The position numbers were made by a program, and so were the translations under genes. Below, in pieces: positions 1-64,000 of a stretch of DNA of 64,000 bases. The stretch comes from Paracoccaceae bacterium (GTDB lineage Bacteria; Pseudomonadota; Alphaproteobacteria; Rhodobacterales; Rhodobacteraceae). The notes under the pieces are model-generated. The model saw only the letters and a list, made by a program, of their open reading frames with translations. It searched no databases and was not told where the DNA came from. The stretch is from positions 62,001-126,000 of the forward strand of contig JAMWZC010000004.1 of NCBI GenBank assembly GCA_024304985.1. Reading direction: 5' to 3'. How positions within the stretch are numbered: position 1 is the first letter of the stretch; the number at the start of each line of letters is the position of its first letter.

Positions 1-259
1 CGCGCTCAATCTTTACCTACCGTTCGACAGACAGGCAGCTGCCGCGGTGCAGCCACCATCCTCGAAACAGGTTGTTCGATGGGTAAAATGTGCGCCAAAA
101 TCGCCCATCTGTGGTCTTTTTGCTGTCATAATTTTAGAATATCAAGTGGGTAAGAATGTGCTTTTTGAGAGGGTAATCCGTTCCAAGGCACTATGATGTA
201 GGGAAAAACAATAGCTTTGGCCTCTTGTCCGATAGCAAGCTTTGGAGGTCCGTTAGGAC
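1..259. other. Upstream non-coding stretch
   Basis: No convincing gene is seen. The overlapping minus-strand reading frame at 126-410 runs into the kinase start and has no recognisable domain. A weak GGAG lies 13 bases before the kinase ATG. The window edge cuts whatever lies to the left. Confidence 0.4.
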
Positions 260-1657
260 ATGGCGCTCGTCGAGAATTTCCTGCCCAAGAAGGATGATTG
301 GTATGCGACTGCTCATCTAGAGCAGCAGTTGAAAGACTATGCTGCGATCGGTGAGAAACTGATCTGGCAGCGTCAGGCAATTTTTTTGGCGGCGACCATT
401 CTCGCTGCATTCTACGTCGATCCGGTCGTGTCGTTCTCGTCCTACGCAGCGGTGCTGTTTACGGAGGTGCTGGATCTTGTCCTCTCACGGAGACTACGCC
501 GGTGGACCGATGGGGAGCCTGAAAAATCGTTCAAGTTCCTTAGATGGGTGATGTTCAACACTGTAGCGAGCGCAGGGGCTATCAGTCTTTTTGTGGTTCT
601 TATCACCCTGCAGCAAGGCCCAAATGGACACTTCACACCGTTGTTTTTTCTGGTTGCGGCATCGCTTTTTGCTGCGGTTAACAACCACCAGCTTCTTCCA
701 GCATTGTTTCTACGACTGATCATTTATGGCGCGACATTCATGTTCATCGCGACTTGGGACCTTATCCGCCTGAGCCCTCCGATAAATTCAGAAGTATGGT
801 TGCAGTTCTTCACTGTAGCTTTTGTGCTGTATTTTATCGTCGATTGTTCAATGGTCTTCCTCAAACTCTATAGGCAGGGACTGGAACATATCGATGAGCT
901 TAGGCAGGAACATGAAAAAACTAAGGTCGCACTAATGGCTAAATCGCAATTTCTTTCGACTGTTAGCCACGAACTTCGCACCCCTCTGACCTCGGTTAAA
1001 GGAGCACTGGAACTGGTAAGAAGCGGAGTCATGGGGCCATTGCCTAATAATATTCAACCTGCCATTAATACCGCGGCGAGAAACAGCAAGCGCCTTGCTG
1101 ATTTGATTAACGATCTTTTGGATCTTCAACAAATCGAGACTGGCGAGATGGCTTTTCGCTTCAAGTTAGTGAACGTGCGAGAGCTTGTGAGTGATGCAGT
1201 TATTATGAGCAAGCCCTACGCTGATCAGTTAGATGTTTCCTTGTCAGTCACTAACGCAGACGAAGATATTTTCATTAAGGGAGATGTAGATCGCTTGCAG
1301 CAAGTGATGGCAAACTTGATTTCAAACGCCTCTAAGTTTTCGCACAGGGGCGATACTGTAACCATTTCAGTAAGTCGAACCCAAAACCGTGTACGTATCA
1401 ACGTCAAAGACAATGGCACAGGGATCCCTGAGGATGCGAAAGAGCGCGTTTTCGGACGTTTCAGTCAAGTCAGTTCGTCAGATCTGCGCAAGTTCAGCGG
1501 GACAGGACTTGGCATGAACATCTCGAAAAAAATCGTTGAACGCCACGGGGGACAGATCGACTATGAAAGCATCGTCGGATGTGGGACGACGTTCTTCATT
1601 GAGTTCGGGCTTGTGCTACCCCAGCCCGAAGTTCCGAGTGTTCAACCTATCAGTTAA
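260..1657 (+). CDS. Orphan membrane-bound sensor histidine kinase
   Basis: The 465-aa protein has about five hydrophobic segments between residues 35 and 200 (a MASE-like membrane sensor). A short linker leads to a HisKA dimerisation domain with the phospho-acceptor in SHELRTPL (His237), then a HATPase_c domain with the N box (NLISNASKF), the G1 box DNGTGIP and the G2 box GTGLGM. By family knowledge it autophosphorylates His and passes phosphate to a response regulator. No receiver-domain gene is adjacent, so its partner is elsewhere. The next gene on the same strand, a P450, is 489 bases away, so a shared operon is doubtful. Base composition is AT-richer than the catabolic locus, which suggests acquisition. 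Confidence 0.9.
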   Translation: MALVENFLPKKDDWYATAHLEQQLKDYAAIGEKLIWQRQAIFLAATILAAFYVDPVVSFSSYAAVLFTEVLDLVLSRRLRRWTDGEPEKSFKFLRWVMFNTVASAGAISLFVVLITLQQGPNGHFTPLFFLVAASLFAAVNNHQLLPALFLRLIIYGATFMFIATWDLIRLSPPINSEVWLQFFTVAFVLYFIVDCSMVFLKLYRQGLEHIDELRQEHEKTKVALMAKSQFLSTVSHELRTPLTSVKGALELVRSGVMGPLPNNIQPAINTAARNSKRLADLINDLLDLQQIETGEMAFRFKLVNVRELVSDAVIMSKPYADQLDVSLSVTNADEDIFIKGDVDRLQQVMANLISNASKFSHRGDTVTISVSRTQNRVRINVKDNGTGIPEDAKERVFGRFSQVSSSDLRKFSGTGLGMNISKKIVERHGGQIDYESIVGCGTTFFIEFGLVLPQPEVPSVQPIS

Positions 1658-2146
1658 AAAAAATCCATTATTTAAAGCGAACTTGATCTGAATTCGTCAA
1701 GCTACCTCCGAAAAATTGCGACTGAAATCTTAAAGCTTAAAGCTTAAACTTTTTGATAGCCTCTCAGGCTGCCCGCGAGCGAAGTGGCTTCCAGAAGAGT
1801 AAATGATATATTCCAATTAAGGAATGCTGCGTGCGCCTGCCGAGTGAGACTCAATCGTCGATCCACAAACACAGTTGTCGATAGTTTTGCGGCCTGAAAG
1901 GCTCTTGGCTTGCGAAGCTCCGATGATGAATCGCATCATATTTACGGATTGATATCTTGAACAAAGTGCTAGAAGTTGCACTTTGGCTGTGTCGATCGCT
2001 ACACCACATCATTGGATCCAAGACGACTGAGTTCGCTGCGTCGCAGCGTTTGCAATGATCTCCAAACGGCGTGAGGTGGTGTAAAGCTTTTCAATGTCAC
2101 AAAGCGCGCATCGCTTGGTCAATCCAGGACAAAGAGGCAAAAAAAA
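1658..2146. other. 489-base intergenic region
   Basis: No gene is recognisable. Visible structure is a tandem TTAAAGC repeat near 1734-1748 and short complementary segments near 2001-2010 and 2075-2084 (ACACCAC and GTGGTGT). The AGAGG at 2134-2138 is the ribosome-binding site of the P450. The region presumably holds the P450 promoter, but I cannot place one confidently. Confidence 0.4.
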
Positions 2147-3523
2147 TTGCAATCCGATCAAGAGCTTAAAACACCCATTGCGACGCCCGTTCAACAGAGC
2201 TCACTAGTTTCCGCACGACTAGCAACGACTGATGTTGGTCTGTTAGATTTTGCACAGAAGGCAGGGAAGAATATTTTCTCGGTCATCCCCGACGCCACTA
2301 TGAGGCAGACCTATCTTAGGGGCCCTGGCAACATTCATTATGTTTGCGACCCTGATGTCGTCACTGAACTTCTTGCCGGAGCAGGTCGAAGCTTCCCAAA
2401 GTCGCAGTTTACTCGGAACGTAATAGGACCTGCAGTAGGTAACGGAATGATCCTATCGGAGGGAGAGAAGTGGCGAGAGCAAAGGCACCGATATGCACCA
2501 CTGTTCGCCGCGCGAAATCTACCGGTTTTGACCAGTCACTTTGCTGCCACAGGTGAAGAGTTGGCTACGTTTCTAGCAAACGCAAACGGTGAGGTTGATG
2601 TTGCAGATACCGCTCAAGAAGCAACCCTTGCGAATATTTCTCGCGTTATGTTCTCGGGGAATCAAGCGGTTGCTAAGCGTGATGTGCGAGATGGAATGCG
2701 GAGATTCACTGATTACATAAGCTATATGTCTCTTTTCGACTTGATGGGTTTGCCTACCTGGTTGCCTCGCCTCAAATGGTTGAGGAGCAAGAAAGCGATA
2801 ACAGATTTAAGGAACCTGACACGCAGTGTTATTCAAATTCGACAGGCCCAAAGACATGAGAAACCTGAGGATTTCCTCGATTTGCTGATTGAGGCTCTGG
2901 AAACCGATAAGGAAGATATCGAAACTACGATCGACAACTTGTTGACCTTCGTTGCTGCTGGCTATGAGACCTCTGCCAACACGATAGCTTGGGCTCTTTA
3001 TTTGTTGGCTGTTTACCCGGAAACTCAAAAGAAGTTGCATTTAGAGATAAAAGAAGCTTGTGCGGATGGGCCGATTTCCTTTGAATCGCTTCCACTTATG
3101 CCATTCTTGCAGGCCCATGTGCGAGAGACACTCAGGCTATATCCAGCAGGAGCACTTTTTGCGCGAGATGCCACAGTTGATACTGAAATAGGGGGAGTTT
3201 TATTTAAGAAAGGGGATGTGATTATGTTCCCTGTTTACTCGCTGCACAGAAATGAGATGCTTTGGGAGAAGCCCCAAGAGTACCAACTTGAGAGATTTCT
3301 TGATCGTAAGTATAAACGCGGGCAGTATATGCCATTTGGGGATGGACCACGGATCTGCATCGGTGCCCAATATGCCGAGACAGAGATAATGGTTCTGTTG
3401 GCGACTGCTCTTAGGCGAGTATTTTTTAGCTTAAGCTCACACCCGATACCCGAGCCAAATCTAACTTTCACGATGCGTCCTAGTGGGCCCATGATACTTA
3501 TCTCGACGCCCTACCTGAAGTAA
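2147..3523 (+). CDS. Cytochrome P450
   Basis: The 458-aa protein shows all P450 landmarks: I-helix oxygen-activation motif AGYETS, K-helix ETLR (ExxR), and heme-binding loop PFGDGPRICIG with the thiolate cysteine at about residue 404. It is a soluble b-type heme monooxygenase that inserts one oxygen atom into an organic substrate using electrons from a redox partner; no ferredoxin or reductase gene is adjacent. The general form resembles bacterial fatty-acid or CYP4/CYP102-like enzymes more than class I camphor P450s. The start is TTG at 2147, with AGAGG nine bases upstream; no ATG fits the N-terminus. Substrate unknown. Confidence 0.93.
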   Translation: MQSDQELKTPIATPVQQSSLVSARLATTDVGLLDFAQKAGKNIFSVIPDATMRQTYLRGPGNIHYVCDPDVVTELLAGAGRSFPKSQFTRNVIGPAVGNGMILSEGEKWREQRHRYAPLFAARNLPVLTSHFAATGEELATFLANANGEVDVADTAQEATLANISRVMFSGNQAVAKRDVRDGMRRFTDYISYMSLFDLMGLPTWLPRLKWLRSKKAITDLRNLTRSVIQIRQAQRHEKPEDFLDLLIEALETDKEDIETTIDNLLTFVAAGYETSANTIAWALYLLAVYPETQKKLHLEIKEACADGPISFESLPLMPFLQAHVRETLRLYPAGALFARDATVDTEIGGVLFKKGDVIMFPVYSLHRNEMLWEKPQEYQLERFLDRKYKRGQYMPFGDGPRICIGAQYAETEIMVLLATALRRVFFSLSSHPIPEPNLTFTMRPSGPMILISTPYLK

Positions 3524-3716
3524 GCGTCACATTTTTTAATCATACTGTAGATACAAAAGGCTATCGATGCGCAATGTGAGTTGGCAATTGAAAGCTGTCA
3601 TCAAGAGCGCAAGTCACCACTTATCTCGCATCCAAATGATGACATCTTATTGTCTTTTTAATGCCAAAATGAATGAGTACTTTTTCTATAAATTCGCTCG
3701 AATTTAATTCTTATCT

Positions 3717-3745
3717 TTGATTCGGGAAAATGGATTAGGTATAAT
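3717..3745 (+). promoter_or_regulatory. Sigma70-type promoter
   Basis: TTGATT at 3717-3722, a 17-base spacer and TATAAT at 3740-3745 give a near-consensus housekeeping promoter. It ends 20 bases before the ATG at 3766, with a GGGGGAG ribosome-binding site between. A start site near 3752 is inferred. Confidence 0.7.
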
Positions 3746-3765
3746 TAGGATTTTGGGGGAGAAGC

Positions 3766-4263
3766 ATGCCTGATGAGCTCTTGGTAAAGGCCAGCTACTA
3801 TCATGATGCCGATGAATTATTTGAAAGAGCAAGTAATTTCTCAGACTTGATCGATGTTACCAGCAGGATCAATACGTATCGTGGTTTGCCACCTGTTCCC
3901 ATGGAAGAAGGCAAAACCTATAATACAGACATTAAGATTCTGGGTATGTTCAGATGTGATAATTACGGTATCAACATAAACAAAGTCTGTCACAAAGAGC
4001 TCTTAATGGAAAGTTTTGAGTCAAATGATGTGGTCAAATTGTGGTCTCATAGGCTCCAGATCAAGCCAACAGAGTACGGCTCGATCTGGATTGACCGCGT
4101 CATTATAAACGCGGGTAGGAGAACTCCGATTATATCGCGCTATGCAAGGTTCATGTATCAGCACAGACACAAACACCGGGGAGGGCACAATATCGAAGCA
4201 AGCCTCAGGAAAACATGTCGACGCGTTGAGTTGGAGCGGCCTGTATTCTATCCGGCAGAGTAA
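3766..4263 (+). CDS. Hypothetical protein, 165 aa
   Basis: I do not recognise this protein. It has no signal peptide or membrane segment. The middle contains two Cys (RCDNYG and KVCHKE), and the C-terminal third is very basic (YQHRHKHRGGHN), suggesting nucleic-acid or polyanion contact, but that is only a guess. It has a near-consensus promoter and a strong ribosome-binding site, so it is probably expressed. An IS3-type element starts about 105 bases after its stop, so the C-terminus may or may not be original. AT-rich codon use marks it as accessory. Confidence 0.6.
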   Translation: MPDELLVKASYYHDADELFERASNFSDLIDVTSRINTYRGLPPVPMEEGKTYNTDIKILGMFRCDNYGININKVCHKELLMESFESNDVVKLWSHRLQIKPTEYGSIWIDRVIINAGRRTPIISRYARFMYQHRHKHRGGHNIEASLRKTCRRVELERPVFYPAE

Positions 4264-4453
4264 CTCGGATCTGTCTCGGCTTGGTGAGACTTTGATGCTT
4301 TTTAGCTTCATTTTTCTCAAAATCACCTAGTTTGTCCGACTTGTGCTGGTCTCTTGAGCGGGTGGCGTTGTCTGACGTCAGCCCCCATGGGACAGTTTCG
4401 GCATATTGCGGAACGGAGGGTTTCCGGCTCATCGTAGCCTTCATGGAGCGAAG

Positions 4454-4801
4454 ATGAGCAAGAAACCCGTGACACGGAAAGCCGGGGCCGAGAGGGTCGT
4501 TAAAGACATCCCCCGCGCGGCCCGCAAGTTTCACAGCGCGGAAGAGAACATCCGCGTTGTCGAGGCTGGGCTTCGCGGCGAAGACAGCATCTCGGAGCAG
4601 TGCCGCCGGGAGGGGATCTACCAGAGCCTGTATTACAGCTGGTCGAAGGAATTTCTCGAAGCGGGAAAGAAGCGCCTGGCAGGTGATACGATGCGTCAGG
4701 CTACCAGCGCGGAGGTCAAGGACCTGCGTTCCGAGTCTCTGGCCCTCAAGGAGGTTGTCGCTGATCTGACCCTTGAGAACCGGGTCCTCATAAAAACATG
4801 A
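4454..4801 (+). CDS. IS3-family transposase OrfA
   Basis: A 115-aa helix-turn-helix protein of the transposase_8 type (EENIRVVEAGLRGEDSI, then the recognition-helix region REGIYQSLYYSWSKEF) with a C-terminal leucine-rich coiled coil (LRSESLALKEVVADLTLEN). It binds the IS ends and fuses to OrfB by ribosomal frameshifting in active members. The start at 4454 has GGAGCGAAG upstream. Its stop overlaps the orfB start (ATGA at 4798-4801), next to an A-rich stretch suited to slippage. Confidence 0.8.
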   Translation: MSKKPVTRKAGAERVVKDIPRAARKFHSAEENIRVVEAGLRGEDSISEQCRREGIYQSLYYSWSKEFLEAGKKRLAGDTMRQATSAEVKDLRSESLALKEVVADLTLENRVLIKT

Positions 4802-5885
4802 GGGGGGCTTGGGGGCGACGGCGAATGAGATACCCGGCATCCGAGAAGCTCGAGATCATTCGCATCTTCGAGCAATCCCACCTTCCGGTCCGCCGAACCC
4901 TGGCCCAGATTGGCATTCCGCCCAAAACTTTTTACCGCTGGTATGATCGCTACGTCGAGCATGGCCCGGAAGGGTTGGAAAACCGCTCATCACGGCCGTC
5001 CAAGGTCTGGAACCGCATCCCGGATCCTGTGCGTGAGCAGATTGTGGACTTGGCGCTCAACGAGCCTAACTTGTCTCCGCGGGAGCTGGCCGTCCGCTTC
5101 ACCGACACGGAAAAGTCTTTTGTGTCAGAAGCTTCGGTCTATCGACTGCTCAAGTCCTATGACCTGATCACCAGCCCTGCATATGTCGTCGTCAAAGCCG
5201 CTGACGAGTTCCGGGAAAAGACGACCCGGCCGAACCAGATGCGCCTCTTGGGCATACTGCGCATATCCTGCCGGGCGGCGGGCAGACCGACTTTACCTAT
5301 CTCAAGGTGATTGGCTGGTGCTGGTTCTATCTGTCCACCGTATTGGATGGCTTCCCGCGCTACATCGTTGGCTGGAAGCCCTGCACCAATATGGGGGCAG
5401 ACGATGTCAGCGCGACACTCGACATTGCCTTGGCCGCATCAGGGTGCGACAGCGTCACCGTGCTGCACAAGTCGCGGCTGCTTAGCGATAACGGCCCCTG
5501 TTACAACGCGGGGGATCTCGCCAAATACCTCGAAAAGAACGGCATGGATCACGTGCGCGGGGCTCCCAACCACCCCCAGACGCAAGGCAAGATCGAGCGC
5601 TGGCACCAGACCCTCAAGAACGTTCGCTGGGGATTTGATCCCCCGGATCAAATCCTTGCCCGCCTCCCCCTCCTCGAAAATTATTATCTGGAGGGCGAAC
5701 TCGAGGCGGCCATCACCGCCTTTGTCGAGCACTACAAGCATCGCCGATATCACGAAAGCTTCGGCAATCTGACACCCGCCGACGTCTACTTCGGGCGTGG
5801 CCCGGCAATCCTGGCAGAGAGGGAGAAGATCAAAACACAGACCATGCAGAACCGGCGCTTGATCCATCAGCGCCAAGCAGCATAA
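4798..5885 (+). pseudogene. IS3-family transposase OrfB (DDE), frameshifted
   Basis: The N-terminal half (HTH_21-like, then the helix LSPRELAVRF) reads in one frame to the sequence TTRPNQM near 5240. The catalytic rve domain continues in another frame from QTDFTYLK near 5283. Between them sit about 38 extra bases relative to the usual joined motif (NQM-W-QTDF). The DDE residues are all present: D in QTDF, D in SDNGP and E in GKIERWHQT. The insertion breaks the reading frame, so no full-length transposase can be made without a second frameshift event. Confidence 0.8.
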
Positions 5886-5957
5886 CGTCAACCAAAAGAG
5901 CCGGAGCCCTCCAGACCAAAAACACACCGTCTGTTCCAAATCATTCGACGACGGACA

Positions 5958-6254
5958 CTGCTCAGCCACACATGCATAACTCTCTAGAACACCGGAAAAA
6001 TCCTGCTGCCTCAAAACGGAGAGAATGCTTTCGCATGGGCCAACTGGCGGAGGGGATGGGACTGAGGTCAAACCTTCTCTGCCAGCAGGCGCATAAGGGC
6101 GCTTCTTGGAAATTTGGGCTTCTTGATAGCTTCTTGGGTGGCTGAAAGTGAGAGAGCTTCTCGAGTATGGTGGAGGCGCAAAGCGGCCACGCATTCCCGA
6201 GAGGCTGGTTGCCAATGCAAGTGGCCCGACATTCCCTGCCGGGCCACTATCACA
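5958..6254. other. Spacer between IS element and hyuB
   Basis: About 300 bases with no recognised gene. Short frames on both strands have no domain signature. It lies just after the stop of hyuB and may contain transposon remnants, but I cannot name any. Confidence 0.35.
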
Positions 6255-8216
6255 TCAGTTCCAATGGGCGACGGAGCGTTTTTCGAAACTTTCGCGGAAC
6301 TGGCGTGTCGAATTGGGCATCAACTCGCCCGTCCCCCAGTCCAGGATGACCGCGTATTTGCGTACCGCGTCCATCTCATCGATCTCGCCGTTGCGGTACA
6401 TGTCCGAGACGATCTCGGGGTCCATCCGGGCCCAGTCGACGCGATTTGCGCGGATATGCGCCCGCGCCTTTTCGGTGGCCGCTGCATCGATCTCATAGTC
6501 CAGCATATCAGCGTCGATCACCTTGACCACCACACCGTAATCAAGCTCGGCACGCCGGACCGACACATACTCGTCGATCACATCTTGCAGGACACGTGCG
6601 GGGTCGCGCTCCATCGGATCGCCGTAACCACCGCCGCCTGCGGTGGGACGGGTGAACTTGTCGCCGCTCTTGATCTTGTAGTTCGAGAAGACCGAACCAA
6701 GCCATTTCTCCTCGCCGGTGTCGGCATGCTTGATCATCAGGCCATGCGGCATGGAGGGCAGACCGCCCTCGACACCCCAGACCACCGCCCGTTCCCGGTC
6801 GCAGATATAGGACATTACAGTGTTTTCGGCTTCCAGCAAAGTTGACGCTTTGATCACGCCCGCGCCACCACGCCACTTGCCCGGCCCCGGGCTGTCCTGC
6901 TTGATCTGGAATTCGTCGGCACGCGTGGGGTTCACCCGCTCATTCCCTTCCGAGGGTTGCGACATCAAACCGGTGCCGAAACATGCGGTGGTCACGTCGC
7001 TGCCATCCTTGCCGTTGCGCCCGCCCCAGCCGCCAGGCAGCCATTCGTAGAACATGTAGATCGGCTTGTCCGGCTTGCGCAGATCGTTGCCCCCGGCCAG
7101 CAGATATTCCAGATTGAAGGCGCAGGCGATCGCGCGCTCCGGCATAATCTTCGACCACATCTCGAAGATCGCGTTCATGATCTTCTCGAAAGGCATCAGG
7201 AAGCCGGTCACGGCCACGGGCCATTCGGCGCTGACGACGCTGTTCTTGGGCGCCTTGACCTCGACCATGCGGTAGAACCCGCTGTTGAGCGGCAAATCGG
7301 GGAAAAACGTCTTCATCCCCGCCACCACGGCAGAGAACGTGGCACCATGGGCCGAGTTGTATATCGACGAAATCGTCGGGTGGCTGCCCTCGAAATCATA
7401 GACGATCTGATCGCCCTTGATCGTCATCTTTATGTGGATAGGGATCATCCCCTCGCCCGCACCGGGATCTCGGTCGATGTAATCCACCGCCTCCCACGTG
7501 CCATCAGGCAGATCCGCGATCCGCTGGCGCACGGCGCGCTCGACATAGTCCTGCACCGCTTCCATGCCCTGCGTGACCTGATCGCGGCCATATTTGCCAA
7601 CCAATCGCTGAAGCTCGCGTTCGGCCACCTGCGTGGCCTGCGCCTGCGAATGGATGTCCCCGATGATCGAGGCCGGATCGCGCGTGTTGGCCGCGATCAT
7701 GTTCGCCACATCGGCGCAGAACTTGCCCTTATGGAACAGCCGGATCGGTGTGATCCGCACCGCCTCGCCGAACATTTCATGCGCGGCGACGTTGAACGAT
7801 CCCGGAACGGAACCGCCCAGATCGGACCAGTGCCCGTTGGATTGAGAAAAGCCGATCAGCGTTTCCTCATCAAAGATCGGCCGGATCAGGCGCACATCGC
7901 TGAAATGCGTGCCGCCCGCGTAAGGGTCATTGATCGCATAGACATCGCCCGGATACATGTCGCCCTTGAAGACGCGGATCACGTCCTTGCAGGTGTAATG
8001 TAACGTGCCCACATGCACCGCGATGTCCGAGTTGCCCTGAGCTACGCAGTTGCCCTCGGCATCGTGCAGACCGTTCGAGAAATCACGATTGTAGATCACG
8101 AAGGAATAGCAGGTCCGCAGCATCTGTTCGGCCATCTGGTCGACCGAAGTGATGAAGGAATTCTTGAGAACCTCGAATGTGACCGGGTCCAGGTCCTGTT
8201 TGGCTGTACTGTTCAT
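6255..8216 (-). CDS. hyuB: Hydantoinase B / oxoprolinase subunit B family
   Basis: 653 aa, the usual length of HyuB. The N-terminus (DPVTFEVLKNSF, then AEQMLRTCYSFVIYNRDFS) and the segment DVYAINDPYAGGTH are hallmarks of the hydantoinase B/oxoprolinase family; the C-terminal part contains the G-rich PTAGGGGYGDP. With HyuA it forms an ATP-dependent ring-opening amidohydrolase (N-methylhydantoinase or 5-oxoprolinase type), or in some relatives an ATP-dependent carboxylase. The ATG follows the hyuA stop by 3 bases, so the two are co-translated. Substrate cannot be decided from sequence. Confidence 0.9.
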   Translation of the reverse strand: MNSTAKQDLDPVTFEVLKNSFITSVDQMAEQMLRTCYSFVIYNRDFSNGLHDAEGNCVAQGNSDIAVHVGTLHYTCKDVIRVFKGDMYPGDVYAINDPYAGGTHFSDVRLIRPIFDEETLIGFSQSNGHWSDLGGSVPGSFNVAAHEMFGEAVRITPIRLFHKGKFCADVANMIAANTRDPASIIGDIHSQAQATQVAERELQRLVGKYGRDQVTQGMEAVQDYVERAVRQRIADLPDGTWEAVDYIDRDPGAGEGMIPIHIKMTIKGDQIVYDFEGSHPTISSIYNSAHGATFSAVVAGMKTFFPDLPLNSGFYRMVEVKAPKNSVVSAEWPVAVTGFLMPFEKIMNAIFEMWSKIMPERAIACAFNLEYLLAGGNDLRKPDKPIYMFYEWLPGGWGGRNGKDGSDVTTACFGTGLMSQPSEGNERVNPTRADEFQIKQDSPGPGKWRGGAGVIKASTLLEAENTVMSYICDRERAVVWGVEGGLPSMPHGLMIKHADTGEEKWLGSVFSNYKIKSGDKFTRPTAGGGGYGDPMERDPARVLQDVIDEYVSVRRAELDYGVVVKVIDADMLDYEIDAAATEKARAHIRANRVDWARMDPEIVSDMYRNGEIDEMDAVRKYAVILDWGTGELMPNSTRQFRESFEKRSVAHWN

Positions 8217-8219
8217 GGC

Positions 8220-10247
8220 TCAGTCCTTCACACGGATCAGAATGTTCATATATTGATCGACCTTGGCCGTGGCCTTCGGCGGCACGACAACCGTCGAGTC
8301 GACCTGTTCGACGATCGCGGGACCAGTGAATTCGGCCCCCGCCTTCATTTGCGCACGGTCATAAACAGCGGCCTCGCACTTTTCGCCTTTGAACCAGACG
8401 GCCCGTGTGCCTGACGGTTCAGGCGCGTGCTTGACCACCTCGAAAGACGGCAACTTGGCCTTCTGCACCACGCCGGTAGCCTTGACGCCGACGCGGAAAA
8501 TGCTGACGGGTGCGTCTTCACGGCGGAAGTTGTATTCTCGCTCATGCTCGTTGTGAAATCCATTCACCAAGTCCTTGGTGCTGGTGATAGTTGAGGGTGC
8601 AGAGACAGACAGCGACCGCCACTGACCCTGATACATCATCTCGACCGAGCGTTGTAGAACGGTATCTTCTGGCGCCACACCTTCATGGCGCAGCCGCGTC
8701 ACGGCCTCTTTCTCAATCTTGGAAAAGGCAGCTTCCAGATCTTTTGCCGTAGTGGTCGCAGCATCCGCCATGAAACTGTCGGAAAAGTCGTGCTGGATAT
8801 CCACCAAAAGGCATCCCATGGCCGAGGTGACGCCGGGGTTCGGCGGCACGATCACTACCGGAATAGACAACTCCTTCGCGACTGCAGCACCATGAAGGGC
8901 GCCCGCACCGCCAAAGGCGATCAGCGCGAAATCGCGCGGGTCATGGCCGCGGCTGATCGACAGAAGGCGCACGGCGTTGGCCATATTGGCGTTGGCAACA
9001 TCAATGATCGCCTCGGCCGCCTCGTGAAGCTCCATGCCGAAAGGCTCTGCCACAGTCTCGAGCACCGCCTTTTCGGCCAGCGCAGGATCAAGCGTGATGT
9101 CTCCCCCGGCTAGGCTGTAGCCAAGTCGGCCAAGAACCACGTTGGCATCGCTGTTGGTCGCCACCTCGTTCCCGTTGGAGTAACATGCAGGCCCTGGATA
9201 GGCCCCGGCAGATTGCGGCCCGTTGCGCAGCGATCCGCCCTCGTCCTTCCAGGCAAGAGAGCCTCCGCCGGCCCCAATGGTCAGCACCTCGATGCTAGGA
9301 AACCGGATCGGGTAGCCGTATTCGATATACCAATCCTTGGTCACTGTGGATTCGCCCCGGTATGTCAGCGACACATCCGTGCTGGTGCCGCCCATGTCGA
9401 AACCGATGGAGTTCTCATAGCCGCACAGATTACCGATGAATCGGCTGGCGATGGCCCCCGCCGCGATGCCAGATCCAGCCAGGCGCGCCGCGAAATCCTT
9501 GACGCTGGCAGGCGTCATCACCCCACCACCAGAGTGCAGCAGAAGAAGGTCACGGTTGTATCCACCTTCCGCCAGCTTGTCGCTGAGCCGCGAGACGTAG
9601 TCGACAACCACAGGCGATACGACCGCATTGACCATCGTTGTCGAAAACCGCTCATGCTCAAATATCTCAGGCATGATCTCGGACGAGATAGAGATGTGCA
9701 CATCAGGCATGAGCTCACGCAGGATTGAGCGCATGCGAACTTCGTTTTCACCGTTTACATATGAATTGATGAAACACACCGCGACTGCCTTGACGTCGCG
9801 CTTTTTCAGGATCGTGGCGACACGGCGCGCTTCCTCCTCGTCAAGCTTCTGGAGGATCTTTCCGGCTGCGTCCACGCGCTCTTTAACGGTCAAACGGTCC
9901 CGGCGGGGGATATAGGGTTTGGCTACATCCTTGTAGGTGTCCCACAGATCTTCCTTGTTGGAGCGGCGTATCTCTACCACATCGCGAAACCCCTCGGTGC
10001 AAACCATGGCCACGCGCGGTAGCTTACGGGTGATCAGCGCATTCGTGGCAACCGTGGTCCCGTGCGAAAACATCGTCACTTCAGAGAGGTCCACCTTGGC
10101 GTCGGAAACACCCGTCATGATGGCGCGCATGGGGTCGTCCGGCGTTGAAGGTGTCTTTTCGATCCGGATTTGTCCGGTCTCTTCGTCCATAATACAGACG
10201 TCGGTGAAGGTACCGCCGACATCTACTGCGACTCTCGTCTTTGCCAT
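8220..10247 (-). CDS. hyuA: Hydantoinase A / oxoprolinase subunit A family
   Basis: 675 aa. The N-terminus has the actin-like ATPase phosphate loop DVGGTFTDV; the middle has FDMGGTSTDVS, SGGGVM and IGAGGGS; later comes ALIAFGGAGALHG. These are the conserved ATP-binding motifs of HyuA/oxoprolinase. It supplies ATP-dependent activation of the cyclic amide carbonyl and works with HyuB encoded directly downstream. An AraC-family regulator lies 97 bases upstream on the same strand. N-methylhydantoinase and 5-oxoprolinase are the best-known reactions; acetophenone-carboxylase-like chemistry is a remote alternative. Confidence 0.92.
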   Translation of the reverse strand: MAKTRVAVDVGGTFTDVCIMDEETGQIRIEKTPSTPDDPMRAIMTGVSDAKVDLSEVTMFSHGTTVATNALITRKLPRVAMVCTEGFRDVVEIRRSNKEDLWDTYKDVAKPYIPRRDRLTVKERVDAAGKILQKLDEEEARRVATILKKRDVKAVAVCFINSYVNGENEVRMRSILRELMPDVHISISSEIMPEIFEHERFSTTMVNAVVSPVVVDYVSRLSDKLAEGGYNRDLLLLHSGGGVMTPASVKDFAARLAGSGIAAGAIASRFIGNLCGYENSIGFDMGGTSTDVSLTYRGESTVTKDWYIEYGYPIRFPSIEVLTIGAGGGSLAWKDEGGSLRNGPQSAGAYPGPACYSNGNEVATNSDANVVLGRLGYSLAGGDITLDPALAEKAVLETVAEPFGMELHEAAEAIIDVANANMANAVRLLSISRGHDPRDFALIAFGGAGALHGAAVAKELSIPVVIVPPNPGVTSAMGCLLVDIQHDFSDSFMADAATTTAKDLEAAFSKIEKEAVTRLRHEGVAPEDTVLQRSVEMMYQGQWRSLSVSAPSTITSTKDLVNGFHNEHEREYNFRREDAPVSIFRVGVKATGVVQKAKLPSFEVVKHAPEPSGTRAVWFKGEKCEAAVYDRAQMKAGAEFTGPAIVEQVDSTVVVPPKATAKVDQYMNILIRVKD

Positions 10248-10344
10248 CTGCTTTCCCTATCCTTAATTGACACACACCAGGCGCTGGGCATGCGACGCTA
10301 TTCGCCCGCAGCATGGGCGCTCGATTTACATGGAACTTTGGTTA

Positions 10345-11310
10345 TCAGGCGGGGCGAACTAGCGCCGCCAACCGCCTCTTCTTGCGCGTGTCGGTCGGCG
10401 TGCAGCCAAACCTGTTACGGTAGTGTTTGCAGAACTGGGCCTGATCGTAGAAGCCCCATTTGTGCGCGATCTGCGCCATGGTGGAGGTGTCATGCACCAT
10501 TTCCAGCGTCTCGTGACACCGTGTCAGCCGCTTGTCCCGAATATAGCCGGCAACGGAGCAATCATTTTCAGCAAACAGCCCCTGTAAGTACCGCAGGGAT
10601 ATGCCGCAGGATTCCGCAACCAACTGCGGTCCTAGGTTCAGGTTCGCGAGATTGTCGCGTATGAACTGTTCGGCGCGCTGGAGGTGGGCGGCACGGATTG
10701 TCGAAATCGAACTGTCCAGGATGCGGTCATCACTACGCATTGAGAGACAAAGTAGATCCAGCAGATGTTGTCCGGCCATTTCGCGGGCGGCATCGTTGAT
10801 GACATCGATGCTTTCAATAGTGTTCCGCACGGCACCTACGAAAAAAGAACCGATCCCGGACCGCGCATCAAAGGTCAATGCGCTTAGCCGTTCCGTCGGC
10901 CCGACACGCGACTGCACGCTGGCCGTGGGAACCTTCAGCACCCAGAGTTTGTTGCGCTGGCTGTGCGAGAACTCGTAGGGCATGTCTCCCTGTTCGACCA
11001 AAAAACCGCCTGGCGCGCAGCTTGTTTGGCGCGATGCCTGATGAAAATGCACCTCGGCGACATGGGGGATCGTGATCAGCAGACTGTTGTCTTTTTCTTC
11101 TTTGAAATGGCTCTTGTTGCGGCGGTACATAACGCTGTCGCATTCCATCTCGGAAAGCCCCATCACGCCAAGCCCCCAAGACTTCAGAGAGCCCCTGAAA
11201 CGCATGGGATTCTGGCATTCAACGGAGAGCGGAAAATAGGTTTCCGAAATCGTCCGAGACCATACTTTGTTCTTGTCGATGGCATCACAGTGGTCGGTAG
11301 AAAAAAACAT
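10345..11310 (-). CDS. AraC-family transcriptional regulator
   Basis: 321 aa with an AraC C-terminal DNA-binding domain: first helix-turn-helix near VAESCGISLRYLQGLF, second near MAQIAHKWGFYDQAQFCKHYRNRFG, followed by the family's closing P..TR segment. The N-terminal 200 residues resemble the AraC_binding_2 sensor, which usually binds a small-molecule inducer. It lies immediately upstream of hyuA on the same strand and is the likely activator of hyuAB. The first residues (MFFSTDHCDAIDKN) follow an AGGAAAGG-like ribosome-binding site. Confidence 0.88.
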   Translation of the reverse strand: MFFSTDHCDAIDKNKVWSRTISETYFPLSVECQNPMRFRGSLKSWGLGVMGLSEMECDSVMYRRNKSHFKEEKDNSLLITIPHVAEVHFHQASRQTSCAPGGFLVEQGDMPYEFSHSQRNKLWVLKVPTASVQSRVGPTERLSALTFDARSGIGSFFVGAVRNTIESIDVINDAAREMAGQHLLDLLCLSMRSDDRILDSSISTIRAAHLQRAEQFIRDNLANLNLGPQLVAESCGISLRYLQGLFAENDCSVAGYIRDKRLTRCHETLEMVHDTSTMAQIAHKWGFYDQAQFCKHYRNRFGCTPTDTRKKRRLAALVRPA

Positions 11311-11430
11311 CCTTTCCTCCTGTAGGGCGGCTCATCGCGAACGCCGACCCTTGCATCTTTCGTTTAACCCTACCCTATGCGCCTAGACGAAATAGGCGAT
11401 TTGCGCACAAAAGTTTGGAATTCACATCTG

Positions 11431-11748
11431 CTAGACCTTGGCGCTGTCCAGAAATTCCACTTCAATGAAGGCAAATCCTTCATCGTTGCCGCTAAGCACA
11501 TCATGCTCCACGCCAAGATCGCGGAAGTATGGCTCACCAGCCGTCAGCTCTGACCGGGAGACGGCGCCTTCTGCATCCTTGATTTCCAGCACCCCATCTT
11601 GAACGGGCAAGACCACGTAGTCATAGGCATGCCTATGCCACCCTGTGTTGTCGCCACGCTTGGGAAAATACCACTGCGTCACGCGGGTGCGATCATTGTT
11701 AATCAGAACCGTCGGAATTGCAGTTCCGCTCTTGGTTGCATCACACAT
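11431..11748 (-). CDS. Small cupin-domain protein
   Basis: 105 aa from the ATG at 11748 (AAGGA upstream); an upstream in-frame ATG at 11829 would add 27 unconserved residues. A single cupin barrel is indicated by HRHAYDYVVLPVQDG with the metal-binding pattern H-x-H (GWHRH) and a second motif around DLGVEHDVLSG. Such single-domain cupins bind a metal and act as isomerases, dioxygenases or sensors. It sits between the AraC gene and the AEC carrier in the leftward part of the catabolic locus. Confidence 0.75.
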   Translation of the reverse strand: MCDATKSGTAIPTVLINNDRTRVTQWYFPKRGDNTGWHRHAYDYVVLPVQDGVLEIKDAEGAVSRSELTAGEPYFRDLGVEHDVLSGNDEGFAFIEVEFLDSAKV

Positions 11749-12029
11749 TGCTCGTCCTTTCCGCATCCAAAACTTCGCCCATGACGCCTGCAGTCGGGAT
11801 GAAAGGTATGGCCATGGCTCAAGCATCACTTAGCCTTGATCCATGCTAGCCACCGAAAAGGCTTGCGTCGAATGATTTTGCCGAACACAGCCAGCCAAAT
11901 GATCCCTTGCCCCTATCGAAGGTCCCAGAGACGACCGACGGCTCGCCCTCTCGTGGCTGAAGTCATCTTGGTAGTGTAGGAAGGCACTCGCTACACTGAA
12001 AAGCTACTGTTCGTCGCACTGCGCCCCAC

Positions 12030-12944
12030 TCAGGCAAGCAACGAAATGACAGCAGGCAGCGAGATCGCTGAAAAGGCAGTGCCGAAAAGGACAGTGCGGG
12101 CAGCAAGGGGAACACTGATGCCTTCCGCCCGCGCCATGACGTAGACATTCGCAGCAGGGGGTAAGGCACCCATGATGATGGCCGTTGCGACCCAGAGCGG
12201 GTCAAAGCCGGACACCAGCGTAAAGGCCAACGCCACAGCGACCGGGTGACCGACCAGCTTGATCCCAAGACAGGCCCCAAGCCGGGCTCCCATCTGCCCC
12301 CCCCGATTGCGCGCCAGCGTAAGCCCAAGTGAGAACAGCGCTGCGGGCGCCGCAGCATGCTGAAATCCGGTTAAGGGCGTGTCCAGAAAAATAGGTAGCG
12401 TCCAGCCGGTTCTAGCAAACAGCAGCCCCGCTAGCGTGGCCAGAATAAAAGGATGCGTCACGACCTTTTTCAGCGACTGCACAATGCGCACCGATCCTCG
12501 TGACCCGCTGGCGATCATTGCGGGCCAGATTGTGAAGATCAGCAGCACGTCGGCGCAAAAGATAAAAGCCGCGGGCGCTCCAGCCGCCGGACCAAGGACC
12601 GCAACGGTCAAAGCTGGCCCCATGTAGCCAATATTTGAGTAGCTTGCCGCCAAACCGAATACGGCCGGATGATCACCCGTCGTGTTTCCTCGCCCGATCA
12701 GCCAGCCAAGCAGAAACATCATTGCGGTCATCGCTGTCGTCACAGCCAGGAAGGCGAACAGGCTCGCAGCACTAGGTGGCACCACACGCACGGATTGAAA
12801 TAGCAAGGCAGGCAGCGCTAGGTAGAAAATGAATGCATCCAGCCAGCGCTGCTGCTCAGCTCCATGGCGCAGTAGGATCTGAGCAGCAACGCCCGCAAAT
12901 ATATAGATAAAAAACGGAGCAATGAGACCGAGACCAACAATCAT
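12030..12944 (-). CDS. AEC-family (auxin efflux carrier type) membrane transporter
   Basis: 304 aa with about ten hydrophobic segments; the central charged linker and the repeat of two five-helix bundles are typical of the auxin efflux carrier/malonate transporter family. In bacteria these proteins move small carboxylates such as malonate across the inner membrane. The N-terminus (MIVGLGLIAPFFIYIFAGV) is membrane segment 1 without a cleaved signal. It lies downstream of the lysR gene on the same strand and may export or import an acid product of ring opening, which is inference. Confidence 0.85.
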   Translation of the reverse strand: MIVGLGLIAPFFIYIFAGVAAQILLRHGAEQQRWLDAFIFYLALPALLFQSVRVVPPSAASLFAFLAVTTAMTAMMFLLGWLIGRGNTTGDHPAVFGLAASYSNIGYMGPALTVAVLGPAAGAPAAFIFCADVLLIFTIWPAMIASGSRGSVRIVQSLKKVVTHPFILATLAGLLFARTGWTLPIFLDTPLTGFQHAAAPAALFSLGLTLARNRGGQMGARLGACLGIKLVGHPVAVALAFTLVSGFDPLWVATAIIMGALPPAANVYVMARAEGISVPLAARTVLFGTAFSAISLPAVISLLA

Positions 12945-13052
12945 ACCACGGCTTTCAGAAAGCCGGACGTGTGCCGCACCATTGCTTCGTTTCCATCGGT
13001 CATGGCGGAGAGTCTATCGTCGATACACTGGCACCGCACAAGTGCTGGTCGA

Positions 13053-13967
13053 TCAGAATTGCAGCTTGGGAGACAGGAAGGCAGAGGAAAAATACGACTT
13101 GAGCGCCTTCATCGCAGGAGTCAGCGCCGTGGCACGATTGAAGGCAAGGCCCACATCCATCGTGGGCACCTCAACATCCGTGGACACTGTTTCGATGCGC
13201 CGCCCCTCCAGTGACCAAGGGCGATATACCATGTCCGACAGAATCGTGACCCCCTGCCCGTTGGCGACAAGCGAACGCACGGCCTCAACAGAAGAGGTGC
13301 GAAGCTTGATGTTCGGATGGGCATTGTAGCGGTTCCAGTATTTCATGCTCGAATGAGCCGCTTCGTCCACGGTCAGCATCACGTAGGGCTCCTGCGCGAT
13401 CCGGCTCAACGGCACCTCTCCGCCATCACAGAAAGGGTGACCGGCGGGCACCCAGACACGCCGGGGTGATTTTAGCAGCGTCAGCGTTTCGATCCCCTCG
13501 CGGTTGATATTGGAGGTAAGCGCGACGGCCATGTCAATCTGGCCGCGCAACAGCTGTTCCTCAATGCTTTGGCGGTTCAACTCGACGATCCGTATTTCCA
13601 TGCGCGGGTAGAGCTGAGACAAACGACCTAGATGATAGGGAAGGAAGTAGCCGATGACCGTATAGGTAGCCGCAACTGTCAGCGCTCCGCCGATATCCGA
13701 CTCGCCACGATCGATCTGATGTGCGGCATCCACCTTTTCCAGGATATCACGCGCCACCTGCAGAAATTCGCGCCCAGCCTTGGTCAATTCCATGCCTTGC
13801 GCCCGCCGCTCGAAAAGCGTGACGCCCAGAATTGCCTCAAGTTCACGCACTGATCCTGTCACGGAAGATTGCGAAATGGACAGAAGTTTGGCCGCACGAC
13901 TGACCTGCCCAGTGTCCGCCGTCGCGACAAAGTACTTCAAGTGCTTGAAATTCATAAGCTTACTCAC
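13053..13967 (-). CDS. LysR-family transcriptional regulator
   Basis: 304 aa: N-terminal winged helix-turn-helix (MNFKHLKYFVATADTGQVSRA, with SISQSSVTGSVRELE as the recognition region) and a C-terminal periplasmic-binding-like effector domain. It is divergently transcribed from pxpA, with only 122 bases between the starts, and a perfect dyad (13991-14013) lies in that gap, so it very probably controls the pxpA-pxpC operon and itself. The start could be the first Met or the second (MNFK) four codons later. Confidence 0.9.
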   Translation of the reverse strand: MSKLMNFKHLKYFVATADTGQVSRAAKLLSISQSSVTGSVRELEAILGVTLFERRAQGMELTKAGREFLQVARDILEKVDAAHQIDRGESDIGGALTVAATYTVIGYFLPYHLGRLSQLYPRMEIRIVELNRQSIEEQLLRGQIDMAVALTSNINREGIETLTLLKSPRRVWVPAGHPFCDGGEVPLSRIAQEPYVMLTVDEAAHSSMKYWNRYNAHPNIKLRTSSVEAVRSLVANGQGVTILSDMVYRPWSLEGRRIETVSTDVEVPTMDVGLAFNRATALTPAMKALKSYFSSAFLSPKLQF

Positions 13968-13990
13968 AGTGTCAGGCAGTAACTTCTGAT

Positions 13991-14013
13991 CATTATCTGA
14001 AAACTCGATAATG
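13991..14013. promoter_or_regulatory. Dyad operator between lysR and pxpA
   Basis: CATTATC (13991-13997), nine bases, then GATAATG (14007-14013): a perfect 7-bp inverted repeat in the divergent lysR-pxpA gap. The T-N11-A pattern of LysR boxes fits inside it. Binding by the adjacent LysR regulator is inferred from position. Confidence 0.6.
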
Positions 14014-14089
14014 CATCAATGAAAAAATGAAATATCAATTTTGTCTTGGGATGCGATGGTATGGCCCATACCAACAGAAGGACTTGACC

Positions 14090-14869
14090 ATGAAAGAAGC
14101 AGTCGATCTGAATTGCGACATGGGCGAAGGTTTCGGCCAATGGGTGCTTGGCGACGCGCCAGACGACGAAATCATGCAGATCATCAGTTCCGCGAATATA
14201 GCCGCAGGCTTTCACGCGGGCGATCCGAACTCAATGGATCGCGTGGTGAAGCTCGCACAGGCGTATGGCGTCGGTCTTGGGGCGCATCCGGGCTATGCCG
14301 ATCTTCAGGGTTTCGGACGGCGGTACATCAAGACGGATGTGGCCGAACTGATAAACGATATCATCTACCAGATCGGGGCCATTCGCGAATTCGGGCGGCG
14401 TTATGGTGCCCCACTGCAGCACGTAAAACTGCATGGCGCGCTTTACATGGAGGCGGCAGCGAACGAGGATCTATCAGAAATGCTGGTCGACACGCTCCAA
14501 GCCACCAGTCCCGACTCTTTGCTGTTCTGCATGGGAATCTCCAAAACCTATGCCGCGGCCAAGCGGGCCGGCCATCCGGTGATCCGCGAATTCTACGCCG
14601 ACCGCGATTATGACAATTCGGGATCCATAGTATTCCGACGGCAGGTTGGCCGCTCGGATCCAGAACAGATCGCTGCAAAATGCGTCAAGGCTTGCAAGAC
14701 AGGCAAGGTTACCACCGTCGAGGGCGACGAGATCGACATCGCATTTGAATCGATTTGTTTTCACTCCGACACACCGGGGGCGCTGGTCATGGGGCAATCC
14801 ATCCGGGCTGGCCTACAGGACGCAGGCATCCGCATCGCCACGGCGGCAGAAATAGCAAAAACCCTTTGA
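14090..14869 (+). CDS. pxpA: LamB/YcsF family, 5-oxoprolinase subunit A-like
   Basis: 259 aa. The N-terminus VDLNCDMGEGFGQW is the family signature; HPGYADLQGFGRR and the HGALY motif follow. PxpA is the ring-opening subunit of the prokaryotic 5-oxoprolinase PxpABC. The ATG at 14090 is preferred because the signature begins there and AGAAGGA precedes it; a longer frame from 14027 adds 21 unconserved residues. It is the first gene of a rightward operon with a biotin carrier, a biotin carboxylase, PxpB and PxpC, which is a richer set than the three-gene oxoprolinase. Confidence 0.92.
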   Translation: MKEAVDLNCDMGEGFGQWVLGDAPDDEIMQIISSANIAAGFHAGDPNSMDRVVKLAQAYGVGLGAHPGYADLQGFGRRYIKTDVAELINDIIYQIGAIREFGRRYGAPLQHVKLHGALYMEAAANEDLSEMLVDTLQATSPDSLLFCMGISKTYAAAKRAGHPVIREFYADRDYDNSGSIVFRRQVGRSDPEQIAAKCVKACKTGKVTTVEGDEIDIAFESICFHSDTPGALVMGQSIRAGLQDAGIRIATAAEIAKTL

Positions 14870-14895
14870 TCGCATAATTCAAGCAGGAGACCAAC

Positions 14896-15132
14896 ATGGC
14901 GCAGGTTCTTTCACCCGTTCCCGGCACATTCTACACTCAGGCTGCACCGGGCGAACCGGTGTTCAAAAAGCCGGGCGATCTTGTCGCAACCGGTGACATA
15001 ATCGGACTGATCGAGGTGATGAAGACCTTCATCGAAGTCAAGGCAGAGACATCGGGCACCTTCAAGGGTTACATGGCCGAGGATGGCGCGGCGATCAGCG
15101 CAGGCGAGCCCCTCGCTGAGCTTGAGGCCTGA
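14896..15132 (+). CDS. Biotin carboxyl carrier protein
   Basis: 78 aa, a stand-alone biotinyl domain. The biotin-accepting lysine is in IEVMKTF, the usual E-(V/A)-M-K-(L/T) hairpin, flanked by GDLVATGD and GEPLAELE. It shuttles carboxybiotin between the biotin carboxylase encoded 3 bases downstream and a carboxyltransferase, here probably PxpB/PxpC. It lacks the N-terminal extension of the AccB used for fatty acid synthesis, so it is a dedicated pathway carrier. GGAGA precedes the ATG. Confidence 0.9.
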   Translation: MAQVLSPVPGTFYTQAAPGEPVFKKPGDLVATGDIIGLIEVMKTFIEVKAETSGTFKGYMAEDGAAISAGEPLAELEA

Positions 15133-15135
15133 GAC

Positions 15136-16503
15136 ATGCCCATCGAACGCTTGCTGATTGCCAACCGTGGTGAAATCGCGGTGCGTATAATCCGCGCGGC
15201 AAAGGCAATGGGAATCCATACCATCCAGGCCCATTCTGAGGCCGACGCTGACATGCTGGCCGTGCGGATGGCGGATGAAACCGTGTGCATCGGCCCCGCC
15301 CAGGCGGCGCAATCCTATCTGAACATCGGCGCAGTGGTGGCGGCGGCAAAGGCAACCCATGCGGATGCGGTTCATCCTGGTTACGGCTTTCTGGCAGAAA
15401 ATGCAGGATTCGTGCGCGCGCTGGATGCGGCGGGTATCACCTTTGTGGGTCCCTCGGCTGAAACCATCGACCGGATGGGCGACAAAGTAGCAGCGCGGCA
15501 GGCTGCGGAAGCTGCGGGCGTGCCGGTGGTGCCGGGCTCAAGGGGGCGGCTGGATACTGTGGAGGATGCCGCGACCGTGGCTGCCTCACTTGGCTACCCT
15601 GTGATGATCAAGGCTGCTGCGGGTGGCGGCGGCAAAGGCATCCGTATCGTTCAGACCGAAGAAGAACTGCGTAAAATGGCACCGCAGGCGCAGGCCGAGG
15701 CTAAAGCGGCTTTTGGGGATGGAGGTCTGTATCTGGAGCGTGCGATAAAATCACCGCGCCACATCGAAGTACAGATCATGGGCGACGGGAATGATGCCGT
15801 CCACTATTTCGAGCGTGAATGTTCCATGCAACGACGACGCCAGAAGGTCTGGGAAGAAGCCGGCGCCGCCTGTCTCGACGAAACAACTCGCTCTCAACTG
15901 TGCGATACCGCAGTGGCTCTGGCCAAGGCCGTGAATTACGTTGGCGCTGGTACGCTGGAATACCTTTATGACAGCGAAACCAAGGAGTTCTTCTTCATCG
16001 AGATGAACACCCGCATCCAAGTGGAGCATCCGGTCACAGAAATGCTGACCGGCACCGATCTCGTGCAAGAGATGATCCATGTGGCGGGCGGCGGCAAGTT
16101 GCGCCGAACACAAAAGGACATCACCCGCACAGGTCACTCCATTGAGGTCCGGTTGAACGCTGAAGACCCGATGATGCAGTTCCTGCCCTTCCCCGGACAG
16201 GTCAGCGGTCTGCGCATCCCCGAGGGTGAGGGCATACGTTTCGATCACTTCCTTTACGACGGCTACCAAGTGCCACCGTTCTACGACTCGCTTCTGGGCA
16301 AGCTGATCGTGCATGGCAAAAACCGTGAAACAGCCATTGCCCTGTTGATCACCGCTCTGGAAGGGTTGGAGATTGGCGGCCTCAAGACAACCAAAGCCCT
16401 GCATCTTGCGTTAGCGCGCGATGCATCCGTGCGGGCGGACGATTTCCATACGCAATGGCTCGAACCTTGGCTGGCTGCGGGCAATCTCAAACCTATCCAC
16501 TAA
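15136..16503 (+). CDS. Biotin carboxylase
   Basis: 455 aa, full length for a stand-alone biotin carboxylase. Domains: biotin carboxylase N-terminal (ERLLIANRGEIAVRIIRAA), ATP-grasp with the glycine-rich loop AAGGGGKGIRIV, catalytic EMNTRIQVEHPVTE, and the biotin carboxylase C-terminal domain. It carboxylates the biotin of the carrier using bicarbonate and ATP. It begins 3 bases after the carrier gene. The pairing with AHS1/AHS2-type subunits rather than an acyl-CoA carboxyltransferase resembles a split urea carboxylase. Confidence 0.93.
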   Translation: MPIERLLIANRGEIAVRIIRAAKAMGIHTIQAHSEADADMLAVRMADETVCIGPAQAAQSYLNIGAVVAAAKATHADAVHPGYGFLAENAGFVRALDAAGITFVGPSAETIDRMGDKVAARQAAEAAGVPVVPGSRGRLDTVEDAATVAASLGYPVMIKAAAGGGGKGIRIVQTEEELRKMAPQAQAEAKAAFGDGGLYLERAIKSPRHIEVQIMGDGNDAVHYFERECSMQRRRQKVWEEAGAACLDETTRSQLCDTAVALAKAVNYVGAGTLEYLYDSETKEFFFIEMNTRIQVEHPVTEMLTGTDLVQEMIHVAGGGKLRRTQKDITRTGHSIEVRLNAEDPMMQFLPFPGQVSGLRIPEGEGIRFDHFLYDGYQVPPFYDSLLGKLIVHGKNRETAIALLITALEGLEIGGLKTTKALHLALARDASVRADDFHTQWLEPWLAAGNLKPIH

Positions 16504-16519
16504 TCACAGGAGGCAAATC

Positions 16520-17395
16520 GTGAAGACACGCTATACCTATGGTGGCGACGAACACATCTATGTCGAGATGGACGATGAAATGTCGCTGGACGCGTTTTTC
16601 AAATCCCTGTCGATGAGCAACGCTGTGCGTGACGCCAAGATCAAGGGCGTGACAGAAATCTGTCCCGCGAACGCGTCCTTCCAGGTCCGTTTCGACCCCG
16701 ATGTCATTTCCCCCGACGAGATGATGAAAAAGGTCAAGGAACTCGAACACCGGGCAGAGGACGCTGAAAAACGCCTGAGGACCAGGATCATCGAAATTCC
16801 CGTCTACTATCAGGATCCCTGGACGCATGAGACCTTGATGCGGTTCCGCGAGCGCCATCAAGACCCATCGGGAACAGACCTCGACTATGCTGCCAGGATC
16901 AACGGCTTCGACAGTGTGGAAGCCTTCATCGAGGCGCATCATTCGCAGCCGTGGTTCGTGTCGATGGTGGGCTTTGTGGCGGGGCTACCCTTTCTCTATC
17001 AGTTGGTCGAACGCGAAAAACAGCTTCAGGTGCCCAAATACCTGCGGCCTCGCACGGACACGCCTAAACTTACGGTGGGCTATGGCGGCTGCTTCTCATG
17101 CATCTACTCGGTGCGGGGCGCCGGCGGCTATCAGATGTTTGGCGTGACCCCGATGCCGATCTTCGATCCCGAACTGAAGCAAAGTTACCTAAACGATTTC
17201 ATGGTCTTCTTCAAACCAGGTGACATCGTGAAGTGGAAGCCGATCGACCGCGGCGAATACGACCGCATCTTGGCCGAGGTCGAGGCAGACACCTACCTGC
17301 CGCGGATCGCCGAGGTCGATTTCGATCTTGATGCCTTCAATGCGGACATGCCCGGCACCAACGCCAAGCTGATGGAGGCGCTCAATGTCGCTTAA
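16520..17395 (+). CDS. pxpB: AHS1 domain protein, 5-oxoprolinase subunit B-like
   Basis: 291 aa. The C-terminal part (FVAGLPFLYQL and the glycine-rich VGYGGCFSCIYSVRGAGGYQMFG) is the AHS1/KipI fold shared by PxpB and by the first half of the urea carboxylase carboxyltransferase domain. The start is GTG at 16520 with a perfect AGGAGG at 16508-16513; the open frame reaches back into the preceding gene but that part is a shadow. Overlaps pxpC by 11 bases. In urea amidolyase this fold, with AHS2, transfers the carboxyl group from biotin to the amide substrate. Confidence 0.88.
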   Translation: MKTRYTYGGDEHIYVEMDDEMSLDAFFKSLSMSNAVRDAKIKGVTEICPANASFQVRFDPDVISPDEMMKKVKELEHRAEDAEKRLRTRIIEIPVYYQDPWTHETLMRFRERHQDPSGTDLDYAARINGFDSVEAFIEAHHSQPWFVSMVGFVAGLPFLYQLVEREKQLQVPKYLRPRTDTPKLTVGYGGCFSCIYSVRGAGGYQMFGVTPMPIFDPELKQSYLNDFMVFFKPGDIVKWKPIDRGEYDRILAEVEADTYLPRIAEVDFDLDAFNADMPGTNAKLMEALNVA

Positions 17396-18356
17396 AGTCA
17401 TTAATCCCGGACTGTCGACCTCGATCCAGGACTTGGGCCGCCCAGGATATTTCCACCTTGGCATTCCGATGGGCGGTGCGATGGACCGCTTTGCCTTACG
17501 CGTCGCGAACATGTTGGTGGGTAACCCAGAAGGCGCCGCAGGGCTTGAGGCCGTTTTCATGGGCCCCACCCTAACGTTCGAAAAAGACGTCCTTGTCGCC
17601 GTGACGGGCGCGGACCTACCGCCCAAGGTCGATGGTGTGGTGCAAGATGGTTGGACCGCCTTCGAAGTGAAGGCAGGCCAAACGTTAAGCTTCGATTTTC
17701 TCAAGTCAGGAGCGCGGGCCTATATCGCCATCAGTGGCGGCATCGACACGCCCCCTGCCCTTGGCAGCCGCTCGACCTATCCGATCGGCGCCCTCGGCGG
17801 ATTCGAAGGTCGCAACATTCAAGCTGGCGACGTGATCCCGCTAGGTGAGACGGATATGATCGAACCGGAACTGAGCGTTCCCGCGAAACTGCGTCGCCTG
17901 CCCGGTAAACCTGCAGAGTTGCGCGTTCTGCCAGGACTTTACTGGCACCGCTTGACCCCTGCCGCTCAGGAAGGTTTCTTTGCGGACGACTGGGCCGTGG
18001 CGCTTGAGGCAGACCGCATGGGATACCGCTTCAAAGGCGGCAAACCTCTGGAATTCGTGGCGCGTGAACAGCCATTCGGCGCGGGCGCCGATCCGTCAAA
18101 TATAGTAGATGGTTGCTATTCCTACGGTTCGATTCAGGTCCCTGGTGGGCTGGAACCCATAGTTCTGCACCGTGACGCAGTCTCAGGTGGTGGCTATTTC
18201 ACGCTCGGGGCGATCATTTCGGCTGATATGGATCTGATCGGACAGCTGCAACCGCACACGCCGGTCAAGTTCCGAAAAGTTGACATGGCCGAGGCCCTAG
18301 CAGCCCGTGCCACACGCAAAAAGATGCTGGCCGAGGTCCGCGCGCATCTGGGCTGA
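17385..18356 (+). CDS. pxpC: AHS2 domain protein, 5-oxoprolinase subunit C-like
   Basis: 323 aa, an AHS2/KipA-type biotin-dependent carboxyltransferase-fold protein. Diagnostic segments are INPGLSTSIQDLGRPGYFHLG near the N-terminus, GGAMDRFALRVAN, and AYIAISGGIDTPPALGSRST. It forms the second half of the AHS1-AHS2 unit with PxpB. In simple PxpABC systems it helps ATP-dependent oxoproline cleavage without biotin. Here biotin carboxylase and carrier genes sit in the same operon, so a true carboxyltransferase role is plausible. Confidence 0.9.
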   Translation: MSLKVINPGLSTSIQDLGRPGYFHLGIPMGGAMDRFALRVANMLVGNPEGAAGLEAVFMGPTLTFEKDVLVAVTGADLPPKVDGVVQDGWTAFEVKAGQTLSFDFLKSGARAYIAISGGIDTPPALGSRSTYPIGALGGFEGRNIQAGDVIPLGETDMIEPELSVPAKLRRLPGKPAELRVLPGLYWHRLTPAAQEGFFADDWAVALEADRMGYRFKGGKPLEFVAREQPFGAGADPSNIVDGCYSYGSIQVPGGLEPIVLHRDAVSGGGYFTLGAIISADMDLIGQLQPHTPVKFRKVDMAEALAARATRKKMLAEVRAHLG

Positions 18357-18358
18357 AG

Positions 18359-18412
18359 GCATTGGACAGCAAGTCCGGCGCCCCGCGTCCACAGCGGGCG
18401 CCGGTCCAATGC
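18359..18412 (+). promoter_or_regulatory. Large two-part hairpin after pxpC
   Basis: Outer arms GCATTGGA (18359-18366) and TCCAATGC (18405-18412) enclose inner arms CCGGCGCCC (18375-18383) and GGGCGCCGG (18396-18404), with one asymmetric bulge. It starts 3 bases after the pxpC stop and has no following T tract, so it may be a Rho-independent-like barrier, an mRNA-stabilising 3' structure or an attenuator before the regulator genes. Confidence 0.55.
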
Positions 18413-18528
18413 GCCGAGGGGGGCAGCAGTAGCCGCGATGCTGACTTGCGCGACAGGCCTCTTTAGGGCCTGATGACGCATTCGAGTTGCCGATGTTCGG
18501 CACGTTCAAAGGGAGAAGACCGCCCTCC

Positions 18529-19764
18529 ATGCCTGCCAATCTGCGTCATTCCCATAAGCTCGCTGCACCTGCACAAGTGAAACGGCGGGTACTCCGTGTG
18601 CGCGGCACCGATGTCACCCTGCTGGAAGAAGTGAGGCAACTGGCCGTGGCGGACCTTGGCTTCGATATCCAGCACGAGTCCCTCGACTTCCTGACCTGTC
18701 AGCACCGGGCGGCCATGGACCCGTTGAACTACGACATCTATGAGCAGTGCTTTCATAATTTGGACATCGTCTGGTACTGGGGCGCGTTACAGCCGATAGA
18801 CACGCGACGGATCCGGCAATGGGACAATATCGGCGATCTCGCCAAGGCCGGTGGCATCAGCAAATACACCTGGCACGGCCATGGCGACGCCCCGGTTCGC
18901 AAACTCTATGTCCAGCCGGACGGCACATTGGGCCAGCAACCTATGCCAATGATCAGCATGTTGCCGACAGCCCATAACGTCGACAGTTTCGGCTTTGACC
19001 GCCGCCTGTTCGGGGACGAAGGACCCGAAGGCTCAAGCTGGGCCTGGCTTCTGGACCGGCGGGCGCGCGGGAGGATCGCGCTTGTGGACGAGCCCGCAAT
19101 CGGGATTTTTGATGCGGCTCTTGCTGCAGAGGCGAACGGTGACCTGACGTTTCAGGATATCGGCAACATGACTGTAGACGAGATCGACAGCCTCATGGCC
19201 CTGCTGGAGACATTGCGGCAGCAGGGGTTCTTTGTCGGCAGTTGGGTGTCGCCCGACCAGGCCGAGGCGCTTGTGCGCGCCGACCGGGTTTCAGTTCAAA
19301 GCATGTGGTCCCCCTCCTACGGCAATCTCGGGCATATGCAGGGCGTCTTCTGTGAAAGCGTTCCCCGCGAAGGGTATCGCGCTTGGCACGGCGGCGCCTC
19401 TCTCGCGCGGCACTTGTCCGGCAGCCAATTGGACATAGCCTATGACTACCTTAATTGGTGGCTAGCCGGTCCAGCGGGGGCCGTGATGGCGCGTCAAGGG
19501 CATTATATGACAAATGCCGAAGGTGTACGAGAATACCTCAGTCCCGAAGAATGGGGATATTGGTATGACGGGGATGTCGCCCGATGCGACCTGAAAGGGC
19601 CCGATGGTAGGATTGTGATACGCACGGGACAGCGCCGGCCCGGCGGAGCCTACCGCGAACGGGTCAGTCGGATCGCGTTGTGGAATACAGTTATGGACGA
19701 ATACAACTATGCTGCGCGGGCTTGGAACCGCTTTATCGCGACCTTGGGAACCGCAGCACAATGA
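18529..19764 (+). CDS. Substrate-binding-protein paralogue without export signal
   Basis: About 411 aa, homologous over its length to the exported Pot-type binding protein at 25314: compare WWLAGPAGAVMARQGHY with YWLSGPPAIAVSEQGYY, and the shared ending with MDEY and a W near the C-terminus. No hydrophobic signal or Tat motif occurs at any possible start (TTG 18487, ATG 18493, ATG 18529; the last has GGGAG upstream), so the protein should stay in the cytoplasm. Its stop overlaps the next gene, a GntR regulator, as ATGA. I infer a sensor that reads an internal ligand and acts with that regulator. The family's normal job is periplasmic ligand capture for an ABC importer. Confidence 0.8.
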   Translation: MPANLRHSHKLAAPAQVKRRVLRVRGTDVTLLEEVRQLAVADLGFDIQHESLDFLTCQHRAAMDPLNYDIYEQCFHNLDIVWYWGALQPIDTRRIRQWDNIGDLAKAGGISKYTWHGHGDAPVRKLYVQPDGTLGQQPMPMISMLPTAHNVDSFGFDRRLFGDEGPEGSSWAWLLDRRARGRIALVDEPAIGIFDAALAAEANGDLTFQDIGNMTVDEIDSLMALLETLRQQGFFVGSWVSPDQAEALVRADRVSVQSMWSPSYGNLGHMQGVFCESVPREGYRAWHGGASLARHLSGSQLDIAYDYLNWWLAGPAGAVMARQGHYMTNAEGVREYLSPEEWGYWYDGDVARCDLKGPDGRIVIRTGQRRPGGAYRERVSRIALWNTVMDEYNYAARAWNRFIATLGTAAQ

Positions 19765-20744
19765 CCGCAATGCCCAATAGCCCAGGTCAGGAGCCTTTAT
19801 ACGAAACCATCAGCCGGGTATTGCGGCACAACATCGTGTCGGGCCGCTTGCCCAACGGGCTTGTTCTGATCGAAGGCCCGATCGCCAAGCTGATGCAGAC
19901 CAGCCGCGCCCCGGTTCAGGCGTCGCTACGGATGCTGAGCGCCGAGGGCCTGATTCATCGGTTCCGGGGGCGTGGCTACCTGGTCGGACAACCATCGCCC
20001 AGCCTCACACCCATCCGAAAGGCACTTGAAGAGTTTGATTTCGACATTCCACCCACCTCGCGCTCTGCGTTGGCCGTGCGGGGGACATGGCTCCGGGTCT
20101 ATGATAAGGTTGAAGCGGAGATCGCCGCCTGCCAGATATTCGGTGAATTCCGGGTGATTGAGACCGAACTGGCAAATCATCTCGGCGTCAGCCGCACTGT
20201 CGCCCGGGATGTCCTGAGCCGCCTGAACGAACGTGGGCTGGTGCGCAAGGGCGCAACTTCGCATTGGCTCGCGGGGCCGCTCACCGCCCGGACACTACGC
20301 GAGAAATTCGAGTTGCGCAGCATTATGGAGCCAGCAGCCTTGCGCATGGCGGCCGATTTCATAGACCATTCGCAGATCGCGCGTATCTCTGATCAGATCG
20401 AAAGTGGCAAAGCAAAAGACGCGGCCGAACTTGAAGATGCGCTGATGCGTTACTGCCTAAGTCAGGCCCCCAACAGCGCGTTAGTGGAAATCATCAATAA
20501 CAATCGCCTGCTCTTGTCCGCAATGGACAAGGCACTCAGCGATCTTGGCCTGCCCGTGGACACGGTGGCGTTGGATCAATACGGCACCCTTTTCCATCTT
20601 ATCGGATCACGACAAATAAGCGCCTCTACCGAGTATCTGAAAGAGCATTTGCGCATCCTGTCCTACAAGAGCCTGGCTCGGCTCAAGATCGTAGCACTGA
20701 TCCCAGAAAACGAGTCGCTGCCAAAATATCTGAACCGAGTGTAA
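19761..20744 (+). CDS. GntR-family regulator with two winged-helix domains
   Basis: 327 aa from the ATG at 19761, which overlaps the upstream stop as ATGA (translational coupling). Two GntR-like DNA-binding domains are visible: residues about 10-75 (LYETISRVLRHNIVSG, with APVQASLRMLSAEGLI) and about 110-175 (VYDKVEAEIAACQIFG, with VSRTVARDVLSRLNERGLV). A C-terminal FCD-like helical effector domain follows (LREKFELRSIMEPAALRMAA). Normal GntR/FCD proteins have one such domain and are near 220-240 aa, so this is an unusual duplication. It sits between the pxp operon and the transporter operon and is a likely regulator of both. Confidence 0.85.
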   Translation: MTAMPNSPGQEPLYETISRVLRHNIVSGRLPNGLVLIEGPIAKLMQTSRAPVQASLRMLSAEGLIHRFRGRGYLVGQPSPSLTPIRKALEEFDFDIPPTSRSALAVRGTWLRVYDKVEAEIAACQIFGEFRVIETELANHLGVSRTVARDVLSRLNERGLVRKGATSHWLAGPLTARTLREKFELRSIMEPAALRMAADFIDHSQIARISDQIESGKAKDAAELEDALMRYCLSQAPNSALVEIINNNRLLLSAMDKALSDLGLPVDTVALDQYGTLFHLIGSRQISASTEYLKEHLRILSYKSLARLKIVALIPENESLPKYLNRV

Positions 20745-20979
20745 AAATGACTATTGCACTCTTTAAGCGTTAGTTTTTTTGAGAAATTCCCCGATTTCTC
20801 CGATAATTACTACCTGAAATTGCAAAATTCCAGAATATTTGCGATAAGATGACTCTTGCTATGAAGCTCAATCAGTCATTTCATACGTTATACATTTTGT
20901 GTTCAGGCATCGTTGCAGCATCCCTCCTTGGGTCGTCCGGCGCCTACGATGTCCGTATTCACAACAAGAAGAGGGCTCT
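20745..20979. promoter_or_regulatory. Regulatory gap before the ABC transporter operon
   Basis: 235 AT-rich bases with no gene. GAGAAAT (20780-20786) and ATTTCTC (20793-20799) form a small stem. An imperfect palindrome ATACGTTATACAT near 20882-20894 resembles GntR-type operators. It most likely holds the promoter and operators for the transporter operon; no exact promoter is assigned. Confidence 0.35.
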
Positions 20980-22065
20980 ATGACGCAAAGCGACCCCATA
21001 TTCCGACTGGAGGGAGTGACGCGCAGATATGGCAATCTGACGGCGCTCGAAGGCATTGATTTCGTAGCTGAGGATAACAGCTACATAGCACTGTTGGGGC
21101 CTTCAGGTTCCGGAAAGACGTCACTTCTGCGCGTGATCGCCGGATTTGAAACGCCCGACGAAGGTCGCATTTGGTTCCAAGGGCGTGACATAACCGATGT
21201 ACCCGCCCATGAGCGCGGGATCGGCTTTGTGTTTCAAAACTTTGCGTTGTTTCCGCATCTCACCGTTTTCGAGAACATAGCCTTTGGTCTTCGTAATGGA
21301 GCGACTAAGGTGTCTGACGCCGAGATCACGGATCGCGTCAGGGAGTCCATTGACATGGTTGGCCTATCTGGTCTGGAAGATCGAAATCCGGATCAGATAT
21401 CGGGTGGACAAAAGCAGCGCGTGGCTCTGGCCCGTACGCTCGTGATGCAGCCCAAACTGGTGTTGCTGGACGAACCTCTGGGCGCACTTGACGCTAACCT
21501 TCGCGAGAGGATGCAGATGGAACTGCGCGCTATCCGCGAAAGACTTGACGTGACCTTCCTGCATGTCACGGGAAGCGAGACAGAAGCGCTGGCGATGGGC
21601 GACAGGGTAGCGGTGCTGGACGCAGGCCGGATCGTGCAATACGGCACGCCAGACGCGATCTATGACAGCCCGAGCATCTCGGACGTGGCGCTGTTTCTCA
21701 ATCGTTTCAATCTCTTCGAAGGAACCCTGAAAAACGGAATCTTCGAGGGTGCTTTCGGCGCAGTACCCGTAGCGTCGGCGCGGACCAACGAAACTGATGT
21801 TTATGCGATCCGGTACGACCGGACGCAAATATTCGACACAGATAGCTCCTATCTGCCCGGCCCTGCGCTGCCTGTCCGCTATCTGGCAAGCGAATACCTC
21901 GGATCGTCCATCATCTTTCTGTTCGAAACCGCGGACCACAAGACCGTTGAGGTTGATCATCATCTAAGCTTGGGCGAACCGCGCGATCTTATCGTCGGAA
22001 AAAATTACATTCTCTCATGGGATCCTGCACAAGCGATCGTATTCGGCAAGGAGATTACAAGATGA
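20980..22065 (+). CDS. Pot-type ABC transporter ATPase 1, degenerate H-loop
   Basis: 361 aa from the ATG at 20980 (AGAGGG upstream). Motifs: Walker A GPSGSGKTS, Q-loop FQNFALF, signature ISGGQKQR, Walker B LVLLDEPLGALD, then a C-terminal TOBE domain. Where importers of this class carry VTH followed by QxEA, this protein has LHVTGSETEALAM (near 21555-21600), so the switch histidine is replaced by glycine. It energises import together with the two permeases that follow. A second, canonical ATPase is encoded at 26612, so a heterodimer with one impaired site is possible. Its stop overlaps the permease start as ATGA. Confidence 0.88.
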   Translation: MTQSDPIFRLEGVTRRYGNLTALEGIDFVAEDNSYIALLGPSGSGKTSLLRVIAGFETPDEGRIWFQGRDITDVPAHERGIGFVFQNFALFPHLTVFENIAFGLRNGATKVSDAEITDRVRESIDMVGLSGLEDRNPDQISGGQKQRVALARTLVMQPKLVLLDEPLGALDANLRERMQMELRAIRERLDVTFLHVTGSETEALAMGDRVAVLDAGRIVQYGTPDAIYDSPSISDVALFLNRFNLFEGTLKNGIFEGAFGAVPVASARTNETDVYAIRYDRTQIFDTDSSYLPGPALPVRYLASEYLGSSIIFLFETADHKTVEVDHHLSLGEPRDLIVGKNYILSWDPAQAIVFGKEITR

Positions 22066-22928
22066 GTGCTGCAAGCACCAACAGGGAAACGAAGAACACC
22101 TTCCGGCTGCTTGCGCCCGGCGTGGTGTGGATGATCCTGTTCTTGGTCGCACCGATTATGATGATCGTCTACGTCTCCTTCTGGACCCAGACAACTTTTT
22201 CAATCAACTCGACCCTGACCTTGGACAGCTGGCGGAACTTCTTCGCCTCCGAGGCTTATGTTGGCGCGCTCTGGACCACGATCCGGCTGTGGCTGATCGT
22301 ACTTACCCTGACCTTCGTTATCGGATATCCTGCGGCCCTCTACGTGGGTCTGCTGGTCAAGAGCAAGACAGTCTCGACCGTGCTTCTGGTGCTCTGCGTC
22401 ATCCCGTTTTGGACCTCATTCCTGATCCGAGTGCTGGCGTGGCGACCTATGCTGGGCAAGGAAGGGGCGATTAACATCATCCTCCAGAAATTTGGCTTAA
22501 TCGACACGCCGATCGAGGTGCTGCTGTTCTCCGAACTCTCGGTCATCATCGGCATGACTCAAATCTACGTTGTCTTCATGGTGGGCCCTATTGCCTTCAT
22601 GCTGGGCCGTATCGACCGCAACATCATTGAGGCCGCGCGCGATCTGGGCGCAGGGTTCGGGCGGATCTTCTGGAAGATCATCTTTCCGCTCAGCCTGCCC
22701 GGTGTCGTCGTCGGTGCCATCTTCGTCAGCGTGATGGTACTAGGCGAATTCGCAACCTCCGGCGCGCTGTCCGGACGCAAGGTGAACCTGCTGGGCAACA
22801 TCATTGTGACCCAAGTGGGATCGCTGAAATGGGCCATGGCGTCGGTAGTCGGGGTAATCCTGACAATCCTGCTGGGCATCGTGGTGGCTGGTTTCCTGCG
22901 TATCGTCGATCTGAAACGGGAGATTTGA
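22062..22928 (+). CDS. Pot-type ABC transporter permease 1 (PotB-like)
   Basis: 288 aa with about six transmembrane helices. The cytoplasmic EAA loop reads EAARDLGAGFGRIFWKIIFPLSLPG, a BPD_transp_1 signature that docks onto the ATPase. ATG at 22062 overlaps the ATPase stop. It forms the membrane channel with the PotC-like permease encoded 3 bases after it. Family members move polyamines, opines, small amides or amino-acid derivatives; the substrate here is inferred from neighbours to be an amide or imide. Confidence 0.9.
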   Translation: MSAASTNRETKNTFRLLAPGVVWMILFLVAPIMMIVYVSFWTQTTFSINSTLTLDSWRNFFASEAYVGALWTTIRLWLIVLTLTFVIGYPAALYVGLLVKSKTVSTVLLVLCVIPFWTSFLIRVLAWRPMLGKEGAINIILQKFGLIDTPIEVLLFSELSVIIGMTQIYVVFMVGPIAFMLGRIDRNIIEAARDLGAGFGRIFWKIIFPLSLPGVVVGAIFVSVMVLGEFATSGALSGRKVNLLGNIIVTQVGSLKWAMASVVGVILTILLGIVVAGFLRIVDLKREI

Positions 22929-22931
22929 GCG

Positions 22932-23783
22932 ATGGAATCCAAGGTTCTGAAACCAATCCTCGCCGTCTATGTCGGCTTTTTCATCCTATTCCTCTATGGA
23001 CCCTTCATCGTGCTGGGCATCCTGTCGTTCCAGCAGGGTCCCGAAGGTGGTCCGCAGTTTCCGATCATCGAATGGTCCACCTACTGGTACCGGCACTTGT
23101 TCGGCTTGACCCCGCCATCCAGGATCGCCCCCCTGCCCGTCGGTGAAGCGTTGGTGCGCTCGCTGACACTGGCCTTCATGACTATGGTCACAGCAACTAT
23201 TCTCGGTGTCATGGCGGCACAGGCCTTCCGCAAACGGTTCCGCGGCGCGGGCGTGGTGTTTTACCTGATCGTTCTTGGAATGATGGTGCCTGGGGTTCTG
23301 ACCGGCCTTGGGACCTCGCTTCTGGCCAACAATGTCATCGGGATCGAGCGGCACTGGTGGAGCACGGCCTTTCTGGCGCATGTGGTCTATACCTTCCCCT
23401 TCGCCTTTCTCGTGATGCTTGCGATCCTCAACCGCTTTGACGGCTCCGTCGAGGAAGCGTCATGGTCGCTGGGTGTCTCGCCTATCACGACGTTTCGCAA
23501 AGTGACCTTCCCACTAATCTTCCCGGGCGTTCTGTCGGCAATGCTTTTTGCCTTCACCCTCAGCTTTGATGAATTCCCGCGCACGCTCTTCGCGTCGGGA
23601 CGCGACCAGACATTGCCACTCGCTATTTACGGCACTTTCTCGGTCGAAATCCATCCGAACATCTTCGCCTTCGGTGTGATGACGACCCTGTTTTCGTTCG
23701 CGCTACTGGCGGTCTACGGGATCCTGATGGGCCTGAGCGTGCGGCGGGCCAAGAAAATGGCAATGCAGGAAGACATCGCATGA
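22932..23783 (+). CDS. Pot-type ABC transporter permease 2 (PotC-like)
   Basis: 283 aa with about six transmembrane helices and the EAA loop EEASWSLGVSPITTFRKVTFP (BPD_transp_1). The early helix (AVYVGFFILFLYGPFIVLGI) and DEFPRTLF near the end are typical of PotC. It pairs with the preceding permease. Its stop overlaps the following SDR gene as ATGA, showing that transport and oxidoreduction are co-expressed. Confidence 0.9.
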   Translation: MESKVLKPILAVYVGFFILFLYGPFIVLGILSFQQGPEGGPQFPIIEWSTYWYRHLFGLTPPSRIAPLPVGEALVRSLTLAFMTMVTATILGVMAAQAFRKRFRGAGVVFYLIVLGMMVPGVLTGLGTSLLANNVIGIERHWWSTAFLAHVVYTFPFAFLVMLAILNRFDGSVEEASWSLGVSPITTFRKVTFPLIFPGVLSAMLFAFTLSFDEFPRTLFASGRDQTLPLAIYGTFSVEIHPNIFAFGVMTTLFSFALLAVYGILMGLSVRRAKKMAMQEDIA

Positions 23784-24496
23784 ATACGGTGATCGTCACT
23801 GGGGCAGGATCGGGCATCGGCCTTGCCATTGCCACTAAGCTTGGCGGGCTGGGCTACAATGTGGTGGTCAACGACTACAACGGAGAGGCCGCGAAAGAGG
23901 CGGCAGCCAAGGTCGGTGGCCTAGCGGTGCAAGGGGATGTCTCGCAAGAGGCGGACGTGGCCCGCATGGTCGAGGCATGTATGGCGGAATTTGGAACGCC
24001 GACCCATCTGGTCAACAATGCGGGCCATGTGCACCAGTCGCGTTTTGCCGATCTAGACACTGTCGACTTCGATCGCATGATTGCAGTGCATCTACGCGGC
24101 GCGTTCCTGTGTACCCGCGCGGTCCTGCCCCACATGCTTGTCCGGAAATCAGGGTGCGTGGTCAACATGGCCTCGCAGCTTGGTCAAATCGGCGGGATCG
24201 AACTGGTCCACTACTCCGCGGCGAAGGCGGGGATCATCGGCATGACAAAGGCGCTGGCTCGCGAGGTATCAACTCAGGGCGTTCGCATCAACGCGGTCGC
24301 ACCGGGTCCGATCAACACACCGCTTGTGCGCTCTCTTTCAGAGGAGTGGCGTGCGGCAAAGGCCGCCGAACTTCCACTGGGCCATTTCGGAGAACCCGAA
24401 GATGTCGCCGAAACCGTTGCATTTTTGTGTTCAGACGCGGCGCGCATCTATGTGGGTCAGACCCTTTCACCCAATTCAGGAGACGTAATGCTATGA
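23780..24496 (+). CDS. Short-chain dehydrogenase/reductase 1
   Basis: 238 aa, classical SDR. Cofactor motif TGAGSGIG at the N-terminus, NNAG after strand 4, and catalytic Tyr-Lys in YSAAKAG; Ser lies in the MASQLG strand. It uses NAD(P) to oxidise an alcohol or reduce a ketone, often 3-oxoacyl or polyol substrates. It begins at the ATGA overlap with the permease and ends at another ATGA overlap with SDR 2, so both dehydrogenases are translated with the transporter. The specific substrate is not visible. Confidence 0.88.
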   Translation: MNTVIVTGAGSGIGLAIATKLGGLGYNVVVNDYNGEAAKEAAAKVGGLAVQGDVSQEADVARMVEACMAEFGTPTHLVNNAGHVHQSRFADLDTVDFDRMIAVHLRGAFLCTRAVLPHMLVRKSGCVVNMASQLGQIGGIELVHYSAAKAGIIGMTKALAREVSTQGVRINAVAPGPINTPLVRSLSEEWRAAKAAELPLGHFGEPEDVAETVAFLCSDAARIYVGQTLSPNSGDVML

Positions 24497-25248
24497 CATC
24501 AATTGCATTGATCACGGGCGCCGGGATTGGCATCGGGCGCGCCACGGCCAAGGCTCTTGCGGCACGCGGAGATCATGTCATCGTTACCGACGTTCTTGAG
24601 GACGATGGCCGCAGCGTTGTGCAGGAGATCCGCAAGGCTGGGGGCGAGGCGGAATTCCAGCATCTCGACGTGCGCGACACAGATCGCGCCAATGCGGTGG
24701 TCAAAGACATCGAAACTCGCTTTGGCAAGATAGACACGATCGTCGCCAATGCCGGGATCGCGCACCGTGTCCCTCTGGAACAACTGACCGACGAAAAATG
24801 GGATCACACTTTTGACATCGATCTCAAGGGGATGTTTCGCGTCATTCGTCCTGCCGTGCCCGGTATGAAGGCACGTGGCGGCGGCGCGATCATCTGCCTC
24901 TCCTCGATCATGGGTGTCGCCTATGGCTGGGACGAGCATGTGCATTACTCTTCGGCCAAGGCGGGAGTAGTCGGCCTCGTCCGCGGCCTTGCGGTTGAAC
25001 TGGGACGAAACGGCGTGCGGGTGAATGGTGTCGCGCCGGGATACATCCGAACCGCACAGCTTTTGTCAGAAAAACACTCCCTTGGACCCGAGGGCGCGAA
25101 AACGGTGGGCGATATCGTTCCGCTGGGCCGCATCGGGCTACCGGATGATATCGCGGATGTCGTGGCATTCCTCGCGTCAGACGCCGCAAGGTATCTGACG
25201 GGTCAGGTAATTACCGTGGACGGTGGGCTTATGGTCGGGCGCTACTGA
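24493..25248 (+). CDS. Short-chain dehydrogenase/reductase 2
   Basis: 251 aa from the ATG at 24493, which overlaps the stop of SDR 1. Cofactor motif TGAGIGIG, NAG strand motif (VANAGIA), catalytic Ser region CLSSIMG and YSSAKAG, and the C-terminal GQVITVDGGLMVG. The sequence is related to but clearly different from SDR 1, so the two may act on successive or alternative hydroxy compounds, or form a heteromer. The open frame extends upstream through SDR 1, but that part is a shadow. Confidence 0.88.
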   Translation: MTSIALITGAGIGIGRATAKALAARGDHVIVTDVLEDDGRSVVQEIRKAGGEAEFQHLDVRDTDRANAVVKDIETRFGKIDTIVANAGIAHRVPLEQLTDEKWDHTFDIDLKGMFRVIRPAVPGMKARGGGAIICLSSIMGVAYGWDEHVHYSSAKAGVVGLVRGLAVELGRNGVRVNGVAPGYIRTAQLLSEKHSLGPEGAKTVGDIVPLGRIGLPDDIADVVAFLASDAARYLTGQVITVDGGLMVGRY

Positions 25249-25261
25249 ACACGCAAGGGAA

Positions 25262-25278
25262 GGCTCACTTCCCGACTT
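25262..25278 (+). promoter_or_regulatory. Small hairpin before the binding-protein gene
   Basis: GGGAAG, five bases, CTTCCC near 25258-25274 forms a 6-bp stem in the 65-base gap between SDR 2 and the binding-protein gene. Such stems often stabilise or reset expression of the abundant binding protein in ABC operons. The effect here is inferred, and no T tract follows. Confidence 0.3.
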
Positions 25279-25313
25279 CTAAAGACGAAACGGCCTCAAC
25301 ATGGAGAAGAAAA

Positions 25314-26537
25314 GTGACACACTCAAATTTCTCAAGACGTAACTTTCTAAAAACCACTGCGGGTACCGCAGCGCTGGCGGCAGGCGGAATGCCTTTCCTT
25401 GGCGCACAGCAGGCCTTCGCCGCGAACCTGGCTAACCAGGAACTGCGGACCGTGGGCCTTTCGGTGACCGTACAGGAACGTATTCTGAACGACTTCAAGG
25501 AAAAATCCGGTGTCGGCTCAGTCAGCGGCAAGGCGGACATCTTCCCCAATACACAAACAGAAATTCTTTCCGGCACCGACGCATATGACTGCTGGGAAAT
25601 CATCGGCGAGCGTCTTGCCGCGATGGTCGCCACGGACAAGCTGGCACCTGTCGCCGCCTCTGATCTGAAAAACTGGGAGGGAATCCGCGAAACCTTCACC
25701 AAGCCATCCGACCGCTGGGCGCTGAACCAGCAAATCGTCGGCCAAATTTGGGAAGACGAAAGCCAGACACGCCTGAACATGGTGCCGACGGTCTACAACT
25801 ACGACTCCATCGGCTATCGTCCTGATCTGGTGGATGCGGAAGAAGCCTCAAACTGGTCTTCACTGTTCGACCCCAAGTTTAAAGGGAAGACAGGTCTGAA
25901 CGTCGACCCTCTGATCGCTTTTGGCCAAGCCGTCATGGCCATGAACGAACTAGGTCTTCTCGAAGTGTCAAACCCTGGCAACCCGGATGCGGCCACTATC
26001 GAAGAAGCTGCAAAATTCCTGATTTCCAAGAAGAAGGAAGGACAGTTCCGCGCGCTTTGGGGCGACTTCGGCGAACTGGTGAACTTGCTGGCATCGGGAG
26101 AGATGGTCATCGCGGACGCTTGGCAGCCTGCCGTCATGGCTGTTAAGGCACAGGGGGTCGAATGCTCCTATGCCACGATGAAGAGCGGCTACCGCGGTTG
26201 GGCGATCGGGGTTGCCCCGCTCAAGACCTCACCGAACCTCGAAGCGGTTGCGGCCTATGCCGATTACTGGCTGTCTGGCCCGCCCGCCATCGCCGTGTCC
26301 GAGCAGGGCTACTACTCGCCTACCACAAACGTGAAGAACGTTATGGATGCGGACAAATATGCCTTCTGGTACGAGGGTAAGCCTTGGGTCGGTGCACCCG
26401 AGCGTGGCATTAAGGAAGGCGATCTGCGCGATGGCGGATCGTTGGAAGAGCGCGCAGCGAACGTGGCCTACTGGCACCAGTGGCCGGATGAGTACGACCT
26501 GCTGATCCAGAAGTGGGACGAATTCCTCTCCGCTTAA
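25314..26537 (+). CDS. Tat-exported ABC substrate-binding protein (PotD-like)
   Basis: 407 aa. The N-terminus carries a twin-arginine signal, SRRNFLKTTAG, then an Ala-rich hydrophobic stretch and a cleavage region near AQQAFA. The mature part is a PotD/PotF-like two-lobed binding protein. It captures the substrate in the periplasm for the permeases encoded at 22062 and 22932. GTG at 25314 has GGAGAAGAAAA upstream. Use of Tat suggests folding, or ligand loading, before export. A cytosolic paralogue is encoded at 18529. Confidence 0.9.
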   Translation: MTHSNFSRRNFLKTTAGTAALAAGGMPFLGAQQAFAANLANQELRTVGLSVTVQERILNDFKEKSGVGSVSGKADIFPNTQTEILSGTDAYDCWEIIGERLAAMVATDKLAPVAASDLKNWEGIRETFTKPSDRWALNQQIVGQIWEDESQTRLNMVPTVYNYDSIGYRPDLVDAEEASNWSSLFDPKFKGKTGLNVDPLIAFGQAVMAMNELGLLEVSNPGNPDAATIEEAAKFLISKKKEGQFRALWGDFGELVNLLASGEMVIADAWQPAVMAVKAQGVECSYATMKSGYRGWAIGVAPLKTSPNLEAVAAYADYWLSGPPAIAVSEQGYYSPTTNVKNVMDADKYAFWYEGKPWVGAPERGIKEGDLRDGGSLEERAANVAYWHQWPDEYDLLIQKWDEFLSA

Positions 26538-26611
26538 ACCGACCTTGGTTCAGTCGGCCCGTCCGGCTGAACCCCCCCCTTCCCTTTTCTCAGGAACAGG
26601 ACGTTTTTCCC

Positions 26612-27718
26612 TTGGCCTATGATCTTCAGCTCACAAACGTCTACAAGACCTATGACAATGGAACACCGGCCGTCATCGACTTCAATTTGGACGTCGAGAA
26701 AGGGGAATTCATTGCGTTCCTTGGCCCGTCCGGCTGTGGCAAGTCAACGACCCTGCGGATGATTTCCGGGTTTGAAACGGTCACATCTGGCGATCTGATG
26801 ATCCGCGGCAAGCGTGTGAACGACCAGCTCCCCGAGAAGCGCCCCACATCCATGATCTTTCAGAACTATGCGCTTTTTCCGCATATGAACGTGCGCCAGA
26901 ACGTGCTGTTCGGCCTTGAGGTCAAGAACATGCCGCGCGCCGAAGCCAACCGAAAGGTTGACCAGATACTTGAAAAACTCGGCCTGATCGAGATTTCGGA
27001 AATGCCAACTGCGCGCCTGTCCGGCGGTCAGCGTCAGCGCATCGCGCTGGCGCGCTCGTTAGTGGTAGAACCTGATATCCTGCTGCTGGATGAACCCCTC
27101 GGCGCACTTGACGCGAACCTGCGCAAGAGCATTCAGAACGAGCTTAAACTTCTGCAACGCGATCTTGGGATCACCTTCGTCTTCGTGACCCACGCCCAGT
27201 CAGAGGCTCTGGCCTTGTCCGACCGGATTGTTGTGATGAACGCAGGCCGCATTGAACAGGTCAGTCCCCCGCGCGAGCTTTACACGCGCCCGAGCAGCCA
27301 GTTTGTCGCTCGCTTCATCGGCTCTAACACGATTTTGCCAGGAACCGTCAAAGGCCAGCAAGATGGAAGTGTGATCTTGCAAACAGCCTTTGGCCTCCTG
27401 GCCGGCGCGAACCGCGCGGGAATTGACGCCCATGAAGGTCGCGAAATGAGCATCATCCTGCCCGCCGAGGCCGTGGACTTGGTGCCCGCCGACGTGCCCG
27501 AAGACGAAATGCGCACCAGCTTTGGCTCGAACACCATCCCTTGCACCATCGAAAGGCTGCAGATTGTCGGCCATATCATGCATATGATCGTGCGCTTTGC
27601 AGACGGCAAACAGATCAATGTCGAAGGGCACGTGGACAAGTATCGCGACAGGCTCAAAGCAGGAGGACGCGCGTTCGTAGCGTGGAAATCCGACAGTGCA
27701 ACTGTAATCGACCACTAG
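26612..27718 (+). CDS. Pot-type ABC transporter ATPase 2, canonical
   Basis: 368 aa. Walker A GPSGCGKST, Q-loop FQNYALF, signature LSGGQRQR, Walker B ILLLDEPLGALD and H-loop VTHAQSEAL are all intact, with a C-terminal TOBE domain. The start is TTG at 26612 (AGGAACAGG 11 bases upstream), giving MAYDLQLTNVYKTYD; the open frame to 26513 overlaps the binding-protein end and is not conserved. A second ATPase for the same permeases is odd for a PotABCD-type system and complements the ATPase at 20980, which lacks the H-loop histidine. Confidence 0.88.
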   Translation: MAYDLQLTNVYKTYDNGTPAVIDFNLDVEKGEFIAFLGPSGCGKSTTLRMISGFETVTSGDLMIRGKRVNDQLPEKRPTSMIFQNYALFPHMNVRQNVLFGLEVKNMPRAEANRKVDQILEKLGLIEISEMPTARLSGGQRQRIALARSLVVEPDILLLDEPLGALDANLRKSIQNELKLLQRDLGITFVFVTHAQSEALALSDRIVVMNAGRIEQVSPPRELYTRPSSQFVARFIGSNTILPGTVKGQQDGSVILQTAFGLLAGANRAGIDAHEGREMSIILPAEAVDLVPADVPEDEMRTSFGSNTIPCTIERLQIVGHIMHMIVRFADGKQINVEGHVDKYRDRLKAGGRAFVAWKSDSATVIDH

Positions 27719-27728
27719 GGGCACCTCA

Positions 27729-29081
27729 ATGACGCTAATTACGGCACAAGATATCTCAGAGGGGCTACGATCGGGGAAACTTGATCCTGTAAGCCTTACC
27801 GAGGAAGTCTATGACCGCATTGAGCGGCACGGCGACAATGCGATCTATATCGAAACCACGCGCGAACGCGCCATCGCCGAAGCGCAGGCATCACGCCTAC
27901 GGTTCAAGTCCGGGCTGCCTGCCAGCCCTTTGGACGGTGTGCCGGTGGCATGGAAGGACCTTTTTGACCTGAAGGGCCGCGTGACCACCGCAGGGGCCAT
28001 CGTCACCAAGACCGATGCGCCTGCGACGGCCGATGCACAGGTGATCGCCACAGCACACAGGGCTGGGATGATCACGACCGGCACTGTCAACATGACTGAG
28101 TTCGCCTATTCGGGTATCGGTCTCAACCCGCATTACGGCACGCCGCGCAACGTGAATGCGCCGGCCGGACAAAGACGTAGCCCCGGCGGGTCATCATCGG
28201 CCTCTGGTGTAGTCGTATCAGCCGGGATCGTCCCCATTTCTATGGGCTCGGATACTGGAGGATCAATCCGTATTCCGGCGTCCTTTAATGGCGTGGTGGG
28301 CTACAAGACCTCGACGGGACGCTACCCCATGAAGGGGGTTTATCCCCTGGCGAAATCCTTGGACACGATCGGTCCACTGGCTCACACTGTTGCCGATTGC
28401 GCGCTGTTCGACGCTGTGCTGCGCGGCAGGGACACTCCCGAAGCACAGTCAGCACAGCCCGAGACTCTGTCCTTCGTCATTCCAGACGAGATCCTGCTAG
28501 ATGGGCTTGCGCCCGGTGTTGCGGCCAATTTCGACGCTACTGTCGCCAGGCTCGAGGCTGCGGGTGCAAGGATCAAGCGCATCTCGCTTCCCGAACTGTC
28601 GGAACTGAGCGACCTGATCGCACGGCATGGTTTTCTGGCCGGCGCAGAAGCGCTGGTCCTGCACCTCGATAAGGTGCGCGGTCCCGCAGCCGCGCAGATG
28701 GACTCCCGCGTCGTGCGACGCATCAGACTGGCCGAAAGCATGACTGCAGTTGATGTTCTAGTTCTTCAACAAGCCAGGATGCGCACCATGGCATCGACTG
28801 CGGCGCGGATCGGCAGTTCGATCGTGCTGTGCCCGACTACGGCCACCACAGCTATGGAGATCGGCCCACTCGAAGCGGATCAGGAGGTGTTCTTCCGCCA
28901 CAACGGGCTGACACTGCGTAACACCTCTTTAGGAAATTTCTTGGACTGGTGCGGTGTTTCCATTCCCAACGGCACAGATGCCGATGGCATGCCGACAGGC
29001 TTCTTGCTGTCGGCCCCCACCGGTCAGGATACCAACTTGCTGGCTGCAGCCTTGGGCTGCGAAGAGATCATCCGCGGCTAG
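27729..29081 (+). CDS. Amidase-signature hydrolase
   Basis: 450 aa, amidase signature family. The Ser-cisSer-Lys triad is visible: Lys in VAWKDLFD, cis-Ser in GGSSSASG and the nucleophile Ser in SDTGGSIR. It hydrolyses a linear amide to acid and ammonia in the cytoplasm. Placed between the transporter and a NodB-fold hydrolase resembling cyclic imidases, it is a candidate half-amidase that cleaves the ring-opened monoamide. GatA, allophanate hydrolase and mandelamide hydrolase are family alternatives; there are no gatB/gatC neighbours. Confidence 0.9.
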   Translation: MTLITAQDISEGLRSGKLDPVSLTEEVYDRIERHGDNAIYIETTRERAIAEAQASRLRFKSGLPASPLDGVPVAWKDLFDLKGRVTTAGAIVTKTDAPATADAQVIATAHRAGMITTGTVNMTEFAYSGIGLNPHYGTPRNVNAPAGQRRSPGGSSSASGVVVSAGIVPISMGSDTGGSIRIPASFNGVVGYKTSTGRYPMKGVYPLAKSLDTIGPLAHTVADCALFDAVLRGRDTPEAQSAQPETLSFVIPDEILLDGLAPGVAANFDATVARLEAAGARIKRISLPELSELSDLIARHGFLAGAEALVLHLDKVRGPAAAQMDSRVVRRIRLAESMTAVDVLVLQQARMRTMASTAARIGSSIVLCPTTATTAMEIGPLEADQEVFFRHNGLTLRNTSLGNFLDWCGVSIPNGTDADGMPTGFLLSAPTGQDTNLLAAALGCEEIIRG

Positions 29082-29125
29082 TCCCGCCCCGACACCGACT
29101 GAAATAACAAAGAGGAGACCGACCA

Positions 29126-30028
29126 ATGACCAAGAAAATCTACTGTGCTTTCGGCACTGATATCGACTCTGTGGCGGGCCAGATTGGTTCCTATGGCGGG
29201 GGTGATTCACCCAACGACATCCAGCGCGGTATCTTCGCGACCGAGGTAGGGGTGCCGCGCCTTCTGCGCCTGTTCAAGAAGTACGAAATGCGTACGTCGT
29301 TTTTCATCCCGGGCCACTCGATCGAGACATTCCCGAAAGAGATGGACATGATCGTCGAAGCCGGACACGAGATCGGCGCGCATGGCTATCTGCATGAAAA
29401 CCCGGTTGCTATGACCCCCTCTCAGGAAGAGGATGTTTTGGTCAAGTCCATCGAACTGATCAAGAAACTGACCGGCGAGGCGCCCAGGGGTTACGTTGCC
29501 CCTTGGTGGGAGATGTCCAACGTGACCGCGTCATTGTTGGGTAAATATGGCTTTTCCTACGACCACAGCCAAAGTTATCGTGACTTCCAGCCATTCTATG
29601 CCCGTGTCGGCGACGAATGGAATGTGATCGACTATTCCAAGACTGCCGGTGAATGGATGCATCCTCTGAAGCACGGCAAAGAGATCGACCTCGTCGATAT
29701 CGGCGCAAACTGGTATGTGGACGACCTTCCGCCGATGATGTTCATCAAAAACGCACCCAACAGCCACGGCTTTGTCAGCCCGCGCGACATCGAGCAACTG
29801 TGGAAGGATCAGTTCGACTGGGTCTATCGCGAAATGGAGTATGGTGTGTTCCCGATCACCATTCACCCCGACGTTGCCGGCCGTCCGCAGGTCCTGCTGA
29901 TGCTGGAGCGTCTTATCGACTACATCAACGGTCACTCTGGCGTTGAATGGGTAGATTTCAACACCATTGCGGATGACTTCCGCAAACGCTTCCCCTTCGA
30001 CAGCGACAAGCGCCCCGAAGTGATCTGA
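29126..30028 (+). CDS. NodB-fold (polysaccharide deacetylase-like) hydrolase, cyclic imidase candidate
   Basis: 300 aa, cytoplasmic, no signal peptide. The NodB fold is indicated by the starting strand with [15 protein letters not shown], the metal-binding HGYLHE and the late IHPDVAGR motif. Intracellular members of this subgroup include bacterial cyclic imide hydrolases and PuuE-type allantoinases, which are metal-dependent ring openers, rather than cell-wall deacetylases. With an amidase just upstream, hydrolysis of a cyclic imide or ureide to a half-amide is a reasonable prediction. GAGGAGA precedes the ATG. True glycan deacetylation is unlikely without export. Confidence 0.82.
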
Positions 30029-30035
30029 ACCGGCA

Positions 30036-30063
30036 AGGGGGCGGCACCTCGTGCGCTGCCCCC
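30036..30063 (+). promoter_or_regulatory. GC-rich hairpin after the NodB-fold gene
   Basis: GGGGGCGGC and GCGCTGCCCCC around 30036-30062 pair to a stem of about nine, including a G-U pair. There is no T tract. It may act as an mRNA 3' stabiliser or weak terminator between the hydrolase gene and the CxxC/CobW pair. Confidence 0.4.
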
Positions 30064-30087
30064 TCAGCCAAAAGATGAGATTGTCAG

Positions 30088-30393
30088 ATGTGCAACGCAT
30101 GCGGATTTCCCACACGTCCCGGCCACTGGACAGACGCAGGTGCTGATAACGCGGGCGATAGACTGCGCCTGCAAATGCGCCGCGCACAGATCCTTAACAA
30201 ACTTCTGAATGGCTATGGATTCAGGGCGCGCCCACCCGGACACGGGCCGGGCTTTGCGCTGTCTTCTTTTGCGGGCCGCACAGCACTCCTGCCTGACCTT
30301 GAAGCGGTCTGGCAAGAAGCCGCGCGGCAACTGGGCCATCCCATTGACCCGCTTGACCCTCGGTTCAAGGCCAGGGCCGGACCCACCTCATGA
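30088..30393 (+). CDS. Small CxxC protein coupled to a CobW-type GTPase
   Basis: 101 aa, not a family I can name. It begins MCNACGFPTRPGHWTDAGA, with a CxxC pair and a His that could bind a metal; the rest is mainly helical and Arg-rich. Its stop overlaps the next gene, a COG0523 GTPase, as ATGA, so the two are translated together. I infer a metal-carrying or target-adaptor role for the GTPase, possibly delivering metal to a hydrolase of this locus. No membrane segment. Confidence 0.65.
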   Translation: MCNACGFPTRPGHWTDAGADNAGDRLRLQMRRAQILNKLLNGYGFRARPPGHGPGFALSSFAGRTALLPDLEAVWQEAARQLGHPIDPLDPRFKARAGPTS

Positions 30394-31346
30394 TCGCCAT
30401 GCCAGACGATGGCCGGCTGCGGCTGACGATCCTTGGTGGCTACCTCGGATCCGGCAAAACAACGTGGCTGCGTCATCAGCTTTTTGAGGGTGCATTCGGA
30501 AAGGCCCATATTCTTATAAACGAAGCTGCCGAAACGCCGGTGGATGATACCTTGCTGGCGTCGCAAGCCGCCGGCGTGACAATGCTGTCGGGAGGATGTG
30601 CCTGTTGCACGGGCAAGGATGATCTTGTCGCCGCCCTACGTGCGTTCTGCGATATCCACAGCCGCCAGAAGCCCGAAGATCGCGAGACTAGTCAAATTGT
30701 CCTTGAAACGAGCGGCCTAGCCGATCCTGCCGCCATTTTGGATGCCATCCAGCAGGATAGCGTACTAGTGCATCATATCCGCGTGGCCGAGATCATCGTG
30801 ATGGTGGACGCCATGAATGCAGCCGAGCAGTTGCGTACCGAATTCTTGGGGCGGGCTCAGATCGAAGCCGCCGACCGCATCATCCTAACCAAGGTCGATG
30901 CCGTACCCGACAATGTGCTTGCCACCGTGGTCGCGACCGTGCGTCACCTCAATCCGGGTGCTCGGATTGAGGCTGCAGTGAAGGGACAGTCTTTCACTTT
31001 GCCGGACCTGCCCCCAGTTCCCCCCTATGATTTGCCCCGGCTCTCAGATGGCGGCGAACCGATACAGCCCACGAGAATCGACATCCCCGAAAATGTGGAC
31101 TGGGCGACGTTCTCCGTGTGGCTTTCCGCACTGCTATACGCGCGCGGCGATGACCTCGTCCGCGTCAAGGGCGTCTTCGAAACTCCGGCCGGTCCGCTGT
31201 TGCTGCAGGCGGTACGCAAATCCGTCCAGCCCCCGGAACTGCTCCCACGCGAGGCGGCCAAACGGCAGAACCAGATCGTATTCATCGGACGCGGATACAA
31301 GGGCGATGATCTGCGCCGATCGCTGCAGTATTTTACAGATGGTTAG
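30390..31346 (+). CDS. COG0523/CobW-family metallochaperone GTPase
   Basis: 318 aa. G1 motif GGYLGSGKTTWL; the metal-binding CxCC motif in GGCACCTGKDD; switch region ETSGLADPA; G4-like TKVDAV; and a CobW C-terminal domain starting about residue 240. COG0523 proteins insert metals (Zn, Co, Ni, Fe) into client enzymes using GTP. Here the likely client is a metal-dependent hydrolase of the operon, such as the NodB-fold enzyme. The start overlaps the CxxC gene. Which metal is carried is not visible. Confidence 0.9.
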   Translation: MIAMPDDGRLRLTILGGYLGSGKTTWLRHQLFEGAFGKAHILINEAAETPVDDTLLASQAAGVTMLSGGCACCTGKDDLVAALRAFCDIHSRQKPEDRETSQIVLETSGLADPAAILDAIQQDSVLVHHIRVAEIIVMVDAMNAAEQLRTEFLGRAQIEAADRIILTKVDAVPDNVLATVVATVRHLNPGARIEAAVKGQSFTLPDLPPVPPYDLPRLSDGGEPIQPTRIDIPENVDWATFSVWLSALLYARGDDLVRVKGVFETPAGPLLLQAVRKSVQPPELLPREAAKRQNQIVFIGRGYKGDDLRRSLQYFTDG

Positions 31347-31795
31347 GGACTAGCCGGTTTCAAATAGTCTTGGACACGGATTTATCGCCTGCCTTTAGCT
31401 CAGCTTTGAGCATGTTGGCGGTATTGGCGACAGACGCGGCAATAACCCATCCGCTTCCCATCTGCGTAGCTGCATCCGGCTGTTTTGCCGCAGCCGCGGT
31501 GGCGCAAGGCCTTGGCAACCTGCCGAACACTGGAGGCGCGGGGCACAAACCGCCCACGCCCTGCCGAATACTGGACGGATGATGCCACCGAGTTGGCCGA
31601 GGCTCTTTTGGTCTGCGGTTCTTGAAAGACTAGCGAAACATGCAGGACAGGACGGGCAAAGTCTGTCCTGTCAACAATACTGGCTCGCTGATGTGGAAGC
31701 GGAGTCATAAGAAAAATACACTTGTCTGCAGATTTTTAGGTGACCGCAGCACATAATCTCTCCTAGGCTGATTTCATACAACCAGAGACAGCATC
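31347..31795. other. 449-base gap, no gene seen
   Basis: No convincing gene. A GACAGGAC / GTCCTGTC inverted repeat (31646-31653 and 31665-31672, 11-base loop) is the main structure. It separates the catabolic locus from the GTPase operon and likely holds the promoter of the latter, for which I see no clear -35/-10. Confidence 0.4.
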
Positions 31796-32233
31796 ATGAC
31801 AGATACCGACAAATCCTCGCAGGACAACCAGATCATTGCCACGGCTATCAATGATGCGCTCCCTCTTCGCAAACTCAGGGATCTGATCGACCGACTATCC
31901 ATCTCGGCAGATGCAAAAGCCCTGCTGATGGATGTAGCCCGACTTACCTTCACCGCTGGACAAGTCGTACTAAACATCGGCCGCAAGATAATGTCTTTGG
32001 CCTTCGAGATCGCTCAGCGCTTCCCGAAAACAACTTTCGGCGCAGTTATAGCCGTCATCGTGACCGCACTCATTGCCAACATCCCTTTTCTGGGCGCACT
32101 CCTCACTCCTGTGGTAGGCCCGCTGCTGCTCGCCTTCGGCCTGACAGCAGGTGCCTTGAACGACATGCGCGATAGCGGATGGACCACACGCGTCAGGGAC
32201 CTGGAAACCCAGTTGGCTATGGTGAAAGTCTGA
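31796..32233 (+). CDS. Small membrane protein of the GTPase operon
   Basis: 145 aa, unknown family. The N-terminal half is soluble and amphipathic (residues 1-80); the C-terminal half has two hydrophobic helices (TTFGAVIAVIVTALIANIPF and VVGPLLLAFGLTAGAL). It is the first gene of a three-gene operon: the next start is 6 bases after its stop. Probably an inner-membrane partner of the two GTPases; this is inference from context. Confidence 0.65.
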   Translation: MTDTDKSSQDNQIIATAINDALPLRKLRDLIDRLSISADAKALLMDVARLTFTAGQVVLNIGRKIMSLAFEIAQRFPKTTFGAVIAVIVTALIANIPFLGALLTPVVGPLLLAFGLTAGALNDMRDSGWTTRVRDLETQLAMVKV

Positions 32234-32238
32234 ACCCG

Positions 32239-34158
32239 ATGACGGCAACAGATGGTGAGCTGATCGCGGAATTCGAAGGTGTTTCGCAGGTCGTGGCGGA
32301 CACCCTTCGGTTCAAGTCCAAGCTGGCGATAGGTGAGGATGCCTACACATCGCTTCAGGCAACCCGAGTCCTCGGGGATGTATGGCAAGTCGGAACCGCA
32401 GCAGCTGCAGGCGGAGCGATTGCGAGCTCCGGCGTCGTCGCCGGCACCTTTTTCGGGGGCTGGCTGACAGCGCTGGGCGTAGCAACGGCGGTGACCCCTG
32501 TTGGCTGGGTTCTGGGTGCCGCTGCCGCGTCTGGTGCAGCCTGCTATGGCGTTGTGCGTCTGTTTCGCGGTTATGAAGGCTCGCGTGTGGTCAAGGTTCC
32601 AGCCTTCATAAACACGCCTATGGATTTCCTAGGCGCAACGCTTTTTGATCTGATGGCAACACTGGCCATTGGCGTCTCACGGGAAGCCGGCGATCTCGAC
32701 GGTGAGGAACGCAACGGAATCCGTTCCTACTTCATCGCCGAATGGGGTTTTGATCCCGACTATCTGGATGCGGCCCTCCCGGTGATTGAGCAGAAAGCAG
32801 CGGATCGGGGGTTGGAAGAGATCGCCAAGGATCTTGCGCGGTTCAAGCTGGAAAACCCTGACTGCAACTTCGACGCCATGAAGGCCGAGTTGATCAGCTT
32901 TCTGACTGAAATCGCTGAGGCCGACGGCGTTATCGACGCTCCTGAAAAAGCTGCCATCGACCAGATCGACAGAACCTTCGAGGAAGCAGCCGGCAGGACC
33001 GGTGAAACCTGGACTGAGACGATCACAGCCACACCCGGTCGTCTGTGGAGCAGGCTATCCGCAGCGATCCAGGACAGCTCAGCCACCAGGAAGTCAGCGA
33101 CAGAGAAAACCGAGGAAGACATCGCGGCTCCAATTCCCGAAAAGGACTTGCCGCTTCCGGTGATCTGGTTGCTGGGCAAGACGGGATCGGGAAAGACATC
33201 TCTTGTCCGGGCGATCACCGGGGCAACTGCCGCCGCTATCGGCAACGGGTTCGAACCCTGCACACCGACAGCCTCGGCCTATGACTTTCCACCCGATGAG
33301 CCGCTCATGCGATTTCTGGATACGCGTGGCCTGGGCGAGGTGCATTACGATCCGACTGAGGATCTGGCCATGTGCCAGTCGGGCGCGCATGTCCTGCTGG
33401 TCCTCGCCCGGCTGGATGATCCGGTACAGGGTGCGATTGCGGAAACCCTGACACGGATCAAAGCCAAGAAGCCAGACATGCCCGTGATCCTTCTGCATAC
33501 GGCAGGCGATCGCATCTCCGATCCGGCGGCACGGGAACGGGTGAAGTCCGTGACGCAAGCAAACCTAGAAAAAGCGTGGAAAGCTGAGATACCTTCCCTC
33601 GAACTGGTACTCGCCGATCCTTATGCAGTGGACCTCGCGCCGCTCTGCGACAATTTGCTGGATATCCTGCCGTCCGTTGCTCTCTTCATGGAGCACCAGG
33701 TCGCCGCCGATGCCGAAACCGCGGCCTTCCTCACCCACAGGAACCTGATCTTGCGCTATGCAGCAGCTGCCACGGTGTCTGGCGGGGTGCCTGTCGTGGG
33801 TACTGCCTCGATACCGGCAGTCCAGATCGGAATGCTGGCCTCGCTTGCTGCCGAGTACGGCGTCGAATGGGATCGAGCACAAATCGCAACCTTCGGAGCC
33901 GCCCTTGGTGGTGGCGTATTGGGCGGTCAGGCGCTGGGCCTTCTGGGGCGCCAGGCGGCCTCACTGGTCCCTGTGATAGGACAGATCATCGTCCCTGTGC
34001 TCTCGGCCAGTTGGGGCTTCGCCTCAACCTACGCTCTGGGTCGGGCCGCAGCCTACTGGATGTTCCAGACAAGCAAGGGCGACAAGGTGGACAGCCAGAC
34101 CCTCCGTGCCCGATATGCCGAAGCTTTCAGCAGGACGACCCGCGATGCGACAGATTAG
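32239..34158 (+). CDS. GTPase with TerB-like and DUF697-like domains
   Basis: 639 aa from the ATG at 32239. Order: N-terminal glycine/alanine-rich hydrophobic hairpin (about 55-110); a TerB-like acidic helical domain (LDGEERNGIRSYFIAE, then LTEIAEADGVIDAPEKAAI); a GTPase domain with G1 LLGKTGSGKTSL, G3 DTRGLG and a G4-like HTAGD; then a C-terminal hydrophobic DUF697-type segment (VPVVGTASIPAVQIGMLASL onward). TerB-like domains are linked to membrane stress and phage inhibition, and DUF697 accompanies YcjF-type GTPase partners. I know of no named protein with this exact arrangement. Overlaps the second GTPase by 14 bases. Confidence 0.75.
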   Translation: MTATDGELIAEFEGVSQVVADTLRFKSKLAIGEDAYTSLQATRVLGDVWQVGTAAAAGGAIASSGVVAGTFFGGWLTALGVATAVTPVGWVLGAAAASGAACYGVVRLFRGYEGSRVVKVPAFINTPMDFLGATLFDLMATLAIGVSREAGDLDGEERNGIRSYFIAEWGFDPDYLDAALPVIEQKAADRGLEEIAKDLARFKLENPDCNFDAMKAELISFLTEIAEADGVIDAPEKAAIDQIDRTFEEAAGRTGETWTETITATPGRLWSRLSAAIQDSSATRKSATEKTEEDIAAPIPEKDLPLPVIWLLGKTGSGKTSLVRAITGATAAAIGNGFEPCTPTASAYDFPPDEPLMRFLDTRGLGEVHYDPTEDLAMCQSGAHVLLVLARLDDPVQGAIAETLTRIKAKKPDMPVILLHTAGDRISDPAARERVKSVTQANLEKAWKAEIPSLELVLADPYAVDLAPLCDNLLDILPSVALFMEHQVAADAETAAFLTHRNLILRYAAAATVSGGVPVVGTASIPAVQIGMLASLAAEYGVEWDRAQIATFGAALGGGVLGGQALGLLGRQAASLVPVIGQIIVPVLSASWGFASTYALGRAAAYWMFQTSKGDKVDSQTLRARYAEAFSRTTRDATD

Positions 34159-35695
34159 GATTTTGGCCGCAAGGCTTCTGCGCGGTGGGGGGCTGGCATC
34201 GGCCCTGCTGCTCGCCTTGCCATGGCTTGTTCTGATCGTCCTCGGGATGATCTGGCTGGTTGAAACCGGCTATTTCTTGCTCTTCGTGGCCGGCACGACC
34301 ATCGCCATTCTGCTTGTACGTCTGCCATTTTGGGTGCGCAAGTGGCAAGCTTCTAGAGCAAAAGTTGAAGACGATGACGCCCTGCCAGAAGAACCATCCG
34401 TTGCAGCCAATACCGACTGGTCAGAGCGCGAGGCACAAGTGTACGCTGCCCTGTGTCTGGAGATACGTCAAAAAATCCCGGCGCCACAGCCTTGGCCCAT
34501 GCTACCAGAACTGGCCCTTGGCATTGCTGAAAACGCTGCTCGCCAACTCTCTCATGGGAACAAGGGGGCGCTCGACTTCTCGATTCCCGAGGCGCTGCTT
34601 CTGACCGACCGTATCATATTACGCCTGCGTGGCACGATCCGCGAGACACTTCCTCTTGCTGATCGTATCAGTATCGGAACGCTGTTATGGATCTGGCAGA
34701 ATCGGACAGGCATACAGAAAGGCATGACGAGTGCGATATGGGGCCTACGGTTATTCCGACTCACGACAGCACCAATTCAAGGCATATTGCAGGAAATCCA
34801 GAAGTTAGTTCTGTCGGGTGCTGGAGATTTCCTGACAAAACGAAGCCTGCTGGTCTTGCAGCGGATTATACTCGAAGAAGTAGCCCACGCCTCGGTCGAG
34901 CTACATTCGGGTCGGCTTCGTTTCAGCGATGCCGAACTTCTTGCCATTCAGCTGGGCTCCGAGGTGACGGACTGGAAGGCCCTCGCCCAACCGGACGCGC
35001 CATTGCGTCTGCTGGTCGTCGGGCAAGTCAGCGCTGGAAAGTCGACCCTGATCAATGCGCTCGCAGGATCAGATCTGGCCGAGACAGACATGGCTCCCAC
35101 CACTCCTAGTCTCATCCGCCACGATATCGAGTTGGAGGGGTTGCCCTTCCATGTCGTCGACACGCAAGGGATCGATGGCGGAAAGACAACCGAGGATGCC
35201 ATCCTGACCCAAATGAGCGACTGCGATCTGGTGCTATGGGTGATCCGTGCCAACAGACCCGCACGTGCACCCGATGTCGCGCTCATGCAGCGTTTCAGGG
35301 AATCCTTCGCCGCAGATTATCGACGCCGCATGCCGCCTTTGGTCGTCGCGATTTCCGCAACCGACAGCCTACTGAATGGATGGCCCTACCCCGAGAATAT
35401 TCTGCCTGAGGCCGAAAAACAAACCGTCACAGCCTTGGTCACCGCAGTTTCACGGGACCTCGGCGCGACTAGCGTCATACCACTTTGTGCCGAAGAACCT
35501 GTCTGGAATGTTGACACTCTCGCGGAAACCATCAGCGATCACGCAACCGAAGCCCTGATGACCCAGCGCAACCGCCGCCGTCTGGACGGTGAAGCCCAGG
35601 AGGCCGCTTGGTCGATCGAGGCCGGTCGCGTCCGCGAGGGGATTTCTCAAACTGCAGAGCTGATCTGGTCGCGTGTTCGCAAGAGCACTGAATGA
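34145..35695 (+). CDS. Second membrane-anchored GTPase
   Basis: 516 aa from the ATG at 34145, which overlaps the upstream gene by 14 bases. Two hydrophobic helices near the N-terminus (residues about 14-55), then an alpha-helical middle region with another hydrophobic patch, then a C-terminal GTPase domain: G1 VVGQVSAGKSTLINAL, G3 DTQGIDGG, G4-like SATDS. The G domain resembles Era/dynamin-like GTPases. Together with the TerB/DUF697 GTPase it suggests a paired membrane GTPase system; the function is unknown. Confidence 0.75.
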   Translation: MRQIRILAARLLRGGGLASALLLALPWLVLIVLGMIWLVETGYFLLFVAGTTIAILLVRLPFWVRKWQASRAKVEDDDALPEEPSVAANTDWSEREAQVYAALCLEIRQKIPAPQPWPMLPELALGIAENAARQLSHGNKGALDFSIPEALLLTDRIILRLRGTIRETLPLADRISIGTLLWIWQNRTGIQKGMTSAIWGLRLFRLTTAPIQGILQEIQKLVLSGAGDFLTKRSLLVLQRIILEEVAHASVELHSGRLRFSDAELLAIQLGSEVTDWKALAQPDAPLRLLVVGQVSAGKSTLINALAGSDLAETDMAPTTPSLIRHDIELEGLPFHVVDTQGIDGGKTTEDAILTQMSDCDLVLWVIRANRPARAPDVALMQRFRESFAADYRRRMPPLVVAISATDSLLNGWPYPENILPEAEKQTVTALVTAVSRDLGATSVIPLCAEEPVWNVDTLAETISDHATEALMTQRNRRRLDGEAQEAAWSIEAGRVREGISQTAELIWSRVRKSTE

Positions 35696-35834
35696 ACGCC
35701 GCTATTCAATTCAGCATTGTGAATCGCGCCGGGTCAGCGGGAGGCTAATTTGGCTCTAACTACCTAGCTGCAGGTTCAGTTGCCAGAATTTGGTAGGGAG
35801 TGGCTCAGGCCGGACGATTAACAAGAAAGGACAA

Positions 35835-36488
35835 ATGCTGATGGCAGAGGCAAACCAACAGAGACAACGGATTGAAGAAATCCTTTCAGAAGTAAAACCA
35901 CTCGCTGCCGAATACTACAGGCTTACAGGCAAGCCCCTAGGTGTCACCGGTGAAATCGCCGAATACCTAGCAGCAGATATACTCGATCTTGAACTCGCAC
36001 CGCCTCGAACAGCTGGCTTTGATGCATTGCGTCTTGGCCCCGACGGCAAAGAGCGGGTTCGAATCAAAGCCAGAGCTGTCGGGAGAAATTCCAACCGAGG
36101 ACAGCGTATCGGCCGCATCAAGCTGGAAGCTGAATGCGATGTCGTGATTCTCGTCATCCTTGACGTGGAGACCCTCGAAGCGCTTGAGATCTGGGAAGCG
36201 TCCTACACTACGGTATGCAATGCACTTCAACGACCTGGTTCAAGTGCACGCGCTAGGGGCATGTTGGGCGTCGCGACCTTCAAGTCGATTGGCAGAAAGA
36301 TCTGGCAGCATCCCGCAGACGCCAAGTCGTCGGAGAAACTGGATGGTCTTTTCTGCCCAGAGTGCGGACGAGAGTTTCATGGAACATGGGGCTGGATCGA
36401 TGCTCATTGGAAGGCGAACCACGACCATGTGATGCCCTATGAACTGGCTTGGCCCCTGATCCGCAGTGGCAGCTATCATAACAACTGA
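35835..36488 (+). CDS. PD-(D/E)XK-like protein with C-terminal zinc finger
   Basis: 217 aa (ATG 35835; 35841 also possible; AGAAAGGA upstream). The central part FDALRLGPDGKERVRIKAR has the D-x(n)-(x)K spacing of nuclease-like folds and resembles DUF6998-type proteins; AECDVVILVILD looks like the following strand. The C-terminus CPECGREFHGTWGWIDAH continues with a C2H2-type zinc-binding pattern. I infer a DNA-acting, possibly defence-related nuclease, but the catalytic acids are not certain. It stands at the left edge of the mobile block. Confidence 0.6.
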   Translation: MLMAEANQQRQRIEEILSEVKPLAAEYYRLTGKPLGVTGEIAEYLAADILDLELAPPRTAGFDALRLGPDGKERVRIKARAVGRNSNRGQRIGRIKLEAECDVVILVILDVETLEALEIWEASYTTVCNALQRPGSSARARGMLGVATFKSIGRKIWQHPADAKSSEKLDGLFCPECGREFHGTWGWIDAHWKANHDHVMPYELAWPLIRSGSYHNN

Positions 36489-36650
36489 CGCGGCTCTGCG
36501 CCCTCAAGAGAAAAGGGAAGAAACATAGGTAAATATCTTGCACCAGAGCTGAGGCAGAAAATCCTAGACGAAGTCGTCGATTTCCTGAACGCTCTGCAAC
36601 CCGCGATCAGATATATCGAGGAGAATGATCCCATCGAACGCGTCTACGAG

Positions 36651-37097
36651 ATGGGTAGCGAGGCGCTGGGCAACGGTGAACATATATCTCTGGATCGGCT
36701 GGACGAAATATTGCGGTTGTCTCAAACCGATCAGTCAGCGTTCTTGGCGGCCTGCTATCTTGCCGCAGGGTATCTGAGATCGAATGAGCCTATGCCGGAA
36801 AGCCTTCGCCTGTTTGCGATCGAGTATCTTTCAGGGAGGAGTTCGATCCCACCAAGACCAAGGGTTCGTCCAACTGAAGATAGAACAAAGCATGACATTC
36901 TAGTGGAAGTTATCGCCTGGACTTGCCGGAGATTTCCTGTGCATGCGACCCGGTCATCTAACGCGAGACCCGGAGCGGAACACAAGAATTCAGCATGTGA
37001 CATCGTGGCCGATGCGATGAAGGCTCTAGAAATGACGCCGGCAAATTTCGACGACCTCCGGAAAATCTGGGACAGGAGAGGCGAGAGAACGAGCTAA
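36651..37097 (+). CDS. Hypothetical protein with open upstream frame
   Basis: 148 aa from the ATG at 36651, no family recognised. The same frame is open and protein-like for 42 more codons up to 36525 (reading GKYLAPELRQKILDEVV near its start), but contains no ATG, GTG or TTG. The best ribosome-binding site, AAAAGGGAAG at 36511-36520, precedes an ATA codon at 36525. So either a rare ATA start is used or the internal ATG is right. Mostly helical, soluble, no cysteine motif. Follows the zinc-finger gene by 36-162 bases and may form an operon with it. Confidence 0.55.
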   Translation: MGSEALGNGEHISLDRLDEILRLSQTDQSAFLAACYLAAGYLRSNEPMPESLRLFAIEYLSGRSSIPPRPRVRPTEDRTKHDILVEVIAWTCRRFPVHATRSSNARPGAEHKNSACDIVADAMKALEMTPANFDDLRKIWDRRGERTS

Positions 37098-37331
37098 AAT
37101 CCTATAGGGATTCTATGTTGATCAGCCGAGTCGGTGTGCTTCGTGTTGTCTCGTCTGCGCAGGATTGGACTGGGCTGCAGAAAAAACATGGCAAGACTAT
37201 ACATCTGTTTTAAAATGATTTTTGGTCTATTTTTCGTCGGTGCTTAAGTAAATTACTTTTCCACCCGATGACTGGGCGCAAGACATGCGCGACGTTCGGA
37301 TGCGTGTATTAGCATCCAAATGGAGCAATAA

Positions 37332-37523
37332 ATGTCCGAAGAAATCTGGCGTCTACCGCAGGTATCACAGTTCACCACCATGAGCCGCTCGTGGGTTTAT
37401 GCAGCCGTCAAGGCAGGCGATTTTCCTGCCCCTGTCAAGATCGGGCACCGGGCAATCGGTTGGCGCCGCACCGATGTTGAGACCTGGCTTCAGAACCGTT
37501 CGCGCTCTGGAGGTTCGACATGA
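37332..37523 (+). CDS. AlpA-family phage-type regulator
   Basis: 63 aa, one winged helix-turn-helix of the AlpA/MerR-like type: LPQVSQFTTMSRSWVYAAVKAG, then FPAPVKIGHRAIGWRRTDVETWL, the exact layout of AlpA. It activates excision or replication genes of small integrative elements. Its stop overlaps the primase-like gene as ATGA, so the two are co-translated. Confidence 0.88.
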   Translation: MSEEIWRLPQVSQFTTMSRSWVYAAVKAGDFPAPVKIGHRAIGWRRTDVETWLQNRSRSGGST

Positions 37524-38380
37524 TCGACGCGTACAACTTGACTGCGGTTCTGGGCGGTAAGTGGCATGGTGATTACGGCACGGCGCCCTGCCCGATTTGC
37601 CAGCCGGAGGCTTATAAGGATCAGACGGCGTTGACGATTAGCAACGGTCGAAAAGGCCTGATCACGCATTGCAAGAAGAGCGACTGCGCCTTCACTGATG
37701 TGATCAAGACAATTGGTCTTGGTGCTGTCGATACATCCAGCAGTCTCAACAGAAGCCCGGACACTAAACCTCGTACCAATGCTAAGCCGACCCCGGCAAT
37801 CGCGCAAAAGATCTGGAACGAGTCACGACCCATCATGGGCACCGTTGCTGAGACCTATCTCCGCGACTCCCGCAAGATCACGGCGCCTTTGCCTGAAACT
37901 CTCCGCTTTCATCCGAGCGCCTGGAACGGGGAAGAGCGCAGGCACATGCCGGCCATGATCGCTATCATTGAAGGCGCAGATGGGTTTGGCATTCACCGGA
38001 CGTTCCTCAACTCAAAGGGGCAAAAGCATCTTGGCAAGAAAATGCTTGGTAAGTCCGCAGGCGGCGCCGTTCGCCTCTCTGACCGCGAAGCACCTTGCCT
38101 TGCCGTAGCCGAGGGCATCGAAACAGCTCTCTCGCCCGCCAGCGGACTTCTTAAGCGCTCTGCGTCGATCTGGGCGGCATTGTCCGCCTCCAACATGCGC
38201 AACCTGAACCTGCCGGAGCGTCCCGGACACCTTGTGATTGCTCTCGATGCCGACAAAGCCGGGATAGACGCGGCCAACGCTCTCGCTGAGCGCGCGAGCC
38301 GGCTGTGTTGGACGGTCGAGCTCATGTCGCCTCCCGTTGGCACAGATTGGAATGATGTTCTGAGAGAAGCGCCGGACTGA
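37520..38380 (+). CDS. Toprim-domain primase-like protein
   Basis: 286 aa. N-terminal zinc-binding part (CPICQPE, then CKKSDC), a middle DUF7146-like segment, and a Toprim domain with the conserved Glu in AVAEGIETALS and the DxD-type motif ALDADKAG. It resembles the primase halves of phage P4-like and satellite replication proteins. No helicase domain is present, so it needs host DnaB or acts only as a primase/regulator. ATG at 37520 overlaps alpA. Confidence 0.85.
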   Translation: MIDAYNLTAVLGGKWHGDYGTAPCPICQPEAYKDQTALTISNGRKGLITHCKKSDCAFTDVIKTIGLGAVDTSSSLNRSPDTKPRTNAKPTPAIAQKIWNESRPIMGTVAETYLRDSRKITAPLPETLRFHPSAWNGEERRHMPAMIAIIEGADGFGIHRTFLNSKGQKHLGKKMLGKSAGGAVRLSDREAPCLAVAEGIETALSPASGLLKRSASIWAALSASNMRNLNLPERPGHLVIALDADKAGIDAANALAERASRLCWTVELMSPPVGTDWNDVLREAPD

Positions 38381-38487
38381 CGCACAAGTCTCCGATACCG
38401 CCTGAATACATCGGGCACTCAAATCACTGAATTCAATGATAGCGGCATTCGCCGCACGGCCTGGCCGCTAAGCGAAGAGGATCTGTC

Positions 38488-38775
38488 ATGTGTTTCGAAA
38501 CAACCGCTTGGGCCATCAAGCAGAATGAACTGAATCCCACCACCAACTTGGTCTTGATCAAACTGGCAAGCTTCAAGAACCAAGAAACAGGTCAGTGCAA
38601 CCCGAGCCAGAAAAAGTTGGCCGCTCTGTGCAACGTGTCGGTCTCACGTCTGAACTACCACCTCAGCGCCTTGATCGCCAAAGGCATGATCGTGCGTGAG
38701 CGGAAGGAGAAGGCGAACAAGGCGATCTTGCCGTCCCAGTACTGGTTTCCGCTGGCTCCGAAGAAGCGCCCATAA
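38488..38775 (+). CDS. HTH_36-type replication/regulatory protein
   Basis: 95 aa, a single winged helix: NLVLIKLASFKNQETGQCNPS, then QKKLAALCNVSVSRLNYHLSAL and GMIVRERK. This matches phage O-protein-like/HTH_36 DNA-binding domains that bind element origins or operators. AGAGGATC precedes the ATG. Lies 107 bases after the Toprim gene. Confidence 0.75.
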   Translation: MCFETTAWAIKQNELNPTTNLVLIKLASFKNQETGQCNPSQKKLAALCNVSVSRLNYHLSALIAKGMIVRERKEKANKAILPSQYWFPLAPKKRP

Positions 38776-39455
38776 GTCCGATTTGCCAGCTCAGTGGTCA
38801 CTGGGCTTCCCGCTTCCTCCCTACAGGCCATCCTGTTTTGTGCACCCCCTCTCAACGCTGAATACCTCTGCCTGCCAACAGGAAAAGGGTCTTCCGTCCA
38901 GCAAGAGATAAACAAACTAAGAGATCAAAGAAATGAACCAGATCGTGAAGAAGAAAAACGTGGAAGGTAGAGAGTCAACGCGAGATCATCTGTTCTCGGA
39001 TCAAACTCTCCCCGACGTTCGCTGCGCTGCTAGTTCGGTCCGGTTGGTGACTTGCAGTGTCTCGCTCCGTCCCCGCGCCTTTCTTCTTCACGAAAAAAAG
39101 TACGTCGACTCAGCGAGCACTTACTGGAGGTCAGAACGCGCCGAGACGCCTAGCCGTGCAACAGATCGGCGCCTGCACCACTTCCGCTCTAACCGGCATG
39201 AGAAAGAAAATCGCAGTAGGCATGGACTGACAGATGCTGCGGCCTTCAGCGATGGTCATTGCCATTTCTCCAACGATTGCAGCTTGAGTCATTCGGGCGC
39301 TATCGCGGCGGATGTGTTCGGTCTGGAAGTGCCTCTTGGGTCCTTCCGGACCACAATGCTATGCGGTGGGCGTGGGCGCGCTAAGCCTTCAGTTTCAAAC
39401 AAAAAAACGGGGTGCGCACCCAGGTGCGCGGGTGCGCACACAAAGGAGGCTGAAC
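38776..39455. other. 680-base region, uncertain coding
   Basis: A 183-codon frame at 38933-39484 with a fair ribosome-binding site exists, but its product after the first 20 residues has no recognisable fold and a composition like non-coding DNA, so I do not call it a gene. The region ends in the GGTGCGC repeat cluster that precedes the excisionase gene. It could hold the element's origin or attachment site. Confidence 0.35.
39411..39440. repeat. GGTGCGC repeat cluster upstream of xis-int
   Basis: GGTGCGC occurs at 39411, 39423 and 39431; the outer two copies extend to an inverted pair GGTGCGCACC / GGGTGCGCAC, each containing the palindrome GTGCGCAC. It lies directly before the AAAGGAGG of the excisionase gene, where an operator or excisionase-binding site would be expected. 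Confidence 0.5.
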
Positions 39456-39686
39456 GTGGCACTGTTTCGCGATTTTCCGCCTAGACTATTGCCGTCCCCT
39501 TCGGCCGCGCACTATCTTGGCGTGTCGGAAAGTCTGCTTCGCACCCTGCCCATCCCGCGCCGGGAACTGAACCGCAAGCGGGTCTATGACCGAGCAGATC
39601 TTGACCGATACGCCGACAGCCTGCCCTATGAGAGGCAGGAGGATTCTGGATGCGACGCGGCGGATCAAGTATGGGGCGCAAATTGA
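39456..39686 (+). CDS. Excisionase-like helix-turn-helix protein
   Basis: 76 aa from a GTG at 39456 with an excellent AAAGGAGG ribosome-binding site. The segment SPSAAHYLGVSESLLRTLPI, then KRVYDRADLDRYADSL, is the MerR/AlpA-like excisionase fold. It overlaps the integrase start and should direct excision by bending DNA at the attachment site. The upstream open frame back to 39312 is not conserved. Confidence 0.75.
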   Translation: MALFRDFPPRLLPSPSAAHYLGVSESLLRTLPIPRRELNRKRVYDRADLDRYADSLPYERQEDSGCDAADQVWGAN

Positions 39687-40720
39687 AAGGGCTGCGGCGG
39701 GTCCGGCAGGACGGCAAGATGTACATCTACCATCGTGCCACCAAGATTCGCTTGCCCGATCTGCCTGAGAATGATCCGGCGTTCCTAATCGCTTATCTGG
39801 ACGCCGAGCAAAACGGCCCCAAGCACGATCGGCGCAAGCCCGCAGCAGGTACCATGGCCGCAGTCTGGATCGCATTTCAGCGGTCAGACGCATGGAAGGG
39901 GCTGACAACATCATACCGCCAGTTGATGCGCCGCGATGCTGAGAAGGTTATGGAGAAGGGCGGCCACGTCCCAGTTCGCCAGATCCGCGCAGAACACATC
40001 CGGCGCGACATGGCCAACCTGGAAGGCCACGCGGCGAACAAGCGGCTCAAGACATGGCGAGCGCTAATGCGCCACGCGGTCGAGATGACCCTGATCAGCG
40101 AGAACCCGGCCAAGGCCGTCGAAAAGCGCAAGACCGCAAAGGCCACGCCTCACGCCCCCTGGACGGCGGCCGACCTGATCGCATATCGGGAGCACTGGCG
40201 GATCGGCACATCACAGCGACTGGCCTTCGAACTGCTGCAATGGACCGGCGCCCGCGTCTCTGACGTGGTACGCCTCGGTGAAGGAATGGTGGATCGACAG
40301 GGGTGGCTTACCTTCCGCCAGCAGAAGACCGGCGGCGAGGTTTCGATTCCGCTGCGTCGTGCCCTGCCCACGTTTGCCGATCAGGCGGATCTACAGCAGC
40401 TGGTCAACGCGATAGCGGCAATCAGTGATCGCCACATGACATGGCTGACCACAGCAAAGGGCGCTGCTCGATCGCAGAAATCAGTCAGCGCATGGTTCGC
40501 AGCATCAGCAAGGGCTGCGGGTGTCCAGAAATCAGCCCACGGCCTCCGGGCCACTCGTGCGGTGATGTTGGCGGAAGCTGGCGCGACGATCCACCAGATC
40601 GGTGCTTGGACTGGTCACACAAGCCTGTCGGAGATCGAGCATTACAGCCAGTCTGCGAGCCGGAGGCTGCTGTTGTCCGCTCTTCCTCCAGTTCAATCGA
40701 TTGCGCAAGGTACTAACTGA
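39650..40720 (+). CDS. int: Tyrosine recombinase (integrase)
   Basis: 356 aa (ATG 39650; an internal ATG at 39671 is also possible). N-terminal arm and SAM-like core-binding region, then the catalytic domain with the conserved residues: Arg in TGARVSDVVRL, Lys in the following beta-hairpin (QQKTGGE), H-x-x-R in HGLRATR, His in GHTS and nucleophile Tyr in EHYSQ. It catalyses site-specific integration and excision. It overlaps the excisionase gene and is the last gene of the element. Confidence 0.9.
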   Translation: MRRGGSSMGRKLKGLRRVRQDGKMYIYHRATKIRLPDLPENDPAFLIAYLDAEQNGPKHDRRKPAAGTMAAVWIAFQRSDAWKGLTTSYRQLMRRDAEKVMEKGGHVPVRQIRAEHIRRDMANLEGHAANKRLKTWRALMRHAVEMTLISENPAKAVEKRKTAKATPHAPWTAADLIAYREHWRIGTSQRLAFELLQWTGARVSDVVRLGEGMVDRQGWLTFRQQKTGGEVSIPLRRALPTFADQADLQQLVNAIAAISDRHMTWLTTAKGAARSQKSVSAWFAASARAAGVQKSAHGLRATRAVMLAEAGATIHQIGAWTGHTSLSEIEHYSQSASRRLLLSALPPVQSIAQGTN

Positions 40721-40762
40721 TCCGAGGTCAAGTGGCCCGACGATCTCACACTTGCGCCAAAG

Positions 40763-41305
40763 TCAGCCCATGCGGAGCAGAGGTCTATACGTCTGGGCTA
40801 CACTCTCTTCAAAAGCTGTCTTTGACATATAAAAACGATTGAGCGCCTCGATAACCGGTCTTGCATCGGCGGGTCCACTTGCAGCGTCGACACTGTCAGC
40901 CAAATCAGCCATCGCAGAAATGTAATTCTGAAATAGGACGGTCGGCGCCCCTGTCTGGATCCTTAGACGCTCCGTATCTCGGTGGAGGTTTAACAGTGCA
41001 GTTCTCAACTCAATCTTTGCATTATCAGAAATAACCGCCTTGGGATCTCCTAAGCCCGCGACGAGATTTGCGATCTTCAGCTCAACTACATTGGCAGCTT
41101 TGGTCGCATCTTCTGCGTAGCTAGTGGCAATCGCTCGATTTGTGCGCAACACGTCAGCATAATCTTGAACAAAAGCACCCCCAACCACCCCCACCACCGG
41201 GCCTACGAATGCCCAAATAGCCATGAACCCGCCAAAGGATTTCACTTTCGCGGTCGCTTTGCTCTGTCCATCTGGCTTGCGCTTCTTTTGTGTCGAACGT
41301 GCCAT
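40763..41305 (-). CDS. Hypothetical membrane-anchored protein
   Basis: 180 aa, family not recognised. A Lys/Arg-rich N-terminus (ARSTQKKRKPDGQSKATAK) precedes one hydrophobic helix (GFMAIWAFVGPVVGVVGGAF); the rest is helical and soluble. Lies 24 bases downstream of the 372-aa gene at 41330 on the same strand, so the two probably form a unit. AT-rich, between the integrase and the tns genes; probable cargo. Confidence 0.55.
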   Translation of the reverse strand: MARSTQKKRKPDGQSKATAKVKSFGGFMAIWAFVGPVVGVVGGAFVQDYADVLRTNRAIATSYAEDATKAANVVELKIANLVAGLGDPKAVISDNAKIELRTALLNLHRDTERLRIQTGAPTVLFQNYISAMADLADSVDAASGPADARPVIEALNRFYMSKTAFEESVAQTYRPLLRMG

Positions 41306-41329
41306 GCTACTTCGCGTCCCCTAACGCTG

Positions 41330-42448
41330 CTATTCTACCACAATATTTGCCTGCCCGTTAATCCCAGTTGAGTCCGACGCGCTCCGGGCGATCTCACATG
41401 CTTCAGTCCACTTTTCCACACCGAGCAATCGAAGGTGTTGGATCACTTCCTCGTGCACTGCAGCTGTACAAGGATCGTTAGCGTCGAGTGAGTTACCTAT
41501 CAATATGGTGCCCTGTTCTGCAGCTGCAACCGCCTCTGGACCAACCGTGATGGCCAAAGAAAAAAGTGCTGCGGCTACCAAAGCACCAAAGCTAACTGAA
41601 CTAAGATTGAGAAATCCTGGTGAGTTGATATTTGACTGTAAGTCAAAGGCATCCGTTCCAGTTAGCGGCTCAAACGCGGCACTTTTTATTTCGAGTAGCT
41701 CAGTTTCGTTGGCTCTAAGCCTCTTCGAATTCGCTGCAACAAAACTGAAGAACGCTTGGATATAGAGATCGTCAGTTGTTGTGAACTCAGGATCGTCAAC
41801 GTCAAATCTCGCCCTGCACTCATCAGGACTACCATTCTCACCTGGCAATATATAACTTCCGTACGCCTCACGAAGGATGGCAGGGCGTTCATCGCTACGC
41901 AGTCGCACAAAGGCATTCGGCTTCGATATCAGATCCAAGAGATATGGCGAGAGCTTTCCCTTCGGCAGCCTTCCCAACCACTTAACTCGGCGTCCGTATA
42001 GGCGCTCACCGTTCACGACTGCTGTCACAAGATCTGTAGGTAAAGAAGTAAGCTCGCCAATCACTGCATCTTTTGAAAATGTAGACGGAGGCACAAGGAC
42101 CAAGTCTCCTTTCCGGGCCACCTCGAAAAAACCCTTTAAAATGAGGCGCAACTGTCTGATGCTGTGATCATTCTTGAGGTCGGCGTAATCCTCGATCCGC
42201 CTTGATGGGGGCGCATCATTGGTACGACGAAAAGACCGGATGGCTCCGGCTCTGTGCAACTGCGCCGTGATCTGATCTTGCTGTTCGAGGGAGACACCAG
42301 CTCTCAACTCCAGGCCAAGGATGTCAGCAAAGATTGCTTCGGTCTCGAGAAAAACGTTGTATAATTTATAGTTTGATCCTGGGCGGACCATAAAAGCGCT
42401 GTGGTCATGTCCAATGACTTTTGACCGCAAATCTACCTTGATCAACAC
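41330..42448 (-). CDS. Hypothetical protein, 372 aa
   Basis: Unknown family. Residues 1-230 look like a soluble domain with alternating strands and helices. A hydrophobic segment near residues 284-310 (VSFGALVAAALFSLAITVG) is followed by a short tail with two Cys (CTAAVHEE and ACEIA). A perfect palindrome lies about 50 bases upstream. With the 180-aa gene downstream it may be accessory or defence cargo of the Tn7-like region; no function can be assigned. Confidence 0.55.
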   Translation of the reverse strand: MLIKVDLRSKVIGHDHSAFMVRPGSNYKLYNVFLETEAIFADILGLELRAGVSLEQQDQITAQLHRAGAIRSFRRTNDAPPSRRIEDYADLKNDHSIRQLRLILKGFFEVARKGDLVLVPPSTFSKDAVIGELTSLPTDLVTAVVNGERLYGRRVKWLGRLPKGKLSPYLLDLISKPNAFVRLRSDERPAILREAYGSYILPGENGSPDECRARFDVDDPEFTTTDDLYIQAFFSFVAANSKRLRANETELLEIKSAAFEPLTGTDAFDLQSNINSPGFLNLSSVSFGALVAAALFSLAITVGPEAVAAAEQGTILIGNSLDANDPCTAAVHEEVIQHLRLLGVEKWTEACEIARSASDSTGINGQANIVVE

Positions 42449-42854
42449 GCATCCTTCCCCTGCACAACTTAATGAAGAATCGCTACTATCTATTGGTTAA
42501 TTTGTAAATGATTACAAATCCCTCTGACATAACAGGGCACCATCAGGCAAACGAAGCAAACGAATGTAAGCCTGGATCTAGGATGGCCGCTGTGGCCTCA
42601 AGCATCAAACCTTCGGTGGCTCACTGAGCCGAAATTGTTCAGAAATTTCGATCTTGAACAAAAAACTATTAAAAATCGTTTAAAATCAATGGTAATGCGG
42701 ATGTTGCATATGTATGCACATCAAAATCGATCTGAACGAGGACATGCTCCATTAAGCATATGTTTTATTTATATTTTTTTATCCTCTCAAGCGCTGCCCC
42801 TCGAATAACCATGCACGACAGAACCATATCCATGCACACGCAGCTTCGTTGACG
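42449..42854. other. Non-coding gap between cargo and tnsC
   Basis: About 400 AT-rich bases without a recognised gene. It contains the palindrome at 42500-42519 and a near-palindrome GATGTTGCAT / ATGCACATC around 42699-42722. A transposon end could lie here, but I could not match it to one on the far side. Confidence 0.35.
42500..42519. promoter_or_regulatory. Perfect palindromic operator candidate
   Basis: ATTTGTAA (42500-42507), ATGA, TTACAAAT (42512-42519): a perfect 8-bp inverted repeat 52 bases upstream of the leftward 372-aa gene. It looks like a repressor site; the regulator is unknown. Confidence 0.45.
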
Positions 42855-42883
42855 CAAAAAGAAAGGCCCGCATTAAGCGAGCC
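42855..42883 (-). terminator. Rho-independent terminator of the tnsABC operon
   Basis: On the minus strand GGCTCGC, TTAAT, GCGGGCC is followed by TTTCTTTTT (plus-strand 42856-42882). A 7-bp GC-rich stem with a U-rich tail lies just after the tnsC stop at 42909. Confidence 0.8.
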
Positions 42884-42908
42884 CAAGTTTCCCTTGTTTA
42901 CTGTAAAG

Positions 42909-43898
42909 TCACTTCCCCCTGGACCGCTTTTTCCGCCGACTCTTTTCATACATATCAAACATCCTATCGGGGTCGAAGTGTTCCCGATAATCCGGCATGG
43001 TGAAGGGCGAATAACCAACTGGCGCACCAGAGATTTCGGAAAACGCCTTGGAGAAGTGATCGATCTTGCAAACCTTGTCGCCGCTCAAAACGGCCATACT
43101 GAATGCCTCAATCAACAACTCGATAGCCAATCCCCAACGGTGACAGGCCGCGAAGGCCAGCCTTGCCAGAAAATCCTCCATCTCAAAATCGTCGAATTCC
43201 AAAATCGCCTTGTCGGCATAGCTGAACACAAGGTGGATCAACTCCTCCTTGTCCTTTTCCCGCGACAGATCGATGCCCTCGAAACTCACGGTCCGAAGCA
43301 ATAGGTCAAGCTGTTCCTCTTTCTTGATGTGCGCTGCAAGACTTGGGATACCCGAGAACAGCAACATCAAAGGCCACTGATGGTCTTTAAGCAACGACTT
43401 GAAACTATCGAGGATTTTCTGGTTTGTCGTAGTGTCTGCAGCTGTGAACACGTGCTGGCATTCGTCGAAATGGATGCCGACCACGCCCTGAAGTTTCGCG
43501 TATTTCCTGACCTTCGACCAGATCTCAGTTTGGGAATGATGCCCCCTCAATGGATAGCCCAAAACCTCGAGGATAACGAGGCCCAAGTCCTTCCAAGTAA
43601 CCCGTCCAGACAAGAGGCAAGAAACAATTCTTGCGGGACGTCCGTCAGGCATGATGGTCGTCCCGTCGTTGAAAGCCTTCAGCAGACTGTCGATCTCGGT
43701 TGATTTGCCTTGTCTAGAGTCGCCGACGACGACAATGCCCCGCGCCTCGAACTGATCACCGACTGCGGCTTTGGTGTAATAGTCGGTGACACAAAACCTC
43801 AATTCATAAGCCAGTTCTTCAGCACGATGAAAGGGATAGCGGGCCCTCATCAACGGAGTCCGGACCTTTACAGCGGTTTGATCAACGAAAGACATCAT
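42909..43898 (-). CDS. tnsC: TnsC/TniB-like AAA+ ATPase
   Basis: 329 aa. Walker A GDSRQGKST, Walker B GIHFDECQHVF, sensor region LLFSGIPSLAAHI. This is the regulator ATPase of Tn7/Tn5053-like transposons, which forms filaments on DNA and links target selection to TnsB. Overlaps tnsB as ATGA on the minus strand (43895-43898). A very basic tail (SRRKKRSRGK) ends the protein. A strong terminator follows. Confidence 0.88.
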   Translation of the reverse strand: MMSFVDQTAVKVRTPLMRARYPFHRAEELAYELRFCVTDYYTKAAVGDQFEARGIVVVGDSRQGKSTEIDSLLKAFNDGTTIMPDGRPARIVSCLLSGRVTWKDLGLVILEVLGYPLRGHHSQTEIWSKVRKYAKLQGVVGIHFDECQHVFTAADTTTNQKILDSFKSLLKDHQWPLMLLFSGIPSLAAHIKKEEQLDLLLRTVSFEGIDLSREKDKEELIHLVFSYADKAILEFDDFEMEDFLARLAFAACHRWGLAIELLIEAFSMAVLSGDKVCKIDHFSKAFSEISGAPVGYSPFTMPDYREHFDPDRMFDMYEKSRRKKRSRGK

Positions 43899-46228
43899 TT
43901 CAATTCCTTAAGATTTGCAGGTCGCGCGAACTTCATTGACTGCCCCTTGGAGGCGCGCATATTTCGGCGCTTGGTAGCAGAGTTGTTTTCCACCCGGATA
44001 TCTTCGCGATCTTGAAGAATGCCTGTGTCGACACCGAAGTTGTTTGCTTCTGTCTCGACGGTCACTTCAGCAACAACACCGTCAACCAAAGTTGGTTTTT
44101 CTCCGAGCGCGAAAACTCCCTCGGTCAAATCAAGTTTGGTAACCGCCGCAGGAGCAATAGTTTGACCAAGCGATGTTGTCCGCACAATACGCGAGCCCTT
44201 CAAAACGGCGGCCGCCAAGCTCTTGCACTCTTCGATAGTGCTATAGCTACGCGGCAAATCATGCTCGACGCCAATTGAGGAGATATCGGCGTATCGCCTC
44301 GCACGGGCTTGAAGAAGACGGTCCTCGTAGATCTCGGCATTACCATCGTTGTCACGACGATACTCCGCTACGATCTGCAACGCTTCGCCCAAAGTCATGT
44401 CGGCAAATGCGGTTGCCTGAATGACCACCTCTATTGGATCGCGGAACCCGGGCATTATGACTGTTGCAATGTTCAAATTGTCCGGATCGACAAAAACTTT
44501 AACCTTCCCTTTGAAAAACTGCTCTTCTCTTACAACCTGCAACTCATCAGAGTTGAACCAAATGCCCTCAAAAATGCGAACGCCCTCATCGGATGGGGTG
44601 GCCTCAACCTCCCAGCCGAGATGAATGCGGCGAGTATGCGGATCGGGCACTGGCACCTGCCCACGCGTTTCGTTGATTTCCCGATACACATCCCAAGGAC
44701 GACGACCAAACATCCCGACACCATAGTGTCGTTGGAAAGGATACTCATCTACGAGGTAGCGGGTCAGCATTCCGTAAAGCGTTTCGACGTCGACTACGCC
44801 GTTCGTAATCGCATCGTATCCAGGAATTTCGCCAGGTCGTCGACCTGTATATCCAGGCATCACTTTGAAGAAACAGGACTCGATCGTGCCAAAGAATCTT
44901 TCATCATGCGCTCGATCCGTCGGCGAGTATGTCCGAGTAACCCCGTTGAAAGTTCCGATTCCCATAAGTGACGAAATGACAGCGCTATTGCGAAGCCCTA
45001 CTCCATTATCATTTCGAAGCAGTAGCAGACCGCATCCATACGCCGGTTCATTGACGCAGCCGTAGCGAATCCTCTCGCGGATTTTGTCACGGGTTCCCAT
45101 CCGGAGCAAAGCGAGAGTTGCATCGGAGTTTGGATTTTCAGTTATAATCCATGCAAGAGGCATTCGACTTGCGACATCAAACAAGATGACGAAATGAAGT
45201 CTTTTGCGAATATACTTATCTGCAGCCTCATAAGCCTGCTTTACCTCATCAGAAAGAGTGTGCCAAAAGCCCTCCTCTTTCGCGGAAATCACCAGTGATA
45301 TCTTCTGTTCGTCCATTCCGCATAATTCACCTATTACGAGCGCACGGACGTCAGTGCTACCACGACCCTTTTTCCTTCGGGTCTCCCGGACGCCTTCAAC
45401 GGCAATTGCATATTCCGTTGATGTCAAAAGGGAGTCTCGATGTTTCCGAAGGGTTCGCTCTGAAGGAACCGTCAGCTTAGGCAACTCGTTAATCGCACGC
45501 CTTTTATTTTCTGTTTCGAACAAGGTTTCGACAAACTCATGAACGTTGGCTACAGATAACCCTTTTCTATCAAGGCCAAAATTGTTCCAAGCTTCTGTCA
45601 TCAACTGACGAGCCTTAAGCGGAAGACGAGATGACCGATTGCCACGCAGATGCTGCAAAGGAACAAGTGCTTCTGCACAGCGCTCAGCTGGGCTGAGTTC
45701 TATGTAGGTCTGATAGTAATCGTAGATCGTTCGCCCTTTATAGAGTATCCAACCCTTGACACCCTCACCGCCTCTAGGCGGTTTTATATATACATTTTCC
45801 TTCAACAGAAGTTTTGTCTGAGCCGCAACAAATTCTCGAGCGGCAGTCGTGTCCAGCCCCCGGACAGTTGGACAATAGTAGGGATCCTCTTCTTTCCGCA
45901 GGGAAACAAAAATATCAACGGCCTGACACATTGCGAGATGAAACCGTCCGAGCATCTGTTGTTTTTCGTTCTTCAATGCTTTGACAGACGAGAAACCTCC
46001 AATCCGATGACGCAACTGATCTCCATTTGCCGCCATCGCCATGTTGATCTTTGCCCCTGGAAGCTTGAGGTGTTCAATCAGGCGATCAAATGGCACGACT
46101 GTAGTTCGTCCATCGTTCATGTCGACCATCGAATACCCGTGTTCCTCAATTCCGGTGACTGACATTGATCTACTCAGCAATGTGATCTCTGTGCCGGCAA
46201 GAAAATTGTAGCGAGGGGTCAAGGTCAT
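43895..46228 (-). CDS. tnsB: TnsB/Mu-type DDE transposase
   Basis: 777 aa, typical TnsB length. Helix-turn-helix region in the first 300 residues, rve catalytic core with Asp in VILFDVASRMPLAW, Asp in LLLRNDNGV and Glu in AHDERFFGTIE, then the Mu transposase beta-barrel (Mu-transpos_C) with GWEVEATPSDEGVRIFEG. It binds the transposon ends and joins 3' ends to target DNA. Its start overlaps the tnsA stop (ATGA, 46225-46228). Confidence 0.9.
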   Translation of the reverse strand: MTLTPRYNFLAGTEITLLSRSMSVTGIEEHGYSMVDMNDGRTTVVPFDRLIEHLKLPGAKINMAMAANGDQLRHRIGGFSSVKALKNEKQQMLGRFHLAMCQAVDIFVSLRKEEDPYYCPTVRGLDTTAAREFVAAQTKLLLKENVYIKPPRGGEGVKGWILYKGRTIYDYYQTYIELSPAERCAEALVPLQHLRGNRSSRLPLKARQLMTEAWNNFGLDRKGLSVANVHEFVETLFETENKRRAINELPKLTVPSERTLRKHRDSLLTSTEYAIAVEGVRETRRKKGRGSTDVRALVIGELCGMDEQKISLVISAKEEGFWHTLSDEVKQAYEAADKYIRKRLHFVILFDVASRMPLAWIITENPNSDATLALLRMGTRDKIRERIRYGCVNEPAYGCGLLLLRNDNGVGLRNSAVISSLMGIGTFNGVTRTYSPTDRAHDERFFGTIESCFFKVMPGYTGRRPGEIPGYDAITNGVVDVETLYGMLTRYLVDEYPFQRHYGVGMFGRRPWDVYREINETRGQVPVPDPHTRRIHLGWEVEATPSDEGVRIFEGIWFNSDELQVVREEQFFKGKVKVFVDPDNLNIATVIMPGFRDPIEVVIQATAFADMTLGEALQIVAEYRRDNDGNAEIYEDRLLQARARRYADISSIGVEHDLPRSYSTIEECKSLAAAVLKGSRIVRTTSLGQTIAPAAVTKLDLTEGVFALGEKPTLVDGVVAEVTVETEANNFGVDTGILQDREDIRVENNSATKRRNMRASKGQSMKFARPANLKELK

Positions 46229-47028
46229 GCTGCCACTCCTATACGGGAGCTTTCACACAAGACGTGATCAAGATTTGCTTTGAATAAGCCTTGGGCAATC
46301 AGACGGTAACAAGCACCAAAGGCCCTACGCTGTGAAACCTCAACATGAGGGAACAGGTCTTTCATGTAGTAGAGCGTGCGTAACTTCCGCGCGCTTTGCC
46401 AAACTATGTCATCAGCCTCCCAATCAGGATCTGCCATGAAAAAATGCATTCGGAACAGGTTCTCACGCCGCTGCCGTGTATAGTCATTTGCATTGACCAC
46501 AATCATGTCATCTGCGGCCGATCTCGGTGTGACAGCAACGATTGCCTGAATTTCACGTTGGGTGCTAGGCTTTTTAAGGCTTGCCTCATTTCTTACGAAT
46601 ACAAGACGTCGGTAACCACACTTCAAAGTTATCAGTAGATCATGGGTATAAGTCCGACTTGCCCCCCTCTCATCTTTGAACTCAACGCTTAGCGGCTGAA
46701 AACGCAGATCGTAAATATCCCGAGACATAAGGGCCTCCAAAGCCACTGCGGCTTCCGCTGCACTTTCCGCGATACCCACCTTAGGCACCCAGTCATTCGC
46801 AGGCGTCCGGTAAGGCATGAAAATCTTTTGGCTTGTGTTACTCCGCGAACTTGGGTTCCGAACGCCATCAAAGGGCAGAACTCCTTGTATCGTGGGCAAA
46901 CTGATCGGACTCATCCGAGGCAACTTTTGAGGGGCATAAAGCCAAGTGTCGTTATCTTTAACGAAGTCGATGGGATCAACGTAGTTTCGAGTTCTTTTTG
47001 TCATTGTCTTGGCCTGTTTCCATATCAC
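46225..47028 (-). CDS. tnsA: TnsA-like endonuclease
   Basis: 267 aa. The N-terminal endonuclease-like fold is seen from ESAAEAAVALEAL through RFQPLSVEF to THDLLITLKCG. TnsA nicks the 5' transposon ends so that Tn7-like elements move by cut and paste. In the strand where the catalytic (Q)xK is expected, this protein reads RRLVFVRNEA, so the lysine appears replaced by arginine; activity is therefore uncertain. The start is GTG at 47028 with GGAG placed inside a perfect hairpin; ATG at 47004 is an alternative with a poorer ribosome-binding site. Confidence 0.78.
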   Translation of the reverse strand: MIWKQAKTMTKRTRNYVDPIDFVKDNDTWLYAPQKLPRMSPISLPTIQGVLPFDGVRNPSSRSNTSQKIFMPYRTPANDWVPKVGIAESAAEAAVALEALMSRDIYDLRFQPLSVEFKDERGASRTYTHDLLITLKCGYRRLVFVRNEASLKKPSTQREIQAIVAVTPRSAADDMIVVNANDYTRQRRENLFRMHFFMADPDWEADDIVWQSARKLRTLYYMKDLFPHVEVSQRRAFGACYRLIAQGLFKANLDHVLCESSRIGVAA

Positions 47029-47032
47029 TTCG

Positions 47033-47055
47033 CGCTCTCCAAAAGTTGGAGAGCG
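47033..47055 (-). promoter_or_regulatory. Hairpin covering the tnsA ribosome-binding site
   Basis: On the minus strand CGCTCTCCAA, CTT, TTGGAGAGCG is a perfect 10-bp stem with a 3-base loop. Its 3' arm contains GGAG, the only good Shine-Dalgarno for the GTG at 47028. It could act as an RNA switch limiting TnsA synthesis, or as a DNA operator dyad. Confidence 0.6.
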
Positions 47056-47254
47056 AATTATTCAGCAGCTCAATCTGGTCGCTGTAGCTTCACGCAAGTC
47101 GTGACAGCGACAGATCAAGACATAACTTCACAGTCTTCCAAGCGTGAGTTCTTGAAAGCGATGCGAGTTCGAAGTTGAGAGATAGAAACCCTTGGAATCA
47201 GATGCAGCATCTGCTAACTGATGTGTAGAGAACGGTGGGTTTCGATCTACCTTG

Positions 47255-47297
47255 AAGCACCTGACCTGCGCCAACAGGTTAGGTGCTTTATTTTTTT
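47255..47297 (+). terminator. Strong Rho-independent terminator, plus strand
   Basis: AAGCACCTGACCTG (47255-47268), loop CGCCAA, CAGGTTAGGTGCTT (47275-47288), then a run of T to 47297. The stem has 14 paired positions with one wobble. No recognised plus-strand gene precedes it, so it marks an unannotated transcript, perhaps a small RNA, or the end of a gene displaced by transposition. Confidence 0.8.
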
Positions 47298-47422
47298 GTA
47301 TGCATAGGCTTTCCCTCCACAGAATGTGCGTTGATTGCACTCTTGGATACCCAAGCCGAATCAAAAAGAAAAGAGTTTTATTCTTGCTTCTATTTGCGAA
47401 AAAAATACGAGCGTGCTAGATA

Positions 47423-47689
47423 GTGAAAATATCTATACGCAGCCTTACGGACTTCAATTTTCGTATGGATATCAACACTTTTTATCGGATACGAGAAGAG
47501 AAACCGGTTGCGAAAAAAATACATTGGAGAGAAATTCGAGAGATTATCCACCACAAATTTGCAAAAAACTCACTTCAAAGAGCAAATTTTCACAAGGCGA
47601 ACCTACCAAGTAGCCGCTCCAACATGCCACCAGCAAGCTGGCTGCTTGCGAATAAGTTAAGTCGCATCTTCGAGAGCAAGGATTTTTAA
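47423..47689 (+). CDS. Possible small protein, 88 aa
   Basis: A GTG-started frame giving a Lys/Arg/Ile-rich peptide with no recognised domain (for example KKIHWREIREIIHHKFAKNS). There is no clear ribosome-binding site; an internal ATG at 47465 is an alternative start. AT-rich DNA gives open frames by chance, so this is a weak call. It lies beyond the terminator at 47255-47297. Confidence 0.25.
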   Translation: MKISIRSLTDFNFRMDINTFYRIREEKPVAKKIHWREIREIIHHKFAKNSLQRANFHKANLPSSRSNMPPASWLLANKLSRIFESKDF

Positions 47690-47764
47690 AAGCCATCTCC
47701 TTTCAATAATTGAATCATCAATAGTTTTTATCTATCATAAACTTAGTAAGTTTATATTCTGTGA

Positions 47765-48063
47765 GCTCAATCGATGTCGTATGCACCCCGGCCAATCCCC
47801 TCCCGGTGGACAGGGCATTGCACAGACCCACGTGGCTCAACGAACTTCGCGACCAGCACATGGACGACGGAGCATTCGATCAACAGCCTGCCCTCGATCA
47901 ATCGCGGCGCGGCAAGGCCTTGAGTGACCTCGCCCGAACAGGTGCGGCAAGCATCCTTCCGTCGCATGTTGGCGCCCTGAGCTGCGCTGGCACGATGTCC
48001 AGCCGCTCGGCTCGGTTCATAACGATCCGGAGCATCCAGCAACACGATTAAAGGACGGGGCAT
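47765..48063 (-). pseudogene. IS66 TnpC transposase fragment
   Basis: The minus-strand frame contains RRKDACRTCSGEVTQGLAAP, then RLIEGRLLIECSVVHVLVAKF, the zinc-binding and following region of IS66 TnpC (usual form: KYACRxC, then APARLI.GG and T.AHVLVSKY.DH). The expected continuation toward the DDE core is scrambled and the frame ends at 47767. It is a decayed remnant, not functional. Confidence 0.65.
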
Positions 48064-48103
48064 ACAAGGCTTTCGGATTAGATGACACGCTCCATCCGCG
48101 GCA

Positions 48104-48283
48104 GGCCCTCAGGGAAGTGCCATCCTTCGCCTGGCGTCGCATCGCAAAGAGATGATTAAGCCGGATGGCACTTCGCTCGACCACCGCACTCAGTGTGGCA
48201 CTGGGCTCCGGCGTATCTGCCAATGCCCGCGCCTTGGTGACATCAGTCCATCGCCGATGACCGGACACATAGATCTCGACACT
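48104..48283 (-). pseudogene. IS66 TnpA fragment
   Basis: The minus-strand reading GHRRWTDVTKARALADTPEP, then SAIRLNHLFAMRRQAKDG, matches the helix-turn-helix TnpA of IS66 elements (usual RRWS...K..IVAET..PGATV.AVA......N.L..WRR.A..G). It lies upstream of the TnpC fragment in the same direction; TnpB and most of TnpC are missing. Together they are the remains of one IS66 copy. Confidence 0.65.
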
Positions 48284-48329
48284 CAAAGACCTTAGAAACG
48301 AGTTTGTCGCGCACATTGCGAAGCGCACT

Positions 48330-48907
48330 CCCCGTCATAGGACGAGCGATTCCCGACAGCCCAAGCCATTAGCCGCAACGTGGGTTGGGGCCTCCGCTTT
48401 CGATCCTTCGATACGCAGGCTTTAAAAGTCGCTTTCTGGGCGCGGCATCTGGGGGTGAACTGGTCGTGCCGTCGGTTAAGGGTGTCCGGTTTGACTAACA
48501 TGCCTACACCCAAACCCTGCGTTTCAATGACACTCTATGCGACACCCTACATGTGAATATCTTCCAAAATGGCTGTGTAAACTTGCTTTAGTTCTATCAG
48601 CTCCTTGATCTCGCAGGACTCATCTGGCGCACCAAGATTGCTAGGCGTCAAACCGATGGCCACGCACGGATAACCTGCCGAAGTCTACCACAAAGAGGGG
48701 TTTCCACACAGCCTCGGCCGCTTCCCGCAACTTACGAGGGTAAACCCTTGCTCGGCGCGGATAGATTGCAGAAATCTCCCGCTGCGCTGGAACATCCGCG
48801 CACGACATCTGTTTGCAGAACACTGTGCCTTTCGGGCAAGCCGATCAGTCCGATCACAGGCTCAGCGTCATCGTCAAATCCTTCAGGTAAAGGCCGAGAA
48901 TGCCTCC
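48330..48907. other. Gap between IS66 remnants and cinA
   Basis: About 580 bases with no recognised gene. It holds an EcfG-type promoter candidate at 48789-48813 and may contain more decayed IS sequence. It marks the junction between mobile DNA and the stress/repair island. Confidence 0.35.
48789..48813 (+). promoter_or_regulatory. Candidate EcfG promoter for cinA
   Basis: GGAAC (48789-48793), 16 bases, TGTT (48810-48813). The -10 differs from CGTT by one base, so this is among the weaker sites of the set. Confidence 0.4.
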
Positions 48908-49453
48908 ATGTCGACCCGCGAACTAGTATCAGACAGCGTCACGCTACCAGCCTTTCCGCATAGAACCCGCGAACACGCCCAACGGCTATGCGACACTCTC
49001 AAGGCGCATGGGCTTTCGATTGTGACGGCCGAGTCATGCACCAGCGGCCTGCTGGCGGCCAGCATGGCATCCGCCTGTAGCGGTCGGCTTCTGGTGGGCA
49101 GTTTCGTGACCTATAGGCCATCTCTAAAAATTGCGGCCCTGCATGTTTCTTATGACCTCATCGCGGACAGGACTGTCTATGATCCCGAAGTCGCCCGCCA
49201 GATGGCGATTGGCGCATTACGCGCCGCACCAGAGGCAGACCTGGCGCTGGCCACAACCGGCGTGGCGGGGCCGGGACCGGATCAGGGCAAACCGGCAGGT
49301 CTTGTCTTCATCGCAGCGGCTCTGCGCGATCAGGAACCGAATGTCCGGGCCTGTCAGTTCGCCGGCGCACCGCAAGAGGTCATCGCCGCCGCGATCAACA
49401 TGGCTCTGCAAATGGGCGTCAACACGATCAGGTCAATGCATGGCAACGCTTGA
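48908..49453 (+). CDS. CinA C-terminal domain protein (NMN amidase-like)
   Basis: 181 aa, only the CinA-C domain. [12 protein letters not shown] contains the catalytic Ser/Thr region, and [20 protein letters not shown] is the conserved glycine-rich motif. The family deamidates nicotinamide mononucleotide in pyridine nucleotide recycling, which would help recover NAD after DNA damage. The glycine usually following SCT (SCTGG) is Ser here. Overlaps the next gene by 14 bases. Confidence 0.85.
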
Positions 49454-50354
49454 TCCCTGGGACTGCGTGATCATCGGCGGCGGTCCCGCCGGCCTGACCG
49501 CTGCCATCTATCTGGCGCGTTTCCGCCGGCGGGTGCTGGTGATCGACGCCGCCGACAGCCGCGCCGCGCTGATCCCGCGCTCGCACAACCATCCCGGCTA
49601 TCCCGCCGGGATCAAGGGGGCTGCACTTCTGGCGCAGATGAAACAGCAGGCGCAGGCCTTCGCCGTCCCGATCCTTACGGCCACCGCAACCGAGGTGAGA
49701 ACCGCGCCGCAGGGCTTCTCGGTGACGGCAGGTCAGGTGACGCAGGCTCGCCACCTTATCCTTGCAACCGGCGTGCGCGACCATGTGCCACCCGTCGATG
49801 ATCCGGTGCATCATGTGCGCGAAGGCTTGATCCGCCAATGTCCGGTTTGCGACGCCTACGAGTTGATCAATCAGCCCGTGGCCATTTTGGGCATGGACGA
49901 TCATACCGCAGCCGAAGCCCTGTTTCTGCGGCATTACACAGCGGATCTGACACTGCTCACCCTCGGCAGGCCGTTGGACATGTCACCCGCTCTGATGCGC
50001 AAACTGCAGAAGGCAGGCATCGCGATCATCCAGACCCCTGCACAACACGTCAGCTTCGAGAAGAACCGTGTCGACGTGACGCTGAAGGACGGTGTCAAAC
50101 GGCAGTATGCGGCCCTCTATTCCGGCATGGGGATGACGCCCCGGAACGAACTGGCACATTCGCTCTGCCTCGGTCTGGACGCGGGGGGAAGGATCGTCAC
50201 CGACGATCATCAGCGCACGCGCCGAAGCGGCGTCTATGCAGCTGGCGACATCGTCACCGGGTTGAACCAGATCGGTGTCGCGATGGCTCATGGCGAGATT
50301 GCAGCAACCCACATCCACAACATGATGCGACAGCACAGCGACGACGGATACTGA
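49440..50354 (+). CDS. Thioredoxin-reductase-like flavoprotein
   Basis: 304 aa from the ATG at 49440, inside the end of cinA. FAD-binding [16 protein letters not shown], redox pair CPVC in [10 protein letters not shown], and the C-terminal FAD motif GVYAAGDIV. Where NADPH-binding GxGxxA is expected it has [14 protein letters not shown], so pyridine nucleotide binding looks degenerate. A thioredoxin reductase or ferredoxin/flavodoxin-type disulfide reductase is possible. Probably co-expressed with cinA under stress. Confidence 0.85.
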
Positions 50355-50427
50355 ACGCCCCCGCGGCAGGCTCGCAGACGAATCCGGTCGGCCTTCTCGA
50401 ATGAAGGATCAATCCTTCAACAGCCCC

Positions 50428-50453
50428 GGAACTTCTCCTGTGCCTTCTTGGTT
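50428..50453 (+). promoter_or_regulatory. Candidate EcfG promoter for ku-1
   Basis: GGAAC (50428-50432), 17 bases, GGTT (50450-50453), 78 bases before the ATG of the first ku gene. Confidence 0.55.
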
Positions 50454-50531
50454 GAACATCCGCACGATCAATCAAGAAGAGGCTTGCACCTCGCAGCATC
50501 CACGAATGATCTACCAAAATGGGAATGTGTG

Positions 50532-51359
50532 ATGGCTCCACGGAACTTCTGGAAAGGGCATCTGCGCCTGTCCCTTGTGACCTGTCAGGTGACACTCGTG
50601 CCCGCTGTGTCGGCAAGGAACAAACTGCGTTTCAACACGCTCAACGGCAAGACCGGCAACCGCGTCGAATCCCGCTACGTTGATGAGCACACAGGCAAGG
50701 TGGTGCCGCATAAAAACCAGCGGCGCGCCTATCCGATGATGCCTGACAACATGATCATCATGGAGGAGGCAGAGCTGGACGCCGTCGCCCTCGACAGCAG
50801 CCGGGTCATTGATATCGAGATGTTTGTCGCGCGCGATGACATTCCATGGATCTATCTGGACAGGCCCTACTATCTGCTGCCCTCGGACAAGATCACGGAA
50901 GACGCCTATGGCGTGATCCGCGACGCCATGGTCGCAACACAGACCGTGGGGATCGCGCGGATCGTTCTGTTCCGGCGCGAACATGCGGTGATGCTTTGCC
51001 CGCAGGACAACGGGATCGTGGTCTGGACACTTCGTTATGGCGATGAGGTCCGCGAAGCCGAAACCTATTTCTCGCAGATTGACCGCAGCACCCCCGGTGC
51101 TCAGCCGCTCAAACTGTTTCGCTCCCTCATTCGCGACATGAAAGACGAATGGAATGCGGACATGCTCAAAGACCCGGTGCAAAAACGCCTCAAGTCACTG
51201 ATCGCCAGCAAGAAAAGAAAATCAAGCGGCGCGCCCAGATCCAGCGCAAAAGCCGCGAGCCGCAAGGACGGGTCCTCGGACAACGTGGTGTCCATCACCG
51301 ACGCACTCCGGCAAAGCCTCAAGGCGGCGCGCGACGCCAAGTCAGACGGCAAATCTTGA
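50532..51359 (+). CDS. ku: Ku-type DNA end-binding protein 1
   Basis: 275 aa from the ATG at 50532. MAPRNFWKGHLRLSLVTCQV and FNTLNGKTGNRVE, then DRPYYLLPSD are Ku core-beta-barrel signatures; the C-terminus is Lys/Ser-rich (KKRKSSGAPRSSAKAASRK), suited to DNA contact. Bacterial Ku binds double-strand ends and recruits LigD for non-homologous end joining. Convergent with ligD, which ends 5 bases away, while a second Ku is encoded with ligD. The two may form a heterodimer, as in Sinorhizobium-type multi-Ku systems. Confidence 0.92.
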   Translation: MAPRNFWKGHLRLSLVTCQVTLVPAVSARNKLRFNTLNGKTGNRVESRYVDEHTGKVVPHKNQRRAYPMMPDNMIIMEEAELDAVALDSSRVIDIEMFVARDDIPWIYLDRPYYLLPSDKITEDAYGVIRDAMVATQTVGIARIVLFRREHAVMLCPQDNGIVVWTLRYGDEVREAETYFSQIDRSTPGAQPLKLFRSLIRDMKDEWNADMLKDPVQKRLKSLIASKKRKSSGAPRSSAKAASRKDGSSDNVVSITDALRQSLKAARDAKSDGKS

Positions 51360-51363
51360 ACGT

Positions 51364-53817
51364 TCAACCACGTTTGGCCTTGCCATCAGGCAAGGGCTGC
51401 GCGACCTCGAAAAACGCACCCCATGGGTCTGATGCAAGGTTCTGCAAACGCTCCAGCGCGTTGAACATGTTGAACGCGTCCCCGCTCTTGATCTGCGGCA
51501 GTTCCAACCACGACACCGGCATCGCCACCGGCGCACCCTCCCGCGCCCGCACGCCATAAGGCACGATCGCCGTGGCACCACGCCCATTGCGCAGGTAATC
51601 CACAAAAATACGTCCCTTCCGCGCGGATTTCGTGGACTTGGCGATAAACCGCTCCGGCGCATCCTGCTGCATCGCCTGTGCCATATCCTTGGCAAAGCCC
51701 TTGACCGCCGCCCATCCCGCTTGCGGCACCAAAGGGGCCACGACATGCAGACCCTTGCCGCCCGTCGTCTTGACAAAACTCCGTAGCCCCCGCGCGGCCA
51801 GCCTGTCGCGCACCTCAAAGGCCGCCTCCTGCACCTGCGCCCATGGCACGCTGTCGCCGGGGTCCAGATCCAGGATCACCTGATCCGGCCTTTCCAGATC
51901 GCTCATACTGGATTGCCAGGGATGAATCTCCAGCGCACCACCCTGCACCAGACCCAGCAATCCGTCGCTGCCCTCGATGCCCAGCAATTCGCCGCCCTGT
52001 TTGTCCTTGGGGTCGCGCAGGGTCAAGATCGCATCCCCCATGCCCCGCCATGGATGCTTCTGAAAGAAACACGCCTCGGCAATCCCGGACGGACATCTGA
52101 GCAGCGCCAGCGGCCTACCAACCACATAGGGTGCCATATAGCCCCAGACATCGGCGCAGAAACAGGCCAGATCGCTTTTGTTAATGGCGGCCTCCGGCCA
52201 ATACGCACGCTCAGGATGGGTCAGCTTGACCCGCGACAGTGTCGCACTTTTCGCAAGGTCATGCGGCGTCTCACGCAGGATCCCGGTCGCGGGCTTATCC
52301 TCGCGCAGGCCGCGGAAACTGGCGTGCCTGATCTTGCCGGCTTCCGTCCAGCCCGCGAATTCCACCTCGGCCACCAACTCAGGCCGGACAAAGCGAACAT
52401 CCCGCAGGCTCTTGGCCGCAGCATCCGGGAAGGGCGAGCGCTCCTGAAGCCGGGGCGTCAGCTTGGCGTGCAACTCTTCTGCCACCGCACGGCTGAACCC
52501 GGTGCCGACCCGACCCACATGCCGCAACGTGCCTTGCTCGAACACTCCCAGAACCAAAGACCCGATCGCCCTGTCCGACACAGAGGACGGGGCAAAACCA
52601 CCAATGACCATCTCCTGTCGCTCAGCGCATTTCGACTTGATCCAGTCCGAACTCCGCCCCGACTGATAGGCGCTGCGCTCTTTCTTCGAAATGACACCCT
52701 CAAGGCTGAGGCGGCAGGCATGTTGCAGGACCATCTCGCCCGGATCGTCAAAATGCGCGCTGAACCGCAACTGCGGACCGCAATCCGCCATGATCCCGGA
52801 CAAGGCCTCCTTGCGCGCCACAAGCGACGCTCCGCGCCAGTCCCTGCCATCCAGATACAGCAGATCGAAGGCGTAGAATACGAACCTGTCCTGCCGTCCC
52901 TTGCTCAGATCAGCCTGCAAGGCACCGAAATCCGTGGCGCCACCTGGCCCGTCCACGGTCATTTCCCCGTCCAGAATGGCACTCTCGACAGCCAGCGCCG
53001 CCAGCTGCCGGCGGATCGCATCACCGAACCTGTCAGACCAATCCTGCCCGCTCCGGGTGCGCAAAGCCGCGCGGCCATCCCGGATGATCGCCTGAATACG
53101 GTAGCCATCAAACTTGATCTCATGCAGCCATCCCGCGCCAGAAGGTGTGCCGCGTTTCAGCGTGGCCAGTTGCGGCGGCACAAAGTCCGGCATGGCCAAT
53201 GTCCGCACCCCGCCCAGCGCCCCCCGCTTGGATTGCGCCTCACCTTGGGGCTCGTCCTCGGGATCGGGGGCCGTCTTCGCCGTTCCGACCGACTCTGGAC
53301 GCTCATCCAGAATATCCGGCGCATCGCATTCCCGCGCCGCATCATCCGCCGATTTGATCAACAGCCAGTTGTCCCGACGCTCTGACTTGCGTCTGGCCAT
53401 CCTGACAAGATGCCACCGCCCGCCAAGTTTGCGGCCCTTCAGGGTGAATTCCAGATGCCCCTTCTCAAGCGCCTTGCGCGCGTCACCCTCAATCTCCCAT
53501 GTCCCCTTGTCCCACAGGATCACCTTGCCCGCCCCGTAATTGCCCTTCGGAATCTCACCCTCAAAACCGGCATACTCCAGCGGATGATCCTCGACCCGGA
53601 CGGCAAGACGCTTCTCGCTCGGCACCAGACTGGGACCGCGCGTGACGGCCCAACTCAACAAAACCCCATCAAGCTCCAGCCGGAAATCGTAATGCAAGCG
53701 GCGGGCATGGTGTTTCTGGATCACGAACGTTCGTCCCCGCTTGCGCCCAGCGCCTTTCCCCTCAGGTTCCGGCGATTTGGCGAAATCGCGCTTCCGACGA
53801 TAGGTGGCGATGCTCAT
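51364..53817 (-). CDS. ligD: Multifunctional DNA ligase D
   Basis: 817 aa in the order phosphoesterase (residues about 15-170, HHARRLHYDFRLELDG), ATP-dependent ligase (about 205-500, nucleophile Lys in EIKFDGYRIQA), and primase-polymerase (about 530-817, metal ligands in LDLDPGD). This PE-LIG-POL order is that of Pseudomonas LigD, the reverse of mycobacteria. It trims, fills and seals ends in Ku-dependent end joining. Starts 6 bases after the ku-2 stop, so they are one operon. Confidence 0.95.
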   Translation of the reverse strand: MSIATYRRKRDFAKSPEPEGKGAGRKRGRTFVIQKHHARRLHYDFRLELDGVLLSWAVTRGPSLVPSEKRLAVRVEDHPLEYAGFEGEIPKGNYGAGKVILWDKGTWEIEGDARKALEKGHLEFTLKGRKLGGRWHLVRMARRKSERRDNWLLIKSADDAARECDAPDILDERPESVGTAKTAPDPEDEPQGEAQSKRGALGGVRTLAMPDFVPPQLATLKRGTPSGAGWLHEIKFDGYRIQAIIRDGRAALRTRSGQDWSDRFGDAIRRQLAALAVESAILDGEMTVDGPGGATDFGALQADLSKGRQDRFVFYAFDLLYLDGRDWRGASLVARKEALSGIMADCGPQLRFSAHFDDPGEMVLQHACRLSLEGVISKKERSAYQSGRSSDWIKSKCAERQEMVIGGFAPSSVSDRAIGSLVLGVFEQGTLRHVGRVGTGFSRAVAEELHAKLTPRLQERSPFPDAAAKSLRDVRFVRPELVAEVEFAGWTEAGKIRHASFRGLREDKPATGILRETPHDLAKSATLSRVKLTHPERAYWPEAAINKSDLACFCADVWGYMAPYVVGRPLALLRCPSGIAEACFFQKHPWRGMGDAILTLRDPKDKQGGELLGIEGSDGLLGLVQGGALEIHPWQSSMSDLERPDQVILDLDPGDSVPWAQVQEAAFEVRDRLAARGLRSFVKTTGGKGLHVVAPLVPQAGWAAVKGFAKDMAQAMQQDAPERFIAKSTKSARKGRIFVDYLRNGRGATAIVPYGVRAREGAPVAMPVSWLELPQIKSGDAFNMFNALERLQNLASDPWGAFFEVAQPLPDGKAKRG

Positions 53818-53823
53818 CTCGCG

Positions 53824-54648
53824 TCACCCCGCGCTGCGTTTCGGTTTGCGCACGGACCGGGGTTTCGCGCTCTTGTCTGCCCCCGCGCTGGCCCGCAACG
53901 CCTCCATCAGATCGACGATCTTCTCCGGCGATTTGCGCTTGGGTGCTTTGATCGTGCCACCTTCGGCCTTGATCCGCACCAGCTCGGCCAGGGCGGCATC
54001 ATAGCGATCATCGAACTGCGACGGGTCAAAACTGCCGCGCCGCGTGTCGATGATATGCTTGGCGAGCGTCAACATTTCTCCGGTGATACGCTTGCTCGAT
54101 ACGGTCTTGAACGCCTCCGCCGCCGGTTGCACCTCGTAGTCGAAATGAAGGGTGTTGGCCATCAAACCACACCCCCGCGCCCGGATCACCACCGTGCGCA
54201 AACGGCGGAATAGAACCGTCTGCGCCAGTGCCGCCACATTCTCCTTGCGCAGCCCCTCGCGGATCACGCCAAAGGCTTCTTCATCCGCTTCCTCAGCCGG
54301 GGTCATGAAATAGGGTTTGTCGAAATAAACAGTCTCAACCTCGGCGCATGTCAGAAACGCCTTAACCTCAAGCGATTTGTCCGCCTCAGGAACAGCAGCC
54401 GCCATCTCTTCCGCGGACAAAACAACGTAAGATCCTTTGGAAATCTCATAACCCTTCTCCTGTTGGTCGCGCGGAACTGTCTTGCCCGTCACCTCATCCA
54501 CGAAAACGCGGCGCACCCGGTTGCCGGTTGTCGCATTCACGACATGGAAATGCGTCCTGTCCACAGTCGTCGCCGCGGCATAAAGAGCAACGCCGCAGGA
54601 CACCGCACCAATGGACAGCTGCCCTTTCCAGATCGCACGGGGTGCCAA
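53824..54648 (-). CDS. ku: Ku-type DNA end-binding protein 2
   Basis: 274 aa. The conserved N-terminus MAPRAIWKGQLSIGAVSCGV starts at a TTG (54648) with AAGGAGG eight bases upstream; the GTG two codons earlier would leave almost no spacing. Core motifs include FHVVNATTGNRV and DKPYFMTPAE, and the C-terminus is basic (KPRSVRKPKRSAG). It is in operon with ligD and the 28-aa membrane protein and clearly differs from Ku 1. Confidence 0.93.
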   Translation of the reverse strand: MAPRAIWKGQLSIGAVSCGVALYAAATTVDRTHFHVVNATTGNRVRRVFVDEVTGKTVPRDQQEKGYEISKGSYVVLSAEEMAAAVPEADKSLEVKAFLTCAEVETVYFDKPYFMTPAEEADEEAFGVIREGLRKENVAALAQTVLFRRLRTVVIRARGCGLMANTLHFDYEVQPAAEAFKTVSSKRITGEMLTLAKHIIDTRRGSFDPSQFDDRYDAALAELVRIKAEGGTIKAPKRKSPEKIVDLMEALRASAGADKSAKPRSVRKPKRSAG

Positions 54649-54666
54649 AACCACCGCCTCCTTCTG

Positions 54667-54753
54667 TCAGAAGATCAGCATCAGCAACAAAACGATGACA
54701 ACCAGCCCGACCAGAAATATCGCGCCAACTGCTCCACCAATGAATTTGAACAT
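54667..54753 (-). CDS. 28-aa single-helix membrane protein
   Basis: MFKFIGGAVGAIFLVGLVVI, then VLLLMLIF: one hydrophobic helix. The ATG at 54753 follows GGAGAGCGAG, and its stop is 18 bases before the ku-2 TTG. An EcfG-type promoter lies at 54790-54814, so this tiny gene is first in the ku-ligD operon. Function unknown; small stress-induced membrane peptides are common in such regulons. Confidence 0.65.
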   Translation of the reverse strand: MFKFIGGAVGAIFLVGLVVIVLLLMLIF

Positions 54754-54789
54754 CTCGCTCTCCTCAGTTTCAATCTAATGTCTGGATGT

Positions 54790-54814
54790 AACTCCCACCG
54801 ACACACGATGTTCC
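54790..54814 (-). promoter_or_regulatory. Candidate EcfG promoter for the small-protein-ku-ligD operon
   Basis: On the minus strand GGAAC (54814-54810), 16 bases, AGTT (54793-54790), 37 bases upstream of the 28-aa gene. Confidence 0.55.
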
Positions 54815-54860
54815 TGAAAGCCTTGAGAATGTTGAAGTTCCTCCCCGCCGTCCCGCGCCC

Positions 54861-54885
54861 GGAACAAAACCCAGCCTCAGGCGTT
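54861..54885 (+). promoter_or_regulatory. EcfG promoter, consensus
   Basis: GGAAC (54861-54865), 16 bases, CGTT (54882-54885). It is a perfect consensus site 60 bases upstream of the DUF3008-like gene. Confidence 0.75.
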
Positions 54886-54944
54886 TCACTCACCAACAAG
54901 CATTGCCGCCCGTCGGGCGGATGACGACACGAAAGGATCTATTC

Positions 54945-55139
54945 ATGCCTGCACAATCCAAAGCGCAGCAAAAGGCGGCAGGTGCCGCACTCTCCGCCAA
55001 ACGCGGCGAGAGCAAGGTCAATGACCTCCAGGGGGCGTCCAAGGATATGTATGACAGCATGACCGAGAAAGAGCTGGAAGAACTCGCCTCCACGCCTCGT
55101 AAAGGCTTGCCCGAAAAAAAAGATGATGACGACGTGTGA
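54945..55139 (+). CDS. DUF3008-like small stress protein
   Basis: 64 aa from the ATG at 54945 with GAAAGGA upstream. Sequence landmarks: PAQSKAQQKAAGAALSAKRG, then SKDMYDSMTEKELEELA and a Lys/Asp-rich tail. This matches the short DUF3008 proteins found near stress genes; the function is not known. Very polar, probably disordered or nucleoid-associated. Confidence 0.8.
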   Translation: MPAQSKAQQKAAGAALSAKRGESKVNDLQGASKDMYDSMTEKELEELASTPRKGLPEKKDDDDV

Positions 55140-55196
55140 CTGTCCGCAATTGTAAGGGACACCCTGTGGCCATGTCGCCATCCTTTGCCCGGGGAT

Positions 55197-55784
55197 ATGC
55201 CCATGGGTGACAAGACGCACAGGCTGGATGCGTTGTTCCAAACGCTTCAGGACGTCAGCAAGCGGGATACCGTCATGGTGCGCGATGTCGTCGCCGCGAT
55301 CGGGCGACGCAGCATGGTTCCGTTTCTGCTCGTGCCCGCCTTTCTGGCGGCCACACCACTTTCAGGAATACCAGGCCTGTCAACAGCTTGCGGCCTGACT
55401 ATTGCGCTTGTCTCTCTCCGCATGTTGCTGGATTTCGACCACATGGCCCTGCCATAATGGATCGAGGACAGACCCCTCGACGGCGCGAAACTGCGCAGGA
55501 TCCTGAACACCTCCGCGCCTGTCGTGCACTGGATCGACCGCCACGCCCGCACCCGCTGGAGCTGGATGTTTCAGAGGTCACTTATCTGGCTGCCTCAGAC
55601 GCTATGCCTGATTTCGGGCCTCAGCATGCCCATTCTGGAATTCATCCCCTTCACCGCATCCATAGCGGCAACCGGCGTCTGCGTATTGTCGCTGTCCATG
55701 TTCATTCACGACGGCCGATTGTTCCTGATCGGATTGGTGCCCTATCTGGCTCTGATCTACTTCTTGGCAGCGTGCATAACGTGA
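55197..55784 (+). pseudogene. exoD: ExoD-like membrane protein interrupted by a stop codon
   Basis: Two open segments in the same frame: one reading from 55197 (MPMGDKTHRLDALF) to a TAA at 55455-55457, and a second continuing directly with WIEDRPLDGAKL and three or four hydrophobic helices to 55784. Joined, they give an about 195-aa ExoD-type exopolysaccharide synthesis protein of normal length. The TAA falls where ExoD proteins have a Leu-Pro-x-Trp stretch (LP-stop-WIED). So a point nonsense mutation or a sequencing error truncates it. It follows the DUF3008-like gene closely and may share its stress promoter. Confidence 0.75.
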
Positions 55785-55894
55785 AGGGTTGCACATCATC
55801 GGCACAGTTTTGCTCACCTTAAGAATAGATGATCTTAGGTATAGGTGTTTTCGACCAAGGGTAGAATTATATCTCTCGCAGACCTCTCAAGGCG

Positions 55895-55919
55895 GGAACC
55901 ACATTTCAGCGGGTGCGTT
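55895..55919 (+). promoter_or_regulatory. EcfG promoter, consensus, before the sigma factor gene
   Basis: GGAAC (55895-55899), 16 bases, CGTT (55916-55919), 75 bases before the sigma factor ATG. This predicts autoregulation. Confidence 0.75.
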
Positions 55920-55994
55920 TGTTTTGGTGTGAGATGTGAAAAGCCCTGCAAAGGGGCCTCATTCACCGTTTCGTTGCAAGCTGAGAGGACTGAA

Positions 55995-56468
55995 ATGTCT
56001 GATAGTGTGGAAAGCCATCTGCCTGCGCTGCGAGCATATGCAAGATCGCTGACCAGGAACCACGCCGATGCGGATGATCTGGTTCAGGAGACGCTCGAGC
56101 GTGCAATCAAATATGTCTCGTCCTACGAAACTGGAACGAACATGCGGGCGTGGTTGTTCACCATCATGCGTAATCGGTTCTATACGAATGTCGCCAAACA
56201 GGCGCGCGAACGGACAGGATCGGAAGACTGCGTCTCGCATGTGCCTTCGGTTCCAGCCAAGCAGGAATGGCACCTTCAGGGCAAGGAAATCATGAAGGCA
56301 ATAGATGACCTTCCCACGCAATACCGTGAGGCAATCATTCTGGTAGTCGTCATTGGCGAAAGCTATATCGACGCCGCAAAACTGCTCGAATGCGAAATCG
56401 GAACAATCAAGAGCCGGATCAACCGTGGCCGCAAGATGTTGCAGGATGCATTGGGCGATATTCAGTGA
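55995..56468 (+). CDS. ECF sigma factor, EcfG-like (general stress response)
   Basis: 157 aa from the ATG at 55995 (GAGAGG upstream). Sigma region 2 is seen in LRAYARSLTRNHADADDLVQ and NMRAWLFTIMRNRFY; region 4 in AIDDLPTQYREAIILV and AKLLECEIGTIKSRINRGR. The wording matches EcfG (ECF15) sigma factors that read GGAAC/CGTT promoters. Such a site lies upstream, and thirteen more occur in the island. The usual neighbours nepR and phyR are not in this window, so this may be an additional EcfG paralogue. Confidence 0.88.
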   Translation: MSDSVESHLPALRAYARSLTRNHADADDLVQETLERAIKYVSSYETGTNMRAWLFTIMRNRFYTNVAKQARERTGSEDCVSHVPSVPAKQEWHLQGKEIMKAIDDLPTQYREAIILVVVIGESYIDAAKLLECEIGTIKSRINRGRKMLQDALGDIQ

Positions 56469-56546
56469 TCCGGCGCGCCTGAATTGAAATGGCGCCCCCG
56501 CCGAAACGGGAACGCCCTTGTCCTTGATCAACGAAAATACGGCAGA

Positions 56547-57191
56547 TCAGTTGTCGCTGGATGCATCGTCCACAATCAGCGTGACCTTGTCACCCGTGCC
56601 AGGCTCGACGACCGCTGCGACCACGTCATCGACCGCATAATTCTCCGCTTCCAATGCAGATGTCAGCGTGTCATTGCCTTCAATCGCGCTGCGCAGACCG
56701 TCCTGGCTGCCCTCCAGGTCAGACATGGCCTTGTCGAGCAGCGGCATTTCGCTGTCGTCCGCACTCTCCAACTCTGACAGGGTTACGACCTCGACCTCAG
56801 CCTCGGATGACAGATCGCCAAGTTCGGTGGACCAGTCCTGATCGCCGCTCGCCGACATGCTGAGCGACGTGATCAACTGACGATGGTCGCCATCCACCGA
56901 GGTGGAAGAGGCGCTGTCAGTCGTGCTGGCCGATCCGGTGCCGGTAGCCGATCCGTTGCCGGTGCCGGTGCTCGAACCTGTGCTCGAATCCGTGCCGGCG
57001 CCAGTTCCAGTCGTCGTGCCGGTCGTTGTGCCACTCGACGTTCCTGTGGGCGAGCCGCCAGCACCAGCCCCCGACTCCGTTGAGGCGCCGGGCACGGTAT
57101 CCGTCTGCGTCGTTGCCGATTGCGCCAATGCCAGGGGCGACGTGGATGCCATCAAGAATGCGGCAAGTATCAGTCCATTCTTCTTGATCAT
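56547..57191 (-). CDS. Exported low-complexity Gly/Ser/Thr protein
   Basis: 214 aa from the ATG at 57191 (AGGAGAA upstream). Cleavable signal peptide (KKNGLILAAFLMASTSPLALA, cleavage near AQS). The next 70 residues are a Gly-Thr-Ser repeat tract (for example TGTGAGTDSSTGSS), followed by an acidic, more ordered C-terminal domain with many Asp/Glu. Unknown family. The repeat tract is prone to length variation. An EcfG-type promoter precedes it. Confidence 0.75.
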   Translation of the reverse strand: MIKKNGLILAAFLMASTSPLALAQSATTQTDTVPGASTESGAGAGGSPTGTSSGTTTGTTTGTGAGTDSSTGSSTGTGNGSATGTGSASTTDSASSTSVDGDHRQLITSLSMSASGDQDWSTELGDLSSEAEVEVVTLSELESADDSEMPLLDKAMSDLEGSQDGLRSAIEGNDTLTSALEAENYAVDDVVAAVVEPGTGDKVTLIVDDASSDN

Positions 57192-57237
57192 GGTATTCTC
57201 CTTTTTCACGACAGGGTCTCTTGATCCCTGGGGCCCT

Positions 57238-57262
57238 AACCAGAGCACCTCTGCTTTGTTCC
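57238..57262 (-). promoter_or_regulatory. Candidate EcfG promoter
   Basis: On the minus strand GGAAC (57262-57258), 16 bases, GGTT (57241-57238), 47 bases before the low-complexity exported protein gene. Confidence 0.6.
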
Positions 57263-57318
57263 CGCGCATGATCCGTGCTCCGGCTGGCCTGCAAGAAACC
57301 GCCGTCCCCGTTTCGTCA

Positions 57319-57936
57319 TCAATGGAAATTCTGGTCCTTCAGAAGCCTCGCAAACTCCTCCCGCGTCTGGCGCGGACGAATCTGCCGGGTCATGATGTCT
57401 TGCGCCGCAAAACTGCAACCATGCGTGTCGCGCTCGGCCGCGAACGTCTTGCTTGCCGCAACGACGCGGTCGATCTGGCCGGAAATCGCAACGACGGTGA
57501 TGGTGACGGTGTCGATTTCGTCGCTTGTCCAATCCTCCTTCAGCCGGATGCGCGCGCGCCGCGCCAGATCATCCAGCGATCCGATATCGACGGTCTGGCC
57601 GGGATGAAGCGTGCCACGGTTCGTGCGGGCCAAGGGATCGTCAACATCGTCCTCCGACAGCTCGTCACGATCCGTAATCCGGGTGCGCGAGGAATGGCCG
57701 TTGCTGCTCAGCTCGGCAATGATCGCCTGCACATAGATGGGTGTGCTGCCAAGATTGGTCACAAGACAGCGCGACCGCGCCCCCTGCGCCGCCCCCAGAT
57801 CCACATGGATCACATTGCGCCCCTGCCTCAGGTGGCTCATCAGGAACACCTGAAGGTAGACAGTCCAGATCAGCACCATCGCGGCATTCAGGCCGGCGTT
57901 GATCAGATCGACGTGCTCGGACAGAAGGTCTGGCAT
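57319..57936 (-). CDS. Hypothetical membrane-anchored protein
   Basis: 205 aa from the ATG at 57936 (GGGA upstream); the longer frame to 58089 is not supported. One transmembrane helix near the N-terminus (INAGLNAAMVLIWTVYLQVF), then a soluble domain (VIHVDLGAAQGARSRCLVTN onward) that is rich in beta-strand-like segments. Family not recognised. Preceded by an EcfG-type site in a region with divergent promoters. Confidence 0.65.
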   Translation of the reverse strand: MPDLLSEHVDLINAGLNAAMVLIWTVYLQVFLMSHLRQGRNVIHVDLGAAQGARSRCLVTNLGSTPIYVQAIIAELSSNGHSSRTRITDRDELSEDDVDDPLARTNRGTLHPGQTVDIGSLDDLARRARIRLKEDWTSDEIDTVTITVVAISGQIDRVVAASKTFAAERDTHGCSFAAQDIMTRQIRPRQTREEFARLLKDQNFH

Positions 57937-57970
57937 GAGGCATCCCGTTTCAGAAAATAACGACGCGCCC

Positions 57971-57995
57971 AACCCGCGAGACAGGAACGGGTTCC
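57971..57995 (-). promoter_or_regulatory. Candidate EcfG promoter, divergent partner 1
   Basis: On the minus strand GGAAC (57995-57991), 16 bases, GGTT (57974-57971), before the 205-aa gene. It overlaps the oppositely oriented site at 57984-58008 through the palindrome GGAACGGGTTCC. Confidence 0.5.
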
Positions 57996-58008
57996 AGACA
58001 GCGCCGTC
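57984..58008 (+). promoter_or_regulatory. Candidate EcfG promoter, divergent partner 2
   Basis: GGAAC (57984-57988), 16 bases, CGTC (58005-58008), about 120 bases before the DUF892 gene. The -10 has one mismatch. Confidence 0.5.
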
Positions 58009-58126
58009 CCACTGGGGCTGTCCGCCGATCTCTCGGACGGGTGGAACATCGGGCGATACTGACGGTTGGCCTGTTGCGGATCGCGGCAATCCTGCCGTGT
58101 CCCAGCAATAAACAAGGAGTCACGCA

Positions 58127-58627
58127 ATGGCATTGTTCTCAAAAGATATCCAGACGATGCAGGATCTCTATCTGCACACGCTCAAGGACATCTATTACGC
58201 AGAGCAGCAGATCGAAAAAGCCCTGCCGAAAATGATCGACAAAGCGTCAGCCGGCCCGCTGCGCGACGGGTTTGAAACGCATCTGGAAGAAACGCGCGGC
58301 CATGTCACGCGTCTGGAAGAGGTCTTCAATATGCTGGGGGAAACGCCCAAGGGCACGACCTGTCCCGCGATTGACGGGATCATCCAGGAAGCGAATGAAA
58401 TCGCAAAGGATACCGCAGATGCCTCGGTTCTGGATGCGGCCCTTGCAGCAGCGGCGCAGGCGGTGGAGCATTATGAAATGACCCGCTACGGCACTTTGAT
58501 CGCATGGTCCAAGGAATTGGGCCGCGACGATTGCGCCTCGCTCTTTGAACAAACTCTGGCCGAGGAAAAAGCCGCCGACAAGAAACTGACGCAGATCGCC
58601 GAGCAGCGCCTGAACAAGGCCGCCTGA
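58127..58627 (+). CDS. DUF892/YciF-like ferritin-fold stress protein
   Basis: 166 aa, all-helical. LHTLKDIYYAEQQIEKALPKM and FETHLEETRGHVTRLEEVF carry the Glu/His metal-ligand pattern of YciF/DUF892 four-helix ferritin-like proteins, continued in AVEHYEMTRYGTL. These proteins are induced in general stress; the metal chemistry is presumed di-iron. CAAGGAG precedes the ATG. A strong terminator follows. Confidence 0.92.
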   Translation: MALFSKDIQTMQDLYLHTLKDIYYAEQQIEKALPKMIDKASAGPLRDGFETHLEETRGHVTRLEEVFNMLGETPKGTTCPAIDGIIQEANEIAKDTADASVLDAALAAAAQAVEHYEMTRYGTLIAWSKELGRDDCASLFEQTLAEEKAADKKLTQIAEQRLNKAA

Positions 58628-58644
58628 GCCAATCCGTCGTCACA

Positions 58645-58678
58645 AGCCGGGCGGGAGTTCCGCCCGGCTTTCCCTTTC
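58645..58678 (+). terminator. Rho-independent terminator after DUF892
   Basis: AGCCGGGCGG (58645-58654), loop GAGTT, CCGCCCGGCT (58660-58669), then a T-rich tail. A perfect 10-bp stem between convergent genes. Confidence 0.85.
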
Positions 58679-58963
58679 TCAATCGGAAAGCGGCACCACC
58701 GGGTCCGGCGCTTGATCCTGCGGATTGCGTTCGTCTGTCGTCTGGGGCACGTCCACGGGGTCGGTGTCATCCATGCCCTCGGCTTCGGTTCCCTGACGCT
58801 CGATCTGGCCATCCGTCTCCAACGGCCCGGTCACGTCCTCCGTTTCTCCGTCGACCCACCACACAACGACGATGACGGCAATCACCACCCCGATGACAAA
58901 GGCGAGAAGCGGTGTCTTTCTGCGGCCTGCTGCGGGGTCAAATCTGATCTTCTGCTGGTTCAT
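58679..58963 (-). CDS. Small single-helix membrane protein with acidic tail
   Basis: 94 aa from the ATG at 58963 (MNQQKIRFDPAAGRRKT); the GTG two codons earlier is possible. One helix (LLAFVIGVVIAVIVVVWW) and then an acidic, Asp/Glu/Thr-rich exposed tail (ETEDVTGPLETDGQIERQ). Unknown function. Gene has an EcfG-type promoter and ends at the DUF892 terminator. Confidence 0.7.
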   Translation of the reverse strand: MNQQKIRFDPAAGRRKTPLLAFVIGVVIAVIVVVWWVDGETEDVTGPLETDGQIERQGTEAEGMDDTDPVDVPQTTDERNPQDQAPDPVVPLSD

Positions 58964-59012
58964 CTGCAAACCTCCAACGATCTCGGGACAAGTTTATGGC
59001 GCTGATCACGTA

Positions 59013-59037
59013 AACCTTGACGCGTCTGGAAAGTTCC
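59013..59037 (-). promoter_or_regulatory. Candidate EcfG promoter
   Basis: On the minus strand GGAAC (59037-59033), 16 bases, GGTT (59016-59013), 50 bases before the small membrane protein gene; divergent to the site at 59061-59085. Confidence 0.6.
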
Positions 59038-59060
59038 ACGCCCCCTTGCCGTCATGCCAT

Positions 59061-59085
59061 GGAACAAAGATGCCCCCGGTTCGTT
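59061..59085 (+). promoter_or_regulatory. EcfG promoter, consensus
   Basis: GGAAC (59061-59065), 16 bases, CGTT (59082-59085), 78 bases before the DUF305 gene. Perfect match. Confidence 0.75.
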
Positions 59086-59163
59086 GGGACGGGGATGCGG
59101 GGCCGATTGCCCAAGCTGTCATGACGCGCGCATCCGCTTTGCCCACAGCCAAGGAGAAAACAG

Positions 59164-59619
59164 ATGCAGAACCACTATCTTCGTTTCCTCGCGATGATCG
59201 CCACATCCACCGTGCTGATGTTTGGGCTGATGTATCTGAACAGCTCCAGCTGGGATCATGTCTTCTTCAGCGAAACCCGCGTCTACATGGCCGCCTACAT
59301 GGGGGCGATGATGGCGGTCGTGATGCTGGCCTTCATGCTGAAAATGTATAGAAATCCCGTGGTGAACGCGTTGATCCTCGCCGCTTCGGCCCTGATCTTC
59401 ATCACCTCCCTGTGGTTGCTGCGCAGCCAGAGCACCGTGGGCGACATCGCATGGATGCGCGCGATGATCCCGCATCATTCCATCGCCATCCTGACCAGCG
59501 AGCGTGCCAATCTGACCGACCCCCGCGTCCGCGATCTGGCCACCCGTATCATCGAAACGCAACACGCCGAAATTGCCGAGATGAAAACCCTCATCCGGGT
59601 TCTGAACGTAGAGAACTGA
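59164..59619 (+). CDS. DUF305 membrane protein
   Basis: 151 aa with three or four helices in the N-terminal part and a DUF305 motif MIPHHSIAILTSERA followed by IIETQHAEIAEMKTLI. The paired His residues suggest metal, probably copper, binding on the outer face, as proposed for DUF305 proteins. AAGGAGA precedes the ATG at 59164. Expected under EcfG control. Confidence 0.88.
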   Translation: MQNHYLRFLAMIATSTVLMFGLMYLNSSSWDHVFFSETRVYMAAYMGAMMAVVMLAFMLKMYRNPVVNALILAASALIFITSLWLLRSQSTVGDIAWMRAMIPHHSIAILTSERANLTDPRVRDLATRIIETQHAEIAEMKTLIRVLNVEN

Positions 59620-59829
59620 CCTCGCCAAAACTGCCGGTCCAAGACTGCCGGAAAGCCCGTGCCGTTCTGATGCAGCCAAACCGCACAGCCGATCTCCAGC
59701 AGCACCGACACCAGCGGAAAAACAGGCGGGACATGCCCTGCACCGCGCGCTCTCTCAGCGCAAGGGTGATGGGCCAATTCCTCCATGAGAGCCTGTTCAT
59801 GACAGGACATGCGCGCCCGTCCTCGGCGC

Positions 59830-59865
59830 GGCAACGGGGAACGCCTCCTGACGCCCCCCGTTGCC
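59830..59865 (-). terminator. Hairpin downstream of the PRC-barrel gene
   Basis: GGCAACGGGG (59830-59839) and CCCCGTTGCC (59856-59865), a perfect 10-bp stem, lie 15 bases after the stop of the leftward PRC-barrel gene. No T tract follows, so its terminator role is moderate. Confidence 0.5.
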
Positions 59866-59880
59866 TTGGAATGCACGATA

Positions 59881-60909
59881 TCAAAGATCGCTGTCGCTTT
59901 CCCATGTTTCCATGGCATCCAGCTCGTCCTCGGTATGATTGATATGGACGCGCAGCTCGTCGCCGTCTTGCACACGCAGCTCAACCTGATCCATCGGCAG
60001 TGCCACAGGCTTTTCACCGATGCCAAGAAATCCGCCTACATCGACGATCACGCTTTCGACCTCGCCGTCCTGTCCGAGGGACAGCTCGCTCACTTCACCC
60101 AGCCATTCGTTCTCGCTGCCATAGGCCGGCGCGCCGATCAACTCCTCGGTCGTAATGTCGGACAAGCTGACCTGATCCTGCTGGCGCTCCGACTGCTCCC
60201 ATGTGGTTGAGCCGAGGGTTTCGCCGGTATCGGTCGCACCCGTCTCGTCATAGGCTTCCGTTCCCTCGAACGCGGCACGGTCGCCGGTATAAACGACCGA
60301 GAATTCGGTTTCCTGAGCGTTATCGCCCACAGGTTCGGTGCGCTCCTGGGCACTTTGACCTTGCATCTCGGGAACAAAGCGCACGTCCTCGATGGAAACA
60401 CGCAGCCGGTTGGCATTCATGCCGAGAAACCCGCCGGAGTCGACGATCAGACCCTCAGCACCGCCATCGGTGTTCAGGATGACATCGCGGATCTCACCGA
60501 TCATCTCAAGATCACCAGGCTGCGGCGACATGCCCGCGCTGTCATTGGCGCCGGCGACATTGGACGCCGGATCGTTGCCCACCGTCCCCGAAGCTCCGGG
60601 TTGCACAGTGTTCTGCCCGCTGCCCTGATTCTGCTTATTGCTCTGCGGCACTGTTGCCGGTGCCGTGCTCTGGCCTTGCATCCCTGCCTGATCATCCGTC
60701 GGCATATACAGCCGCTTGCCGATCAACTGCGACGCCTGAATGGTGTCTCCCAGCGCCAGTTCGTCCTGGTTCTGCCGCTGCGCCTGCTCGGGCGAAGCCG
60801 GCTGCTCAGCCCGCGTTTGTTGCGAATGGCTCGGCGGTGTCTGCGTCTGCGCAAATGCCGGCGAAGCGATAAATGCCAAAAGCGAAGTCGTCATGAGAAG
60901 ATGTTTCAT
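59881..60909 (-). CDS. Exported PRC-barrel domain protein
   Basis: 342 aa from the ATG at 60909 (GGAG seven bases upstream). Signal peptide MKHLLMTTSLLAFIASPAFA. A Gln/Ala-rich linker follows, then two PRC-barrel units: first around GDLEMIGEIRDVILNTDGGA, second around GSENEWLGEVSELSLGQDGE and IVDVGGFLGIGEKPV. Acidic C-terminus. PRC barrels bind partners or surfaces; in periplasmic forms the role is not settled. No EcfG site was found upstream. Confidence 0.85.
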   Translation of the reverse strand: MKHLLMTTSLLAFIASPAFAQTQTPPSHSQQTRAEQPASPEQAQRQNQDELALGDTIQASQLIGKRLYMPTDDQAGMQGQSTAPATVPQSNKQNQGSGQNTVQPGASGTVGNDPASNVAGANDSAGMSPQPGDLEMIGEIRDVILNTDGGAEGLIVDSGGFLGMNANRLRVSIEDVRFVPEMQGQSAQERTEPVGDNAQETEFSVVYTGDRAAFEGTEAYDETGATDTGETLGSTTWEQSERQQDQVSLSDITTEELIGAPAYGSENEWLGEVSELSLGQDGEVESVIVDVGGFLGIGEKPVALPMDQVELRVQDGDELRVHINHTEDELDAMETWESDSDL

Positions 60910-61015
60910 TGGGGTCTCCATGATCCTGTTTCCCGGTTGAGCAGGGTTGAAGCCTGCAAGCCAAACAACAGTCCAAGGGCCGCAAATGTTGCACGATCCG
61001 CCAAAAAATCTCGTG

Positions 61016-61040
61016 GGAACAAAGCGCAAATCGACGGGTT
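61016..61040 (+). promoter_or_regulatory. Candidate EcfG promoter, distal, for SDR 3
   Basis: GGAAC (61016-61020), 16 bases, GGTT (61037-61040), about 128 bases before the SDR gene. Confidence 0.5.
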
Positions 61041-61108
61041 GACCCTTTTGGTCAAAACACCCGAAGCACTCTGAAAAAACGCCCGCAGCTACCTCGGACC
61101 AGAACTCA

Positions 61109-61133
61109 GGAACAACGAGGCAGCACTCCGGTT
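61109..61133 (+). promoter_or_regulatory. Candidate EcfG promoter, proximal, for SDR 3
   Basis: GGAAC (61109-61113), 16 bases, GGTT (61130-61133), 35 bases before the ATG. With the distal site it forms a tandem pair. Confidence 0.6.
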
Positions 61134-61168
61134 GGCAGACTGTCAGCAAACCGAGAAAGGCTTTCATC

Positions 61169-62251
61169 ATGACAGATCGACCAGACCACAAAGGTGACGC
61201 ACAGCAGACACCCCAAAACGAGAAGCTGCGGCACCGCGAACAGCACACCATAGATCAGCGCCAGCAGCAGATTGATCCGGCCGGCCACCACCGCACCGAC
61301 GTGAACGCGCTTGCCGTCGATACGATGAAGCAACCGGGCGATGCCGACGCCAGCGCAAGGCGGCAGGCAAGAGCACCGCAGGGCGCCGGTGGCCCGATCA
61401 GACATCCCCATCCACCCTTCCCCGAACAGACGCAGGAACTTCCGGGCAGTTTCGCGCAGATGGACCCCCGGCCTGATCACGGCGAAACCTCATGGAAAGG
61501 CGCCGCCCGGCTCGAGGGGCAGATCGCCCTTGTCACGGGTGGCGACAGCGGGATTGGCCGCGCCGTCGCCATCGCCTATGCCCGGGAAGGGGCCGATGTC
61601 GCCATCAGTTTTCTTGAGGAATCCGACGACGCCAGAGACACGGCCGAACAGGTGCGCGCAGCAGGCAAACGCTGCCTCCTGATCCCCGGCGACATCTCTG
61701 ACCCTGATCATTGCCGTTCGATGGTGAACCGCGTGGTCGAAGAACTGGGCGGGCTGGACGTCCTGGTCAACAATGCCGCCCATCAGCAAAGTTTCGATGC
61801 GCTCGATGACATCTCTGACCACGAATGGCAGCGCACCTTCGCCATCAACATCCACGCGATGTTCTACCTGTGCAAAGCAGCCCTGCCGCATCTGGAAGGT
61901 GGCGGCTGCATCATCAACACCGCCTCCATCAACTCCGATCAGCCAAACCCCTCGCTTCTGGCCTATGCCACGACCAAGGGCGCTGTGCAGAATTTCACAG
62001 TAGGTCTGGCGCAGTTTCTGGCCGATAAATCCGTCAGGGTGAATTGCGTCGCACCCGGTCCGGTCTGGACTCCGCTGATCCCCGGCAGCTTTTCGGGCGA
62101 GGCGGTCTCCCAATTCGGGGCCAACTATCCGATGAAGCGCCCCGCGCAGCCCGTCGAACTGGCCTCCGCCTATGTCATGCTGGCCGAACCGATGTCGAGC
62201 TATGTCTCGGGGGCCACGATCTCGGTGACAGGCGGCAGGCCGATGCTCTGA
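61169..62251 (+). CDS. Extended-N-terminus SDR stress oxidoreductase
   Basis: 360 aa. The first 110 residues are a polar, Gln/Arg-rich extension (QQTPQNEKLRHREQHTID and later HPHPPFPEQTQELPG), typical of YhdF/YhxC-like general stress SDRs. Then a classical Rossmann domain: TGGDSGIGRAVA, NNAA, NTASINS and catalytic YATTKGA. Cofactor and substrate are unknown; relatives are glucose dehydrogenase-like. GAAAGG precedes the ATG. Two EcfG-type sites are upstream. Confidence 0.88.
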   Translation: MTDRPDHKGDAQQTPQNEKLRHREQHTIDQRQQQIDPAGHHRTDVNALAVDTMKQPGDADASARRQARAPQGAGGPIRHPHPPFPEQTQELPGSFAQMDPRPDHGETSWKGAARLEGQIALVTGGDSGIGRAVAIAYAREGADVAISFLEESDDARDTAEQVRAAGKRCLLIPGDISDPDHCRSMVNRVVEELGGLDVLVNNAAHQQSFDALDDISDHEWQRTFAINIHAMFYLCKAALPHLEGGGCIINTASINSDQPNPSLLAYATTKGAVQNFTVGLAQFLADKSVRVNCVAPGPVWTPLIPGSFSGEAVSQFGANYPMKRPAQPVELASAYVMLAEPMSSYVSGATISVTGGRPML

Positions 62252-62256
62252 ACCAT

Positions 62257-62288
62257 TGTTGCATCCGCCATCGCAGGCGGATGCAACA
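62257..62288. terminator. Bidirectional hairpin between convergent genes
   Basis: TGTTGCATCCGCC (62257-62269), six bases, GGCGGATGCAACA (62276-62288), a perfect 13-bp stem. It lies 5 bases after the SDR stop and 1 base from the stop of the opposite gene. No T tract on either side. Confidence 0.65.
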
Positions 62289-62289
62289 G

Positions 62290-62724
62290 TTACACCGGCG
62301 AGAAGATGAACAACAGCACCAGCAATGCCATGGTCAGCAGGACTGCGATGACGATCCCGCCAAACCGACCAGGATGGACGGACGTTTCAGACCCTGCCTC
62401 ATCGCTCAACGGATCGTGCCTGCCCGCCCCTGTCACGCTGATGGCTCCCGTCGCACCGGCCACCCGCGACTTGTCTGTCTGCGGGACATCCGCCCTGCGA
62501 TCCTCCTGCGCGCGGGCAAGCTGCAACTGCTCCTCGGTGATCGGCGTTCCTGCCGCCTCATCATCAGTGCCAAGCGGGGCCGCCGCGGGATCGGGGTAAG
62601 TGACCTTGTCACGCCCCTTCCCCTCGTCAAGGTCGCGCCGCAACGCCGCGCCTGATGCCGCCACCCTGCCCTGCGGCGCGGAGGGGTGACCTTTCCGTTC
62701 AGTCTCGTCGCTGCGATCAGCCAT
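62290..62724 (-). CDS. Tail-anchored small stress protein
   Basis: 144 aa from the ATG at 62724 (AAAGGGGAA upstream). Long hydrophilic, charged N-terminal part (TERKGHPSAPQGRVAASGAA and onward), then a single C-terminal helix (FGGIVIAVLLTMALLVLLFI). No family known to me. The layout suggests a cytosolic domain tethered to the membrane. Preceded by an EcfG-type promoter. Confidence 0.7.
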   Translation of the reverse strand: MADRSDETERKGHPSAPQGRVAASGAALRRDLDEGKGRDKVTYPDPAAAPLGTDDEAAGTPITEEQLQLARAQEDRRADVPQTDKSRVAGATGAISVTGAGRHDPLSDEAGSETSVHPGRFGGIVIAVLLTMALLVLLFIFSPV

Positions 62725-62752
62725 GTCATTCCCCTTTGTCATCTTCTGCCCC

Positions 62753-62777
62753 AACCGGCCCGGCGGGTCATTGTTCC
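62753..62777 (-). promoter_or_regulatory. Candidate EcfG promoter
   Basis: On the minus strand GGAAC (62777-62773), 16 bases, GGTT (62756-62753), 29 bases before the tail-anchored protein gene. Confidence 0.6.
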
Positions 62778-62791
62778 ATGCAACGACACAC

Positions 62792-62816
62792 GGAACATCC
62801 AGCCGCCCTGCCAGTT
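62792..62816 (+). promoter_or_regulatory. Candidate EcfG promoter
   Basis: GGAAC (62792-62796), 16 bases, AGTT (62813-62816), 32 bases before the 77-aa gene; divergent to the previous site, 15 bases apart. Confidence 0.55.
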
Positions 62817-62847
62817 GATCACCCCGTGACAACCAGAAAAGGCCAGA

Positions 62848-63081
62848 ATGATGATCAGACCGTTGATGTTGGTGACAGGCGCGGGCGTGGCCCTCTACGC
62901 CTTGTCGAGAATGCTTCTGCCGCAGGCTGGGCGCTGCCTTGCCAGCACGCCGCGCATGGCCGCCGGGCCTGTGCGACCGGCAGGCTCCACGATGATCCGC
63001 GACACCCCGGAGCACTGGGACATGGTCGATGAACGCTCGGACGAATCCTTCCCCGCAAGCGATCCGCCGGGCACTTACTGA
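62848..63081 (+). CDS. 77-aa protein with SFPASDPPG tail motif
   Basis: One N-terminal hydrophobic stretch (IRPLMLVTGAGVALYALSRM), then a polar region ending DERSDESFPASDPPGTY. The SFPASDPP ending recurs in many short proteobacterial stress proteins of unknown function. The ATG at 62848 has a GGCCAGA upstream. Predicted EcfG-controlled. Confidence 0.7.
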   Translation: MMIRPLMLVTGAGVALYALSRMLLPQAGRCLASTPRMAAGPVRPAGSTMIRDTPEHWDMVDERSDESFPASDPPGTY

Positions 63082-63095
63082 CCGCCCCACCGGCC

Positions 63096-63129
63096 GTTCC
63101 GCCCCGCCTCTGTCAGGGCCGGGCGGAAC
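63096..63129. terminator. Hairpin between convergent genes
   Basis: GTTCCGCCC (63096-63104) and GGGCGGAAC (63121-63129), a perfect 9-bp stem with a 16-base loop, 14 bases from both neighbouring stops. It can serve either strand; no T tract. Confidence 0.55.
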
Positions 63130-63144
63130 ACCTTCCGACGGGTG

Positions 63145-63645
63145 TCAGTTGAACCGGACATGGTTTCTCACACCCAGTTCCTCCACACTATCCGGGCTCT
63201 GTCGGCTTGGATTATCCCAGTTGAAATGCGACGTGCCTTTGGCCGACGCCCAGATGGCCGCATCCGACAACTGCAACGCGATCATCATCAATGATGGATC
63301 ATCCTTGCCGTCGGCAAACAGTCCTGCAATCGCCGGCGTCCACAACGCATCAAGGATGCTGCGGTCCTCGCTCTCGTCAATCGGACCAGACACGCAGGCA
63401 TGAAAATCCTGCGCCTTCGAGATGATGACGAAATGCGCCTTGCTGTCCGGCGTCACGGCCTGCGCCAGATCGGTGTCACGCTTGGTCACGAACCAAAGCC
63501 TCCGACCTGCCCGGTCAACGTGATAGGCCATCGGTTGCATATGCTGCCCGCTTCCGTCCATCCCCAGCATCCCGGCATGAAGGTTTTCCAACTCCTCCCA
63601 CAGCAGGGCCTCAGGGTTGATGCGTGCGCGTTCCAGATCGGTCAT
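63145..63645 (-). CDS. Pyridoxamine-phosphate-oxidase-fold general stress protein
   Basis: 166 aa. HMQPMAYHVDRAGRRLWFVT and AHFVIISKAQDFHACVSGPI are typical of the split-barrel FMN-binding PPOX family, subgroup general stress protein 26. It probably binds FMN or a related flavin and protects under oxidative or envelope stress; the reaction is unknown. Lies 65 bases downstream of the 83-aa gene on the same strand; likely an operon. Confidence 0.88.
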   Translation of the reverse strand: MTDLERARINPEALLWEELENLHAGMLGMDGSGQHMQPMAYHVDRAGRRLWFVTKRDTDLAQAVTPDSKAHFVIISKAQDFHACVSGPIDESEDRSILDALWTPAIAGLFADGKDDPSLMMIALQLSDAAIWASAKGTSHFNWDNPSRQSPDSVEELGVRNHVRFN

Positions 63646-63710
63646 TGTTCACTCCTAGTTGATTGTGGTGGGTCACACGGTGAGAATGGTCAGACACCGT
63701 CGCGCGGCCG

Positions 63711-63962
63711 CTAACGCTCCTCATCGCCAAGCGTCATCACGGCAAAGGCCATATACAGCGTGCCGAACGTCAGCGCGCCCTGTCCAAGGAACAGCGCCGT
63801 TGGCCCGGCAGAGCCATAGCTCTCCAGCACCTGCCCCAAGCCGATGCTGTCAGTCCGGATCAGGACAAGACCAAAGGCACAGCCAAGCGTCGCCCCATCC
63901 ATGAATTGTGTCATCATGAATCGGATCAGGCGCGGAAGGTCTCTCCAGTTGCGTCCCAGCAT
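63711..63962 (-). CDS. 83-aa membrane protein
   Basis: Two predicted helices (QFMDGATLGCAFGLVLI and TALFLGQGALTFGTLYMAFA). No family recognised. First gene of a likely two-gene unit with the PPOX protein. The upstream region is cut by the window end, so its promoter is not visible. Confidence 0.65.
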   Translation of the reverse strand: MLGRNWRDLPRLIRFMMTQFMDGATLGCAFGLVLIRTDSIGLGQVLESYGSAGPTALFLGQGALTFGTLYMAFAVMTLGDEER

Positions 63963-64000
63963 GTGTTGGCTCCTGTCGGTCTTTGTGAGTTGACCTCCCC

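Follow-up and report, generated by a model that had tools for sequence, protein, structure and literature searches.

GntR regulators of the FCD subfamily carry one winged helix-turn-helix (wHTH) unit per chain and a D/E-H-H-H metal site in the FCD domain, and they usually bind a ligand of their own. In SgrR-type regulators, HTH and solute-binding protein (SBP) domains are joined in one chain, and a cytosolic SBP-like domain there serves the control of transcription. In the NspS/MbaA system, an SBP acts in the periplasm as the receptor for a signalling protein and is coupled to the membrane. In Escherichia coli, inhibition of potABCD transcription is attributed to the complex of spermidine with PotD, so that a PotD-type binding protein affects transcription; in the passages that describe this the protein concerned is the transporter's own exported SBP, and no dedicated partner regulator is named (PMC4951125). 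The locus described here, in a 64-kb stretch of DNA (64,000 nucleotides, hereafter the window), differs from all four. In contrast to PotD feedback, a separate SBP that lacks a signal peptide (SBPc) is co-inherited with a GntR protein. Where SgrR is one chain, the window encodes two, the first a PotF-like SBP and the second of GntR/FCD type. Unlike NspS, SBPc is a cytosolic protein whose linkage is with a DNA-binding protein, although the two closest exported relatives found lie beside histidine kinases. The regulator shares the GntR-type wHTH and FCD fold with the FadR-subfamily (FCD) proteins TM0439, VanR/Atu1419 and PmiR, but whereas the 50 solved relatives listed are all of at most 278 residues (alignments with the ten best span 203-237 columns), it has 327 residues and two wHTH units, and two of its three metal histidines are missing. 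No system of a cytosolic SBP with a GntR regulator was found in the literature searched, most subscription papers being outside its scope.

The window cluster consists of catabolic and transport genes, named from profiles or translations across the 64 kb (the Pot, SDR and carboxylase names come from translations and annotated orthologues). After LysR, the order is a PxpA-like protein, biotin carboxylase, PxpB/PxpC-like proteins, SBPc, GntR, PotA, PotB and PotC, followed by two SDRs, SBPp, a second PotA, an amidase, a PuuE-like deacetylase and CobW. The features referred to below are as follows.

13053-13967, minus strand: LysR, first gene of the cluster in listed order
18529..19764, plus strand: SBPc, signal-less solute-binding protein of PotD/PotF fold, 411 aa
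19369..19386, plus strand: EGYRAW motif of SBPc, residues 281-286 (alignment, conservation and HMM alignment with PotF)
19761..19764, plus strand: ATGA stop/start overlap of SBPc and gntR, 4 nt
19761..20744, plus strand: GntR/FCD regulator with double wHTH, 327 aa
19797..19985, plus strand: regulator wHTH 1, residues 13-75 (Pfam and AlphaFold2 model)
20088..20273, plus strand: regulator wHTH 2, residues 110-171 (Pfam HTH matches at about 134-164, and model)
20286..20693, plus strand: regulator FCD domain, residues 176-311 (Pfam and model), metal tetrad E-H-H-H degraded to E-M-Y-H
20744..20772, plus strand: candidate composite operator (matrix scan of 64 kb)
20879..20899, plus strand: second conserved block, likely the -10/+1 promoter region of the PotA operon and possibly a second site
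20980..22065, plus strand: PotA-type ATPase, first gene 3' of the candidate operator (synteny)
25314..26537, plus strand: SBPp, the importer's Tat-exported SBP
30390-31346: CobW-type GTPase of the same cluster

The gene content suggests that the substrate of the pathway may be a cyclic amide or a similar N-heterocycle. In Rhizobium-type clusters CobW lies just upstream of SBPc, and its position hints at a metal-dependent step, perhaps the PuuE-like deacetylase. A small hypothetical gene (about 95-110 aa) adjoins CobW at L173:16588-16920 and also at L167, L169, L170, L171, L175 and L176; the L173 protein belongs to no Pfam family.

The reading we prefer, with a probability of roughly 0.6, is that the signal peptide of SBPc was lost a single time and that the protein came to serve as ligand-binding partner to the double-wHTH GntR/FCD regulator, the pair forming a two-protein cytosolic sensor. 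It builds on computational results, namely the conserved pairing, the absence of a signal peptide, the fold, the loss of the metal site and the operator-like sites. Judging from gene content, the substrate would enter by the cluster's own carrier (PotABC, MFS, or a dipeptide- or BMP-type ABC importer), and the conserved motif suggests that the cleft of SBPc would bind either the substrate or a product of its early breakdown. Liganded or empty, SBPc would then dock on the regulator, the FCD domain with the decayed metal site being the probable place. A regulator dimer would hold a 29-bp four-armed palindrome at the catabolic or transport promoter with its four winged helices, an arrangement for which the operator has sequence support, and would let go of the promoter (or activate it) on the signal. 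A more specific version, with the odds about even, makes SBPc the obligate sensing subunit of a heteromeric GntR protein, a double-wHTH FCD repressor with a decayed ligand site whose dimer reads the 29-bp operator, the same SBP lineage also supplying periplasmic receptors for histidine kinases. If this holds, members of a large regulator family can leave ligand sensing to a distinct binding protein; that would account for FCD domains lacking a metal site and offer a modular way of rewiring regulation. Several SBPc proteins are annotated as “extracellular solute-binding protein”, and some such labels would then be wrong, the proteins being neither extracellular nor parts of a transporter. The double-wHTH subfamily with its composite operator would be a second testable point.

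The SBPc and gntR genes overlap as ATGA at the positions first reported, and the expectation that the adjacent pair would be conserved across genomes was strongly supported. A genome scan found 149 relatives of SBPc, and in 79 of the 80 genomes kept (48-97% identity) a GntR protein of the P0002 type was found; gntR lay directly 3' of SBPc in all 26 loci L003-L028. Further SBPc genomes carried GntR in 17 of 17 cases in one set and 36 of 37 in another, where presence was scored per genome rather than per contig (53/54 in total). The sole genome without GntR has its SBPc on a 6-kb MAG contig. A reverse scan of the Rhizobium johnstonii family, with at most 14 candidates scored per genome, gave a GntR match in 27 of 151 genomes. 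Close GntR homologues (E ≤4.1e-46) were accompanied by SBPc (≥40% identity) in 12 of 12 cases, on the same contig and within 12 kb, and distant ones (E ≥1.4e-40) in 0 of 15, where the best SBP matches were at 35-38% or none, those at 35-38% being classed as exported kin by identity alone. SBPc (≥42% identity) occurred in 6 of 198 genomes of the window's own family, all six with gntR in the cluster.

The translational coupling originally predicted is a feature of Rhodobacterales-type loci, where the 4-base ATGA overlap was found in 26 of 27 (the window and L003-L028, with the nearest ATG taken as start codon), but it does not extend to the Rhizobium-type clusters inspected, in which SBPc lies 3' of CobW and gntR about 10 kb away in the same cluster, divergent from PotA. 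Among 51 rows, the gene order was SBPc-GntR in 33, GntR-SBPc in 3, convergent in 3, divergent in 1 and apart in 11, figures that are not population frequencies because the rows were selected for having both genes in one retrieved stretch (near-relatives included), contain repeated records (L114 = L026 and L173 = L141, as do the metal-site counts below) and mostly omit the Rhizobiales loci L029-L081, where the genes are apart as far as seen. In the 11 rows classed as apart, SBPc and gntR were separated by 4.8-10 kb, and in 10 of these SBPc lay at most 150 bases from CobW. The two are separate genes in the window and in all 51 rows, and no fusion of SBPc with GntR was noticed. That adjacency was kept through four orientations argues for a functional tie; the clusters travel as units, so the co-occurrence is partly one of shared transfer.

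SBPc itself has no significant Pfam match, and its Agrobacterium rubi orthologue matches SBP_bac_6 above the cut-off. The best PDB matches of its AlphaFold2 model (pLDDT 88, pTM 0.86), among the 50 listed of 1207, were PotF, PotD and MotA (E 2e-14 to 1e-11). SBPc had been described as a paralogue of the exported protein encoded at 25314; the two proteins are indeed homologous (BLASTP E 2e-29, with 23% across 406 columns), but SBPc is nearer to other Tat-exported SBPs from many genomes of the window's own family (33-39%, tblastn), so “paralogue” is only loosely right. Importers of PotA-SBP-PotB-PotC type with Tat SBPs related to SBPc occur in many genomes of that family (L119-L133).

The claim that SBPc lacks a signal peptide held up. 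By eye, none was found in any frame joinable to SBPc from just upstream, nor, by eye and motif, in the N-termini inspected of SBPc-clade proteins. The RRx twin-arginine motif was present in 25 of 25 Tat SBPs and in both kinase-linked exported relatives (2/2); a loose RRx motif occurred in 3 of the 37 cytosolic-clade proteins, the 2 inspected lying in open frame upstream of the gene. Hydropathy of the N-terminus gave no separation of exported and cytosolic proteins, the first strand of the core being hydrophobic itself. For the pre-core part the values still overlapped, running from -0.9 to 1.53 in cytosolic and from 1.2 to 2.07 in exported proteins, and it is therefore the twin-arginine motif that carries the point. 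A missed signal peptide or a sequencing error in SBPc was rejected, since many independent relatives agree.

In a tree of 72 chosen rows, the 37 signal-less SBPcs formed one side of a single branch (support 96/86). Their sister group was a pair of exported SBPs from two Burkholderia-class genomes (joint clade 99/93), next to which branched the 25 Tat SBPs, most adjoining PotB/PotC-type permease genes; SBPp was far away. Two exported SBPs that are 43-46% identical to SBPc lie directly beside kinase genes, one for a hybrid histidine kinase (L198:7565-13456) and one for a sensor histidine kinase (L199:9747-16591), with no Pot-type permease match within 20 kb, and are likely periplasmic receptors. 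A search for further kinase-linked kin returned SBPs without a kinase match, most of them beside Pot-type permeases, leaving two cases in total. With one signal-less clade and an exported sister, a single loss of the signal is the simplest account, and it would have happened in a lineage where the nearest exported relatives found, few as two kinase-linked cases are, look like receptors rather than parts of a transporter.

Within the cleft motif, E281, G282, R284 and W286 are invariant in the 37 cytosolic SBPc proteins and Y283 is 97% conserved; the motif is largely common to the exported relatives too. In the HMM alignment W286 matches a conserved Trp of PotF, which we take to be W244 in PotF numbering, and the F-D that follows the pocket Trp in PotF is aligned with H-G in SBPc. 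The PotF Asp next to the pocket Trp binds polyamine. Twelve positions of SBPc, among them F75, H76, D79, E391, N393 and R397, reach at least 95% conservation within the cytosolic clade and are not common to both kinase-linked proteins, and these clade-specific positions are candidate contact sites.

The conserved cleft motif would also suit the chief rival explanation, in which SBPc is a catabolic enzyme, or a carrier of substrate or product, built on a binding-protein fold and merely encoded in the operon. Enzymes have been made from this fold before (MqnA/MqnD), and SBPc does sit inside the catabolic operon after CobW in Rhizobium-type clusters and on Enterobacterales plasmids, overlapping CobW by 4 bases in R. 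johnstonii. Against this, the 50 listed of 1207 PDB fold matches are all titled as binding proteins or transporter parts, and SBPc stays beside gntR where the catabolic neighbours have changed, as in A. rubi (L168), where gntR-SBPc adjoins an ABC importer of dipeptide type and neither CobW nor a deacetylase lies in the 19 kb covered, and in Aminobacter (L174), where the pair lies beside a BMP-type importer with no CobW in 25 kb. We consider an enzyme or carrier unlikely, while ranking it first among the alternatives.

The predicted architecture of the regulator was confirmed by Pfam, which found two GntR stretches (GntR 1.9e-20) and an FCD domain just above the cut-off (2.7e-05), and by the AlphaFold2 model, in which both wHTH units are visible (pLDDT 82, pTM 0.59). 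Regulators with no linked SBPc, in one comparison limited to GntR proteins of 280 aa or more, have the double wHTH as well, and it was rejected as a mark of the pairing for this reason; such regulators with an intact FCD metal site are found at L148-L153 and L207-L216. In the window, the metal tetrad reads E-M-Y-H. All 16 double-wHTH regulators that have no linked SBPc keep the tetrad intact as EHHH (10 from genomes without this SBPc clade, 6 being second copies where the SBPc cluster is elsewhere), compared with 12 of 63 linked regulators, the other 51 having lost it. Linked regulators formed one side of a branch (90/93) in a 61-row tree, 18 of 79 rows having been omitted as near-duplicates or repeats, and the fewest changes that explain the loss were two, each falling within the linked clade. 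Because linked and unlinked regulators belong to separate clades, lineage and linkage are confounded. The metal-site loss would fit a handing over of sensing to SBPc and is modest evidence for it, given two events, a confounded tree and 12 linked regulators that keep the site.

Those 12 of 63 also speak for a regulator that senses alone through its FCD domain, as members of this family usually do, with SBPc acting as a buffer or scavenger of the inducer and tuning the response without contact. The window regulator, however, is without two of the three metal histidines, 51 of the 63 linked proteins have an incomplete site, and a direct partner is suggested by tight co-inheritance and by adjacency kept through four orientations; sensing by the regulator alone seems to us improbable, more so than an enzyme or carrier.

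Plasmid clusters of Pantoea At-9b (L167), Klebsiella (L170), Acidiphilium (L172) and Paraburkholderia (L175) have an MFS carrier and neither PotABC nor SBPp, and keep SBPc and gntR; in a fifth MFS cluster, from Pantoea Nvir (L176), a Pot-like ABC set lies on the other side of gntR. In the window PotABC is present together with the separate SBPp. That SBPc is an ordinary importer SBP was rejected as improbable, given the MFS clusters that keep it without an ABC importer of their own. That SBPc instead serves PotABC from the cytosolic side, or is an export-independent part of transport, is very improbable, for although SBPc is homologous to importer binding proteins and shares a cluster with PotABC in many alphaproteobacterial loci, it is kept in the four MFS clusters (L167, L170, L172 and L175) and a separate exported SBP serves PotABC where present. 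The original prediction of a binding protein repurposed as a sensor thus gains support from the MFS clusters, the loss of the FCD metal site and the exported kin beside kinases, and SBPc as the partner of the regulator remains the reading we prefer.

In rhizobial gntR-PotA intergenic regions, two copies of a 29-bp motif were found (consensus AAAATGACTATTGAATACAAAAATCATTT), whose outer arms (AAATGA/TCATTT) and inner arms (TATTG/CAA.A) share a single centre. A matrix was built from 26 sites at 13 rhizobial loci, the sites being chosen by pattern (L138 gave no intergenic stretch); the dyad count of the sites is partly circular because they were picked with a near-palindromic matrix. Regulator sites had been proposed upstream of both 20980 and 14090. 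The first has sequence support, as the best match in the window was at 20744-20772 (24.3 bits; next 16.2; 20 mononucleotide shuffles ≤14.4), with the final base of the gntR stop codon as its first, upstream of PotA; upstream of 14090, there was none among the ten best matches. The second-best match (16.2 bits) is at 3647-3675, far from the cluster. Among 30 chosen loci, including the window and with near-duplicates omitted, the best site was within 400 bp of gntR in 27, compared with a maximum of 17 and a mean of 11.1 for 60 column-shuffled matrices. Scores were weak at L027, L118 and L206 (3-7 bits). At L008 and L026 the best site was the promoter block rather than the position after gntR, at L168 and L175 it was intergenic and ahead of other cluster genes, and at L082 it fell inside the amidase match, with a weaker site upstream of that match.

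The four-armed 29-bp palindrome is consistent with a dimer in which each subunit carries two DNA-reading units. Similar palindromes near gntR were found for 7 of the 16 regulators without a linked SBPc, a raw count with no shuffled control (L215 scored just 2.7 bits), and the composite operator is for this reason probably a property of the double-wHTH subfamily. The block at 20879-20899 spans the likely PotA promoter, and its pattern was found in 22 of 27 loci.
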